Positions 1 to 64,000 of a stretch of DNA of 64,000 nt are shown piece after piece (the first letter of the stretch is position 1; every line of letters starts with the position of its first letter). The notes below the pieces were generated by a model, which was not told the origin of the DNA, made no database searches, and saw only the letters and a list, made by a program, of their open reading frames with translations. A program made the translations under genes and the position numbers. The stretch lies in the NCBI RefSeq assembly GCF_001422735.1, contig NZ_LMLZ01000023.1, forward strand, positions 196,587 to 260,586, given 5' to 3'. Source of the DNA: Acidovorax sp. Leaf78 (lineage in GTDB: Bacteria > Pseudomonadota > Gammaproteobacteria > Burkholderiales > Burkholderiaceae_C).

Positions 1-159
1 GTTGACTGCCGAGCGGACCACCGGTGCAGCCACGCTGCAAGGCCGCAAGATCGGCCCGGTCCCGGCGCGCAGGCTGCGGCACACTGTGCGGCGCAACGCC
101 GCGCACGCCGACCTGCGCACCGGCCTGCCAGTTCCCAACCGCCCCAGCCATCCATCACC

Positions 160-1206
160 ATGACCTCCACTGGATTCATCTCCCGCTTGCATGCCCGCTC
201 TGGCTTTGGCATTGCCTTTCGCTGGCTGTCCACCGCGGCGCTCTGCAGCGCCGCCACCCTGGCCCACGCCGCAGGCTTTGCCTTCATCGAGGTGCCCGCC
301 GACCAGGACGGGCCCGCGCTGCGCGGCGCCGTGTGGTCGCCGTGCAGCACGCCGCCGGGCCCCATCGACCTGGCGCCGCTGGTGCTGCAAGGCACGCGGG
401 ACTGCCCCGTGACCGGCCCAGGTCTGCCGCTGGTGGTGGTGTCGCACGGCGCGGGCGGATCGGCCCTGGGGCACCACGATACGGCGGCAGCGCTGGCCGA
501 TGCGGGCTATGTGGTGGCCTCCATCCACCACCCGGGCGACAACTTTCAGGACATGAGCCGCCAGGGCCACCTGTCGGCGTTTGCCACGCGGCCCGTGGAC
601 ATGAAGCGGCTGACGGTTTACATGCTGGGCGCGTGGCCCCAGCGCGCGCAGCTGGACGCGGGCAAGGTCGGCTTCTTCGGCTTTTCACGCGGGGGCTACA
701 CGGGGCTGGTGGCCACTGGCGCTGTGCCGGACTGGACGCTGCGGCCAGACCTGTGCCCACCGCTGTCCACCCGGCCGCTGTGCGGCGAGATCCGCCGCAA
801 CGAGATACCGGCCACACCCGCGCCGGATGCGCGCATCAAGGCGGCGGTCATCGTCGATCCCTTGAGCGTGTTCGACGCCAAGGGCCTTCGGCAGGTCGGC
901 GTGCCGGTGCAGTTGTGGGCCTCGGCGCTGGGTGGCGACGGCGTCACGTTGAACAGCGTGGAAACCGTGCGCCAGGGCCTGCCCCGCGCGCCCGACTGGC
1001 ATCTGGCCGCCAACGCGGGGCACTATGCCTTTCTGGCGCCCTGCTCGCCGGCGTTGGCCGAGGTGGCGCCGGACATTTGCCGCGATGCGCCGGGGTTTGA
1101 CCGGGTGGCGTTTCACCAGGTGTTCAATGCGCAGGTGGTGCAGTTCTTTCAGCGGCACATTCCGGCGTCTGCAACGGCAGGCATCGCGGCGGGCAAGGCG
1201 CCCTGA
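160..1206 (+). CDS. Secreted alpha/beta hydrolase (dienelactone hydrolase/PAF-acetylhydrolase-like)
   Basis: The 348-residue product begins with a long basic N-region and a hydrophobic stretch ending in a likely signal peptidase site around residue 38 (AHAAG), so it is probably periplasmic or secreted. LPLVVVSHGAGG gives the oxyanion-loop strand, and G-F-S-R-G-G (Ser176) is the nucleophile elbow. A late NAGHYAFL segment supplies the probable catalytic histidine. This layout fits predicted dienelactone hydrolases and bacterial platelet-activating-factor acetylhydrolase-like esterases, and the substrate cannot be read from the sequence. No Shine-Dalgarno is obvious before this ATG. The gene stands alone, convergent with the small gene at 1258-1635. 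Bases 1-159 upstream show no gene I can support. Confidence 0.8.
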   Translation: MTSTGFISRLHARSGFGIAFRWLSTAALCSAATLAHAAGFAFIEVPADQDGPALRGAVWSPCSTPPGPIDLAPLVLQGTRDCPVTGPGLPLVVVSHGAGGSALGHHDTAAALADAGYVVASIHHPGDNFQDMSRQGHLSAFATRPVDMKRLTVYMLGAWPQRAQLDAGKVGFFGFSRGGYTGLVATGAVPDWTLRPDLCPPLSTRPLCGEIRRNEIPATPAPDARIKAAVIVDPLSVFDAKGLRQVGVPVQLWASALGGDGVTLNSVETVRQGLPRAPDWHLAANAGHYAFLAPCSPALAEVAPDICRDAPGFDRVAFHQVFNAQVVQFFQRHIPASATAGIAAGKAP

Positions 1207-1215
1207 GCGGTTTTC

Positions 1216-1244
1216 GTCAGCGGCGGCAAGTCTGCCCCGCTGAC
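1216..1244. other. Hairpin between convergent genes
   Basis: Perfect 8-bp arms (GTCAGCGG at 1216-1223 and CCGCTGAC at 1237-1244) enclose a 13-nt loop. The hairpin lies just after the hydrolase stop and ahead of the convergent gene's stop. There is no clear T-tract on either strand, so it may slow transcription or be a weak bidirectional terminator. Confidence 0.35.
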
Positions 1245-1257
1245 AACATGGAGCCGC

Positions 1258-1635
1258 TCAGCGCGCATCGCAGCCGTTCACATGCACGGCGCTGTCAGGG
1301 TCGACCTTCTGGCAGGCTTTGACCTGGTTGGATTTGACCCGGCCATCCACCCAGATCGTGATGTGGGGCTCGGAGGCCTGATGGCACCCTTTCTTTATCT
1401 GGACCTGCCCACACGCGCGCAAAACCTGGGCGGCCTTGGATTCGTCGTCACCTCGGTTTTTGACGTTATCCAGAAATGTCTGGACCTGAGTTTGCGTGTA
1501 GGGCTTTCCGGTGGCGGGATTGTTCACGTCGTTGTTGATTTCTGCATCCCAGTCCGGCTGGAACACATACGTGGGCCTGGCCAAGGCCGTCCCGCACAGC
1601 AGCACGGCAAGCGCTGCAGTCATGAATTTTTTCAT
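1258..1635 (-). CDS. Small secreted protein of unknown function
   Basis: The product is 125 residues with a classical signal peptide (MKKFMTAALAVLLCGTALA, cleavage before RPTYV). The mature part is about 105 residues with three or four cysteines (RACGQVQIKKGCHQ, KACQKVD, NGCDAR), which could form disulfides in the periplasm. A Shine-Dalgarno-like AGGAGAGCGG lies just upstream of the ATG. I do not recognise a family. The gene has no evident operon partner. Confidence 0.7.
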   Translation of the reverse strand: MKKFMTAALAVLLCGTALARPTYVFQPDWDAEINNDVNNPATGKPYTQTQVQTFLDNVKNRGDDESKAAQVLRACGQVQIKKGCHQASEPHITIWVDGRVKSNQVKACQKVDPDSAVHVNGCDAR

Positions 1636-1787
1636 TTTCCGCTCTCCTGAATGCCTACTCTTTGACGATTTTCGGCGCCCTCGGCTTCATCACCTGTTGA
1701 GGAAGCGAGCCCATCGTGGCGCCGACCGGACGGCTTGGCGATTACAGGAAATTACAGCGGTCTTCAGCTAAAGCGCCCCGCGCAGCG

Positions 1788-2750
1788 TCAGGCCTGCTTG
1801 GCGGACAACTGGGGCCGCCGGATCGTCCACAACGCCGCCGCCATCAGCCCCACACCCGCGAGTTGCACGGCGCTGAGCGTGCGGCCATACACCGCCCAGT
1901 CCACCAGCACCGCGGTGAGCGGGTACACAAACTGCAGCACCGCGATGCGCCCCAGCGCCAGGCGGGCCATGCCGGCGAACAGCACCACATACGCCAGCCC
2001 CGTGTGCACCACGCCCAGGCCCAGCAGCCAGGCCCATGCAGCACCCTGCTGCGGCCAGCCCAGCACGAAGGGGGCCCACACCAGCGCCACGGCGCCCACC
2101 AGGCACTGCCACAGCGCCATCGCAAAGGGGCTGATGGCCTTTTGCGTGTTGGCCAGCAGCGTGACGCCCGCGTAGCACAGCGAGCCGCCCAGGCACATCA
2201 GCACACCCGCCATGTAGCCGCCGCCACCACCACTGCTGCTGGCGGCCGCAGCCGCTGCGGTGCCGTCCAGCAGGCCGGTGGTCAGCACCAGGCCGCCCAA
2301 CGCGGCCAGGGTGGCCAGCCACTGCGTGGGCGAGACGGCCTCGCGCAGAAACAGCGCGCCGAACACGATGACCCAGATGGGCTGGATGTGAAAGATGACC
2401 GTCGCCACGGCGATGGAGGTGCGCGGGATGGCCGCGAAGAACAGCGCCCAGTTGAACACCATGAGCACGCCGGTGGCGCACGCCACCCAGCGGGTGCGGC
2501 CGCTGAGCAGCAGCTCGCGCCCCCGGCCCGTGGCCAGGCACCAGGCCAGCAGCGCCAGCGCGCCGAATGCGCAGCGGAACCACACCGTCACCAGCGGGTG
2601 CTGGCCCGCCTCTTCCACAAACACTCCGATGGTGCCCAGCAGCACGCCCCCGGCGATGAGCAGCCACTGGCCGTCGCGCTCGCGCTGGACAGGTGGTTGC
2701 GATGGCTCTGCGGGGGATAGGGACGCTGCGATGCCGGCTTTGAGATTCAT
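1788..2750 (-). CDS. EamA/DMT-family inner-membrane exporter
   Basis: The 320-residue product has about ten hydrophobic segments arranged as two EamA repeats (roughly residues 28-160 and 185-315), the layout of drug/metabolite transporters of the RhaT/YdcZ superfamily. Recognisable family features are the FIxxAGQHPLVTVWFRCAFGALALL start and the WPF/VLGL helices. An Ala/Gly/Ser-rich linker (AAAAAASSSGGGGG, about residues 165-180) separates the halves. The gene is transcribed divergently from the LysR gene at 3057, with a LysR-type inverted repeat between them, so it is the probable target of that regulator. Substrate unknown. Confidence 0.85.
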   Translation of the reverse strand: MNLKAGIAASLSPAEPSQPPVQRERDGQWLLIAGGVLLGTIGVFVEEAGQHPLVTVWFRCAFGALALLAWCLATGRGRELLLSGRTRWVACATGVLMVFNWALFFAAIPRTSIAVATVIFHIQPIWVIVFGALFLREAVSPTQWLATLAALGGLVLTTGLLDGTAAAAAASSSGGGGGYMAGVLMCLGGSLCYAGVTLLANTQKAISPFAMALWQCLVGAVALVWAPFVLGWPQQGAAWAWLLGLGVVHTGLAYVVLFAGMARLALGRIAVLQFVYPLTAVLVDWAVYGRTLSAVQLAGVGLMAAALWTIRRPQLSAKQA

Positions 2751-2807
2751 GGGGCTGATGCTCGGGGTTTAGCGTTGTGGTGTAAAACGGATAATTCGAA
2801 CGGATAT

Positions 2808-2824
2808 CATTCGATAAACGAATG
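2808..2824. promoter_or_regulatory. Candidate LysR-type operator
   Basis: CATTCG-ATAAA-CGAATG is a perfect 6-bp inverted repeat with a 5-nt spacer that contains the T-N11-A core of LysR boxes. It sits between the divergent DMT exporter and LysR genes. A second partial ATTCG half-site lies just to the left (about 2794). Confidence 0.5.
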
Positions 2825-3056
2825 CCTTTAAAAATGGCGTTTGACAGTGCACGACACCCTGCGTCTCCACCCGCGGCCATAAGCACCCACACCCACACCC
2901 ACACCCACACTCACGTTCACACCGACCGTTCAGGCTGAGCCTGTCGAAGCCCGCCCCAATCCCTGTGCGACGGACCAGAGAATCTGCGCAGTCGCCAGCC
3001 ACACGGCAAGACGCCAGATCACACCACTGCCCCCCCACCAAGGCCCTGTCACCACC
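2825..3056. repeat. Intergenic region with hexamer tandem repeat and one family-A repeat unit
   Basis: This region separates the exporter from the LysR gene. It contains about four to five tandem copies of the hexamer CACACC at 2884-2910, followed at 2923-2950 by a single copy of the intergenic repeat GTTC(A/G)GGCTGAGCCTGTCGAAG found again at 5.3-5.6 kb and 6.7-6.8 kb. I see no further gene. Confidence 0.7.
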
Positions 3057-3923
3057 ATGAACCACCCAGACTTTCAGATCGACTGGCTGCGCGCCTTTGT
3101 GGCCGTGGTGGACGCAGGCTCGCTCTCGGGCGCGGCGCCGCTGGTGCACCGCTCCCAATCCGCAGTCAGCATGCAGATCAAGAAGCTGGAGGCTGCGCTC
3201 GGCCGCCCGGTGCTGCTGCGCGGGCCGCGCCACCTGGAGGTGACGCCGGCCGGGGCCGAGCTGCTGTCGTACGCGCGCCGCGTGCTCGACCTGCAGGCCG
3301 AGGCGCACACGGCGCTGTTCGGCCCGCAGCTGGCCGGGCGCGTGCGGCTGGGTGTGCCGGACGACTATGCCAGCGCCTACCTCACGCCGGTGCTGCGCAG
3401 CTTTGCGCACCGCTACCACGGGGTGGAGATCGAGCTGACGTGCGAGCAGTCCACGTCGCTGATCCCGCGCCTGGGGCGCGGCGAGCTGGACCTGGCGCTG
3501 GTCTCGCGCGACAAGCCGCAGCGCGGGCACTTTTTGTTTGATGAGCCGTTGGTGTGGGTGGGCTCGCCGCAGCACGAGGTGTGGCGGCGCGACCCGCTGC
3601 CGATTGCGGTGTACGAATCGGCCAGCCTGGCCCGCATCGCCACGATGAAGGCGCTGGCGGCGCGGCGGCGTGCGCACCGCATCGTGTACCACAGCTCCAG
3701 CCTGGCGGGGCAGCTGGCCGCGGTGGAGAGCGGCCTGGCCGTGGCGGTGCTCACGCGCTGCAGCGTGCCCGCGCACTTGCAGATACTGCAGGACCTGCCG
3801 GCAGAGTTTGACCTGCCGCTGCTCGATTCGATGGAGGTGGCGGTGCTGCGCAGCAAGGTGTCGCTGCGCTCGCCAGCGGTGGATGCGATGTACGAGCAGA
3901 TGCTGCGCACGCTGGGGAGTTGA
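3057..3923 (+). CDS. LysR-family transcriptional regulator
   Basis: The product is 288 residues, the normal LTTR length. The N-terminal winged helix-turn-helix spans about residues 8-66 (DWLRAFVAVVDAGSLSGAAPLVHRSQSAVSMQIKKLEAALG), followed by the linker helix and a periplasmic-binding-protein-like effector domain (LGVPDDYASAYLTPVLRSF). It is divergent from the DMT exporter at 1788-2750 with a LysR box between, so control of that exporter is likely. The effector is unknown. Confidence 0.93.
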   Translation: MNHPDFQIDWLRAFVAVVDAGSLSGAAPLVHRSQSAVSMQIKKLEAALGRPVLLRGPRHLEVTPAGAELLSYARRVLDLQAEAHTALFGPQLAGRVRLGVPDDYASAYLTPVLRSFAHRYHGVEIELTCEQSTSLIPRLGRGELDLALVSRDKPQRGHFLFDEPLVWVGSPQHEVWRRDPLPIAVYESASLARIATMKALAARRRAHRIVYHSSSLAGQLAAVESGLAVAVLTRCSVPAHLQILQDLPAEFDLPLLDSMEVAVLRSKVSLRSPAVDAMYEQMLRTLGS

Positions 3924-4096
3924 TGGTGCGTGGCGACACGGCCAGCGTGCCGGCCGGCACTGCGGACCACGACAGCAACCCTGCCGCCGCAAGGCACTTG
4001 CGCGACCGTGGCTGCGGCGCAATCCAGTTCTAATGTTTGGCACCGGGGCGCGCAATTGAACCAACGGCGCGCCCTTCTTCCTACCGAAAGCCAAGC

Positions 4097-5245
4097 ATGA
4101 CCACCACCACCGACATTCCCACCACCGCACTGCAACTGCGCTCGCTCGTCCAGCCCGACGGCACCTTGCAGATCAGCCTGGAGCCCACGCCCGTGCCCAC
4201 GCCGGGGCCTGACGAGGTGCTGATCCAGGTGCAGGCCACGCCCATCAACCCGTCGGACATCGGCCTGCTGCTGGGCCCCGCCGATTTGTCCACGGTGCAG
4301 GTCACGGGCACGGCCGAGCGCCCGGTGGCCACGGCCCGCATCCCCGACCGCGCCATGCCCGGCATGGCCGCACGTTTGGGCCAGAGCATGCCCGTGGGCA
4401 ACGAGGGCGCGGGCCTGGTGGTGGCTGCGGGCGCGTCGCCCGCAGCGCAGGCACTGCTGGGCCGCACGGTGGCCGTCATTGGCGGCGCCATGTACGCGCA
4501 GTACCGCGCCATGCCGGCGGCGCAGTGCCTGCCGCTGCCTGAAGGCACCACGGCGGCCGAGGGCGCATCGTGCTTCGTCAACCCGCTGACCGCGCTGAGC
4601 ATGGTGGAGGCCATGAAGCGCGAGGGCCACACCGCGCTGGTGCACACCGCCGCGGCCAGCAACCTGGGCCAGATGCTGAACAAGATCTGCCAGAAGGACG
4701 GCATCGGCCTGGTCAACATCGTGCGCAAGCCCGAGCAGGCAGCGCTGCTGCGCGGCATCGGCGCGCAGTATGTGTGCGACACCAGCGCGCCCACTTTCGT
4801 GGCCGACCTGACCGAGGCGCTGGTGGCCACGGGCGCGACTATCGCGTTCGACGCCACCGGCGGCGGCACGCTGGCCGGGCAGATCCTGCAGTGCATGGAA
4901 GCGGCCATCAACCGCAAGGCGCAGGAGTACAGCCGGTATGGATCGGCGGTGCACAAGCAGGTGTATTTGTATGGTCACCTGGACACGCGGCCGACCGAGA
5001 TCCACCGCACGTTCGGCATGGCCTGGGGCATTGGCGGGTGGCTGCTGTTTCCGTTCCTGGCCAAGATCGGGGATGCCGCGGCCCAGGCGCTGCGCGCGCG
5101 CGTGGCGGCGGAGTTGAAGACCACGTTTGCCAGCCACTATGCGCGCACGGTGTCGCTGGCCGGGGCTGTGAGCGCCGATGCGATCGCGTTTTATGGTGCG
5201 CGGAATACGGGTGCGAAGGTGTTGATCGATCCGTCGATGGAGTGA
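4097..5245 (+). CDS. Zinc-binding alcohol dehydrogenase-family oxidoreductase (MDR)
   Basis: I start the gene at the ATG at 4097 (MTTTTDIPTT), preceded by a GAAAG Shine-Dalgarno, rather than 60 nt upstream, giving 382 residues. It is a medium-chain dehydrogenase/reductase: the N-terminal GroES-like part has GPDEVLIQVQATPINPSD and VGNEGAGLVV, and the Rossmann part has ALVHTAAASNLGQMLNKIC and FDATGGGTLAGQIL. The cysteine ligands of zinc alcohol dehydrogenases are not evident, so it is more like quinone-reductase or enoyl-reductase MDR members. NAD(P)H-dependent reduction is probable, substrate unknown. It stands alone downstream of the LysR gene. Confidence 0.82.
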   Translation: MTTTTDIPTTALQLRSLVQPDGTLQISLEPTPVPTPGPDEVLIQVQATPINPSDIGLLLGPADLSTVQVTGTAERPVATARIPDRAMPGMAARLGQSMPVGNEGAGLVVAAGASPAAQALLGRTVAVIGGAMYAQYRAMPAAQCLPLPEGTTAAEGASCFVNPLTALSMVEAMKREGHTALVHTAAASNLGQMLNKICQKDGIGLVNIVRKPEQAALLRGIGAQYVCDTSAPTFVADLTEALVATGATIAFDATGGGTLAGQILQCMEAAINRKAQEYSRYGSAVHKQVYLYGHLDTRPTEIHRTFGMAWGIGGWLLFPFLAKIGDAAAQALRARVAAELKTTFASHYARTVSLAGAVSADAIAFYGARNTGAKVLIDPSME

Positions 5246-5290
5246 GCGGGGGTCGGTGCAGGTCACAGTCTGTCGGAGCGTTGTGCGGCG

Positions 5291-5592
5291 CTTCGACGAG
5301 CCTGTCCTGAGTCTGTCGAAGGGCTCAGCGTGAACGGATATTGGGGATTCCATTTCACTTACCCCCACACCGTTCGGGCTGAGCTCTCAAACACCGTTCG
5401 GGCTGAGCCTGTCGAAGCCTTGCGCGGCGCCTCGACAAGCCTGTCCTGAGCCTGCCGAAGGGCTCAGCGTGAACGGGTAGTTGTGGCTGCATCTTCACTC
5501 GCCCCACACCGTTCGGGCTGAGCCCCTCAAAAACCGTTCGGGCTGAGCCTGTCGAAGCCTTTCACCGCGCTTCGGCGAGCTGCGCGTGAACG
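5291..5592. repeat. Cluster of intergenic repeats (family A) between 5246 and 5628
   Basis: The 383-bp gap between the dehydrogenase and the DsbA-like gene consists largely of direct and inverted copies of one element of about 25 bp, GTTCGGGCTGAGCCTGTCGAAG. Two copies face each other to make a long imperfect hairpin (for example 5393-5477, in which CCGTTCGGGCTGAGCC pairs with GGGCTCAGCGTGAACGG). Further copies or halves lie at 5291-5337, 5370-5385, 5509-5565 and 5573-5592. No gene is present here. Confidence 0.85.
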
Positions 5593-5628
5593 GTGATTGT
5601 TTTTTCGTTGACTGCGAGTGGCTGTCCG

Positions 5629-6276
5629 TCAGGCCGCTGCCCGCACCAGCGCCACCAACTGCTCGCGCGGCCCCAGCAGCGCATCGCCCCCCAACAGCCG
5701 CAGCGCGCCGCTCTGCCCTGTCACCACCAGTTGCGGCACACCCCGTGCACCCACGGCGCGCAGTGTGGACTGGGCGTAGGCCACACGTTCAGCCAGCAGC
5801 GTGCGCAGGGCTGCATCGGGCGCCAGCTTGAGCGCCGCGGCGTCGACCAGGCCCAGGGCATTGAGCACATCGGCCAGCACGGCAGGCTCTGCAGTGTCGC
5901 GCCCGTCCACATAGCGGGCATGCTGCAGCGCATGCAGGGCCTCCAACTCGCGCTCGGGCGCGGTGTGGGCCACGGCAGTCAGCGCCAGCGTGGCAGGGCC
6001 TGAGTCGAAACGGCCAGACGGCGCACCCAGAATCTGGTCGCGGTAAGCCTGCGTGAAGGGCTGGCCCGTGAGCTGCTGGATGCGCTGGTCGTTACTCCAC
6101 GCATAGGCGGCAAATTCCGCATCCATGGGCCGCGCGCCTGCGCCTGCAAACAGGCCGGTGGGCGCGAGCGAGACGTGGATGCCATCCACGCCCTGCAGGT
6201 GCTTCAGCGCGGGCGCGGCGGCGTAGCACCAGCCGCACAGGGGGTCGAACAGATAGGTGACGGAGATGGAGGACAT
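5629..6276 (-). CDS. DsbA-family protein (thioredoxin-fold)
   Basis: The 215-residue product opens directly with SISVTYLFDPLCGWCYAAAPALKHL, a thioredoxin-fold strand followed by a C-G-W-C redox motif, then a helical insertion and a cis-proline region ARGVPQLVVTG. There is no signal peptide, so unlike DsbA itself it is probably cytoplasmic, like FrnE or HCCA-isomerase-like members. A thiol-disulfide or glutathione-linked reaction is likely. It lies 6 nt downstream of the 101-residue gene at 6283-6588, and the two probably share a transcript. Confidence 0.85.
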   Translation of the reverse strand: MSSISVTYLFDPLCGWCYAAAPALKHLQGVDGIHVSLAPTGLFAGAGARPMDAEFAAYAWSNDQRIQQLTGQPFTQAYRDQILGAPSGRFDSGPATLALTAVAHTAPERELEALHALQHARYVDGRDTAEPAVLADVLNALGLVDAAALKLAPDAALRTLLAERVAYAQSTLRAVGARGVPQLVVTGQSGALRLLGGDALLGPREQLVALVRAAA

Positions 6277-6282
6277 GGTGGG

Positions 6283-6588
6283 TCAGGGGCTTTCAGGATC
6301 AGGGGATGCTGTGGGGGATGCGGTGGGGGATGCGGCAGGGGGTGCTGATGCAGCAAGTGCGGCTTCGAAAAGTGCGAGCTCTTCTACCAGCGTGCCCCGG
6401 CTGCGGAAGTGGCGGCCGGCCCGGTCGTACCAGTTTTCGGCATCTTCGAGGTCGCCTTCCTGCACATGCAGGATGCCGTGCAGCCAGGCTGCGAGCATCG
6501 AGCCGTCGTGCTGCACCAGGTCGTGCGCCGCGTTCCAGCGCCCGGCGTGCAGGTGCTGCAGGACTTGCTGGAGTGAATGCGTGGACAC
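6283..6588 (-). CDS. Small helical (TPR-like) protein, cotranscribed with DsbA-like gene
   Basis: The product is 101 residues. Residues 1-75 form paired helices (HLHAGRWNAAHDLVQHDGSMLAAWLHGILHVQEGDLEDAENWYDRAGRHF) typical of tetratricopeptide-like hypothetical proteins in this group. The C-terminal tail is a repeat-encoded low-complexity stretch (ASPTASPTASPDPESP) from a 12-bp tandem repeat around 6300-6345. The GGAGCCCAC sequence before the ATG serves as ribosome-binding site. Function unknown. Confidence 0.7.
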   Translation of the reverse strand: MSTHSLQQVLQHLHAGRWNAAHDLVQHDGSMLAAWLHGILHVQEGDLEDAENWYDRAGRHFRSRGTLVEELALFEAALAASAPPAASPTASPTASPDPESP

Positions 6589-6691
6589 GGTGGGCTCCTT
6601 GTGAAAAACGGATGGCTGGCGGTGGCGCTGCAGAACGAAGTCTTATAGCTATCTATGGGACTAACTTTCTATCTGCGTTCGATCATCTCCC

Positions 6692-6829
6692 ACCCGTTCA
6701 CGCTGAGCCCTTCGACAGGCTCAGGACAGGCTTGTCGAAGCGCCGCGCGGGGCTTCGACAAGCTCAGCCCGAACGGGTGTGGGAGCCGAACGGTCGTGAG
6801 AGCCCGAGCGGTTGTGGGAGCCTGAACGG
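6692..6829. repeat. Family-A repeat hairpin in the 6589-6898 gap
   Basis: A face-to-face pair of the family-A element forms an inverted repeat with ends ACCCGTTC (6692) and GAACGGGT (ending 6778). Shorter half-copies follow to 6829. The remaining gap sequence 6589-6691 has nothing I can name. Confidence 0.8.
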
Positions 6830-6898
6830 CGGCACCAGCGCCAACGGAAGCGATGGATGAACCGCAGGTTCGTCGCGGCCTTTCCAGAATTCAGCGAT

Positions 6899-7765
6899 TT
6901 ACCACTTCATCTCGCCCTTGTTGACCTTGGCGCCGATGTCCAGCGACAGGCCCATGGGCGCTGCGGGGTAGGCCTTCTTCATCGCGTCGATGAGTTCAGC
7001 GCTGGTCTTGGTGGCTGCGGCATGCTTCTCGAAGGCTTGCAGGTAGCCCTTGGTGTAGGTGATGTTGGCAGCATCGAGCGTGCCGCCGGCAGGCATGTGG
7101 CCGGGCACGACCACCGTGGGCTGCAGTGCGGCCATCTCGTCGAGCTGGGCCACCCAGGCGCTGCGCTCGGCCACGGTTTGCGTGTCGGCCGTCCACACGT
7201 GGGTGTTGGTGCCCGACACCGCGATGTTGCCCACGATGGCCTTGATGGACGGGATCCACGCATACGGGCGGTGCGCCAGCACGCCGGTGGTGCCGCGGAT
7301 CTCGACCACCTGGCCGTCCACGCTCAGCGTGTTGCCGCTGATGGCCTTGGGCAGCACAGGCGTGCGCGGTGCGTTGGCACCCATCTTGGGTCCCCAGAAC
7401 GAGAGCTTGGTCGCCAGCTTGGCGTTGATCTTCTCCAGCACGGCGGGGGTGGTCACCACGTCGGCCTTGGGGAAGATTTCCTTGAGCGTTTCCACGCCGA
7501 AGTAGTAGTCGGGGTCGGCCTGGCTCACGTAGATGGTCTTGAGTTCCTTGCCGGTGTCGAGCACGTTGGCGGCAATGCGCAGTGCGTCGGCACGGGTGAA
7601 GCCGGCGTCGATGACCATGGCTTCCTTCTCGCCGTAGACCACGGTGGAGTTGACGTTGAAGCTGTTGCCGTCGGCGTTGTAGACCTTGACTTGCAGGGGC
7701 TGGGCAGCCTGGGCGCCAGTGAAGGCGACGGCGAGGGTGGCGGCGATGAGGGTGGTGCGGAACAT
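6899..7765 (-). CDS. Secreted metallo-beta-lactamase-fold protein with degenerate metal motif
   Basis: The 288-residue product has a signal peptide (MFRTTLIAATLAVAFTGAQA). The MBL-fold order is visible: NSTVVYGEKEAMVIDAGF, then ELKTIYVSQADPDYYFG where the HxHxDH metal motif should be, then VVVPGHMPAGG with one conserved histidine. Ser and Tyr stand in place of the first and last histidines of HxHxDH, so binding of two zinc ions is doubtful. From memory, similar Burkholderiales and Pseudomonas proteins share the (S/A)DPDYYF form, which would make this a subfamily trait rather than local decay. The gene is divergent from the LysR gene at 7894, which probably controls it. Confidence 0.8.
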   Translation of the reverse strand: MFRTTLIAATLAVAFTGAQAAQPLQVKVYNADGNSFNVNSTVVYGEKEAMVIDAGFTRADALRIAANVLDTGKELKTIYVSQADPDYYFGVETLKEIFPKADVVTTPAVLEKINAKLATKLSFWGPKMGANAPRTPVLPKAISGNTLSVDGQVVEIRGTTGVLAHRPYAWIPSIKAIVGNIAVSGTNTHVWTADTQTVAERSAWVAQLDEMAALQPTVVVPGHMPAGGTLDAANITYTKGYLQAFEKHAAATKTSAELIDAMKKAYPAAPMGLSLDIGAKVNKGEMKW

Positions 7766-7828
7766 GGTGGTTTTTCCAGAACGTTGAAGGGGTTGTCAGG
7801 GCTTGGCGTTGATGTCGAAGCGAAGTTT

Positions 7829-7893
7829 ATTTGCGCCAATCGATCCAATAAACCCCATAAAATGCGCATATTTGTTGCACCAATAGAGCAAAT
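7829..7893. promoter_or_regulatory. Candidate LysR-binding region between divergent genes
   Basis: The 128-bp divergent region holds two related motifs, ATTTGCGCCAAT (7829-7840) and ATTTGTTGCACCAAT (7870-7884). The second forms an inverted repeat ATTTG...CAAAT (7870-7893) abutting the LysR start codon. Autoregulation plus control of the MBL-fold gene is a reasonable reading. Confidence 0.4.
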
Positions 7894-8787
7894 ATGGACC
7901 GCCTGACCGCCATGCGGGTGTTTGTGGAAGTGGCCACCAGCGGCAGCTTCAGCGCCACGGCCGAGCGGCTGGAGATGTCGCGCGCCATGGTCACGCGCTA
8001 TGTGGGCGAGATGGAGCAGTGGCTGCAGGCGCGGCTGCTGCAGCGCACCACCCGCAGCGTGACGCTGACGGATGCCGGCGAGCACTGCCTGCGCCGCTGC
8101 CAGCAGATGCTGGCGCTGTCGCAAGACCTGGAGGAAGAAACCGCCAGCACCACCGAGGGCGAGCTGCGCGGCCAGTTGCGGCTGACCTGCAGCGTGTCGT
8201 TCGCGTTCGCGCAGATGGGCGCGGCGATTGCGGACTTTCTGGCGCAACACCCGCAGCTCAAGATCGACCTGGACGCGAGCGAGGGGTCGCTGAACCTGGT
8301 GGAGCGCCGCATCGACCTGGCCATCCGCATCAGCGCCGAGCCCGACCCGCTGCTCATCGGCCGGCCGCTGGCGCGGTGTGACTCGGTGCTGGTGGCATCA
8401 CCCGCCTACCTGGCCACGCACGGCACGCCCCAGGTGCCGGCCGATCTGGCGCAGCACCGCTGCCTGAGCTATGCCAACTTTGGCAAGAGCGTGTGGACGC
8501 TGACCCGGGACGCAGAGACCGAGCGCGTGGGCGTGTCGGGCCACTTCAGCGCCAACGAGGCCACCACACTGATGCGCGCGGCGCTGGCGGGGGGCGGCAT
8601 TGCGATGCAGCCGACGTACCTGGCCAACCCGTTGCTGCGCAGTGGCGAGCTGCAGGCCGTGCTGCCCGCGTGGGATTTGCCAGTGATGACGATCTACGCG
8701 CTGTACCCGTCACGTCGGCATTTGTCGCCGGCGGTGCGGGCGCTGCTGGATTTTTTGGTGCAGCGGTTTGAAGGGGTGCCTTGGTAG
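7894..8787 (+). CDS. LysR-family transcriptional regulator
   Basis: The product is 297 residues. The helix-turn-helix spans residues 1-60 (MDRLTAMRVFVEVATSGSFSATAERLEMSRAMVTRYVGEMEQWL), and the effector domain carries LRLTCSVSFAFAQMGAAIADF, ERRIDLAIRIS and GGGIAMQPTYLANPLL, typical of the CrgA/DsdC-like LTTR branch with the RT(T)RxVxLTDAG linker. It is divergent from the MBL-fold gene at 6899-7765. Confidence 0.93.
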   Translation: MDRLTAMRVFVEVATSGSFSATAERLEMSRAMVTRYVGEMEQWLQARLLQRTTRSVTLTDAGEHCLRRCQQMLALSQDLEEETASTTEGELRGQLRLTCSVSFAFAQMGAAIADFLAQHPQLKIDLDASEGSLNLVERRIDLAIRISAEPDPLLIGRPLARCDSVLVASPAYLATHGTPQVPADLAQHRCLSYANFGKSVWTLTRDAETERVGVSGHFSANEATTLMRAALAGGGIAMQPTYLANPLLRSGELQAVLPAWDLPVMTIYALYPSRRHLSPAVRALLDFLVQRFEGVPW

Positions 8788-8817
8788 TTGGCGCGGGTAG
8801 GCGTGGCAGATGAGTAA

Positions 8818-9171
8818 AACGCTATCTTTTCGATAGCTGGTAGCGCTTTCTGATCCAGCGGTAGAGGCTGTTTTTTGCTTGATGCTGGACAGGCGATCAA
8901 CAGCACCCCGGCGCCCTGGCACCTCGCCCCTCGCCCCTTGCGGGAGAGGGGTCGGGGAGAGGGAGCTGTGGGCAAGGATGCATGAATGCTTGATCCACCA
9001 CCCCCTCTCCCCCGCCCTCTCCCGCGAGGGGAGAGGGTGTGAATGCAGGAGCGTCGGCGAAGGGGACTGCGCCCCGCCCTGCATGTGGCGCCGTCTGCTT
9101 AAGCCCCTAACGCCATGCGCCCCCGCGGACCTTAGCCCCTCGCCCCTCGCGGGAGAGGGGTTGGGGAGAGG
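8818..9171. repeat. Intergenic repeats (families B and C) in the 8788-9235 gap
   Basis: At 8818-8879 is a family-C unit: GCTATC-TTTTC-GATAGC hairpin, then GGTAGCGCT...AGCGGTAGAGG and a T6 run, which may also terminate the LysR gene. At 8922-8963, about 9000-9038 and 9134-9171 are three copies of a pyrimidine/purine element (CCCCTCGC..GCGGGAGAGGGG..GGGGAGAGGG), the middle one inverted relative to the other two. No gene is visible across these 448 bp. Confidence 0.8.
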
Positions 9172-9235
9172 GGGGCCACCGCCAAGAAGCACAACGGCAC
9201 CAAAACCTCAGCCCCACCCCAAATACCCAGTCACC

Positions 9236-11368
9236 TCAAGGCAACACCGCCGCCACCTTGGCCCGCGCAATCTGCAGGTCCGCGTCGCGCTGCAGCAGCA
9301 GGCGCTGCGCCACCAGTGCGTTGGCGGCCTCGGTCACGGCCGCCACGTAGCCGTCTTGCGTGCCGTACAGCTCTTCCAGCGACGGCCGCGCATCGCCCGC
9401 TGCCAGCCGTGCGGCGCGCGTCTTGTGGAAGGGGATGAAGCTGCCGGTGAGGTTGGCCAGGTCGGTGATGCCGGGCGTGGCGACGTAGTTGAACTCGATG
9501 CTGGTGCCCAGAGGCGCGCGCGCTTCCACGCTGCGGATGCCGGCGCGGGTGAGGCCGGTGGACGCATCGACCTGCGGCACCATGATCGCGTAGTCGCGGC
9601 CCAGGTTGCGCGGGGGCAGGATGGTGGCAATGCCCGATTCGTCCTGCGGGATGTACTGCGGGCCAAAGTCGAACAACGGGAAGTTGTTGTACAGGCCCCG
9701 GTAGCTGAACTCAGGAATGGCCGTCTGCAAGCCGCCCACCGCCCAGGTCAGCCCCTTCATGACCGGAAAGGCCAGCGCCTCGGGCCGCACCAGCGTGCCA
9801 TTGTCGATGCGTGGCACCTGGCTGGCGGGCGGCTGCGTGCCGCGCACCACCCAGTCTTCCAGGTTCAGGAACAGCGCGCGGAAGGTGTCGTTGAAGTGCA
9901 CCACCGTGCCCGTGGGGTAGGTAGCGCGCGTGGGCGCGTACGCGATGCTGGCCGTGCCCCCTGCCCCGCCGTGCTGGGTGCTGGCGTAGTAATAAATGCG
10001 CGCGTTGTCGGGCTGGGCCAGGTCCTTGGTGCCGCGGGCATCGGTCAGCACGGGCGAGCCCTGCAGTTGCCAGAACTCGGTGCCCGACAGGCCCAGAAAG
10101 AACTTGGGGCAGGTGCTGGTGGCGGCGCAGCGTTTCATCACGCCGCCCTGGCGGCCGCTGATGTCGTCGTTGTAGTCCTTGTCCAGCCCGCGCGGCGCCG
10201 TCTGGCCGAAGGCCGTGTGGTCGGTGCGCAGGCCCCCGCCGCCGCCGGGCACGGCAAAGCGGGTGTTGATGTGGGTCTGGCGCGCGGCCACGTGGGCGAA
10301 GATGCCGTCGAACACCTTGCCGCCGTCGAGCGCCTGGTTGAAGCCCAGGTGCAGGAACGTCTTCATCGCGTTGCCCGACTGCGAGGTGCCCTGCCCCAGC
10401 GTGTACTGGATGCGGCCCGCCAGCGGGTTGGGCGTGCCCGACGAGTCGGCCGCCTTGCTGCGAAAGAAGCTCACCGTTTCGCGCAGCGCGGCCAGGCCCA
10501 CGCCCATGACCTTGGGGTCCTTGGCGACGTAGACCAGCTCGTACAGGTAGGCCGGGTCGAACCCGCCTTTGAGGCACACGCTGGTGGGGCTGGCGGTGCC
10601 GGGGAAGGCATTGGTGCCCGCATCGCAGGTGGCGAACTTCCAGTCGGCTGCGGGCACCGGCACGCGTGCATCCGTTTCGTTGGCGCGGCGGGTGAGCGAG
10701 TAGCCGGGCTGGGTGTTGTCCAGGCTGGCGGGCTCGTACGGGATCATGGTGCCATTGAAGACGCCGCCGGGCAGCGTCATTGATGCGCTGGCCACAGTGG
10801 GCACCAGCTCGGCACGGTAGGGGCCGGTGATGCTGCTGCCGTCCTTGTTCTTCGCCACGGGCACGGTCACCGTGAGGCGCGCCGGGGTGGTCTTGGGCAC
10901 GTCGCCCTGCCAGGCGGAGTACAGCATCACGTAGCCGCGCTCCAGGTACACCGCATCGCTGGGCGTGGCCGTGGGGTTGAGCATCGTGAGGATGTTGCCG
11001 CGGTTGGGTGCGTCGTAGCGCAAGACACCGCCGGCCTTGGCCATGTTCTTGGGCTTGAGCATGACGAAGTCGGCCTGGTACTCGACCATGCCGTTGGCGT
11101 TGGTGGGCGCGAGCGCCAGGTCCTGGATGGTGGCGTTCTTGGGGTCCTTGGGGTCGACCTCGCCGCTGATGGTGCCTGTGAGGCGCTCGTACTCGCCCAC
11201 GTCGCCGTAGCTGCCGGGGAAGGCCTCGGTGGCGGTGATCTGGAGCTTGAGGGCCGGGCCTTTGCGGGCGTCGTCGCCATTGCTGCTGCCGCTGCCGCCA
11301 CAAGCGGCCAGGGCTGCCGCGGCGGCGGCCGTGAGGGCGAGTTTTCCGAGTGCGTGAAGGGGTTGCAT
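9236..11368 (-). CDS. Lipoprotein with alpha/beta-hydrolase domain (Abhydrolase_10 type)
   Basis: I start at the ATG at 11368 (MQPLHALGKL), which has an AGGAGACA ribosome-binding site, giving 710 residues. The lipobox ALAACGG puts a lipidated cysteine at about residue 24, so it is membrane-anchored outside the cytoplasm. The central and C-terminal parts match the large hydrolase family in which the serine elbow reads SQSG, followed by FLHLGFNxxxxGxxVFDGxxxHVAxxxxxxNxRFAxP; here TSQSGNAMKTFLHLGFNQALDGGKVFDGIFAHVAARQ. The family is largely uncharacterised and carboxylic-ester hydrolysis is inferred. It lies downstream of the Bug-receptor gene in the same direction. Confidence 0.75.
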   Translation of the reverse strand: MQPLHALGKLALTAAAAAALAACGGSGSSNGDDARKGPALKLQITATEAFPGSYGDVGEYERLTGTISGEVDPKDPKNATIQDLALAPTNANGMVEYQADFVMLKPKNMAKAGGVLRYDAPNRGNILTMLNPTATPSDAVYLERGYVMLYSAWQGDVPKTTPARLTVTVPVAKNKDGSSITGPYRAELVPTVASASMTLPGGVFNGTMIPYEPASLDNTQPGYSLTRRANETDARVPVPAADWKFATCDAGTNAFPGTASPTSVCLKGGFDPAYLYELVYVAKDPKVMGVGLAALRETVSFFRSKAADSSGTPNPLAGRIQYTLGQGTSQSGNAMKTFLHLGFNQALDGGKVFDGIFAHVAARQTHINTRFAVPGGGGGLRTDHTAFGQTAPRGLDKDYNDDISGRQGGVMKRCAATSTCPKFFLGLSGTEFWQLQGSPVLTDARGTKDLAQPDNARIYYYASTQHGGAGGTASIAYAPTRATYPTGTVVHFNDTFRALFLNLEDWVVRGTQPPASQVPRIDNGTLVRPEALAFPVMKGLTWAVGGLQTAIPEFSYRGLYNNFPLFDFGPQYIPQDESGIATILPPRNLGRDYAIMVPQVDASTGLTRAGIRSVEARAPLGTSIEFNYVATPGITDLANLTGSFIPFHKTRAARLAAGDARPSLEELYGTQDGYVAAVTEAANALVAQRLLLQRDADLQIARAKVAAVLP

Positions 11369-11575
11369 GTTGTCTCCTGGGATGGATGGTGGGTGGTGGC
11401 CGCTCAAGCGGCTCTGGGAGAAAAACGGCAGCGTCTGGTGCACTGCGCGCGGCAAGGCTCCGCCCGCGCCTGCCGGGGAAGGAGGGCGGACTGGCAGAAC
11501 GGAAAACGGGGTGGAAGAAGCCGCGGCCCTGCGCGGGGGCTGCGGCTTGTGGGCTGGCTTGGGTGGCCTGCTGGC

Positions 11576-12571
11576 TTACTCGGCCTCGATCCCGGCGGCC
11601 TTGATCACCTTGCCCCACTTCTGGGTTTCAGCGGCCTGGAACTTGGCGAGTTCATCGGGCGTGGTCGTCCATGCCTCGGACCCCGCGTTGTCGTAGAAGC
11701 TCTTGGCCGCCGCGCTCCTGGTGGCCGCCGTGAGCAGCTCGTTCAGGCGCGCCACCACCGGTGCGGGGGTGCCGGCCGGCACGTAGGCCGCAAACCAGTA
11801 GCCCATGTCGTAGCCCTTCACGCCGGCCTCGTCCAGCGTGGGCACGTCGGGCAGTTGGGCGCTGCGCTTTTGGGTGGAATAGCCCAGCGCACGCAGCTTG
11901 CCCGCCTTGACCTGGGGCACGCCGGTGGAGGTGTCGGTGATCATCAGGTCGATCTGCCCGCCCAGCAGGTCGGTGATGGCCAGCGGGTTGCTCTTGTAGG
12001 GCACGTGCAGGATGTCCACGCTGGCCAGTTGCTTGAGCATCTCGCCGGCCATGCGGCTCGACGAGCTGCCGCTGCCAAAACTGAGCTTGCCGGGGTTCTT
12101 CTTGGCAAAGGCCAGCAGCTCGCCCACGTTCTTGTATGGCGCGGTGGCGTTGACCACCAGCACCTGCCCGCCCTTGCCCAGGCCGGTCACCGGCACAAAG
12201 TCCTTCACCGGGTCGTACGAGAGCTTCTTGTACAGATGCTCGTTGGCCGCATGCGTGGTGTTGGTGGTGATGAGCACGCTGTAGCCATCGGCCGCTGCCT
12301 TGGCCACGGCCGACGCCGCGATCATGCCGCTGGCACCGGCCTTGTTGTCGATGACCACCGCCTGCTTGGTGTCGTTGGTGATGGACTGCCCCAGCGCGCG
12401 CGCCAGTTGGTCGGTGGCGCTGCCGGCCGCGAACGGCACGACGAAGGTGATGGGCTTGGCGGGGTAGGCCTGCGCATGGACAGCCCCGCCCTGCAGCGCG
12501 CCCAGCGCCAGCACGGCGGCGGCCATCGCGTGGCGTCGGCCCTGGTTCAACAGCGAAGTGGATCGGTTCAT
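11576..12571 (-). CDS. Bug/TctC-family periplasmic substrate-binding protein
   Basis: I start at the ATG at 12571 (MNRSTSLLNQGRRH), preceded by AAGGAG, giving 331 residues. A signal peptide ends near AVHAQ, and the mature protein starts with the Bug hallmark YPAKPITFVVPFAAGSATDQLAR. Further family marks are GASGMIAASAVAKAAADGYSVL and GYWFAAYVPAGTPAPVVARL. Such proteins bind carboxylates for tripartite tricarboxylate transport or sensing; no TctA/TctB genes are nearby, as is usual for Burkholderiales Bug genes. It follows the AtuA-type pair in the same direction and may scavenge their substrate. Confidence 0.9.
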   Translation of the reverse strand: MNRSTSLLNQGRRHAMAAAVLALGALQGGAVHAQAYPAKPITFVVPFAAGSATDQLARALGQSITNDTKQAVVIDNKAGASGMIAASAVAKAAADGYSVLITTNTTHAANEHLYKKLSYDPVKDFVPVTGLGKGGQVLVVNATAPYKNVGELLAFAKKNPGKLSFGSGSSSSRMAGEMLKQLASVDILHVPYKSNPLAITDLLGGQIDLMITDTSTGVPQVKAGKLRALGYSTQKRSAQLPDVPTLDEAGVKGYDMGYWFAAYVPAGTPAPVVARLNELLTAATRSAAAKSFYDNAGSEAWTTTPDELAKFQAAETQKWGKVIKAAGIEAE

Positions 12572-12639
12572 GGTTGTCTCCTTGTGTTTAGGTATGGAAA
12601 AGCGGAAGGTGAATCGGGAGCCCGTCAAACAAGCGACCG

Positions 12640-13050
12640 CTACGGCGGCGGCCCGCCCAGGTGCGGTGCCAGCGCGGCAGGCACGGTGACGGGCATGTCC
12701 AGCAGCAGGTAGCTCAGCGCCTTGCCGTGGCTGTCGAGGTTGAGCGAATCGTTCACGCCGCCGTCCAGCACATCGTCCAGCACGATGTTCATGGCCTGCA
12801 GCTGCGGCAGCAGGTAGCGCGTGACCTGGCGCGGCTGGCGCAGCGCGAACTGGCGCGCCACGGCGGCTTCGGTGACCTGCTCGACCAGCACATCCCACAG
12901 CGCGGGGTGCCACGCGATGACGCTGATGTTGGAGCGGTTGCCTTTGTCGCCGGTGCGGCTGTGGGCCAGGCGATAAAGCGGAACAGTGATGGTTGCCGTG
13001 GTGGTTGCCGTGGTGGAGGGCTGGGTTGCGGCCGGGGTTGCAGAAGTCAT
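12640..13050 (-). CDS. AtuA-related small subunit-like protein
   Basis: I start at the ATG at 13050 (MTSATPAATQ; GAGGGA upstream), 136 residues, 13 nt after the stop of the AtuA-type gene. A threonine/alanine-rich N-terminus is followed by a conserved block VPLYRLAHSRTGDKGNRSNISVIAWHPALWDVL and VNDSLNLDSHGKALSYLLLDMPV. These are the marks of the AtuA-related domain that often sits beside or is fused to AtuA/DUF1446 proteins. A joint enzyme complex with the upstream gene is likely, with unknown chemistry. Confidence 0.8.
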   Translation of the reverse strand: MTSATPAATQPSTTATTTATITVPLYRLAHSRTGDKGNRSNISVIAWHPALWDVLVEQVTEAAVARQFALRQPRQVTRYLLPQLQAMNIVLDDVLDGGVNDSLNLDSHGKALSYLLLDMPVTVPAALAPHLGGPPP

Positions 13051-13063
13051 GGTGTGTGGTCCC

Positions 13064-14446
13064 TCAATCAACCATCTCGAAGCGCACTGCCACCGCATCG
13101 CGCGGCACCAGGCACGACACCGTGCCCAGGCGTGGGCGCATGGCGGTGCGCACGCCGCCGCCGCCCGCAGGCCCGCAGGTGTAGAGCGCGGTCACCTCGC
13201 GCACCAGGCGCTGGGCGCTGGCGTGGTCGCGGTGCTGCAGGGCCACGCGCAGGCGCACATCACGCACGTCGTTGCGGGCGTCGCCGCTGTTGCTGTTGCT
13301 ATCGCTGGCGGGCGCATCTAGCCACCGGCTGGTGTCGTCGCCGAAGATGCTGGTCACGCCGATCAGGTCGATGCGCAGCGGGCCCAGGCCGGCCAGCCGC
13401 TCGCGCAGCACCTCGCCCGCCAGGCGCGCGCGGGCTTGGGCGCGCGGGCCTGCGTAGGAGATTTCGCCCTCGGCGAACCAGCCGGATTCAAAGCACACGT
13501 TGACCTTGAGCGTGGCGGGCTGCGCGTGGCCCTGCACGCCGGTGAGGCGCACGGCGTCGGGGCCCACGGCCTGCACGCGGGCCCGGGTGATGTCGGCCAC
13601 CACGTCGGGCGTGAGGTAGGCCGCCGGGTCGTGCAGCTCGTACAGCAGCTGCTCCTTGACGGTGCGCTCGTCGATGCGCCCGCCGGTGCCGGGCGGCTTG
13701 GTGATGGTGCAGTGGCCGTCGGCGTCGATCTCGGCGATGGGGTAGCCCAGTTGCGCCAAGCCCGGCACGTCCTTGTAGCCGGGGTCGGCAAAGTAGCCGC
13801 CCGTGACCTGCGCGCCGCATTCGAGCAGGTGCCCGGCCATGGTGGCGCGGGCCAGGCGGTCCCAGTCGTCCAGCGCCCAGCCGTAGTGCGCGAGCGCCGG
13901 GCCCAGCACGAGCGACGGGTCGGCCACGCGGCCGCAGACCACGATGTCGGCCCCGGCGCGCAGCGCATCGGCAATGGCCTGTGCGCCGATGTAGGCGTTG
14001 GCGCTCACGATGGGCTCAGTGGGCATGGCGCTGCCCAGGGCGTCCTGCAGCAGCGCGCGGTGGGCCGGGCCGCTCAGGTCGTCGCCCTGCAGCACGGCGA
14101 TGCGCGGGCGGGCCAGGCCGAGCTCGGCCGCCAGCGCTTGAATGCGGCGTGCGGCGCCGTGCGGGTTGGCCGCGCCGAAGTTGCTGACGATGCGCACGCC
14201 GTGCGCCAGGCACAGCCCGAGCACGGGGCGCAGCAGGTCGGCCAGCAGCGGCTCGTAGCCCGCATCGGGGTCGGTGCGGCGGGCCAGTTGCGCCAGGGCC
14301 AGCGTGCGCTCGGCCAGGGTCTCGAAGATGAGCACCGACGGCTGGCCGCTGGCGATGAGCGCCTGCACCACGGGCAAGGCCGCGTCCGTGCGGTCGCCCG
14401 AAAAGCCGGCGGCGCAGCCGACCCGCAGATGGGTGTTGTTCGCCAT
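13064..14446 (-). CDS. AtuA/DUF1446-family protein (acyclic terpene utilisation-like)
   Basis: I start at the ATG at 14446 (MANNTHLRVGCAAGFSGDRTDAALPVVQAL), with GGAGACAAAC upstream, 460 residues. The start HLRVGCAAGFSGDR, the DIVVCGRVADPSLVLGPALAHYGW core and the VTGGYFADPGYKDVP segment are typical of DUF1446/AtuA proteins, known from citronellol/geraniol catabolism in Pseudomonas but widespread with unclear biochemistry. It is the first gene of a probable operon (AtuA - AtuA-related - Bug) and is divergent from the LysR gene at 14573. Confidence 0.85.
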   Translation of the reverse strand: MANNTHLRVGCAAGFSGDRTDAALPVVQALIASGQPSVLIFETLAERTLALAQLARRTDPDAGYEPLLADLLRPVLGLCLAHGVRIVSNFGAANPHGAARRIQALAAELGLARPRIAVLQGDDLSGPAHRALLQDALGSAMPTEPIVSANAYIGAQAIADALRAGADIVVCGRVADPSLVLGPALAHYGWALDDWDRLARATMAGHLLECGAQVTGGYFADPGYKDVPGLAQLGYPIAEIDADGHCTITKPPGTGGRIDERTVKEQLLYELHDPAAYLTPDVVADITRARVQAVGPDAVRLTGVQGHAQPATLKVNVCFESGWFAEGEISYAGPRAQARARLAGEVLRERLAGLGPLRIDLIGVTSIFGDDTSRWLDAPASDSNSNSGDARNDVRDVRLRVALQHRDHASAQRLVREVTALYTCGPAGGGGVRTAMRPRLGTVSCLVPRDAVAVRFEMVD

Positions 14447-14572
14447 GAATGTTTGTCTCCTGGGCCGCACTGTAGAAACACTGCGGTATTCTGTGAAATC
14501 GATATTTATGATGAATCCATTTGCATTGCAGATAAATAGCCCTTGCGGGCTTTTCTGCCCTCGCCTTCACCC

Positions 14573-15508
14573 ATGAGCACCGCCCACCTCTCCAGCCGCC
14601 AGATCGACGCCTTCATCGCGCTGGCCGAGCAGCGCAGCTTCACCCGCGCGGCAGCCCTGTGCCACCTGTCGCAGCCTGCGTTCAGCGCGCTCATCCGCGC
14701 GCTGGAGGACGACCTGGGCCTGCGGCTGTTCGACCGCAGCACGCGGCATGTGGACTTGACGCCCGAGGGGCACAACTTTCTGGAATCGGCCCGCCGCATC
14801 CGCGCAGAGATCACCAACGCGCTGTCGGCCGTGCGCGATGCCGCCACGCTGCAGCGCGGGCGCGTGGCCGTGGCGCTGCTGCCGTCGCTGGCCGCGGGCT
14901 GGCTGCCCGCCGTGCTGGCGCAGTACCGCGCAGCGCACCCCGGCATCGAGATCGACATCGCCGACGTGCTGTCCGAGCCCTGCATCGAGCGCGTGGCCAG
15001 CGGCCATGCCGACTTTGCACTGGCCGCCATCCGCGCCGACACCCCTGCGCTGCAGGCCGAGCCTTTTTGCAGCGACGGCTTCTACCTGGTGTGCCCTGCA
15101 GACCACCCGCTGGCGCGCCGGCGCAAGGCTGTCACCGCGCAGGACCTGGCGGCCTGGCCCTTCATCCACCTGGCGCGCACCAGCAGCGTGCGCCAGTACC
15201 TGGAGGCCGCCCTGCACCCGCAGGCCATGCACACGCTGATGGAGGTGGAGCAACTGGCCACCGTGATGGGCATGGTGCGCGCGGGCCTGGGCATCAGCGT
15301 GGTGCCGGCGCTCACGCTGTTCCACTTCGAGCAGCCGGGCCTCGTCACACGCCCCCTGGCGCTGGCAGGCCTCACGCGGCAGATCTACCTGGTGCGGCGG
15401 CGCGACGAGAGCCTGTCGGTGGCGGCGCAGGCGCTGTACGCCCTGGTGATGGCGCATGCGCCCGTACCGGCGCAGCAGGCGCAGCAGGCGCACCAACAGC
15501 ACCACTAG
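14573..15508 (+). CDS. LysR-family transcriptional regulator
   Basis: I start at the ATG at 14573 (MSTAHLSSRQIDAF), 311 residues. The helix-turn-helix (FIALAEQRSFTRAAALCHLSQPAFSALIRALEDDLGLRLFDRSTR) and the effector domain (VAVALLPSLAAGWLPAVL, GLGISVVPALTLFHF) are canonical LTTR. It lies 126 nt from the divergent AtuA-type gene and is its probable regulator. Confidence 0.93.
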   Translation: MSTAHLSSRQIDAFIALAEQRSFTRAAALCHLSQPAFSALIRALEDDLGLRLFDRSTRHVDLTPEGHNFLESARRIRAEITNALSAVRDAATLQRGRVAVALLPSLAAGWLPAVLAQYRAAHPGIEIDIADVLSEPCIERVASGHADFALAAIRADTPALQAEPFCSDGFYLVCPADHPLARRRKAVTAQDLAAWPFIHLARTSSVRQYLEAALHPQAMHTLMEVEQLATVMGMVRAGLGISVVPALTLFHFEQPGLVTRPLALAGLTRQIYLVRRRDESLSVAAQALYALVMAHAPVPAQQAQQAHQQHH

Positions 15509-15672
15509 CACCAGCAGCACCGATAGCACAGGTGTATCCAGAAGTTGCTGTCTCCGATGGGGCTATAGGCAACTGGCCTACAAACCGGGAAGCCGGTGTC
15601 TTTATCATTGCGCGGAATCAACGGTGCCAGACCACCGCCCAGCGCACAAACCCATCACAGGAACTGGCACGC

Positions 15673-18294
15673 ATGGCCAACGGCACATCCCACGTCAAGA
15701 ATTTCATTTTGTCAGCCGGCGGCGAGATGGCCGGGCTCATTGCCGACTTTGACTGGAGCACCACCGACCTGGGCCCCATCGAGCAGTGGCCGCCCTACCT
15801 GACCGGCGCGCTGGTCAACATGCTGCGCTGCCCCATGCCGATTGCCACGCTGTGGGGCGAGCCGGGCGTGCTGATCTACAACGACCCGTACGCCGGCTTT
15901 GCGGGCGGGCGCCACCCCGGCCTGCTGGGCATGAACATCCGCGAGGCCTGGCCCGAAGCGGCCGACCTGAACGACCGCGTGCTCAAGGTCTGCCTGGCCG
16001 GCGGCACGCTGCATTACGACGACCAGGAACTGAGCCTGAACCGCGACGGCGTGTACCGCCCGCTGTGGGTGGACCTGAACTACTCCCCCCTGGTGGACGA
16101 CCAGGGCACGCCGGTGGGCGCCCAGGCGCTGGTGGTGGAGACCACCGACAAGGTGCTGGCCGACCGGCGCCTGCTGATGGAGCGCGAGCGCTTTGCCACG
16201 CTGTTCGAGCAGTCGCCCAGCTTCATGGTGCTGCTGCAGGGCCCCACCCACCGCATCGAGCTGGCCAACCCCAAGTACCTCGAGATGGTGGGCGACCGCA
16301 GCCTGCTGGGCCGCACGGTGGCCGACGCACTGCCCGAAGCGGCCGAACAGGGCTATGTGGCCATGCTCGACGGCGTGTACTCCAGCGGCAAGGCGGCCAC
16401 GGCCTACGGCGCCCGCTTCGACATCCGGCAGCATGCGGGCGAAGCGGTGAGCGAGCGGTACATGGACTTCGTGTACCAGCCGATCCGCGACACCTCGGGC
16501 ACCGTGACCGGCATCTTCGTGGAAGGCCTGGACGTGACCGAGCGCGTGGCGGCCGAGGCCAAGCGCGACGCGCTGATCGAGTTCACCAGCCAGTTGCGCG
16601 GCTTGGACGACGTGGACGACATCAGCCTGGCCGCCGCCCGCATCCTGGGCCACACGCTCAAGGTCAGCCGCGCGGGCTACGGCCGCGTGGACCACGAATC
16701 CGACACCCTGCATGTGCAGTGCGACTGGACGGCCCCCGGGGTGCAGACGCTGCAGGGCAGCCTCTGCCTGCGGGACTTCGGCACCTTTGTCGACGAGCTC
16801 AAGCGGGACGAGTTCGTGCGCGTGACCGATGCGCGGCTGGACACCCGCACCGCCATGGCCGCCGACGCCCTGGATGCGCTCAGCGGCCGCGCCTTCATGA
16901 ACATTCCGGTGGTGGAGCACGGGCGCCTGGTGGCGGTGCTCTTCGTCAACCAGGACGACGTGCGCCAGTGGACCCATGAGGAGTGCGAGTTCATGCGCGA
17001 GATCGCGGCCCGCACCCGCACCGCCGCCGAGCGCGCGCGCTCCGAGGCCGAGCTGCGCACCAACGAAGCCCAGCTGCGCGAGATGAACGAGTCGCTGGAG
17101 CGCAAGGTGACCGAGCGCACGAACGAGCTGATGGAGGTCGAAGCCAAGTTCCGCCAGTCGCAGAAGATGGAGGCCATCGGCCAGCTCACCGGCGGCATCG
17201 CGCACGACTTCAACAACCTGCTGGCGGGCATGAGCGCCAGCCTGCAGGTGCTGGAAAAGCGCCTGAACGCCCGGAACTTCGACAACACCGAGCGCTACAT
17301 CGGCATGGCGCAGGGCGCGGTGCGCCGCGCGGCGGCGCTCACCCAGCGGCTGCTGGCGTTTTCACGCCGCCAGACGCTGGACCCGCGCCCCACCGACGTG
17401 AACCGCCTGGTGGGCGGCATCGAGGAAATGGTGCGCCGCACGGTGGGCCCGTCGGTCGAGGTGGAGGTGGTGGGCGCGGGCGGCCTGTGGCTCACGCAGG
17501 TGGACCCGTCGCAGCTGGAGAACGCGGTGCTCAACCTGTGCATCAACGCGCGCGACGCCATGGCCCCCAACGGGGGCCGCCTGACCATCGAGACGGCCAA
17601 CAAATGGCTGGACGACCGCGCCGCGGCCGAGCGCGAGCTGCCGCCCGGCCAGTACATATCGCTGTGCGTGACCGACACCGGCGTGGGCATGACGCCCGAG
17701 GTGATCGCCCGCGCTTTCGACCCGTTCTTCACCACCAAGCCCATGGGCCAGGGCACGGGCCTGGGCTTGTCGATGGTGTACGGCTTCGTGCGGCAGTCGG
17801 GCGGGCAGGTGCGCATCTATTCGGTGCCCGGCGAAGGCACCACCATGTGCCTGTACCTGCCGCGCTACATGGGCGAGGCCGACCAGGAGAACCCGCACGT
17901 GCAGCCCACCTTCGACCACCGCGCCGATGGCGAGGTGGTGCTGGTGATCGAGGACGAGGCCACCATCCGCGGCCTGATCGCCGAGGAGCTGGAAGACCTG
18001 GGCTACAACGTGATCTCGGTCGGCGACGGCCCCGCAGGCCTGCACGTGCTGCAGTCCGAACGCCGCATCGACCTGCTGCTGACCGACGTGGGCCTGCCCG
18101 GCGGCCTCAACGGCCGCCAGGTGGCCGACGCCGGGCGCGTGACGCGCCCGGACCTGAAGGTGCTGTTCATCACCGGCTACGCCGAGAACGCGGCGGTGGG
18201 CAACGGGCTGCTGGCGTTTGGCATGGAGGTGATCACCAAGCCGTTCGACGTGGCGGCGCTGGCGGCCAAGGTGCAGGAGATGATTGAGCGGTAG
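15673..18294 (+). CDS. Hybrid sensor histidine kinase with PAS, GAF and C-terminal receiver
   Basis: The product is 873 residues from the ATG at 15673 (MANGTSHVKNFILS). Domains in order: a divergent PAS (about 25-165), a second PAS (about 170-300), GAF (about 305-470), a coiled-coil (about 470-500), HisKA with His511 in LTGGIAHDFNN, HATPase_c (ENAVLNLCINARDA, DTGVGM, GTGLGLSM) and a receiver (about 755-873) with Asp805 in LLLTDVGLPGG. There is no transmembrane segment, so it is a cytoplasmic sensor. No partner response regulator lies nearby, and phosphate may pass only to its own receiver or to a distant target. The start is chosen because the earlier part of the frame lies inside the LysR gene. 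Confidence 0.92.
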   Translation: MANGTSHVKNFILSAGGEMAGLIADFDWSTTDLGPIEQWPPYLTGALVNMLRCPMPIATLWGEPGVLIYNDPYAGFAGGRHPGLLGMNIREAWPEAADLNDRVLKVCLAGGTLHYDDQELSLNRDGVYRPLWVDLNYSPLVDDQGTPVGAQALVVETTDKVLADRRLLMERERFATLFEQSPSFMVLLQGPTHRIELANPKYLEMVGDRSLLGRTVADALPEAAEQGYVAMLDGVYSSGKAATAYGARFDIRQHAGEAVSERYMDFVYQPIRDTSGTVTGIFVEGLDVTERVAAEAKRDALIEFTSQLRGLDDVDDISLAAARILGHTLKVSRAGYGRVDHESDTLHVQCDWTAPGVQTLQGSLCLRDFGTFVDELKRDEFVRVTDARLDTRTAMAADALDALSGRAFMNIPVVEHGRLVAVLFVNQDDVRQWTHEECEFMREIAARTRTAAERARSEAELRTNEAQLREMNESLERKVTERTNELMEVEAKFRQSQKMEAIGQLTGGIAHDFNNLLAGMSASLQVLEKRLNARNFDNTERYIGMAQGAVRRAAALTQRLLAFSRRQTLDPRPTDVNRLVGGIEEMVRRTVGPSVEVEVVGAGGLWLTQVDPSQLENAVLNLCINARDAMAPNGGRLTIETANKWLDDRAAAERELPPGQYISLCVTDTGVGMTPEVIARAFDPFFTTKPMGQGTGLGLSMVYGFVRQSGGQVRIYSVPGEGTTMCLYLPRYMGEADQENPHVQPTFDHRADGEVVLVIEDEATIRGLIAEELEDLGYNVISVGDGPAGLHVLQSERRIDLLLTDVGLPGGLNGRQVADAGRVTRPDLKVLFITGYAENAAVGNGLLAFGMEVITKPFDVAALAAKVQEMIER

Positions 18295-18388
18295 CGGTAT
18301 CGGTGTTGGCGGCGCGCAGGGTGCGATGGCGCTGCCGCGCCATCGAACGCACCCGCGCGGGGCCACCGTCAGCGACGGGGCGTCTTGA

Positions 18389-19032
18389 ATGATGACTGGA
18401 ACAATTCAAAAGATCAGGCGCTTCTTTGCACGGAAAGAGGGTGAATTCCAGATGGGATTCGTCGGCGCCTTGCCCCTGTGCAAAGTCCGGCTGCTGCAGC
18501 CCGAAGACATTGCGCAGTGCGAGCAGATCTACCTGCTCAACGAGCCGCTGCACTTTCCGGCCGGGTTCTATCCGATGTTTGCGCAATGGCTGCGTGATGG
18601 AAAAGTGCTGATCGTGGTGATCGAGCAGGACAACGCGGTGGTGGCCGTGGGTGGCATGACGGCCGACCCCGTTGAAGGCCAGCAGTTTGTCACCCTCTCG
18701 TTCGGCATGGTGCACCCGCGCACCAGCAAAAAGGGTTGGGCACCTTGCTGCTGCTGTCGCGCATGGCCCTGCTGCGGCAGAACGCCACGCCGGCGCAGGT
18801 GCACATCACGACCGTGGGGGGCTCTGAAACCTTCTATGGCCGGTTCGGGTTTGCCTACCAGGACTCCCAGCAAGCCACGCCCGACTACCTGCAAAAAAGC
18901 TATGCCGTGAATCTATCGACGGCGGACATCGACAAATGCGCGTTCGTCCTGGGGCACTACACCTGGATCCACCCCGACTTCTACACCACTAGGCTGCCGG
19001 GCTACCACGGCACCGGGTATTCATCGGCCTGA
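18389..19032 (+). pseudogene. GNAT-type acetyltransferase-like gene with a -1 frameshift
   Basis: Two frames together give one continuous protein of about 214 residues. The first (from 18389) runs through FVTLSFGMVHPRTSKKG, then reads into junk. The second resumes at 18733 with GLGTLLLLSRMALLRQNATPAQVHITTVGGSETFYGRFGFAYQDSQ, an acetyl-CoA-binding and C-terminal GNAT-like pattern. The switch is at C-AAA-AAG-GG (18727-18735), a homopolymeric site. It could be a sequencing error, a real loss of one G, or programmed -1 slippage. Acceptor substrate unknown. Confidence 0.6.
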
Positions 19033-19089
19033 TTTCTATCTGCATTCAATCAGGCAGGTCGGCCGTGGAGCCTTGCGCCGGGTGCAGCG

Positions 19090-19473
19090 CTACCGGCGCG
19101 CGTAGCTCACGGTCAGCATCTCCCACTGGTGGCCGTCCGGCTCGTTCCAGTACACGATGCGCCCGCCATGGGCGGTGTCCACCTGCATGTCCACCGGCCC
19201 GTGCACTGCGCTGCGGTACGCAATGCCCGCTGCCTCGATGCGCGCCAGGATGGCGCTGAACTCGGCCTCGCTCACGCGAAAGCAGTAGTGGATGCGCGGG
19301 ATGGGCGCCGGCCACTCGTCAAAGTCGAGGGTGAGGCCGTCGTTCACGAACACCGGCGCAAAGGGCCCCACGCCGGTGTCTGACCACGGCACGCCCAGCA
19401 GCCCCGCCAGCACCCGCGCGGCGGCGACCTTGTCCCGCGCGGGGACCAGAAGGTGATCGAGCTCGATGGGCAT
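19090..19473 (-). CDS. VOC-family protein (glyoxalase/bleomycin-resistance fold)
   Basis: The product is 127 residues from the ATG at 19473 (MPIELDHLLVPARDK), preceded by GGAGGT. It shows one vicinal-oxygen-chelate module: LDHLLVP with a His ligand, HYCFRVSEAEFSAILARIEAAGIAY, and the closing GGRIVYWNEPDGHQWEMLTVSY with Glu/His ligands. Such small VOC proteins form dimers with a metal site; substrate unknown. It stands alone between the acetyltransferase-like and LRR genes. Confidence 0.88.
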   Translation of the reverse strand: MPIELDHLLVPARDKVAAARVLAGLLGVPWSDTGVGPFAPVFVNDGLTLDFDEWPAPIPRIHYCFRVSEAEFSAILARIEAAGIAYRSAVHGPVDMQVDTAHGGRIVYWNEPDGHQWEMLTVSYARR

Positions 19474-19560
19474 GGGAGACCTCCGCAGGGGTGCGCAGCA
19501 CACAGGCTGCTGTGGGCCGCATTGTCTGCCCGGTGAGCGGCGGTCGCCACCTGCGGCGCA

Positions 19561-20967
19561 TCAGCTCTTCTTCTTTTGCAGCTTTTTGAGGGTGGCCTCG
19601 AAGGCCTCCGCCACATCAGGCCGGGTTTCAGCGGACACGTCAAAGCGGCTGGCCAGCACGGCCGCATCGGCCTTGGCGCCCAACTGGCCAATGGCCTTGA
19701 AGACTTTTTTCATGAAAGCCGCGTCACCACCCAGGATGTGCTTTTCAAACCGCAGCAGGTCGATGATGGGGTCCACCAATTGCGGTGAATTCACCTTGCC
19801 CACCACGTCGAGCAAGCGCTTGTAGTGGTGCAGGTGGGCCTCGGAGAAGTCCCCGCGCTGGTTGAAGAACGCCAGGAACAGGTCGGCAAACACTGGCAGG
19901 GGTGCCTCTACCAGGATGCGTGCGATGGTGGCATGCTCGTGCTTCAATTTGCCCGCGTAGAACGGTTCGTACTCCGGGTAAAACGCCAGTTCGGCGTGAA
20001 AGCTCTGGGTCAGCGGGGTCACCAGGCGCTCGCCAAAGCTGCTCAGTACGGTCACCAACAGTTGGGACTCGTCCCAATAGTGCGGACGCAGGCCGTGGGT
20101 CACCATCGCATCGAACGCGCCAGGGGCCGGGTGTGCCAGCGCGCCGCGCACCATGTCCTCGTCGAAGTGCCCGTGCACGAGATTGGAGAATGCGTCACCC
20201 AACAAGGCCACATCGGTGACGGCGTAGAGCTGCGGCCAGTCCTCGGCCTCCATCAGCTGCGCGATGCGCGAGGCTTCGATGCTTGCCGCGTCGCGCACAT
20301 ACGGCTCCTCCGGCAACTCCAGCCCAAGGGCCGTTCGCTCGGCGCTCAGCTCATTGCTCACATGCATGCGCTGGTAGCGCCGGCCTGCCAGCGGCGCCAG
20401 CGTGGCCAGCGGGTTGTCATCGATCCACAGGGACTCCAAGGCCGTGCAACTTGCCAAGGGTGACAAATCAGTGATCCGGTTGCCGTCTGCATGCAGGCAC
20501 CTGAGGGCGGGATAGCTGGCGACGAAGGACAGGTCGGTGATGCGGTTGCTCGACAGGTACAGGTTCTCCAGCCTGGGCAGGTCGAGCCCTGCCGGGAAGC
20601 GGGCGAGCTTGTTGTTCCACAAGAACAGCGTCTCAACGTTCAGGCCATTGAGCGCGTCGAAGTCGTTGAAGTCGCAATGCGCAATGGTCAGCGAGTTGAG
20701 ATGAGGCAGCGCCTTGAGTGCCTGCAGATTGGTGAACTGCATGCGCTCCAGGCTCAACCGCCGAAGTCCCTGGATGTGCGCCAGGCGCGACAAATCCACC
20801 GGCTGCGCGGTGCGGTTGCTGCGCAGGTCCATGTCCAGGACGTCATCGCAGCCCGCGATCTGGTCCAGATCGGCGTCGCTGAATTTCTCGAGATGAAGTT
20901 TGTCGGCATGGTTCAGCACGCGGACAGGGCTGTAGAGACGGTCGGTCCATTTGGGCTTGGTGGTCAT
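19561..20967 (-). CDS. Leucine-rich-repeat protein
   Basis: The product is 468 residues from the ATG at 20967 (MTTKPKWTDRLYSPV). About seven repeats lie at residues 45-210 with the pattern LxxLxLxxxxIxDLxxLxxxxxL (for example LRRLSLERMQFTNLQALKAL, LENLYLSSNRITDLSFVASY, LRCLHADGNRITDLSPLASC). The C-terminal half (about 240-468) is helical, ends in a lysine-rich tail (KKLQKKKS) and has no family I know. There is no signal peptide, so it is probably cytoplasmic and protein-binding. It follows the ankyrin gene in the same direction after 53 nt. Confidence 0.85.
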   Translation of the reverse strand: MTTKPKWTDRLYSPVRVLNHADKLHLEKFSDADLDQIAGCDDVLDMDLRSNRTAQPVDLSRLAHIQGLRRLSLERMQFTNLQALKALPHLNSLTIAHCDFNDFDALNGLNVETLFLWNNKLARFPAGLDLPRLENLYLSSNRITDLSFVASYPALRCLHADGNRITDLSPLASCTALESLWIDDNPLATLAPLAGRRYQRMHVSNELSAERTALGLELPEEPYVRDAASIEASRIAQLMEAEDWPQLYAVTDVALLGDAFSNLVHGHFDEDMVRGALAHPAPGAFDAMVTHGLRPHYWDESQLLVTVLSSFGERLVTPLTQSFHAELAFYPEYEPFYAGKLKHEHATIARILVEAPLPVFADLFLAFFNQRGDFSEAHLHHYKRLLDVVGKVNSPQLVDPIIDLLRFEKHILGGDAAFMKKVFKAIGQLGAKADAAVLASRFDVSAETRPDVAEAFEATLKKLQKKKS

Positions 20968-21020
20968 GGGGTCGGGTGGTGACGGTGGGAAGGTGCCGGA
21001 AGGCGAACGGGCGCTTGTGC

Positions 21021-22451
21021 TCAAGCCGAGGTGTTGAGGTAGCGGGCGCACAGCTGCCCGATGGCGTCGCACAGCACGTCGGTGGCGGGCGGCGCGCCGG
21101 GCGCCATGGGCAGATCGATGGCTTCGCGGAGCACCCAGTCGTCGCCCTCCACCTGCGAGAAGCGCACGCGCATGATCGACCAATCGAACACGTGGACGCC
21201 CATTTCCACCGCGCCGCTGCGGCTGAGGTACGACTTGGTGCGAGACAGCCGCAGGCTGCGAGAGTAGTCGTCGTACTCCAGGTACAACGTGCCTGGCGGC
21301 ACGCGCGGGTCCGCGCCCGATCCCAGCCGTGCGATCACGTCCTTGAGACAGGTGCGCAGCCACTCGGGGTACTGGCTGGGCTGCCAGTCGGTGGGTCCGT
21401 CGATGAGTGCAGGGGCACGGTCCCAGGTGGCGCGCTGGGCGACACCATCGGGCGCGGCCTTGGGCTTGGCGGGCTTTCTGGCTGGCGCCGAGGTGGTCAA
21501 CGCTGCAACGCGGGGCTCGTGGTCGGTGCCCCTGAACAAGCGCACATCGGCCGCCAAGAGCTTGCCCTGGCCTGCGAGCGCCTCGGCCAGCACGGCGGCC
21601 ACATCGAGGTTGCCGGCGCTGACGGCCAGGCGCAGCGGCGTGCGGCCGCGCGCGTTGGCGGCGGCCGGGTCCAGGCCCCAATCGAGCAGTTGGCGCGTGC
21701 TGGCGACAGGGTCGCCCATCCGATGCCAGGTGGTCGAGAACCCCGCGCGGCTGCGGGCCAGGCCGTCCACGTCGCCTGCGGCGTACATCAGCGCATTGGA
21801 CCCATCGGGGTTGGTGGCCTGCACATCGGCGCCCCGGTCCTTCAACCACCGCAGCAGCGGCACGCTGCCGATGTACGCCGCCATCAGGAACGGCCGGTAC
21901 ATCGCACGGTGCTCCAGTACCTCCATGTCGGCGCCTGCCTGCAGCAGCATGTCGACGGCTTGGAAAACCGCATCGGCATGGCCTGGAGACGCATCCTCGC
22001 GGAACGCCATGTCGAAAACCTCACCCCGCATCTCGCGCAGGCCCAAGGCAATACACAGCGCGGGGTCCTTGGTCTGGCGCGGGTCGCCGCCTGCGGCCAA
22101 CACGAGGCCCAGTCTCTCCAGGGCACGCTCCTGGAAATAGGTGGCGAACTGCCGGCAGCAAACAGCCAGCGGCGTGGAATTGCGGTTCTTGCGCTTGTTG
22201 GGATCCGCCCCACGCTCCAGCATCAAGCGCAGCAGGGCGAGTTGGGCGTCCACGCGCCGGGCGGCACAGGCGGCGTCCGGGCCATCGGAGTACACCCAGT
22301 GGGCCTCGCAGACCCATTGCACGGCGGCATAGTGGGACACGCTGATGCGGTCCGGGTGCACGCCCGCACGGACCAGGCGATCGAGTTCGGCAACGATGGC
22401 ATCGAAGCCGATGTCATAGTCCAGGGTGACAGAGGAGGAGGAAGTGGCCAT
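21021..22451 (-). CDS. Ankyrin-repeat protein
   Basis: The product is 476 residues. Ankyrin-type units are visible at about residues 70-290 (LALLRLMLERGADPNKRKNRNSTPLAVCCRQFA, AVDMLLQAGADMEVLEHRAMYRPFLMAAYIGSVPLLRWLKDRGADVQATNPDGSNALMYAAG, TRQLLDWGLDPAAANARGRTPLRLAVSAGNLDVAAVL). The C-terminal 150 residues form a separate domain I cannot name (LYLEYDDYSRSLRLSRTKSYLSRSGAVEMGVHVFDWSIMRVRF). No signal peptide. The start lies in a 10-bp tandem repeat and lacks a visible Shine-Dalgarno. It neighbours an LRR gene, both being protein-interaction scaffolds. Confidence 0.85.
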   Translation of the reverse strand: MATSSSSVTLDYDIGFDAIVAELDRLVRAGVHPDRISVSHYAAVQWVCEAHWVYSDGPDAACAARRVDAQLALLRLMLERGADPNKRKNRNSTPLAVCCRQFATYFQERALERLGLVLAAGGDPRQTKDPALCIALGLREMRGEVFDMAFREDASPGHADAVFQAVDMLLQAGADMEVLEHRAMYRPFLMAAYIGSVPLLRWLKDRGADVQATNPDGSNALMYAAGDVDGLARSRAGFSTTWHRMGDPVASTRQLLDWGLDPAAANARGRTPLRLAVSAGNLDVAAVLAEALAGQGKLLAADVRLFRGTDHEPRVAALTTSAPARKPAKPKAAPDGVAQRATWDRAPALIDGPTDWQPSQYPEWLRTCLKDVIARLGSGADPRVPPGTLYLEYDDYSRSLRLSRTKSYLSRSGAVEMGVHVFDWSIMRVRFSQVEGDDWVLREAIDLPMAPGAPPATDVLCDAIGQLCARYLNTSA

Positions 22452-22483
22452 GGAGGGCTATGAAGGGCTATGAAGGGCTATGA
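22451..22483. repeat. 10-bp tandem repeat at the ankyrin-gene start
   Basis: Three copies of TG(A/G)AGGGCTA, about 33 bp, cover the start codon and the first 30 nt upstream of the ankyrin gene. Copy-number change would move the upstream sequence relative to the ATG. Confidence 0.75.
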
Positions 22484-22512
22484 ATAGGTCAGGGTGAAAG
22501 ATGCGGGCGGCC

Positions 22513-24711
22513 TCAGGCCTTGGACATCACCGCCAGCTCCTGGTGCAGCAGCAACTCCAGCTCGGCGGATTCGAACTGGTCTTGCAGCAGTGGGATGGCG
22601 AAGCGGTACTCGGCGTCGTGCTTGCGCAGCACATAGGCCAGCTGCAGGCGGGCCAGCGACTGGCGCAGGGCCTGGGCGTCGGCCAGGACGCCGTGGCCTT
22701 GCAGCAGCTGGGCCAGGGCGACCAGGCTGCTGTGCCCGGCCTGGGCGGTGTGGTAAACCACCACGCGGTCCAGGCGGCAGGCGGCCTCGTCGTGGCTCAG
22801 TCGCCCCCAGCCAGCCAGGGCGTCCTGCACCGGCTGCGAGGCCAGGGCCTGCGCGAGGTGGTGCGCCTCGATGGCGCGCTCGCTGGGTTGCAGCGCCTCC
22901 AGGCATTCCTGGCACAGGATGGCGACCAGGTTGGCACGCTGGCCGCTGGCGTCCACCAGCTTTTCCACCAGCGTGTCGCTCGCAAAACCCAGGCGCAGGC
23001 GGCGCAAGGGCTCGGTGGCGAGGTCGCGGCAGGCGGCGCGCTCCAGCCCACCGATGGCCAGCACCTCGCCGAAGTTGCGCAGCGGGCTTTGGTAGTCGAG
23101 CACGGCGGTGGCGTACAGGTCCCAGAAGCCCGCGAGCATGAACCAGCAGCGCCCTTCTTCGCTCAGCGCCCGCAGGGTGGACAGCTGCGGGTAGCCGTTG
23201 TGCGACTCGTCGCGAAAGAACAGGTCAGCCTCGTCGATCAGCAGGTAAAGACGCTTGCCCTGGTACTGCGCCTGCAGGTGGTCCACGATGGCTTCGAGCG
23301 GTGTGTCGGCCGGCAGGCCGAACTGCAGCGCCATGCGCGGCGCCAGGCGGTGGTCACGCAGCGACACGTAGTGGCACACGGTGTGCGGGTGGCCCTGCAG
23401 GCGGCGCTGCACGGCCTTGAGCAGGCTGCTCTTGCCCAGCTGGCGGCCGCCCACCACCAGGTAGTTGGCGGGCTCGCGGTTGATCACGCGGGCCAGCAGC
23501 TGGGCCCGGCCGAAGAACGAGCCTTCGCGTGTGATGCCGCCCCGCGTCTGGTATGGCGAGATGCGCGTGATGCGCAGCTGGGCCGCCAGCAGGCGCAGCA
23601 GCACCTGCAGGGCCTCGCCGCCCACCAGCCATTCGGTCTGACTGGCGCTGTCCACCATCACATGCAGGTTGGCGTGGTCGGCCGCGTGCGCCTGCAGCAG
23701 GGGCATGGGGGAGTCAGCGCTGTGCGCGCTGAGCACCAGCAGCACGTCGCTGCCCGTCTGCGCGGCACGCAACTGGCGCAGCACGGTGGCCTCGTCCACG
23801 CCGGGCGTGGGCACGAAGACCAGACAGCGGTCCAGCGACACGGGCAGGTCGGGCGGAAACTGCCACTCGAACACCGGCCCCAGCAGCGCCCAGTCGCTGC
23901 TGGGCTGGCTGCGGGCGGACACGCGCTCGGCCAGCGCACGGACCAGGCCCTCTGCCCGTGCGTTCGCCGCGTCGGGCGGGCCGGGCTGCGCGCACTGCAC
24001 CGCACGGCGCCAGTCCACCATGCGGATGTCGGCCGCGAGCAGCGTGGCCTGGCGCCGGCCCGTCCAGCCCAGCAGGCGGTCGAGCCGGGGCAGCCGCGCC
24101 AGCGGCGTGCGGCGCAGGCGTGCGGGCTGCAGCTGCGCGGGCCCGAGCAGCGGGTGCCGCGCCACCCAGACCACGGCGCCGGCCAGGAAGATGCCGGCGC
24201 ACCAGTAGATGAGCTGGCGCAGGCCCGCGAACGGGTCGCGCTCGGACGCCGGCACGGGCGTGAAGTCGTCCCCCTGCCCTTCCAGGCAGTTGATGGGCAG
24301 GTAGCCGCTGGGGATGGGTGGGCGCCCGGGCCGGCAGCTCCAGGTGGTGGTGCCGGGCTTGAGTTGCACGACCACCTGGGTGCCTGCGAGCTTGCCCAGC
24401 TCGGGGTTGGCGGCAATGTCGGCCTGCAGCACGTAGGGCCGGGGCGACGTGACGCGCAACTGCGGGTTGCCGATGGGGGGCGCGTATTTCTGGATGTCCT
24501 GCGGCCACGCATCGAGCTCGTTGTGGGCCTGCATCAGGGCCACGCGCCACTGCACCAGTTCGCCCCAGACGATGCCTGCGTTCTCGGCGCCCAGCACCGA
24601 GCCGCGCGTGACCGGATTGAGCTTGGGCGTGAGCAGCGCGCTGCCCACGAACAGGGTGATGGCTGCGACGACCACCGCGCGCACCAGCGCCTTGGACAGC
24701 AGCGGGCTCAT
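22513..24711 (-). CDS. Membrane-anchored P-loop NTPase with a pilin-like extracytoplasmic domain
   Basis: The product is 732 residues from the ATG at 24711. Residues 8-28 and about 166-186 are transmembrane. Between them is an outside domain whose end (TQVVVQLKPGTTTWSCRPGRPPIPSGYLPINC, residues 111-142) closely resembles the C-terminal end of type IV pilins: a VxWxC strand, then a Y-L-P-x-x-C disulfide loop. The cytoplasmic part holds a STAND/AAA-like NTPase with Walker A GGRQLGKSS (Lys427) and Walker B LYLLIDEAD, preceded by FFGRAQLLARV, and a winged-helix-like C-terminus. Its ATGA start overlaps the stop of the XRE-ATPase gene, so the two are translationally coupled. Role unknown; signalling or defence is plausible. 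Confidence 0.75.
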   Translation of the reverse strand: MSPLLSKALVRAVVVAAITLFVGSALLTPKLNPVTRGSVLGAENAGIVWGELVQWRVALMQAHNELDAWPQDIQKYAPPIGNPQLRVTSPRPYVLQADIAANPELGKLAGTQVVVQLKPGTTTWSCRPGRPPIPSGYLPINCLEGQGDDFTPVPASERDPFAGLRQLIYWCAGIFLAGAVVWVARHPLLGPAQLQPARLRRTPLARLPRLDRLLGWTGRRQATLLAADIRMVDWRRAVQCAQPGPPDAANARAEGLVRALAERVSARSQPSSDWALLGPVFEWQFPPDLPVSLDRCLVFVPTPGVDEATVLRQLRAAQTGSDVLLVLSAHSADSPMPLLQAHAADHANLHVMVDSASQTEWLVGGEALQVLLRLLAAQLRITRISPYQTRGGITREGSFFGRAQLLARVINREPANYLVVGGRQLGKSSLLKAVQRRLQGHPHTVCHYVSLRDHRLAPRMALQFGLPADTPLEAIVDHLQAQYQGKRLYLLIDEADLFFRDESHNGYPQLSTLRALSEEGRCWFMLAGFWDLYATAVLDYQSPLRNFGEVLAIGGLERAACRDLATEPLRRLRLGFASDTLVEKLVDASGQRANLVAILCQECLEALQPSERAIEAHHLAQALASQPVQDALAGWGRLSHDEAACRLDRVVVYHTAQAGHSSLVALAQLLQGHGVLADAQALRQSLARLQLAYVLRKHDAEYRFAIPLLQDQFESAELELLLHQELAVMSKA

Positions 24712-25934
24712 GCAGCGCCGGACGCGGATTCCACGACCATCAGGCCCGCCTCGCGGATGGCCGGGCTGCGCCAGTGCAGCCGCGCGGCATCGCCCGTGCC
24801 CCGCACATGGATGAGGTTGCCCCAGAACAGGCGGCGCAGTTCGTCGTCCTGCAGGTACGGGCGCGCGCGGCCCAGTTCGTCGGCCTGCAGCAGCTGGGCC
24901 AGGCGCTGGCGCGTGGCAGGGGCCTGTGCCAGCGGCAGCAGGGTCTGCCACAGGCGCGGGCTGCCGGCCAGGTGGCTGCGCAAGGCGGCAGAGCGGGCCT
25001 GCGCCTCATCCACGCCGTGGTCCACCAGCCATTGCAGGCCTTCTTCGAACAGCGCGGGGTGGCCGCCGCTCACGTCCTGCAAGGCCGCCAGCACGGACTG
25101 CGGCCAGGCCTGGTCGGGCCAGCGGTGGCGGGCCAGCAGCGTGAGGTCTTCGAGCGACGGGTCGGGCCAATGGTGGACCTGCGCGATGTTGAGCAGCGAC
25201 AGGTCGCCGCTGCGGTACTTGAGGTCAGCCAGTGCCTCGCCGCCGCACAGCAGCAGGTGCAGGCGGCCGCTGTGCATCTCGCTCAGGCTGCGCAGGATGC
25301 CCGCCAGGGTCTCGCGCAGTGCGGGCGTGCCCTGCTCGAACCGGCTGACCAGGCAGAACAGGCGCTCGCCAGCGACCAGCCGGCGCTCCAGGGCGGATTC
25401 GAATTCATAGTCGGTGGCCACATCGCCCAGACCGCACTGGCGGCCGATGGCGGCAAAGTATTCGGCCGGCACGGTGCTCACGCTGTAGGGCGGCTGGATG
25501 TGCAGCACCGCGCCATCGCCGTACTGCGCCTTGGCGCGCTGCAGCAGCTCTTGCCGGAACGGCGGCTGGCCCCAGTGTGCGGGCGACAGCAGCAGTGCGA
25601 TGGCATAGGGCACGGCCTGCGCCAGCTGCGCGAACAGCCGGTCTTGGAAGGCGGCAAACGGCTGCGCGGCGCCGGCCGGCCCGGCCTGCAGCGGAAACTC
25701 GGGCTGCAAGCCCGCCGCGCTGAGCAGGCGGTTGGCCTCGGCCTCGGTCAGGCGCAGGTAGCGGGTGCAGGCCACCACCTTGTCGCGCGAGCGCGGGTTG
25801 GGTGCGGACAGGCCGTTGCGCCAGTTGTTGACCGCCTCGCGGCTCAGGCCGATCTCGGTGGCGACGCCGGAGGCGCTGGCGCGAATGCGCCGCATGTAGA
25901 GCGACAAAAGCTCAGCGAAGGAATCTTGGGCCAT
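24708..25934 (-). CDS. XRE-type HTH protein with degenerate STAND-like ATPase domain
   Basis: The product is 408 residues. Residues 8-60 are a helix-turn-helix (MRRIRASASGVATEIGLSREAVNNWRNGLSAPNPRSRDKVV). The rest follows the order of a STAND/AAA ATPase, but the P-loop position (ALLLSPAHWGQPPFRQELL) lacks GKS/T and the Walker B position reads LFCLVSRFEQG instead of the acidic DE. Sensor-like LHLLLCGGEAL and the STAND-typical SGGHPALFEEGLQWL are kept. It therefore probably binds DNA and pairs with the intact NTPase encoded next, whose start overlaps this stop by 4 nt. Autoregulation is possible. Confidence 0.7.
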   Translation of the reverse strand: MAQDSFAELLSLYMRRIRASASGVATEIGLSREAVNNWRNGLSAPNPRSRDKVVACTRYLRLTEAEANRLLSAAGLQPEFPLQAGPAGAAQPFAAFQDRLFAQLAQAVPYAIALLLSPAHWGQPPFRQELLQRAKAQYGDGAVLHIQPPYSVSTVPAEYFAAIGRQCGLGDVATDYEFESALERRLVAGERLFCLVSRFEQGTPALRETLAGILRSLSEMHSGRLHLLLCGGEALADLKYRSGDLSLLNIAQVHHWPDPSLEDLTLLARHRWPDQAWPQSVLAALQDVSGGHPALFEEGLQWLVDHGVDEAQARSAALRSHLAGSPRLWQTLLPLAQAPATRQRLAQLLQADELGRARPYLQDDELRRLFWGNLIHVRGTGDAARLHWRSPAIREAGLMVVESASGAA

Positions 25935-26083
25935 GGACGGAAAAGGCGTGGGCGCACATGGGCGCGGGGCAAAGGGTCATGGATAAGTAGATGAAGGGGC
26001 CGGCCGGCCCCTGCCGATTGTGATGGGCGCCGCAGCCGGCCGGCCCTGCAATGCGCCCCAGGCACACCCGGGGGCGGCATGCA

Positions 26084-26590
26084 TCACAGCAGCCGCTGCA
26101 CCATGGGCCAGGCCTTGTGGCAGCCCAGGCCGCAGGCCACCAGCACCGGGCTGTACAGCGCCAGCGCGCCCACCACGGTCATCAGCCAGCCTGGCTCGTC
26201 GTCATCTTCGTCACCGCCAGCGGCGTCGAACGGCTGCTTCTTGGCTTGCGGATTTTCTTCCGCGCCCTCCCCCTTCGTCTTCGCCTTGTCGGCCTTTTTC
26301 TTCTCTGCATCCGCGGGGCTGTCTCCGGTGATCTCTTGCACCAGCATCACCAGCACGACGGCCAGCGACGCGCCCAGGACAGCCAGGTAGCCGTACTGCC
26401 ATCCGGCGCGCGGCAGGGGGTAGAAGTACCCGGCCAGCACCACGGCGGGCAGCAGGAAGAACGCGTGCATCAGCCCGCGGTACCAGTGGATGCCGTCTTC
26501 GTTCTTCTCCAGCGCGCCCATGACCAGCCGGTAGGTGATGGCACCCAGCACGAAGATCAGCCCGCCCCACCATTCGATGTTTGTCAGCAT
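26084..26590 (-). CDS. Four-helix membrane protein with charged linker, unknown function
   Basis: The product is 168 residues. Hydrophobic segments lie at about 8-26 (WGGLIFVLGAITYRLVMGA), 42-62, 66-88 and 138-160, and a highly charged stretch (AEKKKADKAKTKGEGAEENPQAKK...GGDEDDDEPG) at about 92-135 lies between helices 3 and 4. I recognise no family. It sits 34 nt after the stop of the larger membrane protein at 26625-27572 and is probably cotranscribed with it. Confidence 0.65.
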   Translation of the reverse strand: MLTNIEWWGGLIFVLGAITYRLVMGALEKNEDGIHWYRGLMHAFFLLPAVVLAGYFYPLPRAGWQYGYLAVLGASLAVVLVMLVQEITGDSPADAEKKKADKAKTKGEGAEENPQAKKQPFDAAGGDEDDDEPGWLMTVVGALALYSPVLVACGLGCHKAWPMVQRLL

Positions 26591-26624
26591 GTTGGAATCG
26601 CTCCCTCGTCGTCAGTCATTGTGT

Positions 26625-27572
26625 TCAGTGGCCGGCCTGGGGGGCCTTTGGGGTGTTGGCGGCATCGTCGGCGTCGTCGCCAGCGGGCGCTTCGGCCAAT
26701 TGCGCTTCACCGTCGTCATTGCCACCTCCATCCCCATCTCCATCACCACCCTCCGCATCGCTGTCATCGTCATCCCCATGGATGTCCTTGTATTCGCTCA
26801 GCATGTAGTACAGCGGCAGCACGATGGCGAGCACCAGCCCCAAGCCCAGCCAGAGCCACAAGCCCTTGAACAGCAGCACGGTGACTACCGTGAAGGCGAT
26901 GGCCTGCAGCAGGCCCTTGAACCCCGCGCGCAACAACAGCACGGCGATGAACCCCTGCACGGGCGACTTGCCGCTCTTGCCCATGGCGCGGGCCATGTCG
27001 ATGAAGGCCTGCGCGGCCTCTTGCGCTTCTTGCTTGCGTTCGGCCTCCTGCTGGCGCAGCTTGCTGACGCTGACGGGTTTGGCCGGGTCCTTGGAGTGGC
27101 AGTATTCGTCTTCGCTGCTGTCTTCAGCGTTGCCATCGCTCGCACTGTCGCGTTCCACCGCGGGCTCCACCACCGCGCGCCATTGCGGGTAGGCCGCGAA
27201 GAACGCCTTGCGCGACACCCACTGGCCTTGGTCGAAGTGCATGCGCTCGGTCTCGCCCACCTGGTCGTAGAACACCTCCAGCACTGCCGCTTGCAGACCA
27301 TGGGCGAACAAAGTTTCCAGGGCGCGCAGGGGCAGGTCATCGTGGGTGCCGGTGTCAAAGCGCAGCAGCAGGTGGGTGCGCTCGGCAGACACTTGCTGGT
27401 TGAACCATTGCGCATCCCACAGCGCGCCCAGGTCCACGCCGCCCAGCTTGTCGGCCCAGCGCTCGGCCTGCTCGGTGTTGTCGGCCACCAGGTACTGGTA
27501 GACCAGCTGAAAGGTCTTGAGCTTGATCGGGTCTTCGAAGAACAGGTGCAGGGTATGGGCGTTTTGCGACAT
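26625..27572 (-). CDS. Membrane protein with helical N-terminal domain and acidic tail, unknown function
   Basis: The product is 315 residues from the ATG at 27572 (MSQNAHTLHLFFEDPIKLKTF). A soluble N-terminal domain of about 135 residues is followed by a charged coiled-coil (KLRQQEAERKQEAQEAAQAF), two or three transmembrane helices (about 205-265: GFIAVLLLRAGFKGLLQAIAFTVVTVLLFKGLWLWLGLGLVLAIVLPLYYML) and an extremely acidic, glycine-rich tail (DDDDSDAEGGDGDGDGGG). I do not recognise the family. It is the first gene of the minus-strand run that continues through the NTPase pair. Confidence 0.65.
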   Translation of the reverse strand: MSQNAHTLHLFFEDPIKLKTFQLVYQYLVADNTEQAERWADKLGGVDLGALWDAQWFNQQVSAERTHLLLRFDTGTHDDLPLRALETLFAHGLQAAVLEVFYDQVGETERMHFDQGQWVSRKAFFAAYPQWRAVVEPAVERDSASDGNAEDSSEDEYCHSKDPAKPVSVSKLRQQEAERKQEAQEAAQAFIDMARAMGKSGKSPVQGFIAVLLLRAGFKGLLQAIAFTVVTVLLFKGLWLWLGLGLVLAIVLPLYYMLSEYKDIHGDDDDSDAEGGDGDGDGGGNDDGEAQLAEAPAGDDADDAANTPKAPQAGH

Positions 27573-27919
27573 GGCTCGGCGGTAGAGGCGGTAGAAAAGG
27601 GGCTCGCGTTGGAATGCACGAATTGTTACCAACTGCGCGATGTGGCGCCACCTCCACCTTGTCCATGGCGCTTGCAAACCACTTGACGCAGTGTCAACCG
27701 CTGCGATTTCGCCTATGACAATGCAAACTCTGGGAGTCCCGTCTGTTACCCCGCTGGACGCATTCGGCCTTTGTAAGCGAAAGCTTCATGCATACTCGCT
27801 AGCTGCCTGTAGCTGCTGCCAGCCCCCGTTCGACATCACCTTGCGGGCCAATTCAGACCACGCCTGCGCGAGCCAAGCGTAAGGCCGGCACCACCACAAG
27901 ACACTGAGGGAGATTCACC
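27573..27919. other. Divergent intergenic region
   Basis: This 347-bp region separates the membrane-protein gene from the PhnD-like gene. The only structure I note is TTGAC-N5-GTCAA at 27683-27697, a possible operator or -35 context. No gene is supported. Confidence 0.4.
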
Positions 27920-28939
27920 ATGCGTTCCCACGCCCGCTCCGGCGCATTTTTGCTCTGCACCACGCTCACGCTCGGCCCGGTGGCCACGCAGGCCCAGACC
28001 GACGCTGCCACCACGCCCCAGGCCCGCGCAGCTGCTGCCCGCGCCGCCGCAGCCCCGGCCCCCGCTTTCAGCGGCCCGCGCGAAAAGCTGGTGGTGGCCA
28101 TGCCCAAGACGTATGCCAAGAGCGAGACGATGCTGCTGTGGGGCGACTACTTCAACCACCTGGCGCGGTGCGGCAACATCGACCTGCAGAACCTGCAGGG
28201 CGAGTCGCTGGAGCGCAGCACCAACATCGACGTGCTGCCCGAGAAGGACCTCATCGACAACCTGATCGCGGGCAAGGCCCAGCTGGCCCAGGTCAACCCC
28301 GGCCTGGTGCCGCAGCTCATCGCAGCCGGCCAACCCGCGCCGTTCGGCGTGCCGGGCAACAAGGCCAGCGGGCAGCGCAATTCGTACAAGCTGATCCTGA
28401 TCGCGCGGGTGGACAGCCCGTTCACCAAGCCGCAGGACCTGGTGGGCAAGAAGATCGCGCACACCACGCCCACGTCCAACTCGGGCAACCTGGCGCCGCG
28501 CGCGCTGTTCCCGGCCATTGGCCTGGTGCCGGACCAGAACTACGAGGTGGTGTTCTCCAACGGCCACGAGCGCTCGGTGACCGGTGTGATGCATGGCTTC
28601 TACCCTGCCGCCGCGGTGGCCAGCGACCTGTACCAGCGCATGGTGGTCAAGGGCGATGTGAAGGGGTCGAGCATTCGCACGCTGTGGGAGAGCCCGCCCT
28701 TCATGACCGAGACCTGGACCCTGGGCAAGGACGTGTCGCCCGATCTGCAGGCGCGGGTGAAGAAGTGCTCGTACAGCTACAGCTTCTCGCCCAAGCTGCG
28801 CCAGCTGCTGCCGGGCAACGACACCTTTTTGCCGATCAACTTCGAGCGCGACTTCGCCACCGTGATGGAGGTCTACAACAAGACCGCGAAGGCGGCGCAG
28901 GCCGGCAAGCCCGCCGCAGCGCCTGCACCCAAGCCCTGA
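27920..28939 (+). CDS. PhnD-type phosphate/phosphonate-like ABC substrate-binding protein
   Basis: The product is 339 residues. A signal peptide ends near VATQAQ, and a 25-residue Ala-rich spacer precedes the binding domain (REKLVVAMPKTYAKSETMLLWGDYFNHLA). The TNIDVLPEKDLIDNLIAGKAQLAQVNPG, LIARVDSPFTKPQDLVGKKIAHTTPTSNSG and YEVVFSNGHERSVTGVMHGFYPAAAV blocks follow the PhnD/TAXI-like periplasmic binding order. A GAGGGAGA ribosome-binding site precedes the ATG. No permease or ATPase gene adjoins it, so it may serve a sensor or a distant transporter. Ligand unknown. Confidence 0.8.
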   Translation: MRSHARSGAFLLCTTLTLGPVATQAQTDAATTPQARAAAARAAAAPAPAFSGPREKLVVAMPKTYAKSETMLLWGDYFNHLARCGNIDLQNLQGESLERSTNIDVLPEKDLIDNLIAGKAQLAQVNPGLVPQLIAAGQPAPFGVPGNKASGQRNSYKLILIARVDSPFTKPQDLVGKKIAHTTPTSNSGNLAPRALFPAIGLVPDQNYEVVFSNGHERSVTGVMHGFYPAAAVASDLYQRMVVKGDVKGSSIRTLWESPPFMTETWTLGKDVSPDLQARVKKCSYSYSFSPKLRQLLPGNDTFLPINFERDFATVMEVYNKTAKAAQAGKPAAAPAPKP

Positions 28940-28987
28940 GTCAGCCAGCCCGGTGCGCCGCGCGGCGCAACCGGTGTAACCGGCGCT

Positions 28988-29554
28988 TCACAGCGCCTGC
29001 AGTGGCACGCGCTGCTCGATGAGCGCGCAGGCCTCGGGCGTGAGGATGGACTTGGGCACCATGAGGCACACGGCGTTGTCCACGAACAGGAACACCAAGT
29101 TATCGCTCTCCTGCCGGTGCTTGAACCCGGCCCATTGCCACAGCGTGTGGGCCGCGTGGGACCGCTGCTCGATGCAGTCCTCCCGCACATCCAGCGTCTG
29201 GGGCGCGAGGCAGTAGCCATCGTCTTCGAACATGGCCTGCTGCAGGGAGCTGCTGCCGCTGCGCACCAGCGCCCAGAATGCCAACGCGCCGACCACGATG
29301 CCCACGGCCCCCATGGCCAGATGGGTGCCCATGTCGGGCAAGGACTCCAGCCAGCGGAACAGGAGCACCAGCGGCACCACGGAGACGCCCCACAGCACCA
29401 GCGGCAGCCACCACCGTCCGGGATCGTCGTTGGATGATCCCCCTTTGCCGCCAGCGCGAGCGCCATCACCGCGCCGCAGTTGGGCCTTGGCCTGAGCGAC
29501 GATGCGTTTTTGCAGATCGGCGTAGTCGCCACGGGTAAGGGAAAAAGATGGCAT
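28988..29554 (-). CDS. YcxB-like membrane protein
   Basis: The product is 188 residues. Two transmembrane helices lie at about 49-66 (WWLPLVLWGVSVVPLVLLF) and 79-98 (HLAMGAVGIVVGALAFWALV). The C-terminal domain reads EDDGYCLAPQTLDVREDCIEQRSHAAHTLWQWAGFKHRQESDNLVFLFVDNAVCLMVPKSIL, the typical YcxB pattern in which short beta strands end with a phrase such as VPKS. Such proteins are common and uncharacterised. It is convergent with the PhnD-like gene. Confidence 0.75.
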   Translation of the reverse strand: MPSFSLTRGDYADLQKRIVAQAKAQLRRGDGARAGGKGGSSNDDPGRWWLPLVLWGVSVVPLVLLFRWLESLPDMGTHLAMGAVGIVVGALAFWALVRSGSSSLQQAMFEDDGYCLAPQTLDVREDCIEQRSHAAHTLWQWAGFKHRQESDNLVFLFVDNAVCLMVPKSILTPEACALIEQRVPLQAL

Positions 29555-29756
29555 GGGTGGGGATGAAGGCCTGAGGAGCCGCCACTATAGGGCGCCTGCG
29601 GCGCACCGGTGCAGGCGGCCGCCATCGGCACACCACCTGGCACCACATCACGCCATCTTGCAGGGACCCACACCCCGCGCGTACCGGCGTCTACCGGCGT
29701 GCACCCGCGCACACCGGTATCAGGTCACAGCGGCGGGCAGCGCCCGCGCTGGGCGG

Positions 29757-30422
29757 TCATGCCCTCAGGCGGTCCCGCGTCAAACGCGCCACATCGCGCA
29801 CCCAGGGCTGGGCGGCCCAGTGCTGTGCGGCAAACGCCTCGATCTGGTCCCGGTAGGTGAGCGACGCGCCGATCACGTCCAGCCCGTCGAGGAACATGCG
29901 CCGGTGCCGCTCGGAGATGGTGAACGGCGCACTGTGGCCCGCCGTGCGCACCTGGCGCTGCGCCACGTCGATCTCGATGGCCAGCGGGCCCGCAGCGGCG
30001 CGTGCTTCGTGCCTGAAAGCCTGGGCATCGGCCTCGGCCACCATGGCCAGCAGCAGGCGGTTGTTCATGGCGTTGGAGTAGAAGATCTCGCCAAAGCTCG
30101 ACGCGACCACGGCCTGGAAGCCGTATTGCTGCATGCCCCACACGGCATGCTCGCGGCTGGAGCCGCAGCCGTAGTTGCTGCCGGCCAGCAGCACGTCGGT
30201 GCCGGCAAACGCTGGCTGGTTGAGCACGAAGTCTGCACGCGGCTGCCCGGCGCCGTCAAAGCGCAGGTCGTACAGCAGGCCCGGCGCCAGACCCGACTTG
30301 TCGATGCCGCGCAGGAACTGCTTGGGCATGATCTGGTCGGTGTCGAGGTTGGCGATGTCGAGCACGGCGGCGTGGCCGCGCACGGTGGCGTGGTTGTGCT
30401 TGTGGTTATGGTCGGCGGTCAT
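29757..30422 (-). CDS. leuD: Isopropylmalate dehydratase-type small subunit
   Basis: The product is 221 residues from the ATG at 30422, overlapping the large-subunit stop by 4 nt (ATGA). The swivelling-domain signatures are intact: HAAVLDIANLDTDQIMPKQFL, LAGSNYGCGSSREHAVWGMQQYGFQAVVASSFGEIFYSNAMNN. It is a close LeuD match. The neighbours (hydrolase, Bug receptor, LysR) are not leucine genes, so it may act on an analogue such as a methyl- or dimethyl-malate. An extra His-rich N-terminus (DHNHKHNHATVRGH) is unusual. Confidence 0.88.
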   Translation of the reverse strand: MTADHNHKHNHATVRGHAAVLDIANLDTDQIMPKQFLRGIDKSGLAPGLLYDLRFDGAGQPRADFVLNQPAFAGTDVLLAGSNYGCGSSREHAVWGMQQYGFQAVVASSFGEIFYSNAMNNRLLLAMVAEADAQAFRHEARAAAGPLAIEIDVAQRQVRTAGHSAPFTISERHRRMFLDGLDVIGASLTYRDQIEAFAAQHWAAQPWVRDVARLTRDRLRA

Positions 30423-31843
30423 GCGGTCACCTCCAGGGTTCTGACGTCGGTGATGCAGCCGGTGACGGCAGCGGCGGCGGCCATGGCCGGGCTCATCAAG
30501 TGGGTGATGGCGCCACGGCCCTGGCGGCCCTCGAAGTTGCGGTTGGTGGTGGAGGCGCAGCGCTGGCCGGGGGCCAGCACGTCGTCGTTCATGGCCAGGC
30601 ACATGGAGCAGCCGGGCTGGCGCCATTCGAAGCCAGCGGCCACCAGGCGCCCGGCAATGCCCTCAGCCTCGGCCTGGGCCTTCACGGCGCCGGAACCGGG
30701 CACGACCATGGCGCGCACGCCGTGGGCCACATGGCGGTGGCCGACGACGCGGTCCACCTCGCGCAAATCCTCGATCCGGGCGTTGGTGCACGAGCCGATG
30801 AACACATGCTGCACCGGCACGCCCGCCAGCGGCTGGCCGGCAGACAGCGCCGTGTAGCGCAGGGCCTGCTCGGCACTGCTGCGCTGCACGGCATCGGCGA
30901 TGTCTTCGGGCCGTGGCACGGTGGCGTGGATGGCCATGGCCTGGTCGGGGCTGGTGCCCCAGGTGACGAACGGGGCCACCTCGGCCGCGTCGAACACATG
31001 CTCCACGTCGAACGCGGCGCCCGCGTCGCTGCGCAGCGTGGCCCAGTGGGCCAGGGCCTGCGTGCGCACGTCGCCGGTGATGTCGGGGGCCTTGGCCAGC
31101 ACGTAGTCGATGGCGGTGGCGTCGGGCGCGATCAGCGCGCCGCGCGCACCCGCCTCCACCGCCATGTTGCACAGCGTGAAGCGCGCCTCCACCGACAGCG
31201 CGCTGATGGCGCTGCCGCAGAACTCCACCACGTAGCCGCGTGCGCCTTGCGCGCCGATGCGGCTGATGACCATGAGGATCAGGTCCTTGGCCGTGGTGCC
31301 CGTGGGCAGCACACCGTCCACGCGGATGCGCATGTCCTTGGCGAGGCGGTAGACCAGGGTCTGCGTGGCCAGCACGTGCTCGACCTCGGACGTGCCGATG
31401 CCGAAGCCCAAGGCGCCCAGGGCGCCGTACGTGGTGGTGTGGCTGTCGCCGCAGATGATGACCATGCCCGGGCGCACCATGCCGTGCTCGGGCGCGATCA
31501 CGTGCTCGATGCCCTGCAGCGGGTCGTTGGTGTCGAACAGCGGGATGCCGTGGCGGTCGCAGTTGGCCTTGAGGTTGCTGGCCTGCAGGGCAGAGGGCGG
31601 GTCCTGGATGGTGCGCCAGCGCACCGGGTGCGTGGGGATGATGTGGCTCACCACCGCCACGTTCTGCCCCGGCACGGGCACGCCGCGCCCGGCCTCGTGC
31701 AGGCCGGCGAAGGCCTGGGGGCTGGTGTATTCGTTCATCAGGTGCAGGTCGCAAAAGAGCAGTACGTTCTGTTCATCGAGAACGGCCACGGTGTGCGATG
31801 CGACCAGCTTCTGGTAGAGCGTGGTGGGGGTGGTCATGGTCAT
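30419..31843 (-). CDS. leuC: Isopropylmalate dehydratase-type large subunit
   Basis: The product is 474 residues if the first of two in-frame ATGs (31843, 31837) is used; neither has a good Shine-Dalgarno. Aconitase-superfamily signatures are complete: VIICGDSHTTTYGALGALGFGIGTSEVEHVLATQ, VFIGSCTNARIEDLREV with the first cluster cysteine, and GCSMCLAMNDDVL with the CxxC for the [4Fe-4S] cluster, then STTNRNFEGRQG. It forms a heterodimer with the downstream LeuD-type subunit. By context it could be a paralogue devoted to a catabolic substrate rather than leucine synthesis. Confidence 0.88.
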   Translation of the reverse strand: MTMTTPTTLYQKLVASHTVAVLDEQNVLLFCDLHLMNEYTSPQAFAGLHEAGRGVPVPGQNVAVVSHIIPTHPVRWRTIQDPPSALQASNLKANCDRHGIPLFDTNDPLQGIEHVIAPEHGMVRPGMVIICGDSHTTTYGALGALGFGIGTSEVEHVLATQTLVYRLAKDMRIRVDGVLPTGTTAKDLILMVISRIGAQGARGYVVEFCGSAISALSVEARFTLCNMAVEAGARGALIAPDATAIDYVLAKAPDITGDVRTQALAHWATLRSDAGAAFDVEHVFDAAEVAPFVTWGTSPDQAMAIHATVPRPEDIADAVQRSSAEQALRYTALSAGQPLAGVPVQHVFIGSCTNARIEDLREVDRVVGHRHVAHGVRAMVVPGSGAVKAQAEAEGIAGRLVAAGFEWRQPGCSMCLAMNDDVLAPGQRCASTTNRNFEGRQGRGAITHLMSPAMAAAAAVTGCITDVRTLEVTA

Positions 31844-31890
31844 CGTGGTGGGTGTGGGTGTCTGTGTGGGTCTGCGGATGCGCGTGCGGG

Positions 31891-32796
31891 CTATCGGCCG
31901 GCCAGCAGGAAAGGCAGCGCCGCGTCGAGCAACGCTTCGGGCGCCTCTTCGGCGATGTAGTGGCAGCAGGGCAGCGCATGGCCGCGCACGTCGGCCGCAA
32001 CGCGCTGCCACTCCTTGAGCGGCTCGAAGCACTGGTGCACCACGCCCTGCTCGCCCCACAGGGCCAGCAGCGGCACGGCCAGTTGGCGGCCCGCGTCGCG
32101 GTCGGCCCGGTCGTGCACCAGGTCGATGCCGGCGGCGGCGCGGTAGTCCTCGCACACGCCGTGGGCCGCGCCGGGCAGGCCCAGGCAGCGCACGTACTCG
32201 GCCAGGGCCCGGGGGTCGAACGGGGCCAGGCCCGCGCTGCGCCGGCCCATCACGTCGCGCACATAGGCGGCGGGGTCGGCTTCGATCAGCCGCTCGGGCA
32301 GTGGTGCAGGCTGGATCAAGAAGAACCAGTGCCAGTAGGCACGGGCGAAGGCGTTGCTGGTCTGCTCGTACATCGCGAGCGTGGGTGCGATATCGAGCAG
32401 CACCAAACGCTGCACGGTCGCCGGGTGGTCCACGGCCAGGCGGTGCGCCACGCGCGCGCCCCGGTCGTGGGCCAGCACGGTGAAGCGCGGGTGGCCCAGG
32501 TGCTGCATCACGGCCAGCATGTCGGCGGCCATGGTGCGCTTGCTGTAGAGCGCATGCTCCGCATCGCCGGTGGGCTTGGCCGAATCGCCATAGCCCCGCA
32601 AATCCGCGAGCACCAGCGTGAAGTGCTGGGCCAGCACCGGCGCCACTTTGTGCCAGATGGCCGAGGTCTGCGGGTGCCCGTGCAGCAGCAGCAGGGCCGG
32701 GCCCGTGCCGCCGACCAGCGCGTGGATGTGCTGGCCGTCGGGCGTGGGCACGCGGTGGGCGTTGAAGCCAGGGAAAAGCGGGGTCGTCGTGGTCAT
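31891..32796 (-). CDS. Alpha/beta hydrolase, haloacetate-dehalogenase-like
   Basis: The product is 301 residues. The fluoroacetate-dehalogenase pattern is nearly complete by motif: nucleophile Asp111 in HDRGAR with Arg112 and Arg115, Asp135 in LLDIAPT, halide-pocket His156 and Trp157 in YWHWFFLIQPAPLPE, Tyr218 in EDYRAA and catalytic His279 in CHYIAEE. An oxyanion HGHP lies at about residues 40-43. It therefore probably hydrolyses a C-halogen or related ester bond through an aspartyl-ester intermediate. It is encoded directly upstream of the leuC-type gene and downstream of the Bug receptor, which suggests a shared catabolic operon. Confidence 0.8.
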   Translation of the reverse strand: MTTTTPLFPGFNAHRVPTPDGQHIHALVGGTGPALLLLHGHPQTSAIWHKVAPVLAQHFTLVLADLRGYGDSAKPTGDAEHALYSKRTMAADMLAVMQHLGHPRFTVLAHDRGARVAHRLAVDHPATVQRLVLLDIAPTLAMYEQTSNAFARAYWHWFFLIQPAPLPERLIEADPAAYVRDVMGRRSAGLAPFDPRALAEYVRCLGLPGAAHGVCEDYRAAAGIDLVHDRADRDAGRQLAVPLLALWGEQGVVHQCFEPLKEWQRVAADVRGHALPCCHYIAEEAPEALLDAALPFLLAGR

Positions 32797-32821
32797 GGTG
32801 TCATTGGAATTCCGGCGGGAC

Positions 32822-33829
32822 CTATTCGGCAGTGATGCCCCGCTCCTTGATCAACTTGGCCCACTGCGGCATCTCCTTCTCGAGTCGCGCACGGGCCTGT
32901 TCGGGCGTCGAAGGGATGGGATCGAACCCGTCCTTGGCCATGCGCTCCTTGAGCGCAGGCGTGCTCAGGGCCTGGTTCAGCGTGGTGTTGAGCTTGTCGA
33001 TGATGGGCCGGGGTGTGCCCGCCGGAGCGAACACGATGAACCAGGTTTCAAAAGCGTAGCCCGGCAGGCCGGCCTCGGCAATGGTGGGCACGTCGGGCAT
33101 GAGCGCGGAGCGTTGGGTGCCGGTCACGCCCAGCGCCCGCAGCTTGCCCGCCTGCACATGCGGCTGCGCGGCCGACAGCACGGGGAAGCTCATCGCCACC
33201 TGGCCCGACATGGTGTCGATCATGGCCGGGCCGCCGCCGCGGTACGGGATGTGCACGATGGGCGTGCCTGCCACCGCCTTGAACAGCTCGGCCGACATGT
33301 GGAAGGTGCTGCCCGCACCCGCAGAGCCGTAGGAGTACCTGCCCGGCTGCGCCTTGAGCAGCGCCACCAGTTCCTTGACGGTCTTGGCCGGCAAGGCGTT
33401 GTTGACCACCAGCACGTGCTGCGAGCTGGCCACCATGCCGATGGGCGCCAGGTCCTTCAGGGTGTCGTACGGCATCTTGGCCGTCAGGCTGGGGTTGATG
33501 GCGAGGGACACGGTCTGCAGGCCGATGGTGTAGCCATCCGCCGCAGCCTTGGCGACCATGTCCACGCCGATGTTGCCGCCTGCGCCGCCCTTGTTCTCGA
33601 TGAACAGCGAGCCGCCCAGCGCCTTGCCCCATTCGTCCGTCACCAGGCGCGCCGCGATGTCGGCGCTGCCGCCCGGCGCGTAGGGCACCACGAGCTTGAT
33701 CGCCTTGTTGGGATAGCCGGCCGGTTGTGCCAGGGCCGCGGCGGGCGACAGCAGGGCCAGCGCGGCCAGTGCGGCGGCGCTGGCCGCCAAGCGACGCGAT
33801 CGGAGGGGAATGGTGAAAGCAGCGGTCAT
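32822..33829 (-). CDS. Bug/TctC-family periplasmic substrate-binding protein
   Basis: The product is 335 residues. A signal peptide ends at AALAQPAG, and the mature start YPNKAIKLVVPYAPGGSADIAARLV is the Bug hallmark. Later blocks are NKGGAGGNIGVDMVAKAAADGYTIG, YSYGSAGAGSTFHMSAELFKA and FETWFIVFAPAGTPRPIIDKLN. It probably captures the substrate handled by the downstream hydrolase and LeuCD-type enzymes. It is divergent from the LysR gene at 33946. Confidence 0.92.
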   Translation of the reverse strand: MTAAFTIPLRSRRLAASAAALAALALLSPAAALAQPAGYPNKAIKLVVPYAPGGSADIAARLVTDEWGKALGGSLFIENKGGAGGNIGVDMVAKAAADGYTIGLQTVSLAINPSLTAKMPYDTLKDLAPIGMVASSQHVLVVNNALPAKTVKELVALLKAQPGRYSYGSAGAGSTFHMSAELFKAVAGTPIVHIPYRGGGPAMIDTMSGQVAMSFPVLSAAQPHVQAGKLRALGVTGTQRSALMPDVPTIAEAGLPGYAFETWFIVFAPAGTPRPIIDKLNTTLNQALSTPALKERMAKDGFDPIPSTPEQARARLEKEMPQWAKLIKERGITAE

Positions 33830-33945
33830 GGGTTTGTCTCCTGCGGGTATTTGTTGTGGTTGGGATCTTAGGAGTGATGTTCAAAGCCATAAATACCGTC
33901 AAAATTACTTCATTCATACATCCAACACACGAATCAGGCATCTCC

Positions 33946-34845
33946 ATGGACGGTTTTTCGGACCTGCGCTTCTTTTCCCTGCTCATGAAGGAAGGCAGCC
34001 TGGCGGCGGCCGCACAGCAGATGGGCATCACCCCGCCCGCAGTCAGCCGGCGCCTGGCGCAGCTGGAGCACCGCCTGGGCGTGCGCCTGCTGCACCGCAC
34101 GACCCGGCGCATCAACCTCACCCCGGAAGGCGAGACCTACCTGCTGGACGGCGTTCGCATCCTGGCCGACCTGGAAGCGCTGGAGCGCACGGTCGCCGGC
34201 GCGCGCAGCCTGCCCCGTGGGTTGATCAAACTGGCCGCCACGCTGGGCTTTGGTCGCACGCACATTGCGCCCGCCCTGTCGGCTTTTGCGCGGGCCTATC
34301 CGGAAGTGGAGGTGCAACTGCACCTGACCGACCGCCCCGTGAACCTGGTGGAGCAAGGCTTCGACGCCGCCGTGCGCTTTGGCGACCTGCCGGACTCGCG
34401 CCTGACCGCCCGCCGGCTGCTGGCCAACCAGCGCGTGCTGTGCGCATCACCGGCCTACCTGGCCCAGGCGGGCGAGCCCGCGCAGCCCGCCGACCTGCTG
34501 GCCCACCAGTGCATCGTGATCCGCGAGAGCGACGAGACGTACGGCACCTGGCACCTGCACCAGGGCGCGCGGCAAGAGACGGTGAAGGTGCGCGGCATGC
34601 TCAGCACCAACGACGGTGCGGCCGCCACCACCTGGGCGCTGGAAGGCCACGGGGTGCTGATGCGGTCCGAATGGGACGTGGCGGCCCACCTGGCAGTTGG
34701 CCGGCTGGTGCGCGTGCTGCCTGCGTGGCTGCTGCCTGCCGCCGATGTGACGCTGGTGTACCCCACGCGCAGCGACCTGTCTGCCAAGACGCGGGCCCTG
34801 GCCGATTTCTTGCGGGACTGGTTTGCCGCGCCGCTGCGCAGTTGA
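33946..34845 (+). CDS. LysR-family transcriptional regulator
   Basis: I start at the ATG at 33946 (MDGFSDLRFFSLLMKEGSLAAAAQQMGITPPAVSRRLAQLEHRLG), which begins the helix-turn-helix at its usual distance, giving 299 residues. The LLHRTTRRINLTPEGE linker and the effector domain LIKLAATLGFGRTHIAPALSAFARAYPEVEVQLHLTD are typical of the large LTTR branch that includes DsdC/CrgA-like regulators. It is divergent from the Bug-dehalogenase-leuCD block and presumably controls it. Confidence 0.93.
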   Translation: MDGFSDLRFFSLLMKEGSLAAAAQQMGITPPAVSRRLAQLEHRLGVRLLHRTTRRINLTPEGETYLLDGVRILADLEALERTVAGARSLPRGLIKLAATLGFGRTHIAPALSAFARAYPEVEVQLHLTDRPVNLVEQGFDAAVRFGDLPDSRLTARRLLANQRVLCASPAYLAQAGEPAQPADLLAHQCIVIRESDETYGTWHLHQGARQETVKVRGMLSTNDGAAATTWALEGHGVLMRSEWDVAAHLAVGRLVRVLPAWLLPAADVTLVYPTRSDLSAKTRALADFLRDWFAAPLRS

Positions 34846-34913
34846 CGCCACCCATCCATCCGCGAATGCATAACCAGCCCTTGAGATTGCCGCGTAAATG
34901 CCGATAACACGGC

Positions 34914-35273
34914 ATGCAGATCTCCAGTGCCACCTCTTCTTCGGGCGTAGCATCCAGCGCCAATGCCGCCAGCAACATCAACAAGCTGCAAAAGCAGCTG
35001 CGCGAGCTGACCGATGAACTGCGCGGCGTGGCGGGCCAGAACATGGAAGCGAAGGCCAAGGCCGAGAAGATCAAGCTGCTGCAGGCGCAGATCCAGATGG
35101 TGCAGCAGCAGATCGCCGCCATCCAGCGCCAGAGCCAGCAGGAGCAGATGGACCGGGTGCAGGCGCAGCAGCAGGCCAAGGCAGACAAGGACAAGCCCGC
35201 TGCAGCGTCTGCAATCAAAGGTGCGGCGAGTCGCAAGCCGGGGCTGGGGGAGTCGGTCGATACCTATGCCTGA
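34914..35273 (+). CDS. FlxA-like coiled-coil protein
   Basis: The product is 119 residues. A serine/alanine-rich start precedes a coiled-coil (INKLQKQLRELTDELRGVAG..AKAKAEKIKLLQAQIQMVQQQIAAIQRQSQQEQ), the FlxA-like family layout. A basic/alanine C-terminus ends in GESVDTYA. FlxA of E. coli is flagellar-class controlled, but no flagellar genes are near here, so the role is unknown. Confidence 0.7.
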   Translation: MQISSATSSSGVASSANAASNINKLQKQLRELTDELRGVAGQNMEAKAKAEKIKLLQAQIQMVQQQIAAIQRQSQQEQMDRVQAQQQAKADKDKPAAASAIKGAASRKPGLGESVDTYA

Positions 35274-35373
35274 TGGCTCGAGTGGCTTGGCAGCGTTCAC
35301 ACCCAAGCCGAGGCAACCAGCGCCGTGATTCTTGCGCCCGCCGATACGGCGCAGCTGCGTTCAGGCTCTGCGC

Positions 35374-35430
35374 CATTGCTATCAATAAAGTAGCTACTTA
35401 CGATTGACCATCAAGCGCTGGCAGCCCTTT
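35374..35430. repeat. Degenerate family-C intergenic repeat
   Basis: GCTATCAATAAAGTAGCTACTTACGATTGACC...AAGCGCTGGCAG matches the style of the units at 8818-8879 and 43880-43933. The copy is imperfect. It lies between the FlxA-like gene and the convergent frameshifted gene. Confidence 0.45.
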
Positions 35431-35447
35431 TCCACTCCAAACACTGC

Positions 35448-36128
35448 CTACGAGACGATCTCCCCCACCAACGTGACCGCCGTCAACGGCATGTGGTGCA
35501 TCAGCTCCCGCAGCACCAACAGGCGCGCGGCAAAGGACGCGCTGTCAGGCAGTCCTTCGTGTGCGGCGGGGCGGCCTTCGGACACGGAGGCCAGGCGGTT
35601 GAACAGGCGCTCCATCGCATTGAGCGACAGCACGCGCACGGGGCCCGGTGGAATGCCTGCCAGCGTTGCCAACTCGTGCAGCCCCGGGTCGGAAGACCAA
35701 GGCGGCGACGCCCCGGCCGCCAGGGCCTGGGCATACAAAGCGCCGTGACCCGGGTCGCTGCGCTGCAGTCGGTGCGCTGCGTGAATTTCATCTTCCACCG
35801 CGGCAATGGCGGTCTCCAGCTCCTGCGGCGTGGGCACAGCACTCCGAAAGAAATCGTGCGCTGTCTGGTGGTAGCCCAGCGCCAGGGTGACCACCAACGC
35901 CGGCTCCAGCGGGTTGGCTCCGCTGGCCACGATGGTGTGGTCAGCGCCCAGATGAAGGACTGTGGCGGCTTTCCGGCAGCGGCAACAGCAGGCTCGCGGG
36001 CATGGACATGGCGGTACAGCGCCAGCAACTGGGCAGGTAGAGAACGGGTGGAATGGGGCACGGTGTGGGCGTTGGTGAAAGCCGTGGTGAGGTGATCCAC
36101 AAGCAGCAAGCAGGGGCGGTGCAGCCAT
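35448..36128 (-). pseudogene. Hypothetical protein gene with probable frameshift
   Basis: The C-terminal 175 residues (VLHLGADHTIVASGANPLEPALVVTLALGYHQTAHDFF...LRELMHHMPLTAVTLVG) read well in one frame to the stop at 35448. Upstream of about 35965-35985 that frame turns cysteine/proline-rich, while a neighbouring frame reads well (CLLLVDHLTTAFTNAHTVPHSTRSLPAQLLALYRHVHAREPAVAAAGK). I infer one indel near GCCGGAAAGCC. The true start is unclear; a GTG at 36100 is possible. I do not recognise the family. A 13-bp tandem repeat of CACCCACACCGCC lies just upstream at 36212-36243. Confidence 0.5.
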
Positions 36129-36403
36129 TGTGTCGCCCCGGGCCCGCTGGCCACAAGTGCGCGCCCGCCACGGCCAGACGAATGTGCCGTACCGCATCGC
36201 ATCGCGCAGTACACCCACACCGCCCACCCACACCGCCCACCCACTCCGGCTGCCTGCACCTGCGTACCAGTTGCCGACACACCGTGCCAGCGCCCACCTA
36301 CAAAGGCAGCCCTTGGGCAAATCTACATTCGTGGGCAGTCAGACAGCAGGACCGGCGCGCAACCAGCGGCGCTCCCACCCACAACACCTTGCAGGAGAAC
36401 ACC

Positions 36404-37000
36404 ATGCGCATCCACATACTTCCCAGCCGCCGCTCGCCATGGCCCCTTGTGGTGGGCGCGGCAGCGCTGTTGGCCGTGCTGGTGCTCTCGGCGTGCTCCA
36501 CGCCCCGCAGCCCGGAGGGCATTCAGCCCGTCAGCGGGTTTGATGTGAACCGCTACACCGGGCACTGGCACGAAGTGGCGCGCATCGACCATTCGTTCGA
36601 ACGCGGGCTGACACAGACCAGCGCAACCTACACACGCAACGACGACGGCACGGTGAAGGTGGTCAACCGGGGCTACGACGCTGCGCGCAAAGAGTGGAAG
36701 GAGGCCGAGGGTACCGCCAGCTTTGTGGGCGACCCTGCGCAGGCAGCGCTGAAGGTGTCGTTCTTCGGCCCGTTCTACGGCGGCTACAACGTGGTGGCGC
36801 TGGACGAGAACTACCAGTGGGCCATGGTGGTGGGCTCCAGCAAGGACTACCTGTGGATCTTGTCGCGCACCCCCACCCTGCCCGGGCATGTGCGTGAACA
36901 TCTGCTGGAGCGCGCCCAGACCATGGGCATCGATGTGCGCAAAATCCTGTGGGCGCCAGCCGCTGGCGAGCAGCACGCCAAGCGCGCCGTGAGGACCTGA
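36404..37000 (+). CDS. blc: Outer-membrane lipocalin lipoprotein
   Basis: The product is 198 residues from the ATG at 36404 (GGAGAACACC upstream). The lipobox LSACS puts the lipidated cysteine at about residue 29. The lipocalin fold signature is clear: FDVNRYTGHWHEVARIDHSFERGLTQTSATYTRNDDGTVKVVNRGY (G-x-W box), then YNVVALDENYQWAMVVGSSKDYLWILSRTP. Bacterial Blc-type proteins bind lipids or membrane lipid breakdown products at the outer membrane. No operon partner is seen. Confidence 0.92.
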   Translation: MRIHILPSRRSPWPLVVGAAALLAVLVLSACSTPRSPEGIQPVSGFDVNRYTGHWHEVARIDHSFERGLTQTSATYTRNDDGTVKVVNRGYDAARKEWKEAEGTASFVGDPAQAALKVSFFGPFYGGYNVVALDENYQWAMVVGSSKDYLWILSRTPTLPGHVREHLLERAQTMGIDVRKILWAPAAGEQHAKRAVRT

Positions 37001-37256
37001 TCGTTTTCAAGTGATGACTGAGGGGCGAGCGTGCGTTGTGACCCAGAGATAGCAATATCCAGCTTCAGGCGGCATTGGGCAGCCTGAGGAATCTGGGTCA
37101 TGCAGTCTCTTCGAGACAAGTGCTGGAAAGAAGCTTTTCCACGAAGCATTCCGCAGCTCTGCCATACCACACCATACCCTGACGCTATCGATTCAATAGC
37201 GCATACCGTTTGATTGACAAGCGGCAGCGGGCACGGAGCATCGTCAACGCAGAGTT

Positions 37257-38936
37257 CTACGCCACGTCCGGCACCGTGGCAGCCGCCACCAGCCGCTGGG
37301 TGTACGGGTGCTGCGGCGCGTCGAGCACCTGGTCCACCACGCCGTGCTCCAGCACCGCGCCGTCTTTCATCACCAGCACGTTGTGCGCCATGGCGCGAAT
37401 GACTTCAACGTCGTGCGTGATGAGCAGGTAGCTCAATCCCTTTTCCTTCTGCAGCCGTTGCAGCAAGCCCAGCACCTGCTGCTGGATGCTGACGTCCAGC
37501 GCGCTGGTGGGCTCGTCGAGCACCAGCACCTGCGGCTGCACGATCAGCGCGCGGGCAATGGCCAGGCGCTGGCGCTGGCCGCCCGAGAATTCGTGCGGGT
37601 AGCGCTCCAGCAGGCGCGGGTACTGCGCTTCGGTCAGCCCCACTTCCGACAGCACGGCCTCCACACGGGTGCGCCGCTCGGCGGTGTTCAGGGCAGGCTC
37701 GTGCACCTTGAGGCCCTCGCCCACGATCTCTTCGACGGTGAGGCGCGGCGACAGCGACGAGAACGGGTCCTGGAACACCACCTGCACGCGGCGGCGCAGT
37801 TGCTGGTTGGCCGGCGTGTTGCGCATGGCGGGCAACTGCCATGCCTGCCCGCCCACCTGCAGCTGCCCCGTGTGCGGCAGCAGGCCCAGAATGGCCTGCG
37901 CCAGCGTGGACTTGCCCGAACCGGACTCGCCCACCACGCCCAGCGTTTCACCGGGCAGCAGCGACAGCGTGGCGCACTGCACTGCCACGAACTCGCCTTT
38001 TTTGAACCAGCCGCGGATGCCCGGCAACGGCGTGGGGTAGACGACGCGCAGATCCTGCGTGTGGATCACCGGCGGTGTACCCGGGGGCGAGTCGGCAGGT
38101 GCCACATCACGGCGCGGCTGGCTGGCGATCAGGCGGCGGGTGTAGGCATGCTGCGGCGCGTTGAACACGTCGGCCACGGGCCCCTGCTCCACCAGCACGC
38201 CCTGCTCCATCACGGCCACGCGGTCGGCAAAGCGGCGCACCAGGTTCAGGTCGTGCGTGATGAGCAGCACGGCCATGCCGTTGGCCCGCTGCAGGTCGGA
38301 CAGCAGGTCCAGGATCTGGCCGCGCAGGGTCAAGTCCAGCGCGGTGGTCGGCTCGTCGGCCAGCAGCAGTTGCGGCTCGCTGGCCAGCGCCATCGCGATC
38401 ATGGCGCGCTGGCGCTGCCCGCCCGATAGCTGGTGCGGAAAGCTGTTGGCGCGCCGCGCGGGCTCGGGGATGCCGGTCTTGGCCAGCAGCTCGATGGCGG
38501 CCTGGGCGCACTGCGCTCCGGTGAGGCCCTTCTTGAGCTGCAATATCTCGGCGATCTGAACGCCGATGGTCATCAGCGGGTTGAGCGCGGTCATGGGTTC
38601 CTGGAACACCATGGCGATCTCTCCGCCGCGCACGCCGCGCATCTCTCGTTCGGTCAGCGCCAGCAGGTCGCGCTGCCCGCGCAGATGGGCCTGGCCCGTG
38701 ATGGCCGCATTGCCCGCCAGCCGCAGCAGGCTGAGCGCGGTGATGGTCTTGCCAGAACCGGATTCGCCGACCAGCGCGAGCTTCTCGCCAGGGGCGATGG
38801 TGAAGCTGACGCCGCGCACGACTTCCTTGGCGCCGAAGCGCACGTGCAGGTCGCGCACGTCGAGCAGGGGGGCTGCAGCAGCGTTGCCGCGCGATGACGG
38901 TGATGAGCCACCAGTGCCGGGCGTGGAGGCGTTCAT
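37257..38936 (-). CDS. yejF: Peptide ABC importer ATPase (two nucleotide-binding domains)
   Basis: The product is 559 residues with two complete ABC cassettes. The first has Walker A GESGSGKT and the signature LSGGQRQR, the second GESGSGKS and FSGGQRQR, joined by a linker near residues 275-300. This tandem form is typical of YejF. The start overlaps the YejE stop by 4 nt. It powers YejBE-mediated uptake of oligopeptides (in E. coli, also microcin C). Confidence 0.95.
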   Translation of the reverse strand: MNASTPGTGGSSPSSRGNAAAAPLLDVRDLHVRFGAKEVVRGVSFTIAPGEKLALVGESGSGKTITALSLLRLAGNAAITGQAHLRGQRDLLALTEREMRGVRGGEIAMVFQEPMTALNPLMTIGVQIAEILQLKKGLTGAQCAQAAIELLAKTGIPEPARRANSFPHQLSGGQRQRAMIAMALASEPQLLLADEPTTALDLTLRGQILDLLSDLQRANGMAVLLITHDLNLVRRFADRVAVMEQGVLVEQGPVADVFNAPQHAYTRRLIASQPRRDVAPADSPPGTPPVIHTQDLRVVYPTPLPGIRGWFKKGEFVAVQCATLSLLPGETLGVVGESGSGKSTLAQAILGLLPHTGQLQVGGQAWQLPAMRNTPANQQLRRRVQVVFQDPFSSLSPRLTVEEIVGEGLKVHEPALNTAERRTRVEAVLSEVGLTEAQYPRLLERYPHEFSGGQRQRLAIARALIVQPQVLVLDEPTSALDVSIQQQVLGLLQRLQKEKGLSYLLITHDVEVIRAMAHNVLVMKDGAVLEHGVVDQVLDAPQHPYTQRLVAAATVPDVA

Positions 38937-39985
38937 TGGTCGGCCTTTCGGGGGTCGAGAGCATCCCGCAACGCGTCACCCATGAAGGTGAGCAGCAGCA
39001 AAGTGGTCACCAGCACGGCGAAGGTGGACAGCGAGATCCACCACGCATCGATGCTGTTCTTGCCCTGGCTCAGCAACTCGCCCAGCGACGGTGTGCCGGG
39101 CGGCACGCCCAGGCCCAGGAAGTCGAGCGAGGTCAGCGCCAGGATCGCCGCACTCATGCGAAACGGCAGGAAGGTCACCACAGGCGTCATGCTGTTGGGC
39201 AGGATGTGGCGCCAGATGATCTGGCCGTTGCCCACGCCCAAGGCGCGTGCGGCCTTCACGTAGTCGAGCTGGCGGTTGCGCAGGAACTCGGCGCGCACGT
39301 AGTCCGACAGGCCCATCCAGCCGAACAGCGACAGCAGGATGAGCAGCAGCGACACGCTGGGCGCGAACACGGCGCTGAAGATGATGAGCAGGTACAGCTC
39401 GGGCATGGAGCCCCAGATCTCGATGAAGCGCTGGAACGCCAGGTCCACCTTGCCGCCGAAGAAGCCCTGGATCGCGCCGGTGAGCACCCCCAGCAGCACC
39501 CCCGTGACGGTGAGCGCCAGGCCGAACAGCACGCTCACCCGAAAGCCGTACAGCAACTGCGCCAGCAGGTCGCGGCCCCGGTCGTCGGTGCCCAGCCAGT
39601 TGTCGGTGGTGGGCGCCGACGGGTTGGGGGACTTGGCGAAGTAGTTGAGTGTGTTGGGACCGTACGTGTTGAGGGTGTAGACCGCCCAGTTGCTGCCTTG
39701 CTTCAGGCGATCTTTGATGAAGGGGTCCAGATAGTCGGTGGGCGTCTCGAAGTCTCCGCCGAAGGTGGTCTCGGGGTAGTTCTTGAGCATGGGGAAGTAC
39801 GTCTGCCCCTCGTAGCGCACGATGATGGGCTTGTCGTTGCTGATGAGCTCTGCACCCAGGCTGATGAGCACCAGCACGCTGAAGATCAACAGGCTCCAGT
39901 ACCCCAGCCGGTTGCGCTTGAAGCGCAGCCAGGCCCGGCGGGACGGGGACAGCGAAAGCGATGGCGAAGAAGAAGCGATGCTCAT
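38933..39985 (-). CDS. yejE: Peptide ABC importer permease
   Basis: The product is 350 residues from the ATG at 39985 (a TTG 21 nt upstream is an alternative). After an N-terminal membrane helix (LGYWSLLIFSVLVLISLGAEL) and a long extracytoplasmic loop it has the OppC-type core: NWLGTDDRGRDLLAQLLYGFRVSVLFGLALTVTGVLLGV and the EAA loop EFLRNRQLDYVKAARALGVGNGQIIWRHILPN. It pairs with YejB in the inner membrane. Confidence 0.93.
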   Translation of the reverse strand: MSIASSSPSLSLSPSRRAWLRFKRNRLGYWSLLIFSVLVLISLGAELISNDKPIIVRYEGQTYFPMLKNYPETTFGGDFETPTDYLDPFIKDRLKQGSNWAVYTLNTYGPNTLNYFAKSPNPSAPTTDNWLGTDDRGRDLLAQLLYGFRVSVLFGLALTVTGVLLGVLTGAIQGFFGGKVDLAFQRFIEIWGSMPELYLLIIFSAVFAPSVSLLLILLSLFGWMGLSDYVRAEFLRNRQLDYVKAARALGVGNGQIIWRHILPNSMTPVVTFLPFRMSAAILALTSLDFLGLGVPPGTPSLGELLSQGKNSIDAWWISLSTFAVLVTTLLLLTFMGDALRDALDPRKADQ

Positions 39986-39998
39986 GCCGTGGAGGGGG

Positions 39999-41030
39999 TC
40001 AATCAAACTTCACGCGCGGGTCCACCCACACGTAGCACAGGTCGCTGACGAGCTTGGTCAACAGGCCGATCAGGGTGAAGAGATACAGCGTGCCCAGCAC
40101 GACGGGGTAGTCGCGCCGGATGACGCTGTCATAGCTCAGCAGGCCAAGGCCGTCGAGCGAGAACAGCGTCTCGATGAGCAGCGAGCCCGTGAAGAACGCC
40201 CCGATGAACGCCGCCGGAAAGCCGGTGACGATGGGGATGAGCGCATTGCGGAACACGTGCTTCCACAAGACTTGCCGCTCCGACAGCCCCTTGGCGCGGG
40301 CCGTGAGCACGTACTGCTTGCGAATCTCTTCCAGGAACGCGTTCTTGGTCAGCATAGCGGTCACCGCAAAGCTGCCCAGCACCATGGCCGTAACGGGTAG
40401 CGTGATGTGCCATAGGTAGTCGACGATGCGAGCGCCCCAGGACAGTTCTTCCCAGTTGGACGAGGTCAGCCCGCGCAGCGGGAACCACTGCAGCTGCCCG
40501 CCGAAGATCACGAGCAGCGCCACGCCCAGCACAAAGCCCGGTATCGCGTAGCCCACCAGCACGAGCAGCGTGGTGATCAGATCGAACCGCGAACCCGCCC
40601 GCACGGCCTTGGCCACGCCCAGCGGCACGGCCACCAGGTAGCTGATGAAAAACGTCCACAGGCCCAGGCTGATGGACACCGGCAGTTTTTCTTTCACCAG
40701 GCTCCACACGTCCTTGTTCTGGAAAAAGCTCTTGCCCAGGTCGAACCGTGCGAACTGGCCCAGCATCTGAAAGAACCGCTCGTGCGCAGGCTTGTCGAAC
40801 CCGTACAGCGCCTTGATCTGCTCCAGCCGCTTGGGGTCCACGCCCTGGTCGCCGCGGTAGGCCATGCCACCGGTTTCGACACCGCCCTTGGCGCCCGCCG
40901 CACGGGACTCGGCCAGGTACTGTTCCACCGGCCCGCCGGGCACGAACTGGATCACCGCAAAGGTCAGCAGCAACACCCCCAGCAGGGTGGGCAGCATGAG
41001 CAGCAGGCGTTTGGCGATGTAGGCGAGCAT
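39999..41030 (-). CDS. yejB: Peptide ABC importer permease
   Basis: The product is 343 residues. The OppB-type N-terminus AYIAKRLLLMLPTLLGVLLLTFAVIQFVPGGPVEQYL is followed by a loop and the core VPLGVAKAVRAGSRFDLITTLLVLVGYAIPGFVLGVAL, ending in the EAA motif EEIRKQYVLTARAKGLSERQVLWKHVFRNALIPI. It lies between yejA and yejE in one operon. Confidence 0.94.
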   Translation of the reverse strand: MLAYIAKRLLLMLPTLLGVLLLTFAVIQFVPGGPVEQYLAESRAAGAKGGVETGGMAYRGDQGVDPKRLEQIKALYGFDKPAHERFFQMLGQFARFDLGKSFFQNKDVWSLVKEKLPVSISLGLWTFFISYLVAVPLGVAKAVRAGSRFDLITTLLVLVGYAIPGFVLGVALLVIFGGQLQWFPLRGLTSSNWEELSWGARIVDYLWHITLPVTAMVLGSFAVTAMLTKNAFLEEIRKQYVLTARAKGLSERQVLWKHVFRNALIPIVTGFPAAFIGAFFTGSLLIETLFSLDGLGLLSYDSVIRRDYPVVLGTLYLFTLIGLLTKLVSDLCYVWVDPRVKFD

Positions 41031-41118
41031 GTTCAGTGATGGGTGAAAAGACGCGTGCTGTGGCGCTGTGGCGGCATCACAGCCGACGGGGGCATCGCGC
41101 AGCGCGGCAGGGTGTGTG

Positions 41119-42927
41119 TCACGGCTTTTGGCTCCACCACGAGAACATCAGCCATTCCTCGGCCTTGGCATAGGGCGGCATGGGCTCTTTATAGGCCAGG
41201 CGCTGCTGGTTGTAGACCACGCGGTGCGAGGCCAGCGTCCACTGCGGAATGAGGTAGTGGCTGTGCATGATCACACGGTCCAGCGCGCGGCAGGCGGGCA
41301 GCATCTCGGCCTGGCTGGTGGCGCGGGTGAGCTTGGTGACCAGGGCATCCACGGCAGGGCTGTTGACGCCGGCATGGTTGCTGGAGCCCTCCACCTTGAC
41401 GCCCTGGCTGCCAAACAGCTCCTTCATGGCCTGACCGGGGTTGTAGGTGCCCGGGTAGGCCAAACTGATCATGTCGAAGTCGAATTTGTCCAGGCGCTGC
41501 AGGTACAGCGCAAAATCCGCCGACGCGAAGCGCAGGGTGATGCCCAGCTTTTCGAGGTTGCGGATCCATGGCGTGACAGTGCGGGCACCGCCTTCCTTGC
41601 TGTCCAGGAACTCGATCTCCATCGCCTTGCCGTCGGCATTGCGCAGGGCTCCATCGCGGTAGGTCCAGCCCGCGTCGGCCAGCAGCTGCCGCGCGCGGCG
41701 CAGGTTGTCGCGCAGCGAATGGCCTTCGCCCTCGGTGCTGGGCGGCGTGTACATGGGGCCGAACACGGTGTCGGGCACCTTGCCGCGCCAGGGCTCGAGC
41801 AGAGCCATTTCTTCAGGCCCCGGGGTGCCGGTGGCCTCGCAGCTGGTGTTGCCGAACAGGTCCTTCACGCGCGGGTAGCCGCCATAGAACATCTGGCGGT
41901 TCATCCACTCGTAGTCGATGGCCAGGCCCAGCGCCTCGCGCACGCGCACGTCCTGCAGCAGGGGGCGGCGGGTGTTGAGCACATAGCTCTGAAAGCCTGC
42001 GGGCAAGCGGTGCTTCATGTCCTTCTTGACCAGCACGCCCTGCTTGAAGAGCTTGCCGTCGATGCGCCGGGCCCAGTCGCCGGCCGAGTAAATCGTCATG
42101 AAGTCGAACTCGCCCGCCTTCATGGCTTCGAGGCGGGCGGTGTTGTCCTTGTAGATCTTGACGGTGATGCGGTCGAAGTTGAAGGCGCCCTTGACCACAT
42201 TGAGATTGCGGCCCCAGTATTGCGGGTCGCGCTGGTAGGTGATGTCGCGGCCGAACTTCACGTCGCCGATGCGGTAGGGGCCGCTGCCGATGGGGGTGTC
42301 GGTCACGATTTGGTCGAACGGCTTGGCCTTGCCGTCCGGGCCGCGCCCCCAGGCCCGGCTGAAGACCGGCAGGCTGCCCACGGTGAGGGGCAGCTCGCGG
42401 TTGGGCTGCTTGAAGCGAAAGCGCACGGTGCGCTTGTCCAGCACGTCGATGCCGGCCACTTCCTGCAGCATCGTGGCGTAGCTGGGGGATGCCTGCGGGC
42501 TGATCAGCATCTCGTAGGTGTGCTTCACGTCGGCGGCTTCGACCGCGTCGCCGTTGTGAAAACGTGCCTCGGCCCGCAGCCGGAAGGTGGCGCTGAGCCG
42601 GTCGTCGGCCACCTGCACGTCTTCGGCCAGCAGGCCGTAGGCGGAGGCGGTCTCGTCCATGGAGCCGGTCAGCAGGGTTTCGAAGATGAGGTCGCTCAGG
42701 TACGCGGGTACCGAGCCCTTCATGGTGAACGGGTTGTACTTGTCGAAGGTGGAGTAGCGCAGGTTGCTCACCATGCGCAACTCGCCGCCCTTGGGGGCGT
42801 CCGGGTTCACGTAGTCGAAATGTGAGAAGCCTTCGGGGTACTTGAGGTCCCCCCACAGCGCATAGCCGTGGGCGGCCCAGGCCGGAGCCGCGCATACCGT
42901 CAGCAAGAAAGTGAGCCAAAACCGCAT
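41119..42927 (-). CDS. yejA: Peptide ABC importer substrate-binding protein
   Basis: The product is 602 residues from the ATG at 42927, where the signal peptide begins (MRFWLTFLLTVCAAPAWAAHG). The YejA-type start HGYALWGDLKYPEGFSHFDYVNPDAPKGGELRM and the SBP_bac_5 body (FHNGDAVEAADVKHTYEMLISP, GSGPYRIGDVKFGRDITYQRDPQYWGRNLNVVKGAFNFDRI) are clear. It is the first gene of yejABEF and is divergent from fabI at 43045. Confidence 0.95.
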   Translation of the reverse strand: MRFWLTFLLTVCAAPAWAAHGYALWGDLKYPEGFSHFDYVNPDAPKGGELRMVSNLRYSTFDKYNPFTMKGSVPAYLSDLIFETLLTGSMDETASAYGLLAEDVQVADDRLSATFRLRAEARFHNGDAVEAADVKHTYEMLISPQASPSYATMLQEVAGIDVLDKRTVRFRFKQPNRELPLTVGSLPVFSRAWGRGPDGKAKPFDQIVTDTPIGSGPYRIGDVKFGRDITYQRDPQYWGRNLNVVKGAFNFDRITVKIYKDNTARLEAMKAGEFDFMTIYSAGDWARRIDGKLFKQGVLVKKDMKHRLPAGFQSYVLNTRRPLLQDVRVREALGLAIDYEWMNRQMFYGGYPRVKDLFGNTSCEATGTPGPEEMALLEPWRGKVPDTVFGPMYTPPSTEGEGHSLRDNLRRARQLLADAGWTYRDGALRNADGKAMEIEFLDSKEGGARTVTPWIRNLEKLGITLRFASADFALYLQRLDKFDFDMISLAYPGTYNPGQAMKELFGSQGVKVEGSSNHAGVNSPAVDALVTKLTRATSQAEMLPACRALDRVIMHSHYLIPQWTLASHRVVYNQQRLAYKEPMPPYAKAEEWLMFSWWSQKP

Positions 42928-43044
42928 GCGACAATTCTGCACTACGTCGGCGCGGCCGCCGCACAGGCTCTGGGGATTCCCCCCTGACCCGCTGGGCGAC
43001 ACCGAAGCGCCCTCTTTTTTCACGCATTCCACAGGAGAACAACA

Positions 43045-43845
43045 ATGGGTTTTCTGACCGGCAAGAAGCTGCTCATCACGGGCGTGCTGTCCAACCGCTC
43101 CATCGCCTACGGCATCGCCAAGGCCTGCCACGCACAAGGCGCCGAACTGGCTTTCAGCTACGTGGGCGAGCGCTTCAAGGACCGCATCACCGACTTTGCC
43201 GCCGAGTTCGACTCCAAGCTGATCCTTGACTGCGACGTGTCCAGCGACGAGCAGATCGAGCGCATGTTCGCCGACCTGGCGCAGACCTGGCCCAAGTTCG
43301 ACGGCTTCGTGCACAGCATCGGCTTTGCACCGCGCGAGGCCATTGCGGGCAACTTCCTCGAAGGCCTGTCGCGCGAAGGTTTTCGCATCGCGCACGACAT
43401 CAGCGCGTACAGCTTTCCGGCCATGGCCAAGGCCGCCCTGCCCTACCTGAACGACAAGTCGTCGCTGCTCACGCTGTCGTACCTGGGCGCGCTGCGCAGC
43501 ATCCCCAACTACAACACCATGGGCCTGGCCAAGGCCAGCCTGGAAGCCAGCGTGCGCTACCTGGCCGAAGCCGTGGGCCGCACCGAAGACGGCCGCGCCA
43601 TCCGCGCCAACGGCATCAGCGCCGGCCCCATCAAGACGCTGGCGGCCAGCGGCATCAAGGACTTCGGCAAGCTGCTGTCCCGCGTGGCCGACGCCTCGCC
43701 GCTGCGCCGCAATGTGACGATCGAGGACGTGGGTAACGTGGCCGCTTTCATGCTGTCCGACCTGGCCTCGGGCCTGACCGCCGAGATCACCTACGTGGAC
43801 GGCGGCTTCAGCCAGACCGCGGGCCTGAGCGCCGACCAGGTCTGA
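43045..43845 (+). CDS. fabI: Enoyl-[acyl-carrier-protein] reductase (NADH)
   Basis: The product is 266 residues, normal FabI length. The NADH-site [15 protein letters not shown], the Tyr/Lys catalytic block [20 protein letters not shown] and the [16 protein letters not shown] loop are all present. It catalyses the last reduction of fatty-acid elongation. The ribosome-binding site CAGGAGAAC precedes the ATG. It is divergent from the yej operon. Confidence 0.96.
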
Positions 43846-43879
43846 CCGGGTCCGACTCCGCCTGACCACCGGTCTTCAA

Positions 43880-43933
43880 GCCAAAACAAGCGCTACCGCT
43901 GGATAGTCAAGCGGTAGCAGCTATCAATTCAAT
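43880..43933. repeat. Family-C intergenic repeat after fabI
   Basis: GCTACCGCT (43892-43900) and AGCGGTAGC (43910-43918) are perfect 9-bp arms, followed by GCTAT...ATAGC. This matches the unit at 8818-8879 in inverted order. It could act as a terminator-like hairpin for fabI. Confidence 0.6.
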
Positions 43934-43938
43934 AGCAA

Positions 43939-44802
43939 ATGCTTCGCAGACGTTGGCTGGCCTGGCTGGCCTTGTCGGGGACAGCCACAGCCATCGGTGC
44001 GCCCGCCCGCGCAGGCGACGCACCGGCGCTGCTGCTGGCCAACGTGTACCGCCCGGGTATGCCCCTGGCGGACTACTGGGTCAGCGAAAAGTACGACGGC
44101 GTGCGCGGCTACTGGGATGGCCGCACGCTGCGCACTCGCGGTGGAGAGACTGTGGCTGCGCCGGCGTGGTTCACCGCAGGCTGGCCCGACACGCCGATGG
44201 ATGGCGAGCTGTGGGCGGGGCGCGGGCGCTTTGCCCATGCGCAGTCCACCACCCGGCAGCAGCATGCCGACGATGCCGCGTGGCGGCAGATGCGGTTCAT
44301 GGTGTTCGACCTGCCGCGGCACCCGGGCACGTTCGACGACCGTATCCCCGCGCTGCAAGCCGTGGTCGCAACCATCAATCAGCCGTGGGTTCAGGCCGTG
44401 CAGCAGCACCGCGTGGCGACGGACGCCGCACTGCAGGCACTGCTGCAGCGCACGGTGCGTGCGGGCGGCGAAGGCCTGATGCTGCACCGAGGCGCATCGC
44501 TGTACCAGGGCGGGCGCAGCGATGACCTCATCAAGGTCAAGACCCACGAAGACACCGAAGCGCGCGTGGTGGCCCACGTGCCCGGCAAGGGCCGTCTGGA
44601 GGGCCGCCTGGGGGCGCTGCTGGTCGAGATGCCATCAGGGCAGAGATTCAAACTGGGCGCCGGTTTCAGCGACGCGCAGCGGGCCGATCCGCCGCCCATC
44701 GGCAGCTGGGTCACCTACCGGTTTCGCGGTACGCACGACGGTGGGCTGCCGCGCTTTGCCAGCTTTGTGCGCGTGCGCGAAGACCTGCCGCCGAGCCGCT
44801 GA
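43939..44802 (+). CDS. Exported ATP-dependent DNA ligase (Lig E-like)
   Basis: The product is 287 residues. An N-terminal signal peptide (LAWLALSGTATAIGAPARAGDA) precedes the adenylation domain: motif I S-E-K-Y-D-G with adenylated Lys51, then motif DGELWAGRGRF, GGEGLMLHRGASLYQGGRSDDLIKVK (motifs IV-V) and a C-terminal OB domain (WVTYRFRGTHDGGLPRFASFVRV). The minimal two-domain form with a leader is that of periplasmic Lig E ligases, thought to seal nicks in incoming or extracellular DNA. The Shine-Dalgarno is weak and a neighbouring family-C repeat precedes the ATG. Confidence 0.88.
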   Translation: MLRRRWLAWLALSGTATAIGAPARAGDAPALLLANVYRPGMPLADYWVSEKYDGVRGYWDGRTLRTRGGETVAAPAWFTAGWPDTPMDGELWAGRGRFAHAQSTTRQQHADDAAWRQMRFMVFDLPRHPGTFDDRIPALQAVVATINQPWVQAVQQHRVATDAALQALLQRTVRAGGEGLMLHRGASLYQGGRSDDLIKVKTHEDTEARVVAHVPGKGRLEGRLGALLVEMPSGQRFKLGAGFSDAQRADPPPIGSWVTYRFRGTHDGGLPRFASFVRVREDLPPSR

Positions 44803-44836
44803 GCCGCTGAGGCCACTGTCGCCGCTGAAAGCACAA

Positions 44837-44868
44837 CGCCACGCCGCACATCACTGCACGGCGTGGCG
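44837..44868. terminator. Hairpin between convergent ligase and fasciclin genes
   Basis: CGCCACGCCG (44837-44846) and CGGCGTGGCG (44859-44868) are perfect 10-bp arms with a 12-nt loop, between two converging genes. There is no T-tract on either side, so a bidirectional stop is only probable. Confidence 0.5.
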
Positions 44869-44914
44869 CCTGGGTGTCATTCGTGTCCTCAGGGGCTCAC
44901 GAACGAATCAGCGA

Positions 44915-45475
44915 TCAGTTGGGCAGCAGGACCTTGTCCACCACGTGGATCACGCCGTTGGACTGGTACACGTCGGCAATGGTCACACTGGCCGTGCCGC
45001 CCTTTTCGTCGGTCAGCATGATGGCCTTGCCGCTGGCCTTGGCGGTGAGCGTGCCGCCCGCCACGGTCTTGATGCTGGCCATGCCCTTGCCGTCGGCAAT
45101 CATCTTGGACAGCGCTGCAGCGTCCCACTTGCCGGCCACCACGTGGTAGGTCAGCACCTTGGTCAGCGTGGGCTTGTTCTCAGGCTTGAGCAGGGTGTCC
45201 ACCGTGCCGGCGGGCAGCGCTGCAAAAGCGGCGTTGGTGGGTGCGAACACGGTGAAGGGACCTGGGCCCTTGAGCGTCTCCACCAGGCCGGCAGCCTTCA
45301 CGGCAGCCACCAGCGTGGTGTGGTCCTTGGAGTTCACCGCGTTGTCGATGATGTCCTTGCTGGCCAGCATGGGGGCGCCGCCCACCATGACGTCGGCGGC
45401 GAAGGCGGGCACTGCACCGGCAGACAAGGCAACGAACAAACCGGCAGCGATACGGGCATTGAAAGAAGTGCGCAT
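44915..45475 (-). CDS. Secreted fasciclin-domain protein
   Basis: The product is 186 residues from the ATG at 45475 (MRTSFNARIAAGLFVALSAGAVPAFAAD; GGAG 8 nt upstream), with a signal peptide. The single FAS1 domain shows the H1/H2 blocks LVETLKGPGPFTVFAPTNAAFAALP and VTIADVYQSNGVIHVVDKVLLP. Such small FAS1 proteins are periplasmic or extracellular and are linked to adhesion or stress; no further inference is possible here. Confidence 0.93.
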   Translation of the reverse strand: MRTSFNARIAAGLFVALSAGAVPAFAADVMVGGAPMLASKDIIDNAVNSKDHTTLVAAVKAAGLVETLKGPGPFTVFAPTNAAFAALPAGTVDTLLKPENKPTLTKVLTYHVVAGKWDAAALSKMIADGKGMASIKTVAGGTLTAKASGKAIMLTDEKGGTASVTIADVYQSNGVIHVVDKVLLPN

Positions 45476-45593
45476 GGAAATCTCCTGAAAGTATGAAAGG
45501 GATGTCTCACACCGCATGAAATGCACGCGGCTACCAGTCAATACGCCCGGCTTCGCCTGCCGGATTCAAAAAGATTTGCAACAGCGCGGATAC

Positions 45594-45630
45594 AAAAAAA
45601 ATCGCCCCGCGGCTTGCACCGAGGAGCGAT
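45594..45630 (-). terminator. Rho-independent terminator of the decarboxylase gene
   Basis: Read on the minus strand, ATCGCTCC and GGGGCGAT pair (one G-T) with an inner CGG/CCG, immediately followed by eight T residues. It lies about 80 nt after the decarboxylase stop. Confidence 0.85.
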
Positions 45631-45712
45631 GGTGGTGAACGGGCTGTGTGCACCGGGGCGTGCACAGCAAGGTGCGCAGCCGGTCAACCTGCCCGGCAGA
45701 AGGCGCGCAGGA

Positions 45713-48079
45713 TCAGATCGTGCGGCCGTAGGGGCCGTCGCCGCCTACCTGCACCAGATTCTTCGCTGTCGCCAATGGCTTGGGGTTCTTGCCCTTCTTC
45801 TCGTCGGCCACGCAGTCGGCGTAGTAGCGCACCTGGCCGTTCTCGTCCTCGACCTCGACCAGGCCGTGGATGTCGGTCTCGAAGCCGGGGCACAGCTTGG
45901 CGAATTCGCGCGCGAACTTGAGGTAGTCCACGATCTTCTTGTTGAAGACTTCGCCCGGAATCAACAGCGGAATGCCCGGTGGGTACGGCGTGACCAGGCC
46001 CACGGTGATGCGGCCTTCAAGCTCGTCGATCTCCACGCGGTCGGTCTTGCGGTGCGCGATGTGCGCGTAAGCGTCCGACGGCTTCATGGCGGGCGTGAGG
46101 TCCGACAGGTACATCTCGGTGGTCAGGCGCGCGATGTCGTACTTGGCGTACATCTCGTGCACGTGCTGGCACAGGTCCTGCAGGCCCATGCGCTCATAGC
46201 GCTTGTGCTGCTGGCAGAACTCCGGAAGGATGCGCCACATGGGCTGGTTCTTCTCGTAGTCGTCCTTGAACTGCTGCAGCGCGGTGAGCAGCGTGTTCCA
46301 GCGGCCCTTGGTGATGCCGATGGTGAACATCACGAAGAAGCTGTACAGGCCGGTCTTTTCCACCACCACGCCGTGCTCGGCCAGGTATTTGGTGACGATG
46401 GACGCGGGGATGCCGGTCTTGTCGAACTTGCCGTCCAGGTTCAGGCCCGGCGTGACGATGGTCGACTTGATCGGGTCCAGCATGTTGAAGCCATCGGCCA
46501 GCTGGCCAAAGCCGTGCCACTTGGCGCCGGCCTTCTTGCTCTTGCTGTCGCTGCGGATGATCCAGTCTTCCGCACGGCCCATACCCTCTTCCACGAGCTT
46601 GTCGGGTCCCCAGACCTTGAACCACCAGTCCTTCTTGCCGAAGTCGTTCTCGATCTGGCGCATGGCACGGCGGAAGTCCAGCGCCTCCAGGATGCTCTCT
46701 TCCACCAGCGCGGTGCCGCCGGGCGGCTCCATCATGGCAGCGGCCACATCGCAGCTGGCGATGATGCTGTACTGCGGGCTGGTGCTGGTGTGCATCAGGT
46801 AGGCCTCGTTGAAGAGGTGGCGGTCCAGCTTGGTGGTCTGCGAGTCCTGCACCAGCACGTGGCTGGCCTGGCTGATGCCGGCCAGCAGCTTGTGGATGGA
46901 CTGCGTGGCATACGTCACCGAATGCTTGGGGCGCGTGCGCTTCTTGCCCATGGCGTGGTACGTGCCATAGAACGGGTGGAACGCGGCGTGGGGCAACCAG
47001 GCCTCGTCGAAGTGCAGGTTCTCCACGTAGCCGTCGAGCATGCCCTTGATGGTCTCGGTGTTGTAGAGCACGCCGTCGTACGTGGACTGCGTGAGGGTCA
47101 GCACGCGCGGCTTCACATTCTTGGCGTCCACGCCCTTGAGCAGCGGGTTGGCCTTGATCTTGGCCTGGATGGCCGCGGGCTCGAACTCGCTTTGCGGAAT
47201 GGGGCCGATGATGCCGAAGTGGTTGCGCGTGGGCTTCATGAACACAGGGATGGCCCCGGTCATGATGATGCTGTGCAGGATGGACTTGTGGCAGTTGCGG
47301 TCCACCACGACAACGTCGCCGGGGGCCACGGTGTGGTGCCACACCATCTTGTTGGAAGTGGACGTGCCGTTGGTCACGAAGAAGCAGTGGTCGGCATTGA
47401 AGATGCGCGCGGCGTTGCGCTCGCTCTCGCCGATGGCACCGTTGTGGTCCAGCAGCTGGCCCAGTTCTTCCACCGCGTTGCACACGTCGGCGCGCAGCAT
47501 GTTTTCGCCGTAGAACTGGTGGTACATCTGGCCCACGGGGCTCTTCAAAAAGGCCACGCCGCCCGAATGCCCGGGGCAGTGCCAGCTGTACGAGCCGTCT
47601 TCGGCGTAGTCCAGCAGCGCCTTGAAAAACGGCGGCTGCACGCTCTCCAGGTAGCTCTTGGCCTCGCGGATGATGTGGCGCGCCACGAATTCGGGGGTGT
47701 CCTCGAACATGTGGATGAAGCCATGCAGCTCGCGCAGGATGTCGTTGGGCAGGTGGCGGCTGGTCTTGGTCTCGCCGTGCACGTAGATCGGCACTTCGGT
47801 GTTCTTGCGGCGCACCTCGCCGATGAAGTTGCGCAGGCTCAGCACGATGGGGTCGAGCCCCTCGCCCACCGTGAATTCCTCGTCGTCGATGGACAGGATG
47901 AACGCACTGGCGCGGCTTTGCTGCTGCGCGAACTGCGACAGATCACCGTAGCTGGTGACCCCCACCACCTCGAAACCCTCGGCCTCGATGGCCTGCGCCA
48001 GCGCGCGAATGCCCAGACCCGAGGTGTTCTCGGAACGATAGTCCTCATCGATGATGATGATGGGAAAACGAAACTTCAT
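45713..48079 (-). CDS. Orn/Lys/Arg decarboxylase, fold type I PLP enzyme
   Basis: The product is 788 residues from the ATG at 48079 (MKFRFPIIIIDEDYRSEN; GGAGGCTGCGC upstream). An N-terminal wing (receiver-like) domain is followed by the PLP-binding core with HCPGHSGGVAF, DEAWLPHAAFHPFYGTYHA and the lysine of TQSIHKLLAGISQ (Lys397), then the C-terminal domain. The family includes AdiA, LdcI and SpeF. Substrate specificity is not clear, although arginine or lysine is likely. The enzyme makes a polyamine or consumes protons under acid stress. It is divergent from the nfeD-like gene. Confidence 0.9.
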   Translation of the reverse strand: MKFRFPIIIIDEDYRSENTSGLGIRALAQAIEAEGFEVVGVTSYGDLSQFAQQQSRASAFILSIDDEEFTVGEGLDPIVLSLRNFIGEVRRKNTEVPIYVHGETKTSRHLPNDILRELHGFIHMFEDTPEFVARHIIREAKSYLESVQPPFFKALLDYAEDGSYSWHCPGHSGGVAFLKSPVGQMYHQFYGENMLRADVCNAVEELGQLLDHNGAIGESERNAARIFNADHCFFVTNGTSTSNKMVWHHTVAPGDVVVVDRNCHKSILHSIIMTGAIPVFMKPTRNHFGIIGPIPQSEFEPAAIQAKIKANPLLKGVDAKNVKPRVLTLTQSTYDGVLYNTETIKGMLDGYVENLHFDEAWLPHAAFHPFYGTYHAMGKKRTRPKHSVTYATQSIHKLLAGISQASHVLVQDSQTTKLDRHLFNEAYLMHTSTSPQYSIIASCDVAAAMMEPPGGTALVEESILEALDFRRAMRQIENDFGKKDWWFKVWGPDKLVEEGMGRAEDWIIRSDSKSKKAGAKWHGFGQLADGFNMLDPIKSTIVTPGLNLDGKFDKTGIPASIVTKYLAEHGVVVEKTGLYSFFVMFTIGITKGRWNTLLTALQQFKDDYEKNQPMWRILPEFCQQHKRYERMGLQDLCQHVHEMYAKYDIARLTTEMYLSDLTPAMKPSDAYAHIAHRKTDRVEIDELEGRITVGLVTPYPPGIPLLIPGEVFNKKIVDYLKFAREFAKLCPGFETDIHGLVEVEDENGQVRYYADCVADEKKGKNPKPLATAKNLVQVGGDGPYGRTI

Positions 48080-48225
48080 GCGCAGCCTCCGTGAAACCGT
48101 GCCCTGCCGGCCAAAAAACGAAATAGGCGCGAAGTGTAAGGAATAACGTTGACGCACCTTTGAACTGCCATGCTTTTGACCCAGAATGTGGTGCAACAAA
48201 CACAACCACAACGAGGAGGTTCGCT

Positions 48226-48651
48226 ATGGAGGAATCCACCATCTGGTGGCTGGCAGCAGGGGCACTGGTCGTGGCAGAACTGCTCACCGGCACTTTCTAT
48301 CTGCTCATGGTGGCCGTCGGCCTGGCTGCAGCGGCCCTGGGCGCCCACCTGGGACTGTCGTTCGCATTGCAGATCGTGGCGGCTGCGGTCGTGGGCGGCG
48401 GCGCTGTCGTGGCGTCCTACCAGCTCAAGAAGCGGCGCCCCGGAGACCCGTCTGCACGCGCGGACCGCAGCGTCAACATGGACGTGGGCGAGACTGTGCT
48501 CATCGACAGCTGGAACATCGACGGCACCACCACCGTCAAGTACCGCGGCGCGCAGTGGACGGCCATCCACCGCCCCGGCATCACCCCATCGACCGGCATG
48601 CACCGCGTCGCAGAACTGGTAGGCAACCGCCTGCTGGTGGACCCGGTGTAA
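48226..48651 (+). CDS. NfeD-family membrane protein
   Basis: The product is 141 residues from the ATG at 48226, with the excellent Shine-Dalgarno GAGGAGGT. The membrane part STIWWLAAGALVVAELLTGTFYLLMVAVGLAAAALGAHLG and a following helix precede a soluble OB-fold domain (NMDVGETVLIDSWNIDGTTTVKYRGAQWTAIHRPG). NfeD-type proteins partner with SPFH/stomatin proteins, and the next gene is one. Confidence 0.9.
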   Translation: MEESTIWWLAAGALVVAELLTGTFYLLMVAVGLAAAALGAHLGLSFALQIVAAAVVGGGAVVASYQLKKRRPGDPSARADRSVNMDVGETVLIDSWNIDGTTTVKYRGAQWTAIHRPGITPSTGMHRVAELVGNRLLVDPV

Positions 48652-48731
48652 CGGGCCTCCCGCACTCATCCTGGCTGCCCATTTCCCTATTCAATTTCCC
48701 CTATTCACTCACCATTCAGAAAGGCTGTCCC

Positions 48732-49658
48732 ATGGAACTTGCCGTTGCCGTCGTCATACTCATCATCGCCGTGATCTTCATCGCGCGCTCCGTCAAGGTC
48801 GTGCCCCAGCAAAACGCCTGGGTCAAGGAGCGCCTGGGCAAATACGCCGGCACGCTGGCGCCCGGCCTGAACCTGCTGGTGCCCTTCATCGACAAGGTCG
48901 CGTACAAGCACAGCCTGAAGGAAATTCCCCTCGACGTGCCCAGCCAGATCTGCATCACGCGCGACAACACACAGCTGCAGGTGGACGGCATCCTGTACTT
49001 CCAGGTCACCGACCCCATGCGCGCCAGCTACGGATCGAGCAACTACATCATGGCCGTCACCCAGCTGGCCCAGACGTCGCTGCGCTCGGTCATCGGCAAG
49101 CTCGAGCTGGACAAGACGTTCGAAGAACGCGACATCATCAACGCGCAAATCGTCCAGGCCATCGACGAAGCCGCGCTGAACTGGGGTGTGAAGGTGCTGC
49201 GCTACGAGATCAAGGACCTGACTCCCCCTAAGGAAATCCTGCACGCCATGCAGGCCCAGATCACCGCTGAGCGCGAAAAGCGCGCGCTGATCGCAGCATC
49301 CGAAGGCCGCCGCCAGGAGCAGATCAACATCGCCACGGGTGAACGTGAGGCCTTCATCGCCCGCTCCGAAGGTGAAAAACAGGCCGTCATCAACAAGGCG
49401 CAGGGCGAGGCCGAATCCATCAAGGCCGTGGCCGAAGCCAATGCACAGGCCATCGAACGCGTCGCGTCCGCCATCCGCCAGCCGGGCGGCGAGCAGGCCG
49501 TCCAACTGAAGGTCGCAGAAAAGGCCGTGGAGGCGTACAGCCAGGTCGCGTCGGATGCGACCACCACCCTCATCGTGCCCAGCAACATGACCGAAGTCTC
49601 GGCGCTGATCGCATCGGCAATGAAGATGGTGCAGACCACCAGCACACCACGCATCTGA
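48732..49658 (+). CDS. SPFH/stomatin-family membrane protein (QmcA-like)
   Basis: The product is 308 residues from the ATG at 48732. A single N-terminal anchor (AVAVVILIIAVIFIARSVKVVPQ) leads into the SPFH domain (AWVKERLGKYAGTLAPGLNLLVPFIDKVAYKHSLKEIPLDVPSQICITRDNTQLQVDGILYFQVTDP) and a coiled-coil with repeated EGEKQAVINKAQGEAESIKAVAEANAQAIERVA. It forms oligomeric rings with NfeD-like partners, and the upstream gene is 80 nt away in the same operon. Confidence 0.93.
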   Translation: MELAVAVVILIIAVIFIARSVKVVPQQNAWVKERLGKYAGTLAPGLNLLVPFIDKVAYKHSLKEIPLDVPSQICITRDNTQLQVDGILYFQVTDPMRASYGSSNYIMAVTQLAQTSLRSVIGKLELDKTFEERDIINAQIVQAIDEAALNWGVKVLRYEIKDLTPPKEILHAMQAQITAEREKRALIAASEGRRQEQINIATGEREAFIARSEGEKQAVINKAQGEAESIKAVAEANAQAIERVASAIRQPGGEQAVQLKVAEKAVEAYSQVASDATTTLIVPSNMTEVSALIASAMKMVQTTSTPRI

Positions 49659-49709
49659 TGTCATGCGGCACGGGGGCTGCCACCGGCCCGCGATACCGTT
49701 GAACTATTG

Positions 49710-49765
49710 AACCGGTCACCGGCACGCTGCAAGGCAATGCCTTCAGCGTCCGGCACCGGTTTTTT
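49710..49765 (+). terminator. Rho-independent terminator of the nfeD-SPFH operon
   Basis: AACCGGT (49710) and ACCGGTT (ending 49761) frame an interrupted stem with inner CGCTG/CAGCG and AAGGCA/TGCCTT pairs, followed by a run of T. It lies about 50 nt after the SPFH stop. Confidence 0.75.
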
Positions 49766-49926
49766 GATGTCAGGCGCAGTAATCCTGCCAATGCAACAGG
49801 CGGTTGGTTTGTTTTTTTGGTACGCAACATCACCCTTGCCAAAGGGGTGACGCAGTACAGCCTCGGCTAGGATGGCGGACATTTTCCTCACCAGCCATTC
49901 ACACACCTCTCCCCGTACAAGAACCC

Positions 49927-51147
49927 ATGGGCGCCACCCTCATCGTCGGCATGCTGTGCGTGCACCTGCTGTGCTTTGGCGCCATGTTCCTGCTGATCAG
50001 CGCACGCCTGCGTGACAAGAAGATGGGCATGGAAGTGTTCGCCGTCGGCAACCTGCTGTTGGGCTCGGCCTACGTGCTGCAACTGCTCGGCGGCCCCCCG
50101 GGGTGGAATGCGATGAGCGTGTTCAACCACACGCTGACCTTGTGTGCACCCGCCGTGTACTGGGTGGGCGCCATGCGGTTTTTCGGCCGCCCTACGCGGC
50201 TGTGGCGCCCGCTGGTCAGCATGGCGCTGGCCTATACCGCTGCGCAAATGCTGGTGCAATGGACACTGGGGTCCACGGCCCGGTACGCCATGCTGGCTGG
50301 CGCCTCCGCCCTGCTCTTTCTGGCCATGACGGTCACCGTGGTCTACGGCACCCGCACCTTTGCCAAGGACCTGCGGGGGGAAATGGCGCTGTTCGCCATC
50401 CTGATCGGCGGCATCCTGGCATTGAACGCCATGAAGTTTGTGATCATTGTCCGGGACGGGCTGCCGGCACTGGACATGGACAGCCGGTTCCAGACGGTGT
50501 TTTATCTCTACATGTCCTTCCTGGCGACCGTGCTGGCGCCCTCCCTCATCTGGCTGGTCTTGCGCCGCCTGACGGACGAACTACGCGCCATGGCGGCCCA
50601 CGACCCGCTGACGCGGCTGCTGAACCGGCGCGGCCTGGTCGACGGGCTGCAGGCACATTTCCGATCACGGACCGCAGGCCCCGCGCACCTGCTGATCGTG
50701 GACATCGACCACTTCAAACACATCAACGACACCCACGGCCACAAGGTCGGCGACACCGTGCTGGTGCATGTGGCCGACGTGCTGCGGAACACCGCCCGCC
50801 AGGCGGACCTGGCCAGCCGCGTGGGCGGAGAAGAATTCGTGATCGTCTGCCTGGACACGGATGCAGCCGGCGCCCTGCGCCTGGCCAACCGGATGCGCAC
50901 GGCGATCGAGCACAGCCAGGTGGCGATGCCCGCTGACCCGAGCAGCCCCATCCTCTGCACCGTAACCATCGGGATCTCCGAGGGTTTTGCCACCGCACAG
51001 GACCTGGACCGCGCCACGCAAGAGGCCGATGCAGCCCTGTACCGCGGCAAGCACGCAGGGCGCAACCGCGTCGTGAGAGTCGGCGACGCTGCGCCGGCCA
51101 GCCCCGAGATCGAATCCGCGCCGCTCCAAGCCTGGCCTGCCAACTAA
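49927..51147 (+). CDS. Diguanylate cyclase (GGDEF) with membrane sensor domain
   Basis: The product is 406 residues from the ATG at 49927. About six transmembrane segments (residues 1-215) form the sensor. The GGDEF domain has the active signature G-G-E-E-F (300-304) and, five residues before, an RxxD I-site (RQAD), so it should make c-di-GMP and be inhibited by it. The membrane layout has no named sensory domain. It stands alone before the tRNA gene. Confidence 0.92.
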   Translation: MGATLIVGMLCVHLLCFGAMFLLISARLRDKKMGMEVFAVGNLLLGSAYVLQLLGGPPGWNAMSVFNHTLTLCAPAVYWVGAMRFFGRPTRLWRPLVSMALAYTAAQMLVQWTLGSTARYAMLAGASALLFLAMTVTVVYGTRTFAKDLRGEMALFAILIGGILALNAMKFVIIVRDGLPALDMDSRFQTVFYLYMSFLATVLAPSLIWLVLRRLTDELRAMAAHDPLTRLLNRRGLVDGLQAHFRSRTAGPAHLLIVDIDHFKHINDTHGHKVGDTVLVHVADVLRNTARQADLASRVGGEEFVIVCLDTDAAGALRLANRMRTAIEHSQVAMPADPSSPILCTVTIGISEGFATAQDLDRATQEADAALYRGKHAGRNRVVRVGDAAPASPEIESAPLQAWPAN

Positions 51148-51209
51148 ATTCCGCAGGACTTCCGCGAACCAAAAAATGACCTGAAAGCACTGCTACAATA
51201 GCAGGCTTC

Positions 51210-51299
<90 letters not shown>

Positions 51300-51331
51300 C
51301 AAAAATTTTCTAAGTTATTGATTTAGAAAGC

Positions 51332-51358
51332 AAAAAGCCACCGCAAGGTGGCTTTTTT
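51332..51358 (+). terminator. Rho-independent terminator after tRNA-Ser
   Basis: AAAAAGCCACC (51332-51342) and GGTGGCTTTTT (51347-51357) flank a GCAA loop. The stem runs into T residues, so it is a textbook terminator. Confidence 0.9.
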
Positions 51359-51526
51359 GTTTTCTAGCCACTTTTCTAACCATCTTTCATTGGTGGCTTC
51401 AATAGGATTCCGCTAGACCGCCTCGGACGATCAGTACAAATTCTGATCACACCGAAGGCTCGTTCGTCTTGAGAGCAATTGGCACATTGAATGCTGTCCG
51501 GCTTGATCTAGTGCCCGCTTGCTCGG

Positions 51527-52531
51527 TCACGGTGCTTTTGGAAGGTGTCTCTCAACAAACGCCAGAATGTCGCTCCGCGCAATGTCCGTGAACTTATTGC
51601 TGCTGCAGATCGGGAACGGGTTGTACTTGTTGAGTGCCCGAGTGCACACGTTGTCTTCCGCCCGACGACCAACACCTCGGGTTGGTGAATCCCATGCGTG
51701 CGTAGCGCCCTCAAAGTTTGTCCACTTCTCGACGCCCTTGAATACTTTGTCCACGTTGCACTGAGACAGCGGTGTGGCCGTGTCGGCAGTTCCGGTGAAA
51801 GCGATCACAGGCGCCACATAGTTGCCCAGCGGAGGAGCGTCTTCGCGATCTGTACTACCGCTGGGTGAACGACCAAAAATGGACTCTTTCACGTAGCAGT
51901 TGGGGTACAGCGAAACACCACCAGCCAGAAGCGACTTCACTTCACCACTGAGGTTGTGGTTCGTGAACGCTCTCAGCACTGTCCACCCGCCTTGGCTGTC
52001 GCCAATCACGAACGTCTTCTTAGGATCAGCACCTTCGGATTGCGTGAACCGAGCAGCGGCGATCAGATCGAGCACACGCATGTTGGCACCGAAGCGGGTC
52101 CAACTGAGCCAGTTTTCAGTGCGCCCCCGCGACCAGTACGAATCGAGAATCAGAATATTGGCGTCGAGATTGCGTTTGGCCCACACAGCGGTGTCAAGGT
52201 TGCCGGGTGCCACACCATGACCACCATGAACGATGATGATGGTTGGGCGCTCGAACACTCGACCGTTCTGTGCTGTCCAGCTAGAGAACAGCATGCCTTT
52301 GCCGTCATAGGACGAAACGTTGGGGGCGAACAGGTTGAGCCCATTGTTCACCAGCGGTCGTTCCATGTTCCAGCCATGGGATGATGCCGGTGGATACTGC
52401 TCCACGATGGGTGGTTGGTACTTCTCGACGGGAATCACATCGTCTGAGGCTGCCCAGGATGAGGCCGATGCCATCAACAGCACTACGACACCAAGAAGCG
52501 AGCAGATAGCGGTGCGAGGTCGATTTTTCAT
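51527..52531 (-). CDS. Secreted alpha/beta hydrolase
   Basis: The product is 334 residues from the ATG at 52531, which begins a good signal peptide (MKNRPRTAICSLLGVVVLLMASASSWAAS); an ATG at 52552, only 6 nt after the upstream lipoprotein stop, is the alternative. The fold shows IIIVHGGHG (oxyanion), the elbow G-D-S-Q-G-G, IAFTGTADTATP and ATHAWDSP with the catalytic acid and histidine. This is the dienelactone-hydrolase-like type. It is cotranscribed with the lipoprotein gene and lies at the tRNA-proximal end of the island. Confidence 0.8.
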   Translation of the reverse strand: MKNRPRTAICSLLGVVVLLMASASSWAASDDVIPVEKYQPPIVEQYPPASSHGWNMERPLVNNGLNLFAPNVSSYDGKGMLFSSWTAQNGRVFERPTIIIVHGGHGVAPGNLDTAVWAKRNLDANILILDSYWSRGRTENWLSWTRFGANMRVLDLIAAARFTQSEGADPKKTFVIGDSQGGWTVLRAFTNHNLSGEVKSLLAGGVSLYPNCYVKESIFGRSPSGSTDREDAPPLGNYVAPVIAFTGTADTATPLSQCNVDKVFKGVEKWTNFEGATHAWDSPTRGVGRRAEDNVCTRALNKYNPFPICSSNKFTDIARSDILAFVERHLPKAP

Positions 52532-52558
52532 ATTCTGTTTTGATTCCAACATAGGTGC

Positions 52559-53698
52559 TCACTGCAGTGGCAGCGTCCGGCTGTCTAGGCTCAGCCCCAT
52601 CTTTTGAAGCTGCACTGGATCAATCCGAGACATTGCGTCACTCTGGCAACGCAGATCAGCAATGCGCTTGCCGCCCTGCTCCACCACCACTCCCTTGCGT
52701 CCATTTTCACCGTCACCGGCATAAACAACATAGCGATAGTTGCCCTTGTCGAAGGACAGGAAGTTCACTGCAGTACCGTCTTGAACGACCTGCAAGCCAC
52801 GCTGGAAAGCTGAAGCTGCGCCAGTACCACCGTTCGGATACTCCATCTCCGCAGCGCCGTCCAGCGGCGCTATCCGGTATGTCAACTGCTCATAGCCACC
52901 AGCTCGACCAGCACAAACCGAGGCGCGCTTCTTGCCGGTGGAACACGCAAAGATCGGGGTCTCAGCAGCCGTGCATAGGTGCGGCACGGTCACAGCCGGA
53001 GCTGCAGCCGTCACGTTGGCTGGTGAAGTAACTGGCGCTGCAGCGGGTGCTGTGTTCACAGGCGCTGGCGCAGCTACGGCTGGCGCAGGTTGGGCGACTG
53101 GTGAAACCTCTGCTGGAGTTGGCTCCGCTGGCTTGACCTCAGCCGCTGGCAGAGCTTCACCAGCGATCTTGGCAATCTCCGCTTCGCTCTTGTCGAACAC
53201 CCGGAGCATCGCCAGGTCGTGGAACAACCCCATGAATGCCAAGTGCCCCGTGAGCTTGACCAGAATCTCCTTGCTGTCTTCGGTACGCTGAACGGTGTAG
53301 GTCACATTGCCCTTGACCGTATTGCCCTCCAACGCGGCGCCTTGAGGCTCATACGTGCCGCGCAGGTGATTGAGCATCCGTTGATCGGTAGGGATGGCGT
53401 CTTGCGGCATCACTGCGGTGAGGATTGCTGAGCAGGTCTTCTTCCCTGTCGATTCGTCGCTGCGAGCAGTGGTGATGGACTCCACCGTGACTTTGGTGTT
53501 CTTGCTGGTGATCTGCACGCTGCGCTGACGCTCAGGGCTCATGCTGGCATGCTCTTTGTCAAAGCTCTGCTGGTAAATCTGCTGCACCAGCGATACCGTG
53601 GCCGGATCAGCGCAGGACGGCGCTTTGTCTCCGCATGCAGCCAGCAAAACCACGGACGTTGCCGCCAAGGTCACGGCAGTAGCTCTTTTGGGATTCAT
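52559..53698 (-). CDS. Lipoprotein with Pro/Ala linker, unknown function
   Basis: The product is 379 residues with lipobox LLAACG (lipidated Cys about residue 22). An N-terminal domain of about 150 residues is joined by a long Pro/Ala/Val-rich linker (about 175-245) to a C-terminal domain with CTAAETPIFACSTGKKRASVCAGRAGGYEQLTYRIAP and SFDKGNYRYVVYAGDGENGRKGVVVEQGGKRIADLRCQSDA. The C-terminal module is common in small secreted bacterial proteins of unknown role. It is divergent from the XRE gene with an operator-like repeat between. Confidence 0.8.
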   Translation of the reverse strand: MNPKRATAVTLAATSVVLLAACGDKAPSCADPATVSLVQQIYQQSFDKEHASMSPERQRSVQITSKNTKVTVESITTARSDESTGKKTCSAILTAVMPQDAIPTDQRMLNHLRGTYEPQGAALEGNTVKGNVTYTVQRTEDSKEILVKLTGHLAFMGLFHDLAMLRVFDKSEAEIAKIAGEALPAAEVKPAEPTPAEVSPVAQPAPAVAAPAPVNTAPAAAPVTSPANVTAAAPAVTVPHLCTAAETPIFACSTGKKRASVCAGRAGGYEQLTYRIAPLDGAAEMEYPNGGTGAASAFQRGLQVVQDGTAVNFLSFDKGNYRYVVYAGDGENGRKGVVVEQGGKRIADLRCQSDAMSRIDPVQLQKMGLSLDSRTLPLQ

Positions 53699-53735
53699 TT
53701 TTTCTTCCTATTGGTTGTAAAAATTTGTGCCTCTC

Positions 53736-53764
53736 AAGGAACATTTTGGCATGCAATGTTCCTT
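53736..53764. promoter_or_regulatory. Perfect 10-bp inverted repeat, probable XRE operator
   Basis: AAGGAACATT (53736-53745) and AATGTTCCTT (53755-53764) flank a 9-nt spacer in the 110-bp region between the divergent lipoprotein and XRE genes. The second arm abuts a TATAAG -10-like sequence. This is the expected place and form for autoregulation by the XRE protein. Confidence 0.65.
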
Positions 53765-53808
53765 ATAAGACGTTTCCTCAACAGGCACATTTCGAGAGCC
53801 TGTGGAGC

Positions 53809-54216
53809 ATGTCACGGACTGCCCCACAGAAACAAAGCACTGCCAGCGAGACGCTGGTTCAGCGCCGCCGCAAAGTGCGGCTCATACCCAATGCCATCAC
53901 GCTGGCGGTCGGTCAGAACCTGCGGCACTTCCGCGAGCAAAGCGGCATGACGCAGTTGGAATTGGCAATGAGCGCTGAAGTGGAGCGCACTCGGGTGTCC
54001 AAACTGGAGTTGGGTCTGGTGAATCCGAGTGTTTTGACACTGGCCACCATCTGCCACGTGCTAAACATCACCCTGGCTGACCTGTTCAGTGACATTCGGC
54101 TGGCACATCCACCCACCACCGAGGGTGGGCCACTGCGTCGCGCCAATCAAGCGGTGCTCGACAAGAAGCCAACAGCCAAGCGCACCAAAGCGCCGGGTAA
54201 AGCTGCCGCCAAGTAG
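53809..54216 (+). CDS. XRE-family transcriptional regulator
   Basis: The product is 135 residues from the ATG at 53809 (MSRTAPQKQ; GTGGAGC upstream). The helix-turn-helix is central (about 35-95): LAVGQNLRHFREQSGMTQLELAMSAEVERTRVSKLELGLVNPSVLTLATICHVLNITLADLF, a classical Cro/C1 type. A lysine/alanine-rich tail follows (KKPTAKRTKAPGKAAAK). It probably controls itself and the divergent lipoprotein-hydrolase operon. Confidence 0.88.
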   Translation: MSRTAPQKQSTASETLVQRRRKVRLIPNAITLAVGQNLRHFREQSGMTQLELAMSAEVERTRVSKLELGLVNPSVLTLATICHVLNITLADLFSDIRLAHPPTTEGGPLRRANQAVLDKKPTAKRTKAPGKAAAK

Positions 54217-54233
54217 CCTCTGGTCAGCTCGCT

Positions 54234-54683
54234 TCAGCTGCTCACAACCACTGTCAGTCGCAGCTTGTCCACCAACGCCGGGGCAGGCGCTGCAGCAAAC
54301 CACAGTTCAGAACAGATTGGCACTGCGCTAGGGAACGCGCTGGATACCGCTCTGCACTGATCCAGATGCAAGCCGGAGCCGCCCCGCAGTACAACGATGA
54401 CAGTCGATGGGCGTTCTGGTGAAACCTGCTTTCCGGTGGCCGTGATGCTGTCGTGGAGCATGGTTTGCAGGTCGCAGTGATAGCCGGTAACGACATGGCT
54501 CCATGTGAACCGCCCCCAACACGCCATCACCGCGCTCAGATCGCCCCAGTCCAATGCTGGCATCGCTTCTGGCTCTGTCGCCGCCCACAGATCGTCAAGA
54601 ACCCTCTCCGAGTACACGACCGAAGGAGTTGGCATGCACACCAGAGCCAGCGTCCGCAAAAATTCGCGCCGGTTCAGTGTCAT
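54234..54683 (-). CDS. Small protein with Tat-like leader, partner of protease-like gene
   Basis: The product is 149 residues from the ATG at 54683, overlapping the upstream protease-like gene by ATGA. The N-terminus NRREFLRTLALVCMPTPS resembles a twin-arginine leader, though the hydrophobic part is short. The remainder has no family I know (WGDLSAVMACWGRFTWSHVVTGYHCDL; STVIVVLRGGSGLHLDQCRAVSSAFP). Coupled translation suggests it works with, or is processed by, the protease-like protein. Confidence 0.6.
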   Translation of the reverse strand: MTLNRREFLRTLALVCMPTPSVVYSERVLDDLWAATEPEAMPALDWGDLSAVMACWGRFTWSHVVTGYHCDLQTMLHDSITATGKQVSPERPSTVIVVLRGGSGLHLDQCRAVSSAFPSAVPICSELWFAAAPAPALVDKLRLTVVVSS

Positions 54684-55429
54684 GACGTTCTCCGCACACG
54701 TATGGCTGCGAGTAACCGCACTGCCTCGGGTTGCCAAGACTCCGACTCATGCATCCAGATGATCATCTTCTGCTTGGGCTCTTTGTGCCAACCAGGCTTG
54801 GCACGACGACTACCGGGGCCTGCATCTGGCAAACGCAGCCGTGCGTTATGGGCATGGAAACATGGTTCTGCGCCACCACTGTCCAGTAGCAGGATGCGCT
54901 GCGGAAAGTGGCTTTGACCGACTACCGGGCCCTCCACACCTACCGCGAGAGCCCAGTGCTTGGTGCGGTGATGCTTTACCGAGGCAAATGCAATGGCAAC
55001 CAGATCGCCTTGCATAAGCCATTTGACGGCGGGGGCATCTACATCGTGCTCACTGCAGTAGCGAGCGGTGAGTTCGAGTGGCAGTCCCAGCCGGTTTACT
55101 TCATCCGCCCAATCTTTCGGATTGATGCCGGTGAAGTAGTACGGAGACATTGCGGTCCACACTGCGGCTGCTACACCATGCTTGCGCCGTGACATGTCGT
55201 GCAGCGCCGAGGCTTTTGCAAGTCCAAGGATGACCAACAGCATCGCGAGCATGTGAGTCCCACAAGATGCGTCCAGAACCGACTGCTGCATGAAGACCGG
55301 CACCGGCTCTTCGCGCTTTTGTTGAACAGTGAGTGCATGGCCGGTCTGCAGCGCCGCATGGATGCGCTGAAACGTGTAAGACGGCTCAGCGCGCTTCGAT
55401 GAGACGGCTTTGGACATATCAATACTCAT
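54680..55429 (-). CDS. Papain-like cysteine-protease homologue
   Basis: The product is 249 residues from the ATG at 55429, overlapping the previous gene's stop; an ATG at 55417 is an alternative. The catalytic pattern Q-Q-S-V-L-D-A-S-C-G-T-H (Cys56, Gln upstream), HWALAVG (His159) and LLLDSGG (Asp183) is the order and spacing of papain-fold (C39/transglutaminase-like) enzymes. No signal peptide or transmembrane segment is clear, so it is cytoplasmic unless partnered. I know no close named relative. The next gene overlaps its stop by 4 nt. Confidence 0.65.
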   Translation of the reverse strand: MSIDMSKAVSSKRAEPSYTFQRIHAALQTGHALTVQQKREEPVPVFMQQSVLDASCGTHMLAMLLVILGLAKASALHDMSRRKHGVAAAVWTAMSPYYFTGINPKDWADEVNRLGLPLELTARYCSEHDVDAPAVKWLMQGDLVAIAFASVKHHRTKHWALAVGVEGPVVGQSHFPQRILLLDSGGAEPCFHAHNARLRLPDAGPGSRRAKPGWHKEPKQKMIIWMHESESWQPEAVRLLAAIRVRRTS

Positions 55430-55808
55430 CTGGACGCAACAGCGTGGTGACACTGCGGTCGGCTTCTGTGATGATCCAGATGGTGGGCAGAGCACTACGC
55501 TTGTCGAGTGGCGTAGCCGCAAGCCGCTCGGCATCCACCAGCCGGTAGCAACTCAGAATCCGCAGGCGTCGGGTCACAGCAAACTCGTTTTCTGCGCGGT
55601 CTTCTTCACACAGATCACCCCATATTCCTTGAGAGTGTCGTGAGATCAAAGCGGCTGCGCTGAAGCCGGTTTCTTGCAGCAGTTCCAATGCTCCGGGCGT
55701 TGTCACAATCTGGCCAAGCGGGAACCGGGCGGTGTTGGAATAAATGTTCGTTGGTGTGGTCGGTGCAGGAGCCGCTGCATTGGTTGTGGACGTGGGTGTT
55801 GTGGTCAT
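55419..55808 (-). CDS. Conserved mobile-element protein of unknown function
   Basis: The product is 129 residues from the ATG at 55808 (GGAGATTTTC upstream). A Thr/Ala/Pro-rich start precedes the block FPLGQIVTTPGALELLQETGFSAAALISRHSQGIWGDLCEEDRAENEFAVTRRLRILSCYRL and the end TIWIITEADRSVTTLLRPDEY. I recall this pattern as a short protein widespread on plasmids and integrative elements, sometimes mislabelled as a restriction subunit. It supports mobile origin. Function unknown. Confidence 0.75.
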   Translation of the reverse strand: MTTTPTSTTNAAAPAPTTPTNIYSNTARFPLGQIVTTPGALELLQETGFSAAALISRHSQGIWGDLCEEDRAENEFAVTRRLRILSCYRLVDAERLAATPLDKRSALPTIWIITEADRSVTTLLRPDEY

Positions 55809-55951
55809 GAAAATCTCCGTAGATGTGGAACTAAACAAAAAGGTGAAAAAAAACGGGCGTGCGTAGTCCTCCGCAAGCAGGTACCGGATAGAAAACGCGG
55901 GTGAAAGAAATCAGCGCGGCTGCAGAAAAACAGCCGCCGAGAGACAGAGCC

Positions 55952-56608
55952 TCAGCGAGAGGCTGGCAACGAAACTTGCGCCTGGCAGAGCGCTATCAAC
56001 AGGTCAGTGTCCGAGCCATAAGGCTGCTCGATCCACTCGACAAACTGGTCGGTGGCCAACAGCCAGCCGCTGAGCATGGATGGCATCGCACCTTCGGCAT
56101 CCCCGCCTTCCAGCAAGCCCCAGGCGTATAACCGGCGTGATGCCACGGCATCTCGTACTGCGTCCACCGGCATCTCGCACAACAGCGCCAGCTCGGTGCA
56201 GCCGTGAGTGGCATCACGCAATGGGATGCCTGGCAAGATCCCACTGCCAAAGCGCCGAACGCAGTAGGACCACAGCAGCCACTGAAACTCGAATGGAGTG
56301 AAGTTCAGCAGCCACGCCAGCGTGTCCAGATTCGTACCGATGCGTGACACCGCTGGCGGTGGTGATGGCTCCAATGCAGCCAGCCGAGTTGCCAGTTCTA
56401 CCGGGTCTGCTGGGGATGACAAGGCAACTGGATAACCGACACCGTCCACCATCAAAAATGCAGGCACATCACCATCGAAAACGGGCTGCTTTTCGTATCC
56501 GAGTTCGCGCCAGCACCTCTGCTCGATAGCGCCGCTTTCTCGGATCAGTGCTTGCCCGTCCAACAAGCGAGGCAGAACTACCCCAATGCGATGCAGGAGG
56601 CGGCTCAT
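55952..56608 (-). CDS. Helical protein resembling the N-domain of a large AAA ATPase, probably truncated
   Basis: The product is 218 residues from the ATG at 56608 (MSRLLHRIGVVLPRLL); an upstream ATG at 56722 has a Shine-Dalgarno-like AAGGAG but its added residues look non-coding. The sequence GTNLDTLAWLLNFTPFEFQWLLWSYCVRRFGSGILPG...CTELALLCEMPVDAVRDAVASRRLYAWGLLEGG resembles the helical region that precedes the ATPase module in some element-encoded AAA proteins. No Walker motifs follow, so it may be a remnant or a free-standing adaptor. Confidence 0.45.
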   Translation of the reverse strand: MSRLLHRIGVVLPRLLDGQALIRESGAIEQRCWRELGYEKQPVFDGDVPAFLMVDGVGYPVALSSPADPVELATRLAALEPSPPPAVSRIGTNLDTLAWLLNFTPFEFQWLLWSYCVRRFGSGILPGIPLRDATHGCTELALLCEMPVDAVRDAVASRRLYAWGLLEGGDAEGAMPSMLSGWLLATDQFVEWIEQPYGSDTDLLIALCQAQVSLPASR

Positions 56609-56669
56609 GTGATGGCGGCGGAAGGATGCATTGCCTGGGGCATAGGCTGCTCTGCTGCGACCGCACGAG

Positions 56670-56843
56670 TTAAGTCCGGTGGCATCCACTGCCGCGCAGA
56701 TCGGGGACACGTAGGTCGCCATCGGGATACTCCTTGGTCGAAACCACGCCAATCTGATCGAACAGGTAGATAGCCGAGTCCTCTGCTCCAGACGAGAAAA
56801 GAATCTGGTGAGCCGTTAATGACTTACAAGAAACACGGCTCAA
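56670..56843 (-). CDS. Possible small ORF or gene remnant
   Basis: A 57-codon frame with a TTG start (56843) and TAA stop reads plausibly (HQILFSSGAEDSAIYLFDQIGVVSTKEYPDGDLRVPDLRG). It overlaps, in another frame, the longer-start version of the 55952-56608 gene. No Shine-Dalgarno. It could be the end of a deleted gene. Low confidence. Confidence 0.25.
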   Translation of the reverse strand: MSRVSCKSLTAHQILFSSGAEDSAIYLFDQIGVVSTKEYPDGDLRVPDLRGSGCHRT

Positions 56844-57022
56844 GCACGTGCACTAGCAGTGGCGCGCGATCGAAGCTAGGCGTGCACAAAGCTCGGGCAT
56901 AGCGATGGTGCAACTTAACGGTCTCTGAAATCACTGAATTTCAGCCAAGCTTTATGAGAAACCACCAAAAAACCGCTGAAATCTAGCCGAATACGGCTTT
57001 TATTCAAAATAACGTTGTTTTC

Positions 57023-57051
57023 TTGATATTATATATCATTAAGGATATAAC
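57023..57051 (+). promoter_or_regulatory. Near-consensus sigma-70 promoter for the restriction operon
   Basis: TTGATA (57023-57028), a 17-bp spacer and TATAAC (57046-57051) each match 5 of 6 consensus bases. A start about 57058 would give a leader of about 235 nt before hsdM. Confidence 0.6.
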
Positions 57052-57178
57052 AATAAAAATTGTCACTTTTGATGTTTAAAAGTGCTTTATTGGCGTCAAA
57101 ACTGGTCAATTTCGTCGTTTTTAAGCAATTTTCCGGCCTTAAACGTCTGATTGTCATCGTGGATTGCAAGGTTTGCAC

Positions 57179-57197
57179 AACATCAAGGCTTGATGTT
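57179..57197. promoter_or_regulatory. Palindrome in the hsdM leader
   Basis: AACATCAAG-G-CTTGATGTT is a perfect 9-bp inverted repeat with a 1-nt centre. It is nested within AACTGGTCA (57100-57108) and TGACCAGTT (57199-57207). It may bind a controller protein, or the nested set may fold in RNA. Confidence 0.5.
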
Positions 57198-57292
57198 CTG
57201 ACCAGTTACAGTTGGATGCAATGGACGTTGCTCATTAAATTGCGCACCACAACCTAAGCGTTAGCGAGCAAAACAACAATCTGAACTGATAA

Positions 57293-59668
57293 ATGGATCA
57301 CTCAACACACAACAAGATCGTCTCGTTCATATGGTCAATCGCCGACGACTGCCTTCGTGATGTATTTGTTCGCGGGAAATACCGCGATGTCATCCTGCCG
57401 ATGTTCGTGCTTCGGCGACTGGACTGCCTGCTGGAGCCTTCAAAAGCCACGGTGCTGGAAGAGGTGCGTTTCCAGCGCGAAGACGCAGACATGGCCGATC
57501 TTGATCCCCATGGCCTGCGCGAAGCCTCTGGCTACGTGTTCTACAACACGTCCAAGTTCACCCTCAAGTCATTGCTAGGCAATCCGTCGCAGCTCGAAGC
57601 CAACTTCAGGAACTACCTTGACGGCTTTTCCGATAACGTCAAAGAGATCGTTGATAAATTTGACCTGCGCAACCAGATTCGCAAGATGGCGCAGTCGGAC
57701 GTACTGCATGACGTGATTGAAAAGTTCGTATCTGAGGAAATCAACCTCAGCCCAGACGACCGGAAGGGGCCGGATGGTCGTACACAGCCAGGTCTGTCAA
57801 ACCTTGGCATGGGCTACGTCTTCGAGGAACTGATCCGCAAGTTCAACGAAGAGAACAACGAAGAGGCGGGAGAGCACTTCACGCCGCGTGAGGTTATCAA
57901 CCTCATGACCAATCTGGTGTTCATCCCTGTGAAAGACCAGCTACCAAACCCGCTGACGATCTACGACCCCGCGTGCGGCAGCGGCGGCATGCTGACCGAA
58001 TCGCAAGACTTCGTGACCGATGCCGAAGGCGAGATCAAGGCCAAGGTGGGCGTGTTCTTGTACGGTAAAGAGATCAACCCCGAGACCTACGCCATTTGCA
58101 AGTCCGACATGATGATTAAGGGCAACGACCCCGAGAACATCAAATTTGGCTCGACTTTGGCCACCAACGACTTCTCGGGCACTCGCTTCGACTACATGTT
58201 GAGTAACCCGCCTTACGGCAAGTCTTGGAAGAGCGACCAGAAAGGAATCATTGAGGGCAAAGAGGTTCTTGATCATCGCTTTCAAGTCAATCTTTCGGAC
58301 TACACCGGTGAGTCGTTCGACTTCTATCCAGCAATTCCGCGCTCATCGGACGGTCAGTTGCTGTTCCTGATGGAGATGGTGGACAAGATGAAAAGGCGCT
58401 CAGACCTGAGCGACAAGAACGCAACTCGCTTTTCTGGCTCGCGCATTGCATCCGTCCACAACGGTTCGGCCTTGTTCACTGGCGATGCAGGCAGCGGCGA
58501 AAGCAACATCCGTCGTCACATCATCGAGAGCGACTACCTCGAAGCCATCATTCAGTTGCCGAACAACCTGTTCTACAACACTGGCATCACCACCTACGTG
58601 TGGCTGCTGTCCAACCATAAGGCGGAGAAGCGGCGAGGCAAGGTGCAGTTGATCGACGCATCTAACCTGTACCAGAAGCTGCGTAAGAACCTCGGCGAAA
58701 AGAACTGCGAATTCACCGCCGAGCACATCCAACAGATCACCCAGCTTTACCTGAGCCTTGCGAATGAAGGTATATCTAAGGTATTCGACAACCGGGACTT
58801 TGGCTATTACAAAGTGACGGTTGAGCGCCCCTTGCGTCTGGCCGCGCAGTTCAGCCCGGAGCGCATCGCCACACTACGCTTCGCACCGGGCATGCAAGAG
58901 ATCATGAAATGGGTCTATGGCAAATACGGTGACGAGGTCTACAGCGACCTCAAATCCCACGCCGAAGCCATTGAGAACCATCTTGAGCGCGAAGAAATCA
59001 CCCTTTCGCCCAAGAACCGCAAAGAGCTACTGGCACAGACCACATGGCAGGCTCAGCGCGACATCATGCTGGCCGCACAGCAGATTGCCGCCAAGGTGGG
59101 AGCTGATGAACACCTCGATTTCAACTTGTTTGAAACCATGGTGGATGAGGCTTGCGCCGCCTTGAAGTTGAAGCTTTCCACACCAGAGCGCAAGCAGGTT
59201 TTGAATGCCGTGAGCTGGCGCGATCCACGGGCTGCCAAAGTTATCAAGAAGCAGCACAAGCTGAGTGGTTCCAAACTTAAAGACATGCTCTCAGAATTGC
59301 AGACCACCGCCGAGCGGCTGGGTGATTACGGCTATTGGCCCAGCACCAAGGCAGGCGAATTCGTCGAGTACGAACCCGACAGTGAGCTGCGCGACACCGA
59401 GAACGTGCCTTTGGCCAAAAGCAAGGAGCCCACGGCCTCCAGCGTTATCCATGAATACTTCATCCGAGAGGTGCGCCCCCACGTTGACGAAGCTTGGATT
59501 GCGCTCGACAAAACCGTGATCGGCTACGAGATCAGCTTCAACAAATACTTCTATCAGCACAAGCCATTGCGCAGCCTCGAAGAAGTGACGGCGGAAATCC
59601 TGGCACTGGAAGCTGAAACCGATGGTCTGTTGAAACAACTGGTCAGCTTTGTATCGGGAGCCAAGTGA
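57293..59668 (+). CDS. hsdM: Type I restriction-modification methyltransferase subunit
   Basis: The product is 791 residues. The N-terminal HsdM helical domain (HNKIVSFIWSIADDCLRDVFVRGKYRDVILPMFVLRRLDCLL) precedes the N6-adenine methyltransferase core with motif I DPACGSGGM (225-233) and the catalytic NPPY at 305-308. An extra C-terminal region of some 250 residues beyond the usual core (roughly 540-791) is longer than in EcoKI-type HsdM. It modifies adenine together with HsdS. The stop overlaps the next gene's ATG (TGATG). Confidence 0.95.
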   Translation: MDHSTHNKIVSFIWSIADDCLRDVFVRGKYRDVILPMFVLRRLDCLLEPSKATVLEEVRFQREDADMADLDPHGLREASGYVFYNTSKFTLKSLLGNPSQLEANFRNYLDGFSDNVKEIVDKFDLRNQIRKMAQSDVLHDVIEKFVSEEINLSPDDRKGPDGRTQPGLSNLGMGYVFEELIRKFNEENNEEAGEHFTPREVINLMTNLVFIPVKDQLPNPLTIYDPACGSGGMLTESQDFVTDAEGEIKAKVGVFLYGKEINPETYAICKSDMMIKGNDPENIKFGSTLATNDFSGTRFDYMLSNPPYGKSWKSDQKGIIEGKEVLDHRFQVNLSDYTGESFDFYPAIPRSSDGQLLFLMEMVDKMKRRSDLSDKNATRFSGSRIASVHNGSALFTGDAGSGESNIRRHIIESDYLEAIIQLPNNLFYNTGITTYVWLLSNHKAEKRRGKVQLIDASNLYQKLRKNLGEKNCEFTAEHIQQITQLYLSLANEGISKVFDNRDFGYYKVTVERPLRLAAQFSPERIATLRFAPGMQEIMKWVYGKYGDEVYSDLKSHAEAIENHLEREEITLSPKNRKELLAQTTWQAQRDIMLAAQQIAAKVGADEHLDFNLFETMVDEACAALKLKLSTPERKQVLNAVSWRDPRAAKVIKKQHKLSGSKLKDMLSELQTTAERLGDYGYWPSTKAGEFVEYEPDSELRDTENVPLAKSKEPTASSVIHEYFIREVRPHVDEAWIALDKTVIGYEISFNKYFYQHKPLRSLEEVTAEILALEAETDGLLKQLVSFVSGAK

Positions 59669-61539
59669 TGCAAGAAATCCAAGGCAAGACCCGCACGGTG
59701 CGCGAACTGCTGTCCGGTGCTAAGTACGGTATCGACTACTACCAGCGCGAATACAAGTGGCAGACCAAGCAGATGGTTGAGCTTGTGTCTGACCTGACCG
59801 GCGCGTTTCTGGAGGACTATCAAGAAGCCCACCAACGCGCCGACGTTGCCAATTACGGCCACTACTTCCTTGGCTCCATTGTTATCAGCCAGCGTAAGAA
59901 CGAGCAGCAGATCAGCGAACGCCTCATTGTTGACGGCCAGCAGCGCATGACCAGCCTGACTTTGCTCTTGCTCTACCTGCATAGCCAGCAAAAAGACCGC
60001 GACGATGCGGAACCCGTTGAAGAACTGATCTTCTCCAAGAAGTTTGGCACCAAGTCTTTCAACCTGAATGTGCCGGAGCGCAATGACTGCATGGAGGCCT
60101 TGTTTGATGGCAAGGGCTATGACACTGCCGACCAGTCCGAATCGGTTCACAACCTGATTGGGCGCTTCAACGATATTGGCGATGCTTTCCCGCAAGACAT
60201 ATCCGGTACCAAGGCGCTGCCTTACTTTGTCGATTGGTTGCTGGAAAAGGTGCACTTGGTGGAAATCACGGCATACGCCGATGCCGATGCTTACACCATC
60301 TTCGAGACCATGAATGACCGTGGCCTTTCCTTGAGCAACACCGACATGCTCAAGGGCTACCTGCTGGCCAGCATCACCGATGCGACCAAGCGGGCTGAGG
60401 CCAACAAGGAAATCAAGCAATGGCTGCTGACATTTGCCAAGCGAGACAACGACCGCGATACCAAGGAAACCGAGGCTGATTTCTTCAAGGCATGGCTACG
60501 CGCCAAGTACGCTGGCGACATCCGTGAGCGGAAAAAAGGTGCCAAACCTGAAGACTTTGATCTCATCGGCACGGAGTACCACCGCTGGGTGCGAACCAAT
60601 CACGAGTTGGTGGGGTTGAACGTCAGCGATGACTTCAATCGCTGGGTGCGGCAAGACCTGCGCTTCTTTGCTCGTGTGTATCTGGAACTCCTGGAGGCCT
60701 GCGAGAGTTTAAAGCCGGGGCTTGAGTCCATCCGCTTCAATTCAGACCATGGCTTCACCCAGCAGTTTCAGGTGCTGCTGGCACCACTGCTGCCCACCGA
60801 TGACGAAGCAACTGTTAAAGCCAAGCTGCGCCTGACCGCTGACTATCTGGACTGCTGGCTGAATCGCCGTCTATGGAATTTCAAGTCCATCGACTATTCC
60901 ACCTTGCAGTACGCCACTTTCCTGCTGACCAAGGAACTGCGCAACCTGTCACTAGAGGCACTGCGCGAGAAGCTGATTGCACGTCTGACCGGCGACGAGA
61001 AGGATTTCCCGCTTGAAGATCAGCCGTCGCTGATTAACTGGAACGCTAAGAGCCTACACCGTCAGTTGGCCCGCTTCACTCACTGGGTGGAGGAACAGAG
61101 CGGTCAGCCGGGGCGCTACCTGGAATACATCGTGCGCTCAGGCAAAAACGCCTACGAAATCGAACACCTGTGGGCCAACCACTTCGAGCGCCATGCAGAC
61201 GAATTCGCCCATGCACAAGAGTTTGCCAGCTACCGCAACCGCATTGGTGGCCTTGTCCTCCTGCCGAAGAAAATCAATGCCAGCTTGAACGACAAGACCT
61301 TTTCCGACAAGGTGGCGCACTACCAGAAGGAAAACCTGCTGGCGCGTTCGCTGCACAGCGCCTGCTACCAGCACAATCCCGGTTTCCTACAACTGATGGC
61401 ACGCACCGGCCTCCCTTTCAAGTCATTCGACGAATTCAAGAAGGTCAGTTTTGACGAACGGTATGCAGCCTATCAAGGCATTGCCAAGCAGCTCTGGTCT
61501 TTGAACCGTTTGCAGGAGGTGGCGGATGCAACGGTATGA
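59668..61539 (+). CDS. DUF262/DUF1524 protein (GmrSD-like) inside the type I operon
   Basis: The product is 623 residues from the ATG at 59668 (a GTG at 59665 is possible). The N-terminal ParB/Srx-like DUF262 domain shows YYQREYKWQ and the IVDGQQRMTSL signature (DGQQR 89-93), and TIFETMNDRGLSLSNTDMLKG follows. The C-terminal DUF1524 nuclease has EIEHLWANH with His500 and RNRIGGLVLLPKKINASLNDKTFSDK, the His-Me/HNH pattern. GmrSD proteins are type IV enzymes that cut modified DNA. The gene is translationally linked to hsdM and overlaps hsdS by 14 nt. Confidence 0.9.
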   Translation: MQEIQGKTRTVRELLSGAKYGIDYYQREYKWQTKQMVELVSDLTGAFLEDYQEAHQRADVANYGHYFLGSIVISQRKNEQQISERLIVDGQQRMTSLTLLLLYLHSQQKDRDDAEPVEELIFSKKFGTKSFNLNVPERNDCMEALFDGKGYDTADQSESVHNLIGRFNDIGDAFPQDISGTKALPYFVDWLLEKVHLVEITAYADADAYTIFETMNDRGLSLSNTDMLKGYLLASITDATKRAEANKEIKQWLLTFAKRDNDRDTKETEADFFKAWLRAKYAGDIRERKKGAKPEDFDLIGTEYHRWVRTNHELVGLNVSDDFNRWVRQDLRFFARVYLELLEACESLKPGLESIRFNSDHGFTQQFQVLLAPLLPTDDEATVKAKLRLTADYLDCWLNRRLWNFKSIDYSTLQYATFLLTKELRNLSLEALREKLIARLTGDEKDFPLEDQPSLINWNAKSLHRQLARFTHWVEEQSGQPGRYLEYIVRSGKNAYEIEHLWANHFERHADEFAHAQEFASYRNRIGGLVLLPKKINASLNDKTFSDKVAHYQKENLLARSLHSACYQHNPGFLQLMARTGLPFKSFDEFKKVSFDERYAAYQGIAKQLWSLNRLQEVADATV

Positions 61540-62794
61540 AAGTTATAAAGCGAGTGGCGTCGAATCGATCAGAGAAATCCCAGCCCATTGGAATATAAAG
61601 AAGAACAAATTTTTATTCTCTGAACAGAAAGATGTTGTTGGTGAAAACTCAGCATCTTTCAAGCTGCTGTCACTGACGTTGCAAGGGGTAATCCTGCGCG
61701 ACATGGAAAATCCAAAGGGCAAGTTCCCTGCTGAGTTCAATACCTACAAGATAGTCGCGCCTAATGATCTTATCTTTTGTCTGTTCGACGTAGAAGAAAC
61801 GCCTAGGACTGTTGGTCGAGCAGTGCATCACGGAATGATTACTGGTGCGTACACGGTTGTTCGCTGCAACGAAAAGGTTTCGAGCCCCTTCGCCTATTAC
61901 TACTATCTCTCGCTTGATAACAACAAACAACTGCGCCCACTTTATACGGGGCTTCGGAATGTTATAACTAGCAACGCATTTTTCAGTCTTGCCATGCCAA
62001 TCCCGCCAATTGCGGAGCAAGTACGTATCGTCAAATTTTTAGATCAAAAAACATCAGAGATTGATGCCGCCATTGATAAGAAGAAAAGACTTCTTGAGCT
62101 GTTGCAAGAGCAGAAAAGAATATTGATTAACCGTGCCGTAACAAATGGTTTGAGTATGGAAGTCCCAAGGCATCAATCTGGCATTGCTTGGGCGGGCATA
62201 GTTCCAACGCATTGGGACATTCGATATTTAAAGCATATCTTCAAAGAGATTGACCATAGGTCAAATACGGGGAAAGAAGTACTCTATTCACTTCGCATGT
62301 CCGGGCAATTGGTTCGCCATCACGATGTTTCCGATAAGCCGATCACAGCAGATCAACTTATTGGTTACAAACTTGTACAACCTGGCCAGCTTGTAATGAA
62401 TCGAATGCGTGCGTCTATGGGCCTGTTTGCTATCGCAAACGAACATGGTCTCGTAAGTCCTGACTATGCTGTCTTTGACCCCATCGTAGACGTTGTTCAA
62501 GAGTATTTCTTAGCGCTATTCCGCAACTCAGCGATTCAAGGGGTGTTTCTCACTGAGTCAAAGGGTTTGGGAACAGGTTCATCGGGGTTCCTGCGGCTAT
62601 ATTCCGACAGGTTTGGTGGAATCAAGGTGCCCTGCCCACCGTTGGCTGAACAAAAAGAAATAGTTGCGGCAATTCATTCAATACAAGAGCAATTTAAAAA
62701 AGTGGAGCGGCCTGTTGAAGTTGAGATTGATAATCTGCAAGAAATGCGGACCACTCTGATAGCCACAACGGTTACTGGGCAGATTCGGGTGTAA
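61526..62794 (+). CDS. hsdS: Type I restriction-modification specificity subunit
   Basis: The product is 422 residues. Two target-recognition domains (about 15-165 and 220-375) are separated and followed by conserved helices: PPIAEQVRIVKFLDQKTSEIDAAIDKKKRLLELLQEQKRILINRAV and PPLAEQKEIVAAIHSIQEQFKKVERPVEVEIDNLQEMRTTLIATTVTGQIRV. It has GGAGG 7 nt before the ATG. Its composition is visibly more AT-rich than its neighbours, as usual for swapped specificity genes. The DNA target cannot be read from sequence. Confidence 0.95.
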   Translation: MQRYESYKASGVESIREIPAHWNIKKNKFLFSEQKDVVGENSASFKLLSLTLQGVILRDMENPKGKFPAEFNTYKIVAPNDLIFCLFDVEETPRTVGRAVHHGMITGAYTVVRCNEKVSSPFAYYYYLSLDNNKQLRPLYTGLRNVITSNAFFSLAMPIPPIAEQVRIVKFLDQKTSEIDAAIDKKKRLLELLQEQKRILINRAVTNGLSMEVPRHQSGIAWAGIVPTHWDIRYLKHIFKEIDHRSNTGKEVLYSLRMSGQLVRHHDVSDKPITADQLIGYKLVQPGQLVMNRMRASMGLFAIANEHGLVSPDYAVFDPIVDVVQEYFLALFRNSAIQGVFLTESKGLGTGSSGFLRLYSDRFGGIKVPCPPLAEQKEIVAAIHSIQEQFKKVERPVEVEIDNLQEMRTTLIATTVTGQIRV

Positions 62795-62804
62795 GGGGGA
62801 GAAA

Positions 62805-64000
62805 ATGGTCAGCAAAACCAACGAAGCCGCGCTTGAATCGCATATCGAAAACGCACTCGCGAAGGACGGCTATCGCGTTGGCGATCCGGCTGACTTTGAC
62901 AGGGAGTTCGCTGTTGATGGCTCGCTCTTTTGGGAATTCCTCGAAGCCACCCAGCCCAAGGAATTGGCGAAGCTGAAAGACCGCCCCAACTGGCAGCGGC
63001 TGGTGCTGGAGCGGCTAAACAAGAAGATCAAGAAAGACAGCGTTCTGGCCGTTCTGAAGAAAGGGCTGGACATTGACGATGCCCACTTCGATCTCCTCTA
63101 CCGCCTGCCATACAACGACCTCAACCCGGAGGTGGTGGCCAACTTCGAGGCCAACCGCTTCAGCGTGACCCGGCAAGTTCATTACAGCCGGACGGATGCG
63201 TTCAAGTCGGTAGACATGGCCCTGTTCGTCAACGGCCTGGCGGTGGCTACGCTGGAACTCAAGAACCCATGGACAGGCCAGAACGTGCAGAACGCCGTTC
63301 GCCAGTACCGTTCAGACCGTGACCCGAAGGAACCGCTTTTCGAGTTTGGTCGCTGCCTGGTGCATTTCGCGGTAGACCCGGACGAAGCTTTCATGTGCGC
63401 CCAACTGGCGGGCAACGACAGCAACTTTCTACCGTTCAACAAAGGGTTCAACTACGGCAAGGGCAACCCGGTCAATCCGAACGGGCACAAGACGGCGTAC
63501 CTATGGCAAGACATCCTGCCACGCCGCAGCCTGACCAACATCATTGAGCAATTCGCCAAATTCACCGTCGAGAAGGACAAGAAGACCGGCAAGGAGCGCA
63601 AGGCGCTGTTCTTCCCACGCTATCACCAGCTCGACGGGATGCGCGGCATTCTGGTAGATGCCCGGCAGAAGGGTGTGGGCCAGACCTACCTGATTCAGCA
63701 TTCGGCAGGCTCGGGCAAGTCCAACTCCATCACTTGGCTGGCATATCAACTGGTGGAGCAGTACGACATCACAGGTATGGCAAACCTGTTTGACTCCGTG
63801 GTGGTGGTGACAGACCGGCGCGTTCTGGACACCCAGCTCAAAGACAACATCAAGTTGTTCTCTGAAACCAAGAACATCGTTGCCCACTGCGAAAGTGCGC
63901 AGGAGCTCAAATACAACCTTGAGCTTGGCAAGAAGATCATCATTACCACGGTGCAGAAGTTCCCGTTCATCGTGGATGGCATCGGGCAACTGTCTGACCG
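62805..64000 (+). CDS. hsdR: Type I restriction-modification endonuclease subunit (5' part, runs off the window)
   Basis: The frame stays open from the ATG at 62805 (GGGGGAGAAA upstream) to the window end, about 398 codons. The nuclease PD-(D/E)xK site is visible: Asp137 in SVDMALFVNGLA and Glu151-x-Lys153 in TLELKN. The translocase starts with Walker A HSAGSGKS (Lys305) and VVVVTDRRVLDTQL. It starts 10 nt after hsdS. Completeness cannot be judged. Confidence 0.95.
   Translation, partial: MVSKTNEAALESHIENALAKDGYRVGDPADFDREFAVDGSLFWEFLEATQPKELAKLKDRPNWQRLVLERLNKKIKKDSVLAVLKKGLDIDDAHFDLLYRLPYNDLNPEVVANFEANRFSVTRQVHYSRTDAFKSVDMALFVNGLAVATLELKNPWTGQNVQNAVRQYRSDRDPKEPLFEFGRCLVHFAVDPDEAFMCAQLAGNDSNFLPFNKGFNYGKGNPVNPNGHKTAYLWQDILPRRSLTNIIEQFAKFTVEKDKKTGKERKALFFPRYHQLDGMRGILVDARQKGVGQTYLIQHSAGSGKSNSITWLAYQLVEQYDITGMANLFDSVVVVTDRRVLDTQLKDNIKLFSETKNIVAHCESAQELKYNLELGKKIIITTVQKFPFIVDGIGQLSD

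Follow-up and report, generated by a model that had tools for sequence, protein, structure and literature searches.

Genes at the locus

The locus lies in a 64,000-nucleotide stretch of Acidovorax sp. Leaf78 DNA, here called the window, and is composed of the overlapping genes A and B, the upstream genes C and D and an ankyrin-repeat gene. All are on the minus strand. The open reading frames of A and B and their ATGA overlap, as reported in an earlier note on this DNA, were confirmed.

26625..27572, minus strand: gene D, first gene of the putative operon, N-terminal domain plus two transmembrane (TM) segments, 315 aa from a conserved ATG (MSQN)
26084..26590, minus strand: gene C, 168 aa, four hydropathy-predicted TM segments; 28 loci have homologues, including one from Pseudomonas
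24708..25934, minus strand: gene A, 408 aa, XRE-like HTH plus inactive STAND/NLR-like module (ORF, alignments, fold match)
25737..25919, minus strand: A HTH region, aa 6-66 (29 positions invariant across 51 homologues)
24711..25673, minus strand: A predicted inactive STAND module, aa 88-408
22513..24711, minus strand: gene B, 732 aa, TM1, pilin-head ectodomain, TM2, linker and STAND-type ATPase (ORF call, AAA_22 E 2.7e-8, conservation)
24628..24690, minus strand: B TM helix 1, aa 8-28 (AlphaFold model; prepilin-peptidase motif in 0/67)
24274..24627, minus strand: B predicted periplasmic type IVa pilin-head domain, aa 29-146 (Pfam, profile comparison, model)
24334..24336, minus strand: Cys126 of the pilin D-region (67/67)
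24286..24288, minus strand: Cys142 of the pilin D-region (67/67)
24157..24228, minus strand: B TM helix 2, about aa 162-185 (AlphaFold model)
22516..23571, minus strand: B STAND-type ATPase, aa 381-732 (AAA_22, Walker conservation, profile)
23431..23433, minus strand: B Walker Lys427 (67/67)
21021..22451, minus strand: ankyrin-repeat gene immediately following B, with homologues in 10 loci

The conservation of B was followed in 67 proteins, the window's own and those of 66 genome loci, leaving out the truncated L085 and the relatives L098-L103. Cys126, Cys142, Walker Lys427, Asp493 and Glu494 are invariant in all 67; the Walker A (K427) and Walker B (DE493-494) motifs are thus intact throughout, in agreement with the P-loop NTPase first noticed in the window alone. 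A cytoplasmic C-terminus agrees with the six Lys or Arg residues in the 30-residue stretch that begins at aa 186. Sequence searches of the PDB gave no match for B at E 1 and one weak match for A (E 0.84), NCBIfam gave none for either protein and PHROGs gave weak matches only. The Pfam matches listed for A and B proteins include AAA_22, nSTAND1, AAA_35 and others, none of those listed being named nSTAND2.

The pilin-head ectodomain of B

The earlier note had read the loop between the two TM helices as the disulfide-closed end of a type IV pilin. TM helices at about aa 8-28 and 162-185 do flank this loop, and the family profile and the structural model support the reading. Pfam Pilin (PF00114) was matched by 13 of 61 B ectodomains, each other family by at most one, and its gathering cut-off was exceeded by three of the six full-length B homologues scanned. 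A profile of the B ectodomains compared with 31 PilA heads gave a probability of 93.9 and an E of 1.6e-7 over 103 columns (unrelated control, E 0.25). In the AlphaFold model of B (pLDDT 87.9, pTM 0.69) type IV pilins, some as fusions, are the structural matches ranked 1-28, as expected if residues 29-165 have the pilin-like fold proposed for them; with TM1 included, the model overlays the whole membrane-anchored pilins 1oqw and 2hi2. The head shows the helix and antiparallel sheet of the pilin fold together with the D-region cysteine pair, predicted to form a disulfide and present in 67/67. Since the window's own ectodomain, scanned alone, had no Pfam match, the case rests on the family profile and the model. 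A chance pilin motif is ruled out by the invariant cysteines, the Pfam matches, the profile comparison and the fold of the model, and the resemblance, as judged from sequence and predicted structure, is beyond chance.

With the type IVa pilin head (PF00114; PilE/PilA) B shares the fold, the WxC...P...C region and the helix plus beta-sheet. It differs in having no processing motif, the prepilin-peptidase motif being found in 0/67 proteins and a Glu within aa 11-30 (TM1) likewise in 0/67, and in the second TM helix and cytoplasmic ATPase that come after the head. B is for these reasons no usual subunit of a pilus; the missing motif rules out a functional pilin or minor pilin, and the head is predicted to be non-polymerising. 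The ectodomain evolves faster than the ATPase (median dN 0.64 vs 0.22, 1,425 pairs). Positive selection on the ectodomain is not claimed, the Nei-Gojobori distances being large.

The HTH and STAND modules of A

The HTH region of A has among its invariant residues S31, R32, E33, V35, N36, N37, W38 and R39 (51 homologues). HTH_3 is matched at E 0.027 in A, and HTH_31 (2.3e-4) and HTH_3 (6.1e-4) in its homologue P0234, all below the Pfam cut-offs. The Walker A and Walker B consensus is absent from A in 51/51 homologues, where AxWGQPPxR and VSRFEQG stand instead; the missing Walker lysine of the ATPase-like domain had been noticed in the window, and the domain is predicted to be nucleotide-blind. 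The module has the NLR/STAND (NOD-like) fold and is homologous to that of B, the profile comparison being weak at first (probability 4.5, E 0.009) and convincing once distant relatives were added. An invariant Arg is present in both alignments.

Distribution of the pair and its distant relatives

A lies directly upstream of B in 65 of the 67 pilin-type loci, the remaining two being at contig ends, and A and full-length B were found in the same 27 of 47 genus genomes. The pair, as anticipated from the window, is thus kept together in pilin-type loci having upstream DNA. It is patchy, being present in those 27/47 genus genomes and in 8/398 of a phylum sample. PilT is found in 47/47 genus genomes, with the pair or without. 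Among the distant relatives, a B in L102 has 6.9 kb of upstream DNA and no A, the B open reading frame of L100 has neither TM helix nor ectodomain, and the A of L103 is a fragment.

In these relatives the same cores carry other modules. The B core is joined to WD40/CARDB-like sensors in Thiothrix, Beggiatoa and a Rhodospirillales MAG, with WD40 in L098, L101 and L102 by Pfam and the CARDB-like stretch named by eye; further WD40 forms and one NHL form were present among relatives. The A core is found with TIR/CHAT outputs in Thiothrix and Thiolinea (CHAT+TIR in L098, TIR in L099, CHAT in L100), and neither GT4 nor HEPN was found in the three distant A proteins scanned. As far as domain content tells, sensor and output modules are exchanged on a constant A-B core. 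TIR/CHAT outputs on the same cores make an ancestral logic of the conflict or immune type probable.

Operon companions

Gene D tracks A-B, being found in 26/27 positive and 0/20 negative genomes of the 47 genus genomes, and the ankyrin-repeat gene is apparently optional cargo. D-like proteins among G576 targets were rejected, the similarity being marginal (hmmsearch E 0.0057 and 0.03; BLAST E 3.7e-4 over 34 residues). Companions in the operon or regulon with predicted TM or signal segments, unrelated in sequence and from different clades, are D (2 TM), C (4 TM), a DUF3592 protein (2 TM), a Lysobacter protein (3 TM) and a DUF4124-like secreted protein; other companions have no predicted TM segment.

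Such companions favour an explanation by envelope homeostasis, where the pilin fold would be a stable disulfide-bonded periplasmic domain, B would report folding, redox or membrane stress, and A would induce envelope proteins with no immune role. Some neighbours also look housekeeping by eye. The companions without TM segments, the patchy presence and the TIR and CHAT outputs of distant relatives, typical of conflict systems, speak against it, and we regard it as possible but doubtful. Those conflict-type relatives, together with the NLR-like module of A, the fast-evolving head and the co-inheritance of the TM protein D, would instead suit an immune receptor with an integrated decoy: phages that bind pili, or proteins directed at pilin, would be baited by the head, and the products of the operon would be protective or abortive membrane effectors. 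In PADLOC, however, A went unmatched and B had only a weak ATPase match (E 0.0015), and this reading seems to us rather unlikely.

Operator and promoter

27683..27697, minus strand: candidate operator palindrome TTGACACTGCGTCAA, 111 bp before gene D
27659..27665, minus strand: third operator half-site TGGACAA (pattern conservation)
27622..27627, minus strand: AACAAT element, candidate -10, 31 nt beyond the third half-site (spacing)

The palindrome TTGAC-N5-GTCAA is present at the operon promoter in beta- and gammaproteobacteria, often followed after 18-20 nt by a third half-site, (T/G)GACAA, the whole standing ahead of the gene that opens the operon. In Acidovorax and near relatives, on which the spacing rule rests, the operator is followed after 31 nt by AACAAT; the spacing is the same in all 22 promoters having both elements, and the exact AACAAT is missing from 12/34. 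A site lies at most 2.6 kb upstream of A in 47/65 loci. The palindrome, a pattern refined on the same, related loci in which it was later counted, gave 48 matches in the 165,316 bp upstream of A against 1 in the 161,224 bp that follow B; upstream of A a backwards-pattern control gave 0. Of the strict sites in L031-L103, 32/33 are upstream of A, with none in L098-L103. Fifteen of the 18/65 loci missing an exact upstream site have one with one mismatch; the exceptions are L055, L061 (367 bp upstream) and L076, which has one at -3.2 kb. The three-part pattern is found in 22/27 A-B-positive genomes, where it always lies at the operon promoter, and in 2/20 negative ones (backwards control, 1 match in 47 genomes). 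These counts associate the palindrome with the operon, and A may bind TTGAC-N5-GTCAA.

Because the half-sites are upstream of the putative -10 and not over it, A most likely activates its own operon, the direction of regulation being read from spacing only. Many XRE proteins are repressors and autoregulation is widespread, so that A could also sit on the operator at rest and be sequestered at the membrane by B upon a signal. Half-sites ending 31 nt before the putative -10, without overlap, make such repression unlikely, the -10 itself being a candidate.

The palindrome does not exceed background outside the operons, which would make any regulon small. Out of 44 strict palindromes in 41 genomes, 20 are operon sites and 24 are off-operon, against 33 for the backwards control, and a wide regulon is unsupported; a looser form gave 28 matches in the own genome vs 15 for the control. 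Six off-operon three-part matches were found in the 47 genus genomes: a DUF4124-like gene follows four of them, and the other two are in genomes that do not carry the pair. Some three-part sites exist off the operon, as judged by eye from the sequence contexts. Second copies of the DUF4124-like gene had no good site in the four examined of seven.

That B reports the pilin pool or pilus dynamics, with inner-membrane pilin or assembly factors holding it off or on, would agree with the overlay on membrane-anchored pilins and with the PilA-type genes of the host. PilT occurs equally without the system, however, and none of the genes identified behind a three-part operator belongs to the pil set. 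With pil genes missing from these identified targets, a regulator of type IV pilus genes is set aside as well; one pilin-like gene in G000:C1 has a lone palindrome 59 bp before it, without further support and probably background. We hold such a pilus-state sensor to be improbable.

Relation to known systems

STAND/NLR receptors (plant NLR resistosomes, CED-4, Apaf-1) share with A-B the NOD-like fold, seen in the A module, and the division into sensor, ATPase and output; A-B differ in being two proteins, in spanning the membrane and in keeping the nucleotide-binding half apart from the output half. MalT-type activators are alike in that a STAND module controls transcription, but MalT acts as one cytosolic protein and has an ATP-binding site of its own.

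The earlier note knew of no described system with this combination, which holds in part. Two-gene systems with an active and an inactive STAND protein are described, namely the nSTAND2 counter-invader system (Kaur et al. 2021 eLife, PMC8195603), a two-gene operon with STAND in both proteins, the inactive one being fused to a variable effector, for which a hetero-multimer is proposed; pilin is unmentioned in the main text of that paper. A-B share this arrangement, activity and inactivity being judged by motif. The commonest nSTAND2 effectors are GT4 and HEPN, and the section on nSTAND2 mentions neither a TM sensor nor a pilin head, an HTH output or an operator (PMC8195603); output is variable in the A family too, with HTH here and TIR/CHAT in distant relatives. 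The ternary iSTAND/VMAP conflict systems have inactive STAND modules, swappable effectors including HTH and, in about 28% of one subsystem, an N-terminal TM segment, features shared with A-B; they differ in being vWA-MoxR-based, and the word pilin is missing from the main text (PMC7159879). The 'pilin domain' named in PMC8320348 is that of FimH. No paper combining nSTAND and pilin was found in the open literature, judged mostly by title. What is new are the sensor and output swaps in distant relatives, the operon palindrome and the co-occurrence of gene D with A-B.

Proposed switch

We consider it likely, taking the explanation as a whole, that A and B constitute a membrane-spanning two-protein STAND (NLR-like) switch, in which the pilin head senses and A activates the operon. 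The coupling of an outside sensor to an NTPase and DNA-binding complex, proposed from the window, gains support from the domain swaps and the conserved operator. Contact of the head would be altered by a pilin or pilus event, by a pilus-directed phage or protein, or by the disulfide or folding state of the envelope; the nucleotide state of B would then shift, its ATPase would assemble with the dead STAND module of A into a membrane-located hetero-oligomer, and A would engage the three half-sites through its HTHs, activating D-C-A-B together with a few further genes in some genomes. In A a transcription factor would have taken the place of a direct effector. A fuller version, where a pilin 'integrated decoy' on a transmembrane split NLR-like receptor sees pilus-targeting phages or proteins and transcribes a membrane-effector operon via the three-half-site operator, the TIR/CHAT effector having been swapped for a transcription factor, is in our estimate a long way from probable.

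In the switch proposed here the pilin head serves as a receptor-like domain and not as part of a filament, and an NLR-type STAND pair is linked to transcription control via a defined candidate operator. If the decoy reading is true, the system would be an immune receptor whose direct TIR/CHAT effector was exchanged for a transcription factor. The operator, the operon and the co-inherited gene D make signal and purpose directly testable by reporter assays. With a pilus-shaped part outside and immune-receptor-like motors inside, a pilus-shaped sensor may directly control genes.

Genes A and B, their homologues and distribution

Both reading frames of the earlier note were confirmed on the minus strand, joined by an ATGA overlap. 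The features of this stretch are:

26625-27572, minus strand: gene D, first gene of the putative operon D-C-A-B
26084-26590, minus strand: gene C
24708-25934, minus strand: gene A, 408 aa, XRE-like HTH and inactive STAND module without Walker motifs
22513-24711, minus strand: gene B, 732 aa, pilin-head ectodomain between two TM segments, then a STAND-type ATPase with Walker motifs
19561-22451, same strand as B and after it: ankyrin- and LRR-repeat genes

B matches AAA_22 (Pfam, E 2.7e-8); A gives only a weak HTH match, with HTH scores below the Pfam cut-offs. Protein searches (8000 candidates scored each) gave 259 relatives for B and 274 for A at E <= 0.001, with the best 120 of each listed. 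A scan of the genome collection yielded 73 loci (L031-L103) from Acidovorax, Giesbergeria, Hydrogenophaga, Delftia, Undibacterium, Massilia, Pseudomonas, Lysobacteraceae, Tahibacter and more distant groups. B relatives with 63-76% identity are also found on three IMG/VR contigs (L104, L105, L106).

B is directly preceded by A in 65 of 67 pilin-type loci, with a gap of -22 to +14; at the remaining two (L036, L085) the contig starts at B. Among 47 genomes of the genus, 27 carry A and the same 27 a full-length B. D is present in 26 genomes, all among these 27, of which only G028 lacks it, and PilT is found in all 47. Genomes G002 and G003 show short matches only, one of which (G003:C570:15906-16037), a 43-residue match to the B C-terminus with an internal stop, is possibly a remnant of a lost system. 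In the phylum sample the B core occurs in 8 of 398 genomes. Homologues of the ankyrin- and LRR-repeat genes turned up in no more than 10 and 5 loci, respectively, which suggests that they are variable cargo.

The window's own genome encodes a second, apparently non-filament protein with a pilin domain, a 381-aa membrane protein (L109:598-1743, G000:C20:978247-978456) with a C-terminal pilin head (27.1 bits, above the Pfam cut-off), a zinc-ribbon-like start and an RDD-like middle (both by eye).

The operator at the operon promoter

Alignment of the 260 bp upstream of D from 32 loci revealed a palindrome, TTGAC-N5-GTCAA, and a third half-site. The strict palindrome occurs 33 times in the 1,441,231 bp of L031-L103, 32 times upstream of A, and is absent from the distant relatives L098-L103. 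Sites lie mostly just 5' of the first gene of the operon, whichever gene that is. In Comamonadaceae and some Pseudomonas it is D, and in Tahibacter, Massilia and relatives it is A itself; in Stenotrophomonas it encodes a DUF3592 protein and in Lysobacter another membrane protein. The search form TKGACRNNNYGTCMA, refined on the same loci in which it was then counted, matches within 2.6 kb upstream of A in 47 of 65 loci (48 hits in 165,316 bp), against one hit in 161,224 bp after B and none before A for the backwards pattern; these loci are related to one another and the counts not independent. A one-mismatch site is present in 15 of the 18 loci without an exact one.

Within the genus, the three-part pattern (palindrome plus third half-site) is found in 22 of the 27 A-B-positive genomes, without exception at the operon promoter; 2 of the 20 negative genomes also have it, and the backwards control gave one hit. 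In a set of 37 promoters (32 upstream of D, four of DUF4124-like genes, and the window) both parts are present in 34; their spacing is 18-20 nt in 33 of these and 29 nt in the remaining one. AACAAT, a candidate -10, follows invariably 31 nt on in 22 of these 34, all from Acidovorax and near relatives. This promoter layout suggests activation of the operon.

Domain exchange and proposed mechanism

Three distant A proteins have the same inactive core without an HTH: it carries both CHAT and TIR in L098 (Thiothrix), TIR in L099 (Thiothrix) and CHAT in L100 (Thiolinea). WD40 repeats, with a CARDB-like stretch (named by eye), are N-terminal to the B core in L098, L101 (Beggiatoa, beginning at a contig edge) and L102 (Rhodospirillales MAG, with no A within 6.9 kb upstream of B). 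The L103 A is a fragment, and no TM segment was seen in the L100 B ORF. With Beggiatoa B as query, the matches listed include many WD40 forms, one with NHL and some that lack any named domain. The case for the pilin head as sensor and the HTH as output rests most strongly on this exchange of modules at both ends. In both Thiothrix genomes the TIR/CHAT-type pair appears to be flanked by a hypD-like and a hypE-like gene, as named by eye.

The closest known system is the nSTAND2 two-gene system, in which one of two STAND proteins is eroded and fused to effectors (PMC8195603). The word pilin is absent from the main texts of PMC8195603, PMC7159879, PMC10907252 and PMC12839542, and the open literature searched yielded no paper combining nSTAND with pilin.

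Building on the architecture, the A-B pairing and the conserved operator, all evident from sequence or structural model, we propose that the pilin head of B would read an event at the inner membrane. The ATPase of B would change state and join the dead STAND module of A, whose clustered HTHs would then occupy the half-sites and switch on D-C-A-B. The ectodomain has a dN about three times that of the ATPase (0.64 vs 0.22). The head may act as a phage decoy, or B may sense pilus state or envelope stress.

Operator sites away from the operon

Genome-wide, 44 strict sites were counted in 41 genomes, 20 of them at operons; the 24 off-operon sites, against 33 for the backwards control, represent no excess over background. 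One palindrome, TGGACGCATTGTCCA at L171:2089-2103 (G000:C1:670588-670602), 59 bp 5' of a pilin-like gene, is probably background as well. Off-operon three-part sites precede a secreted protein in four genomes, which is DUF4124-like at 17.2 bits, below the Pfam cut-off. By eye, further three-part sites were seen in Delftia (L266), Tahibacter (L273) and the Chromatiales MAG G576, and a partial one in Undibacterium (L276). G576 (L261-L264) carries five strict palindromes against none for the control, with CTGACAA after four of them and CTGACAC after the fifth; they precede unrelated, uncharacterized genes. This genome is the best place for defining a wider regulon.
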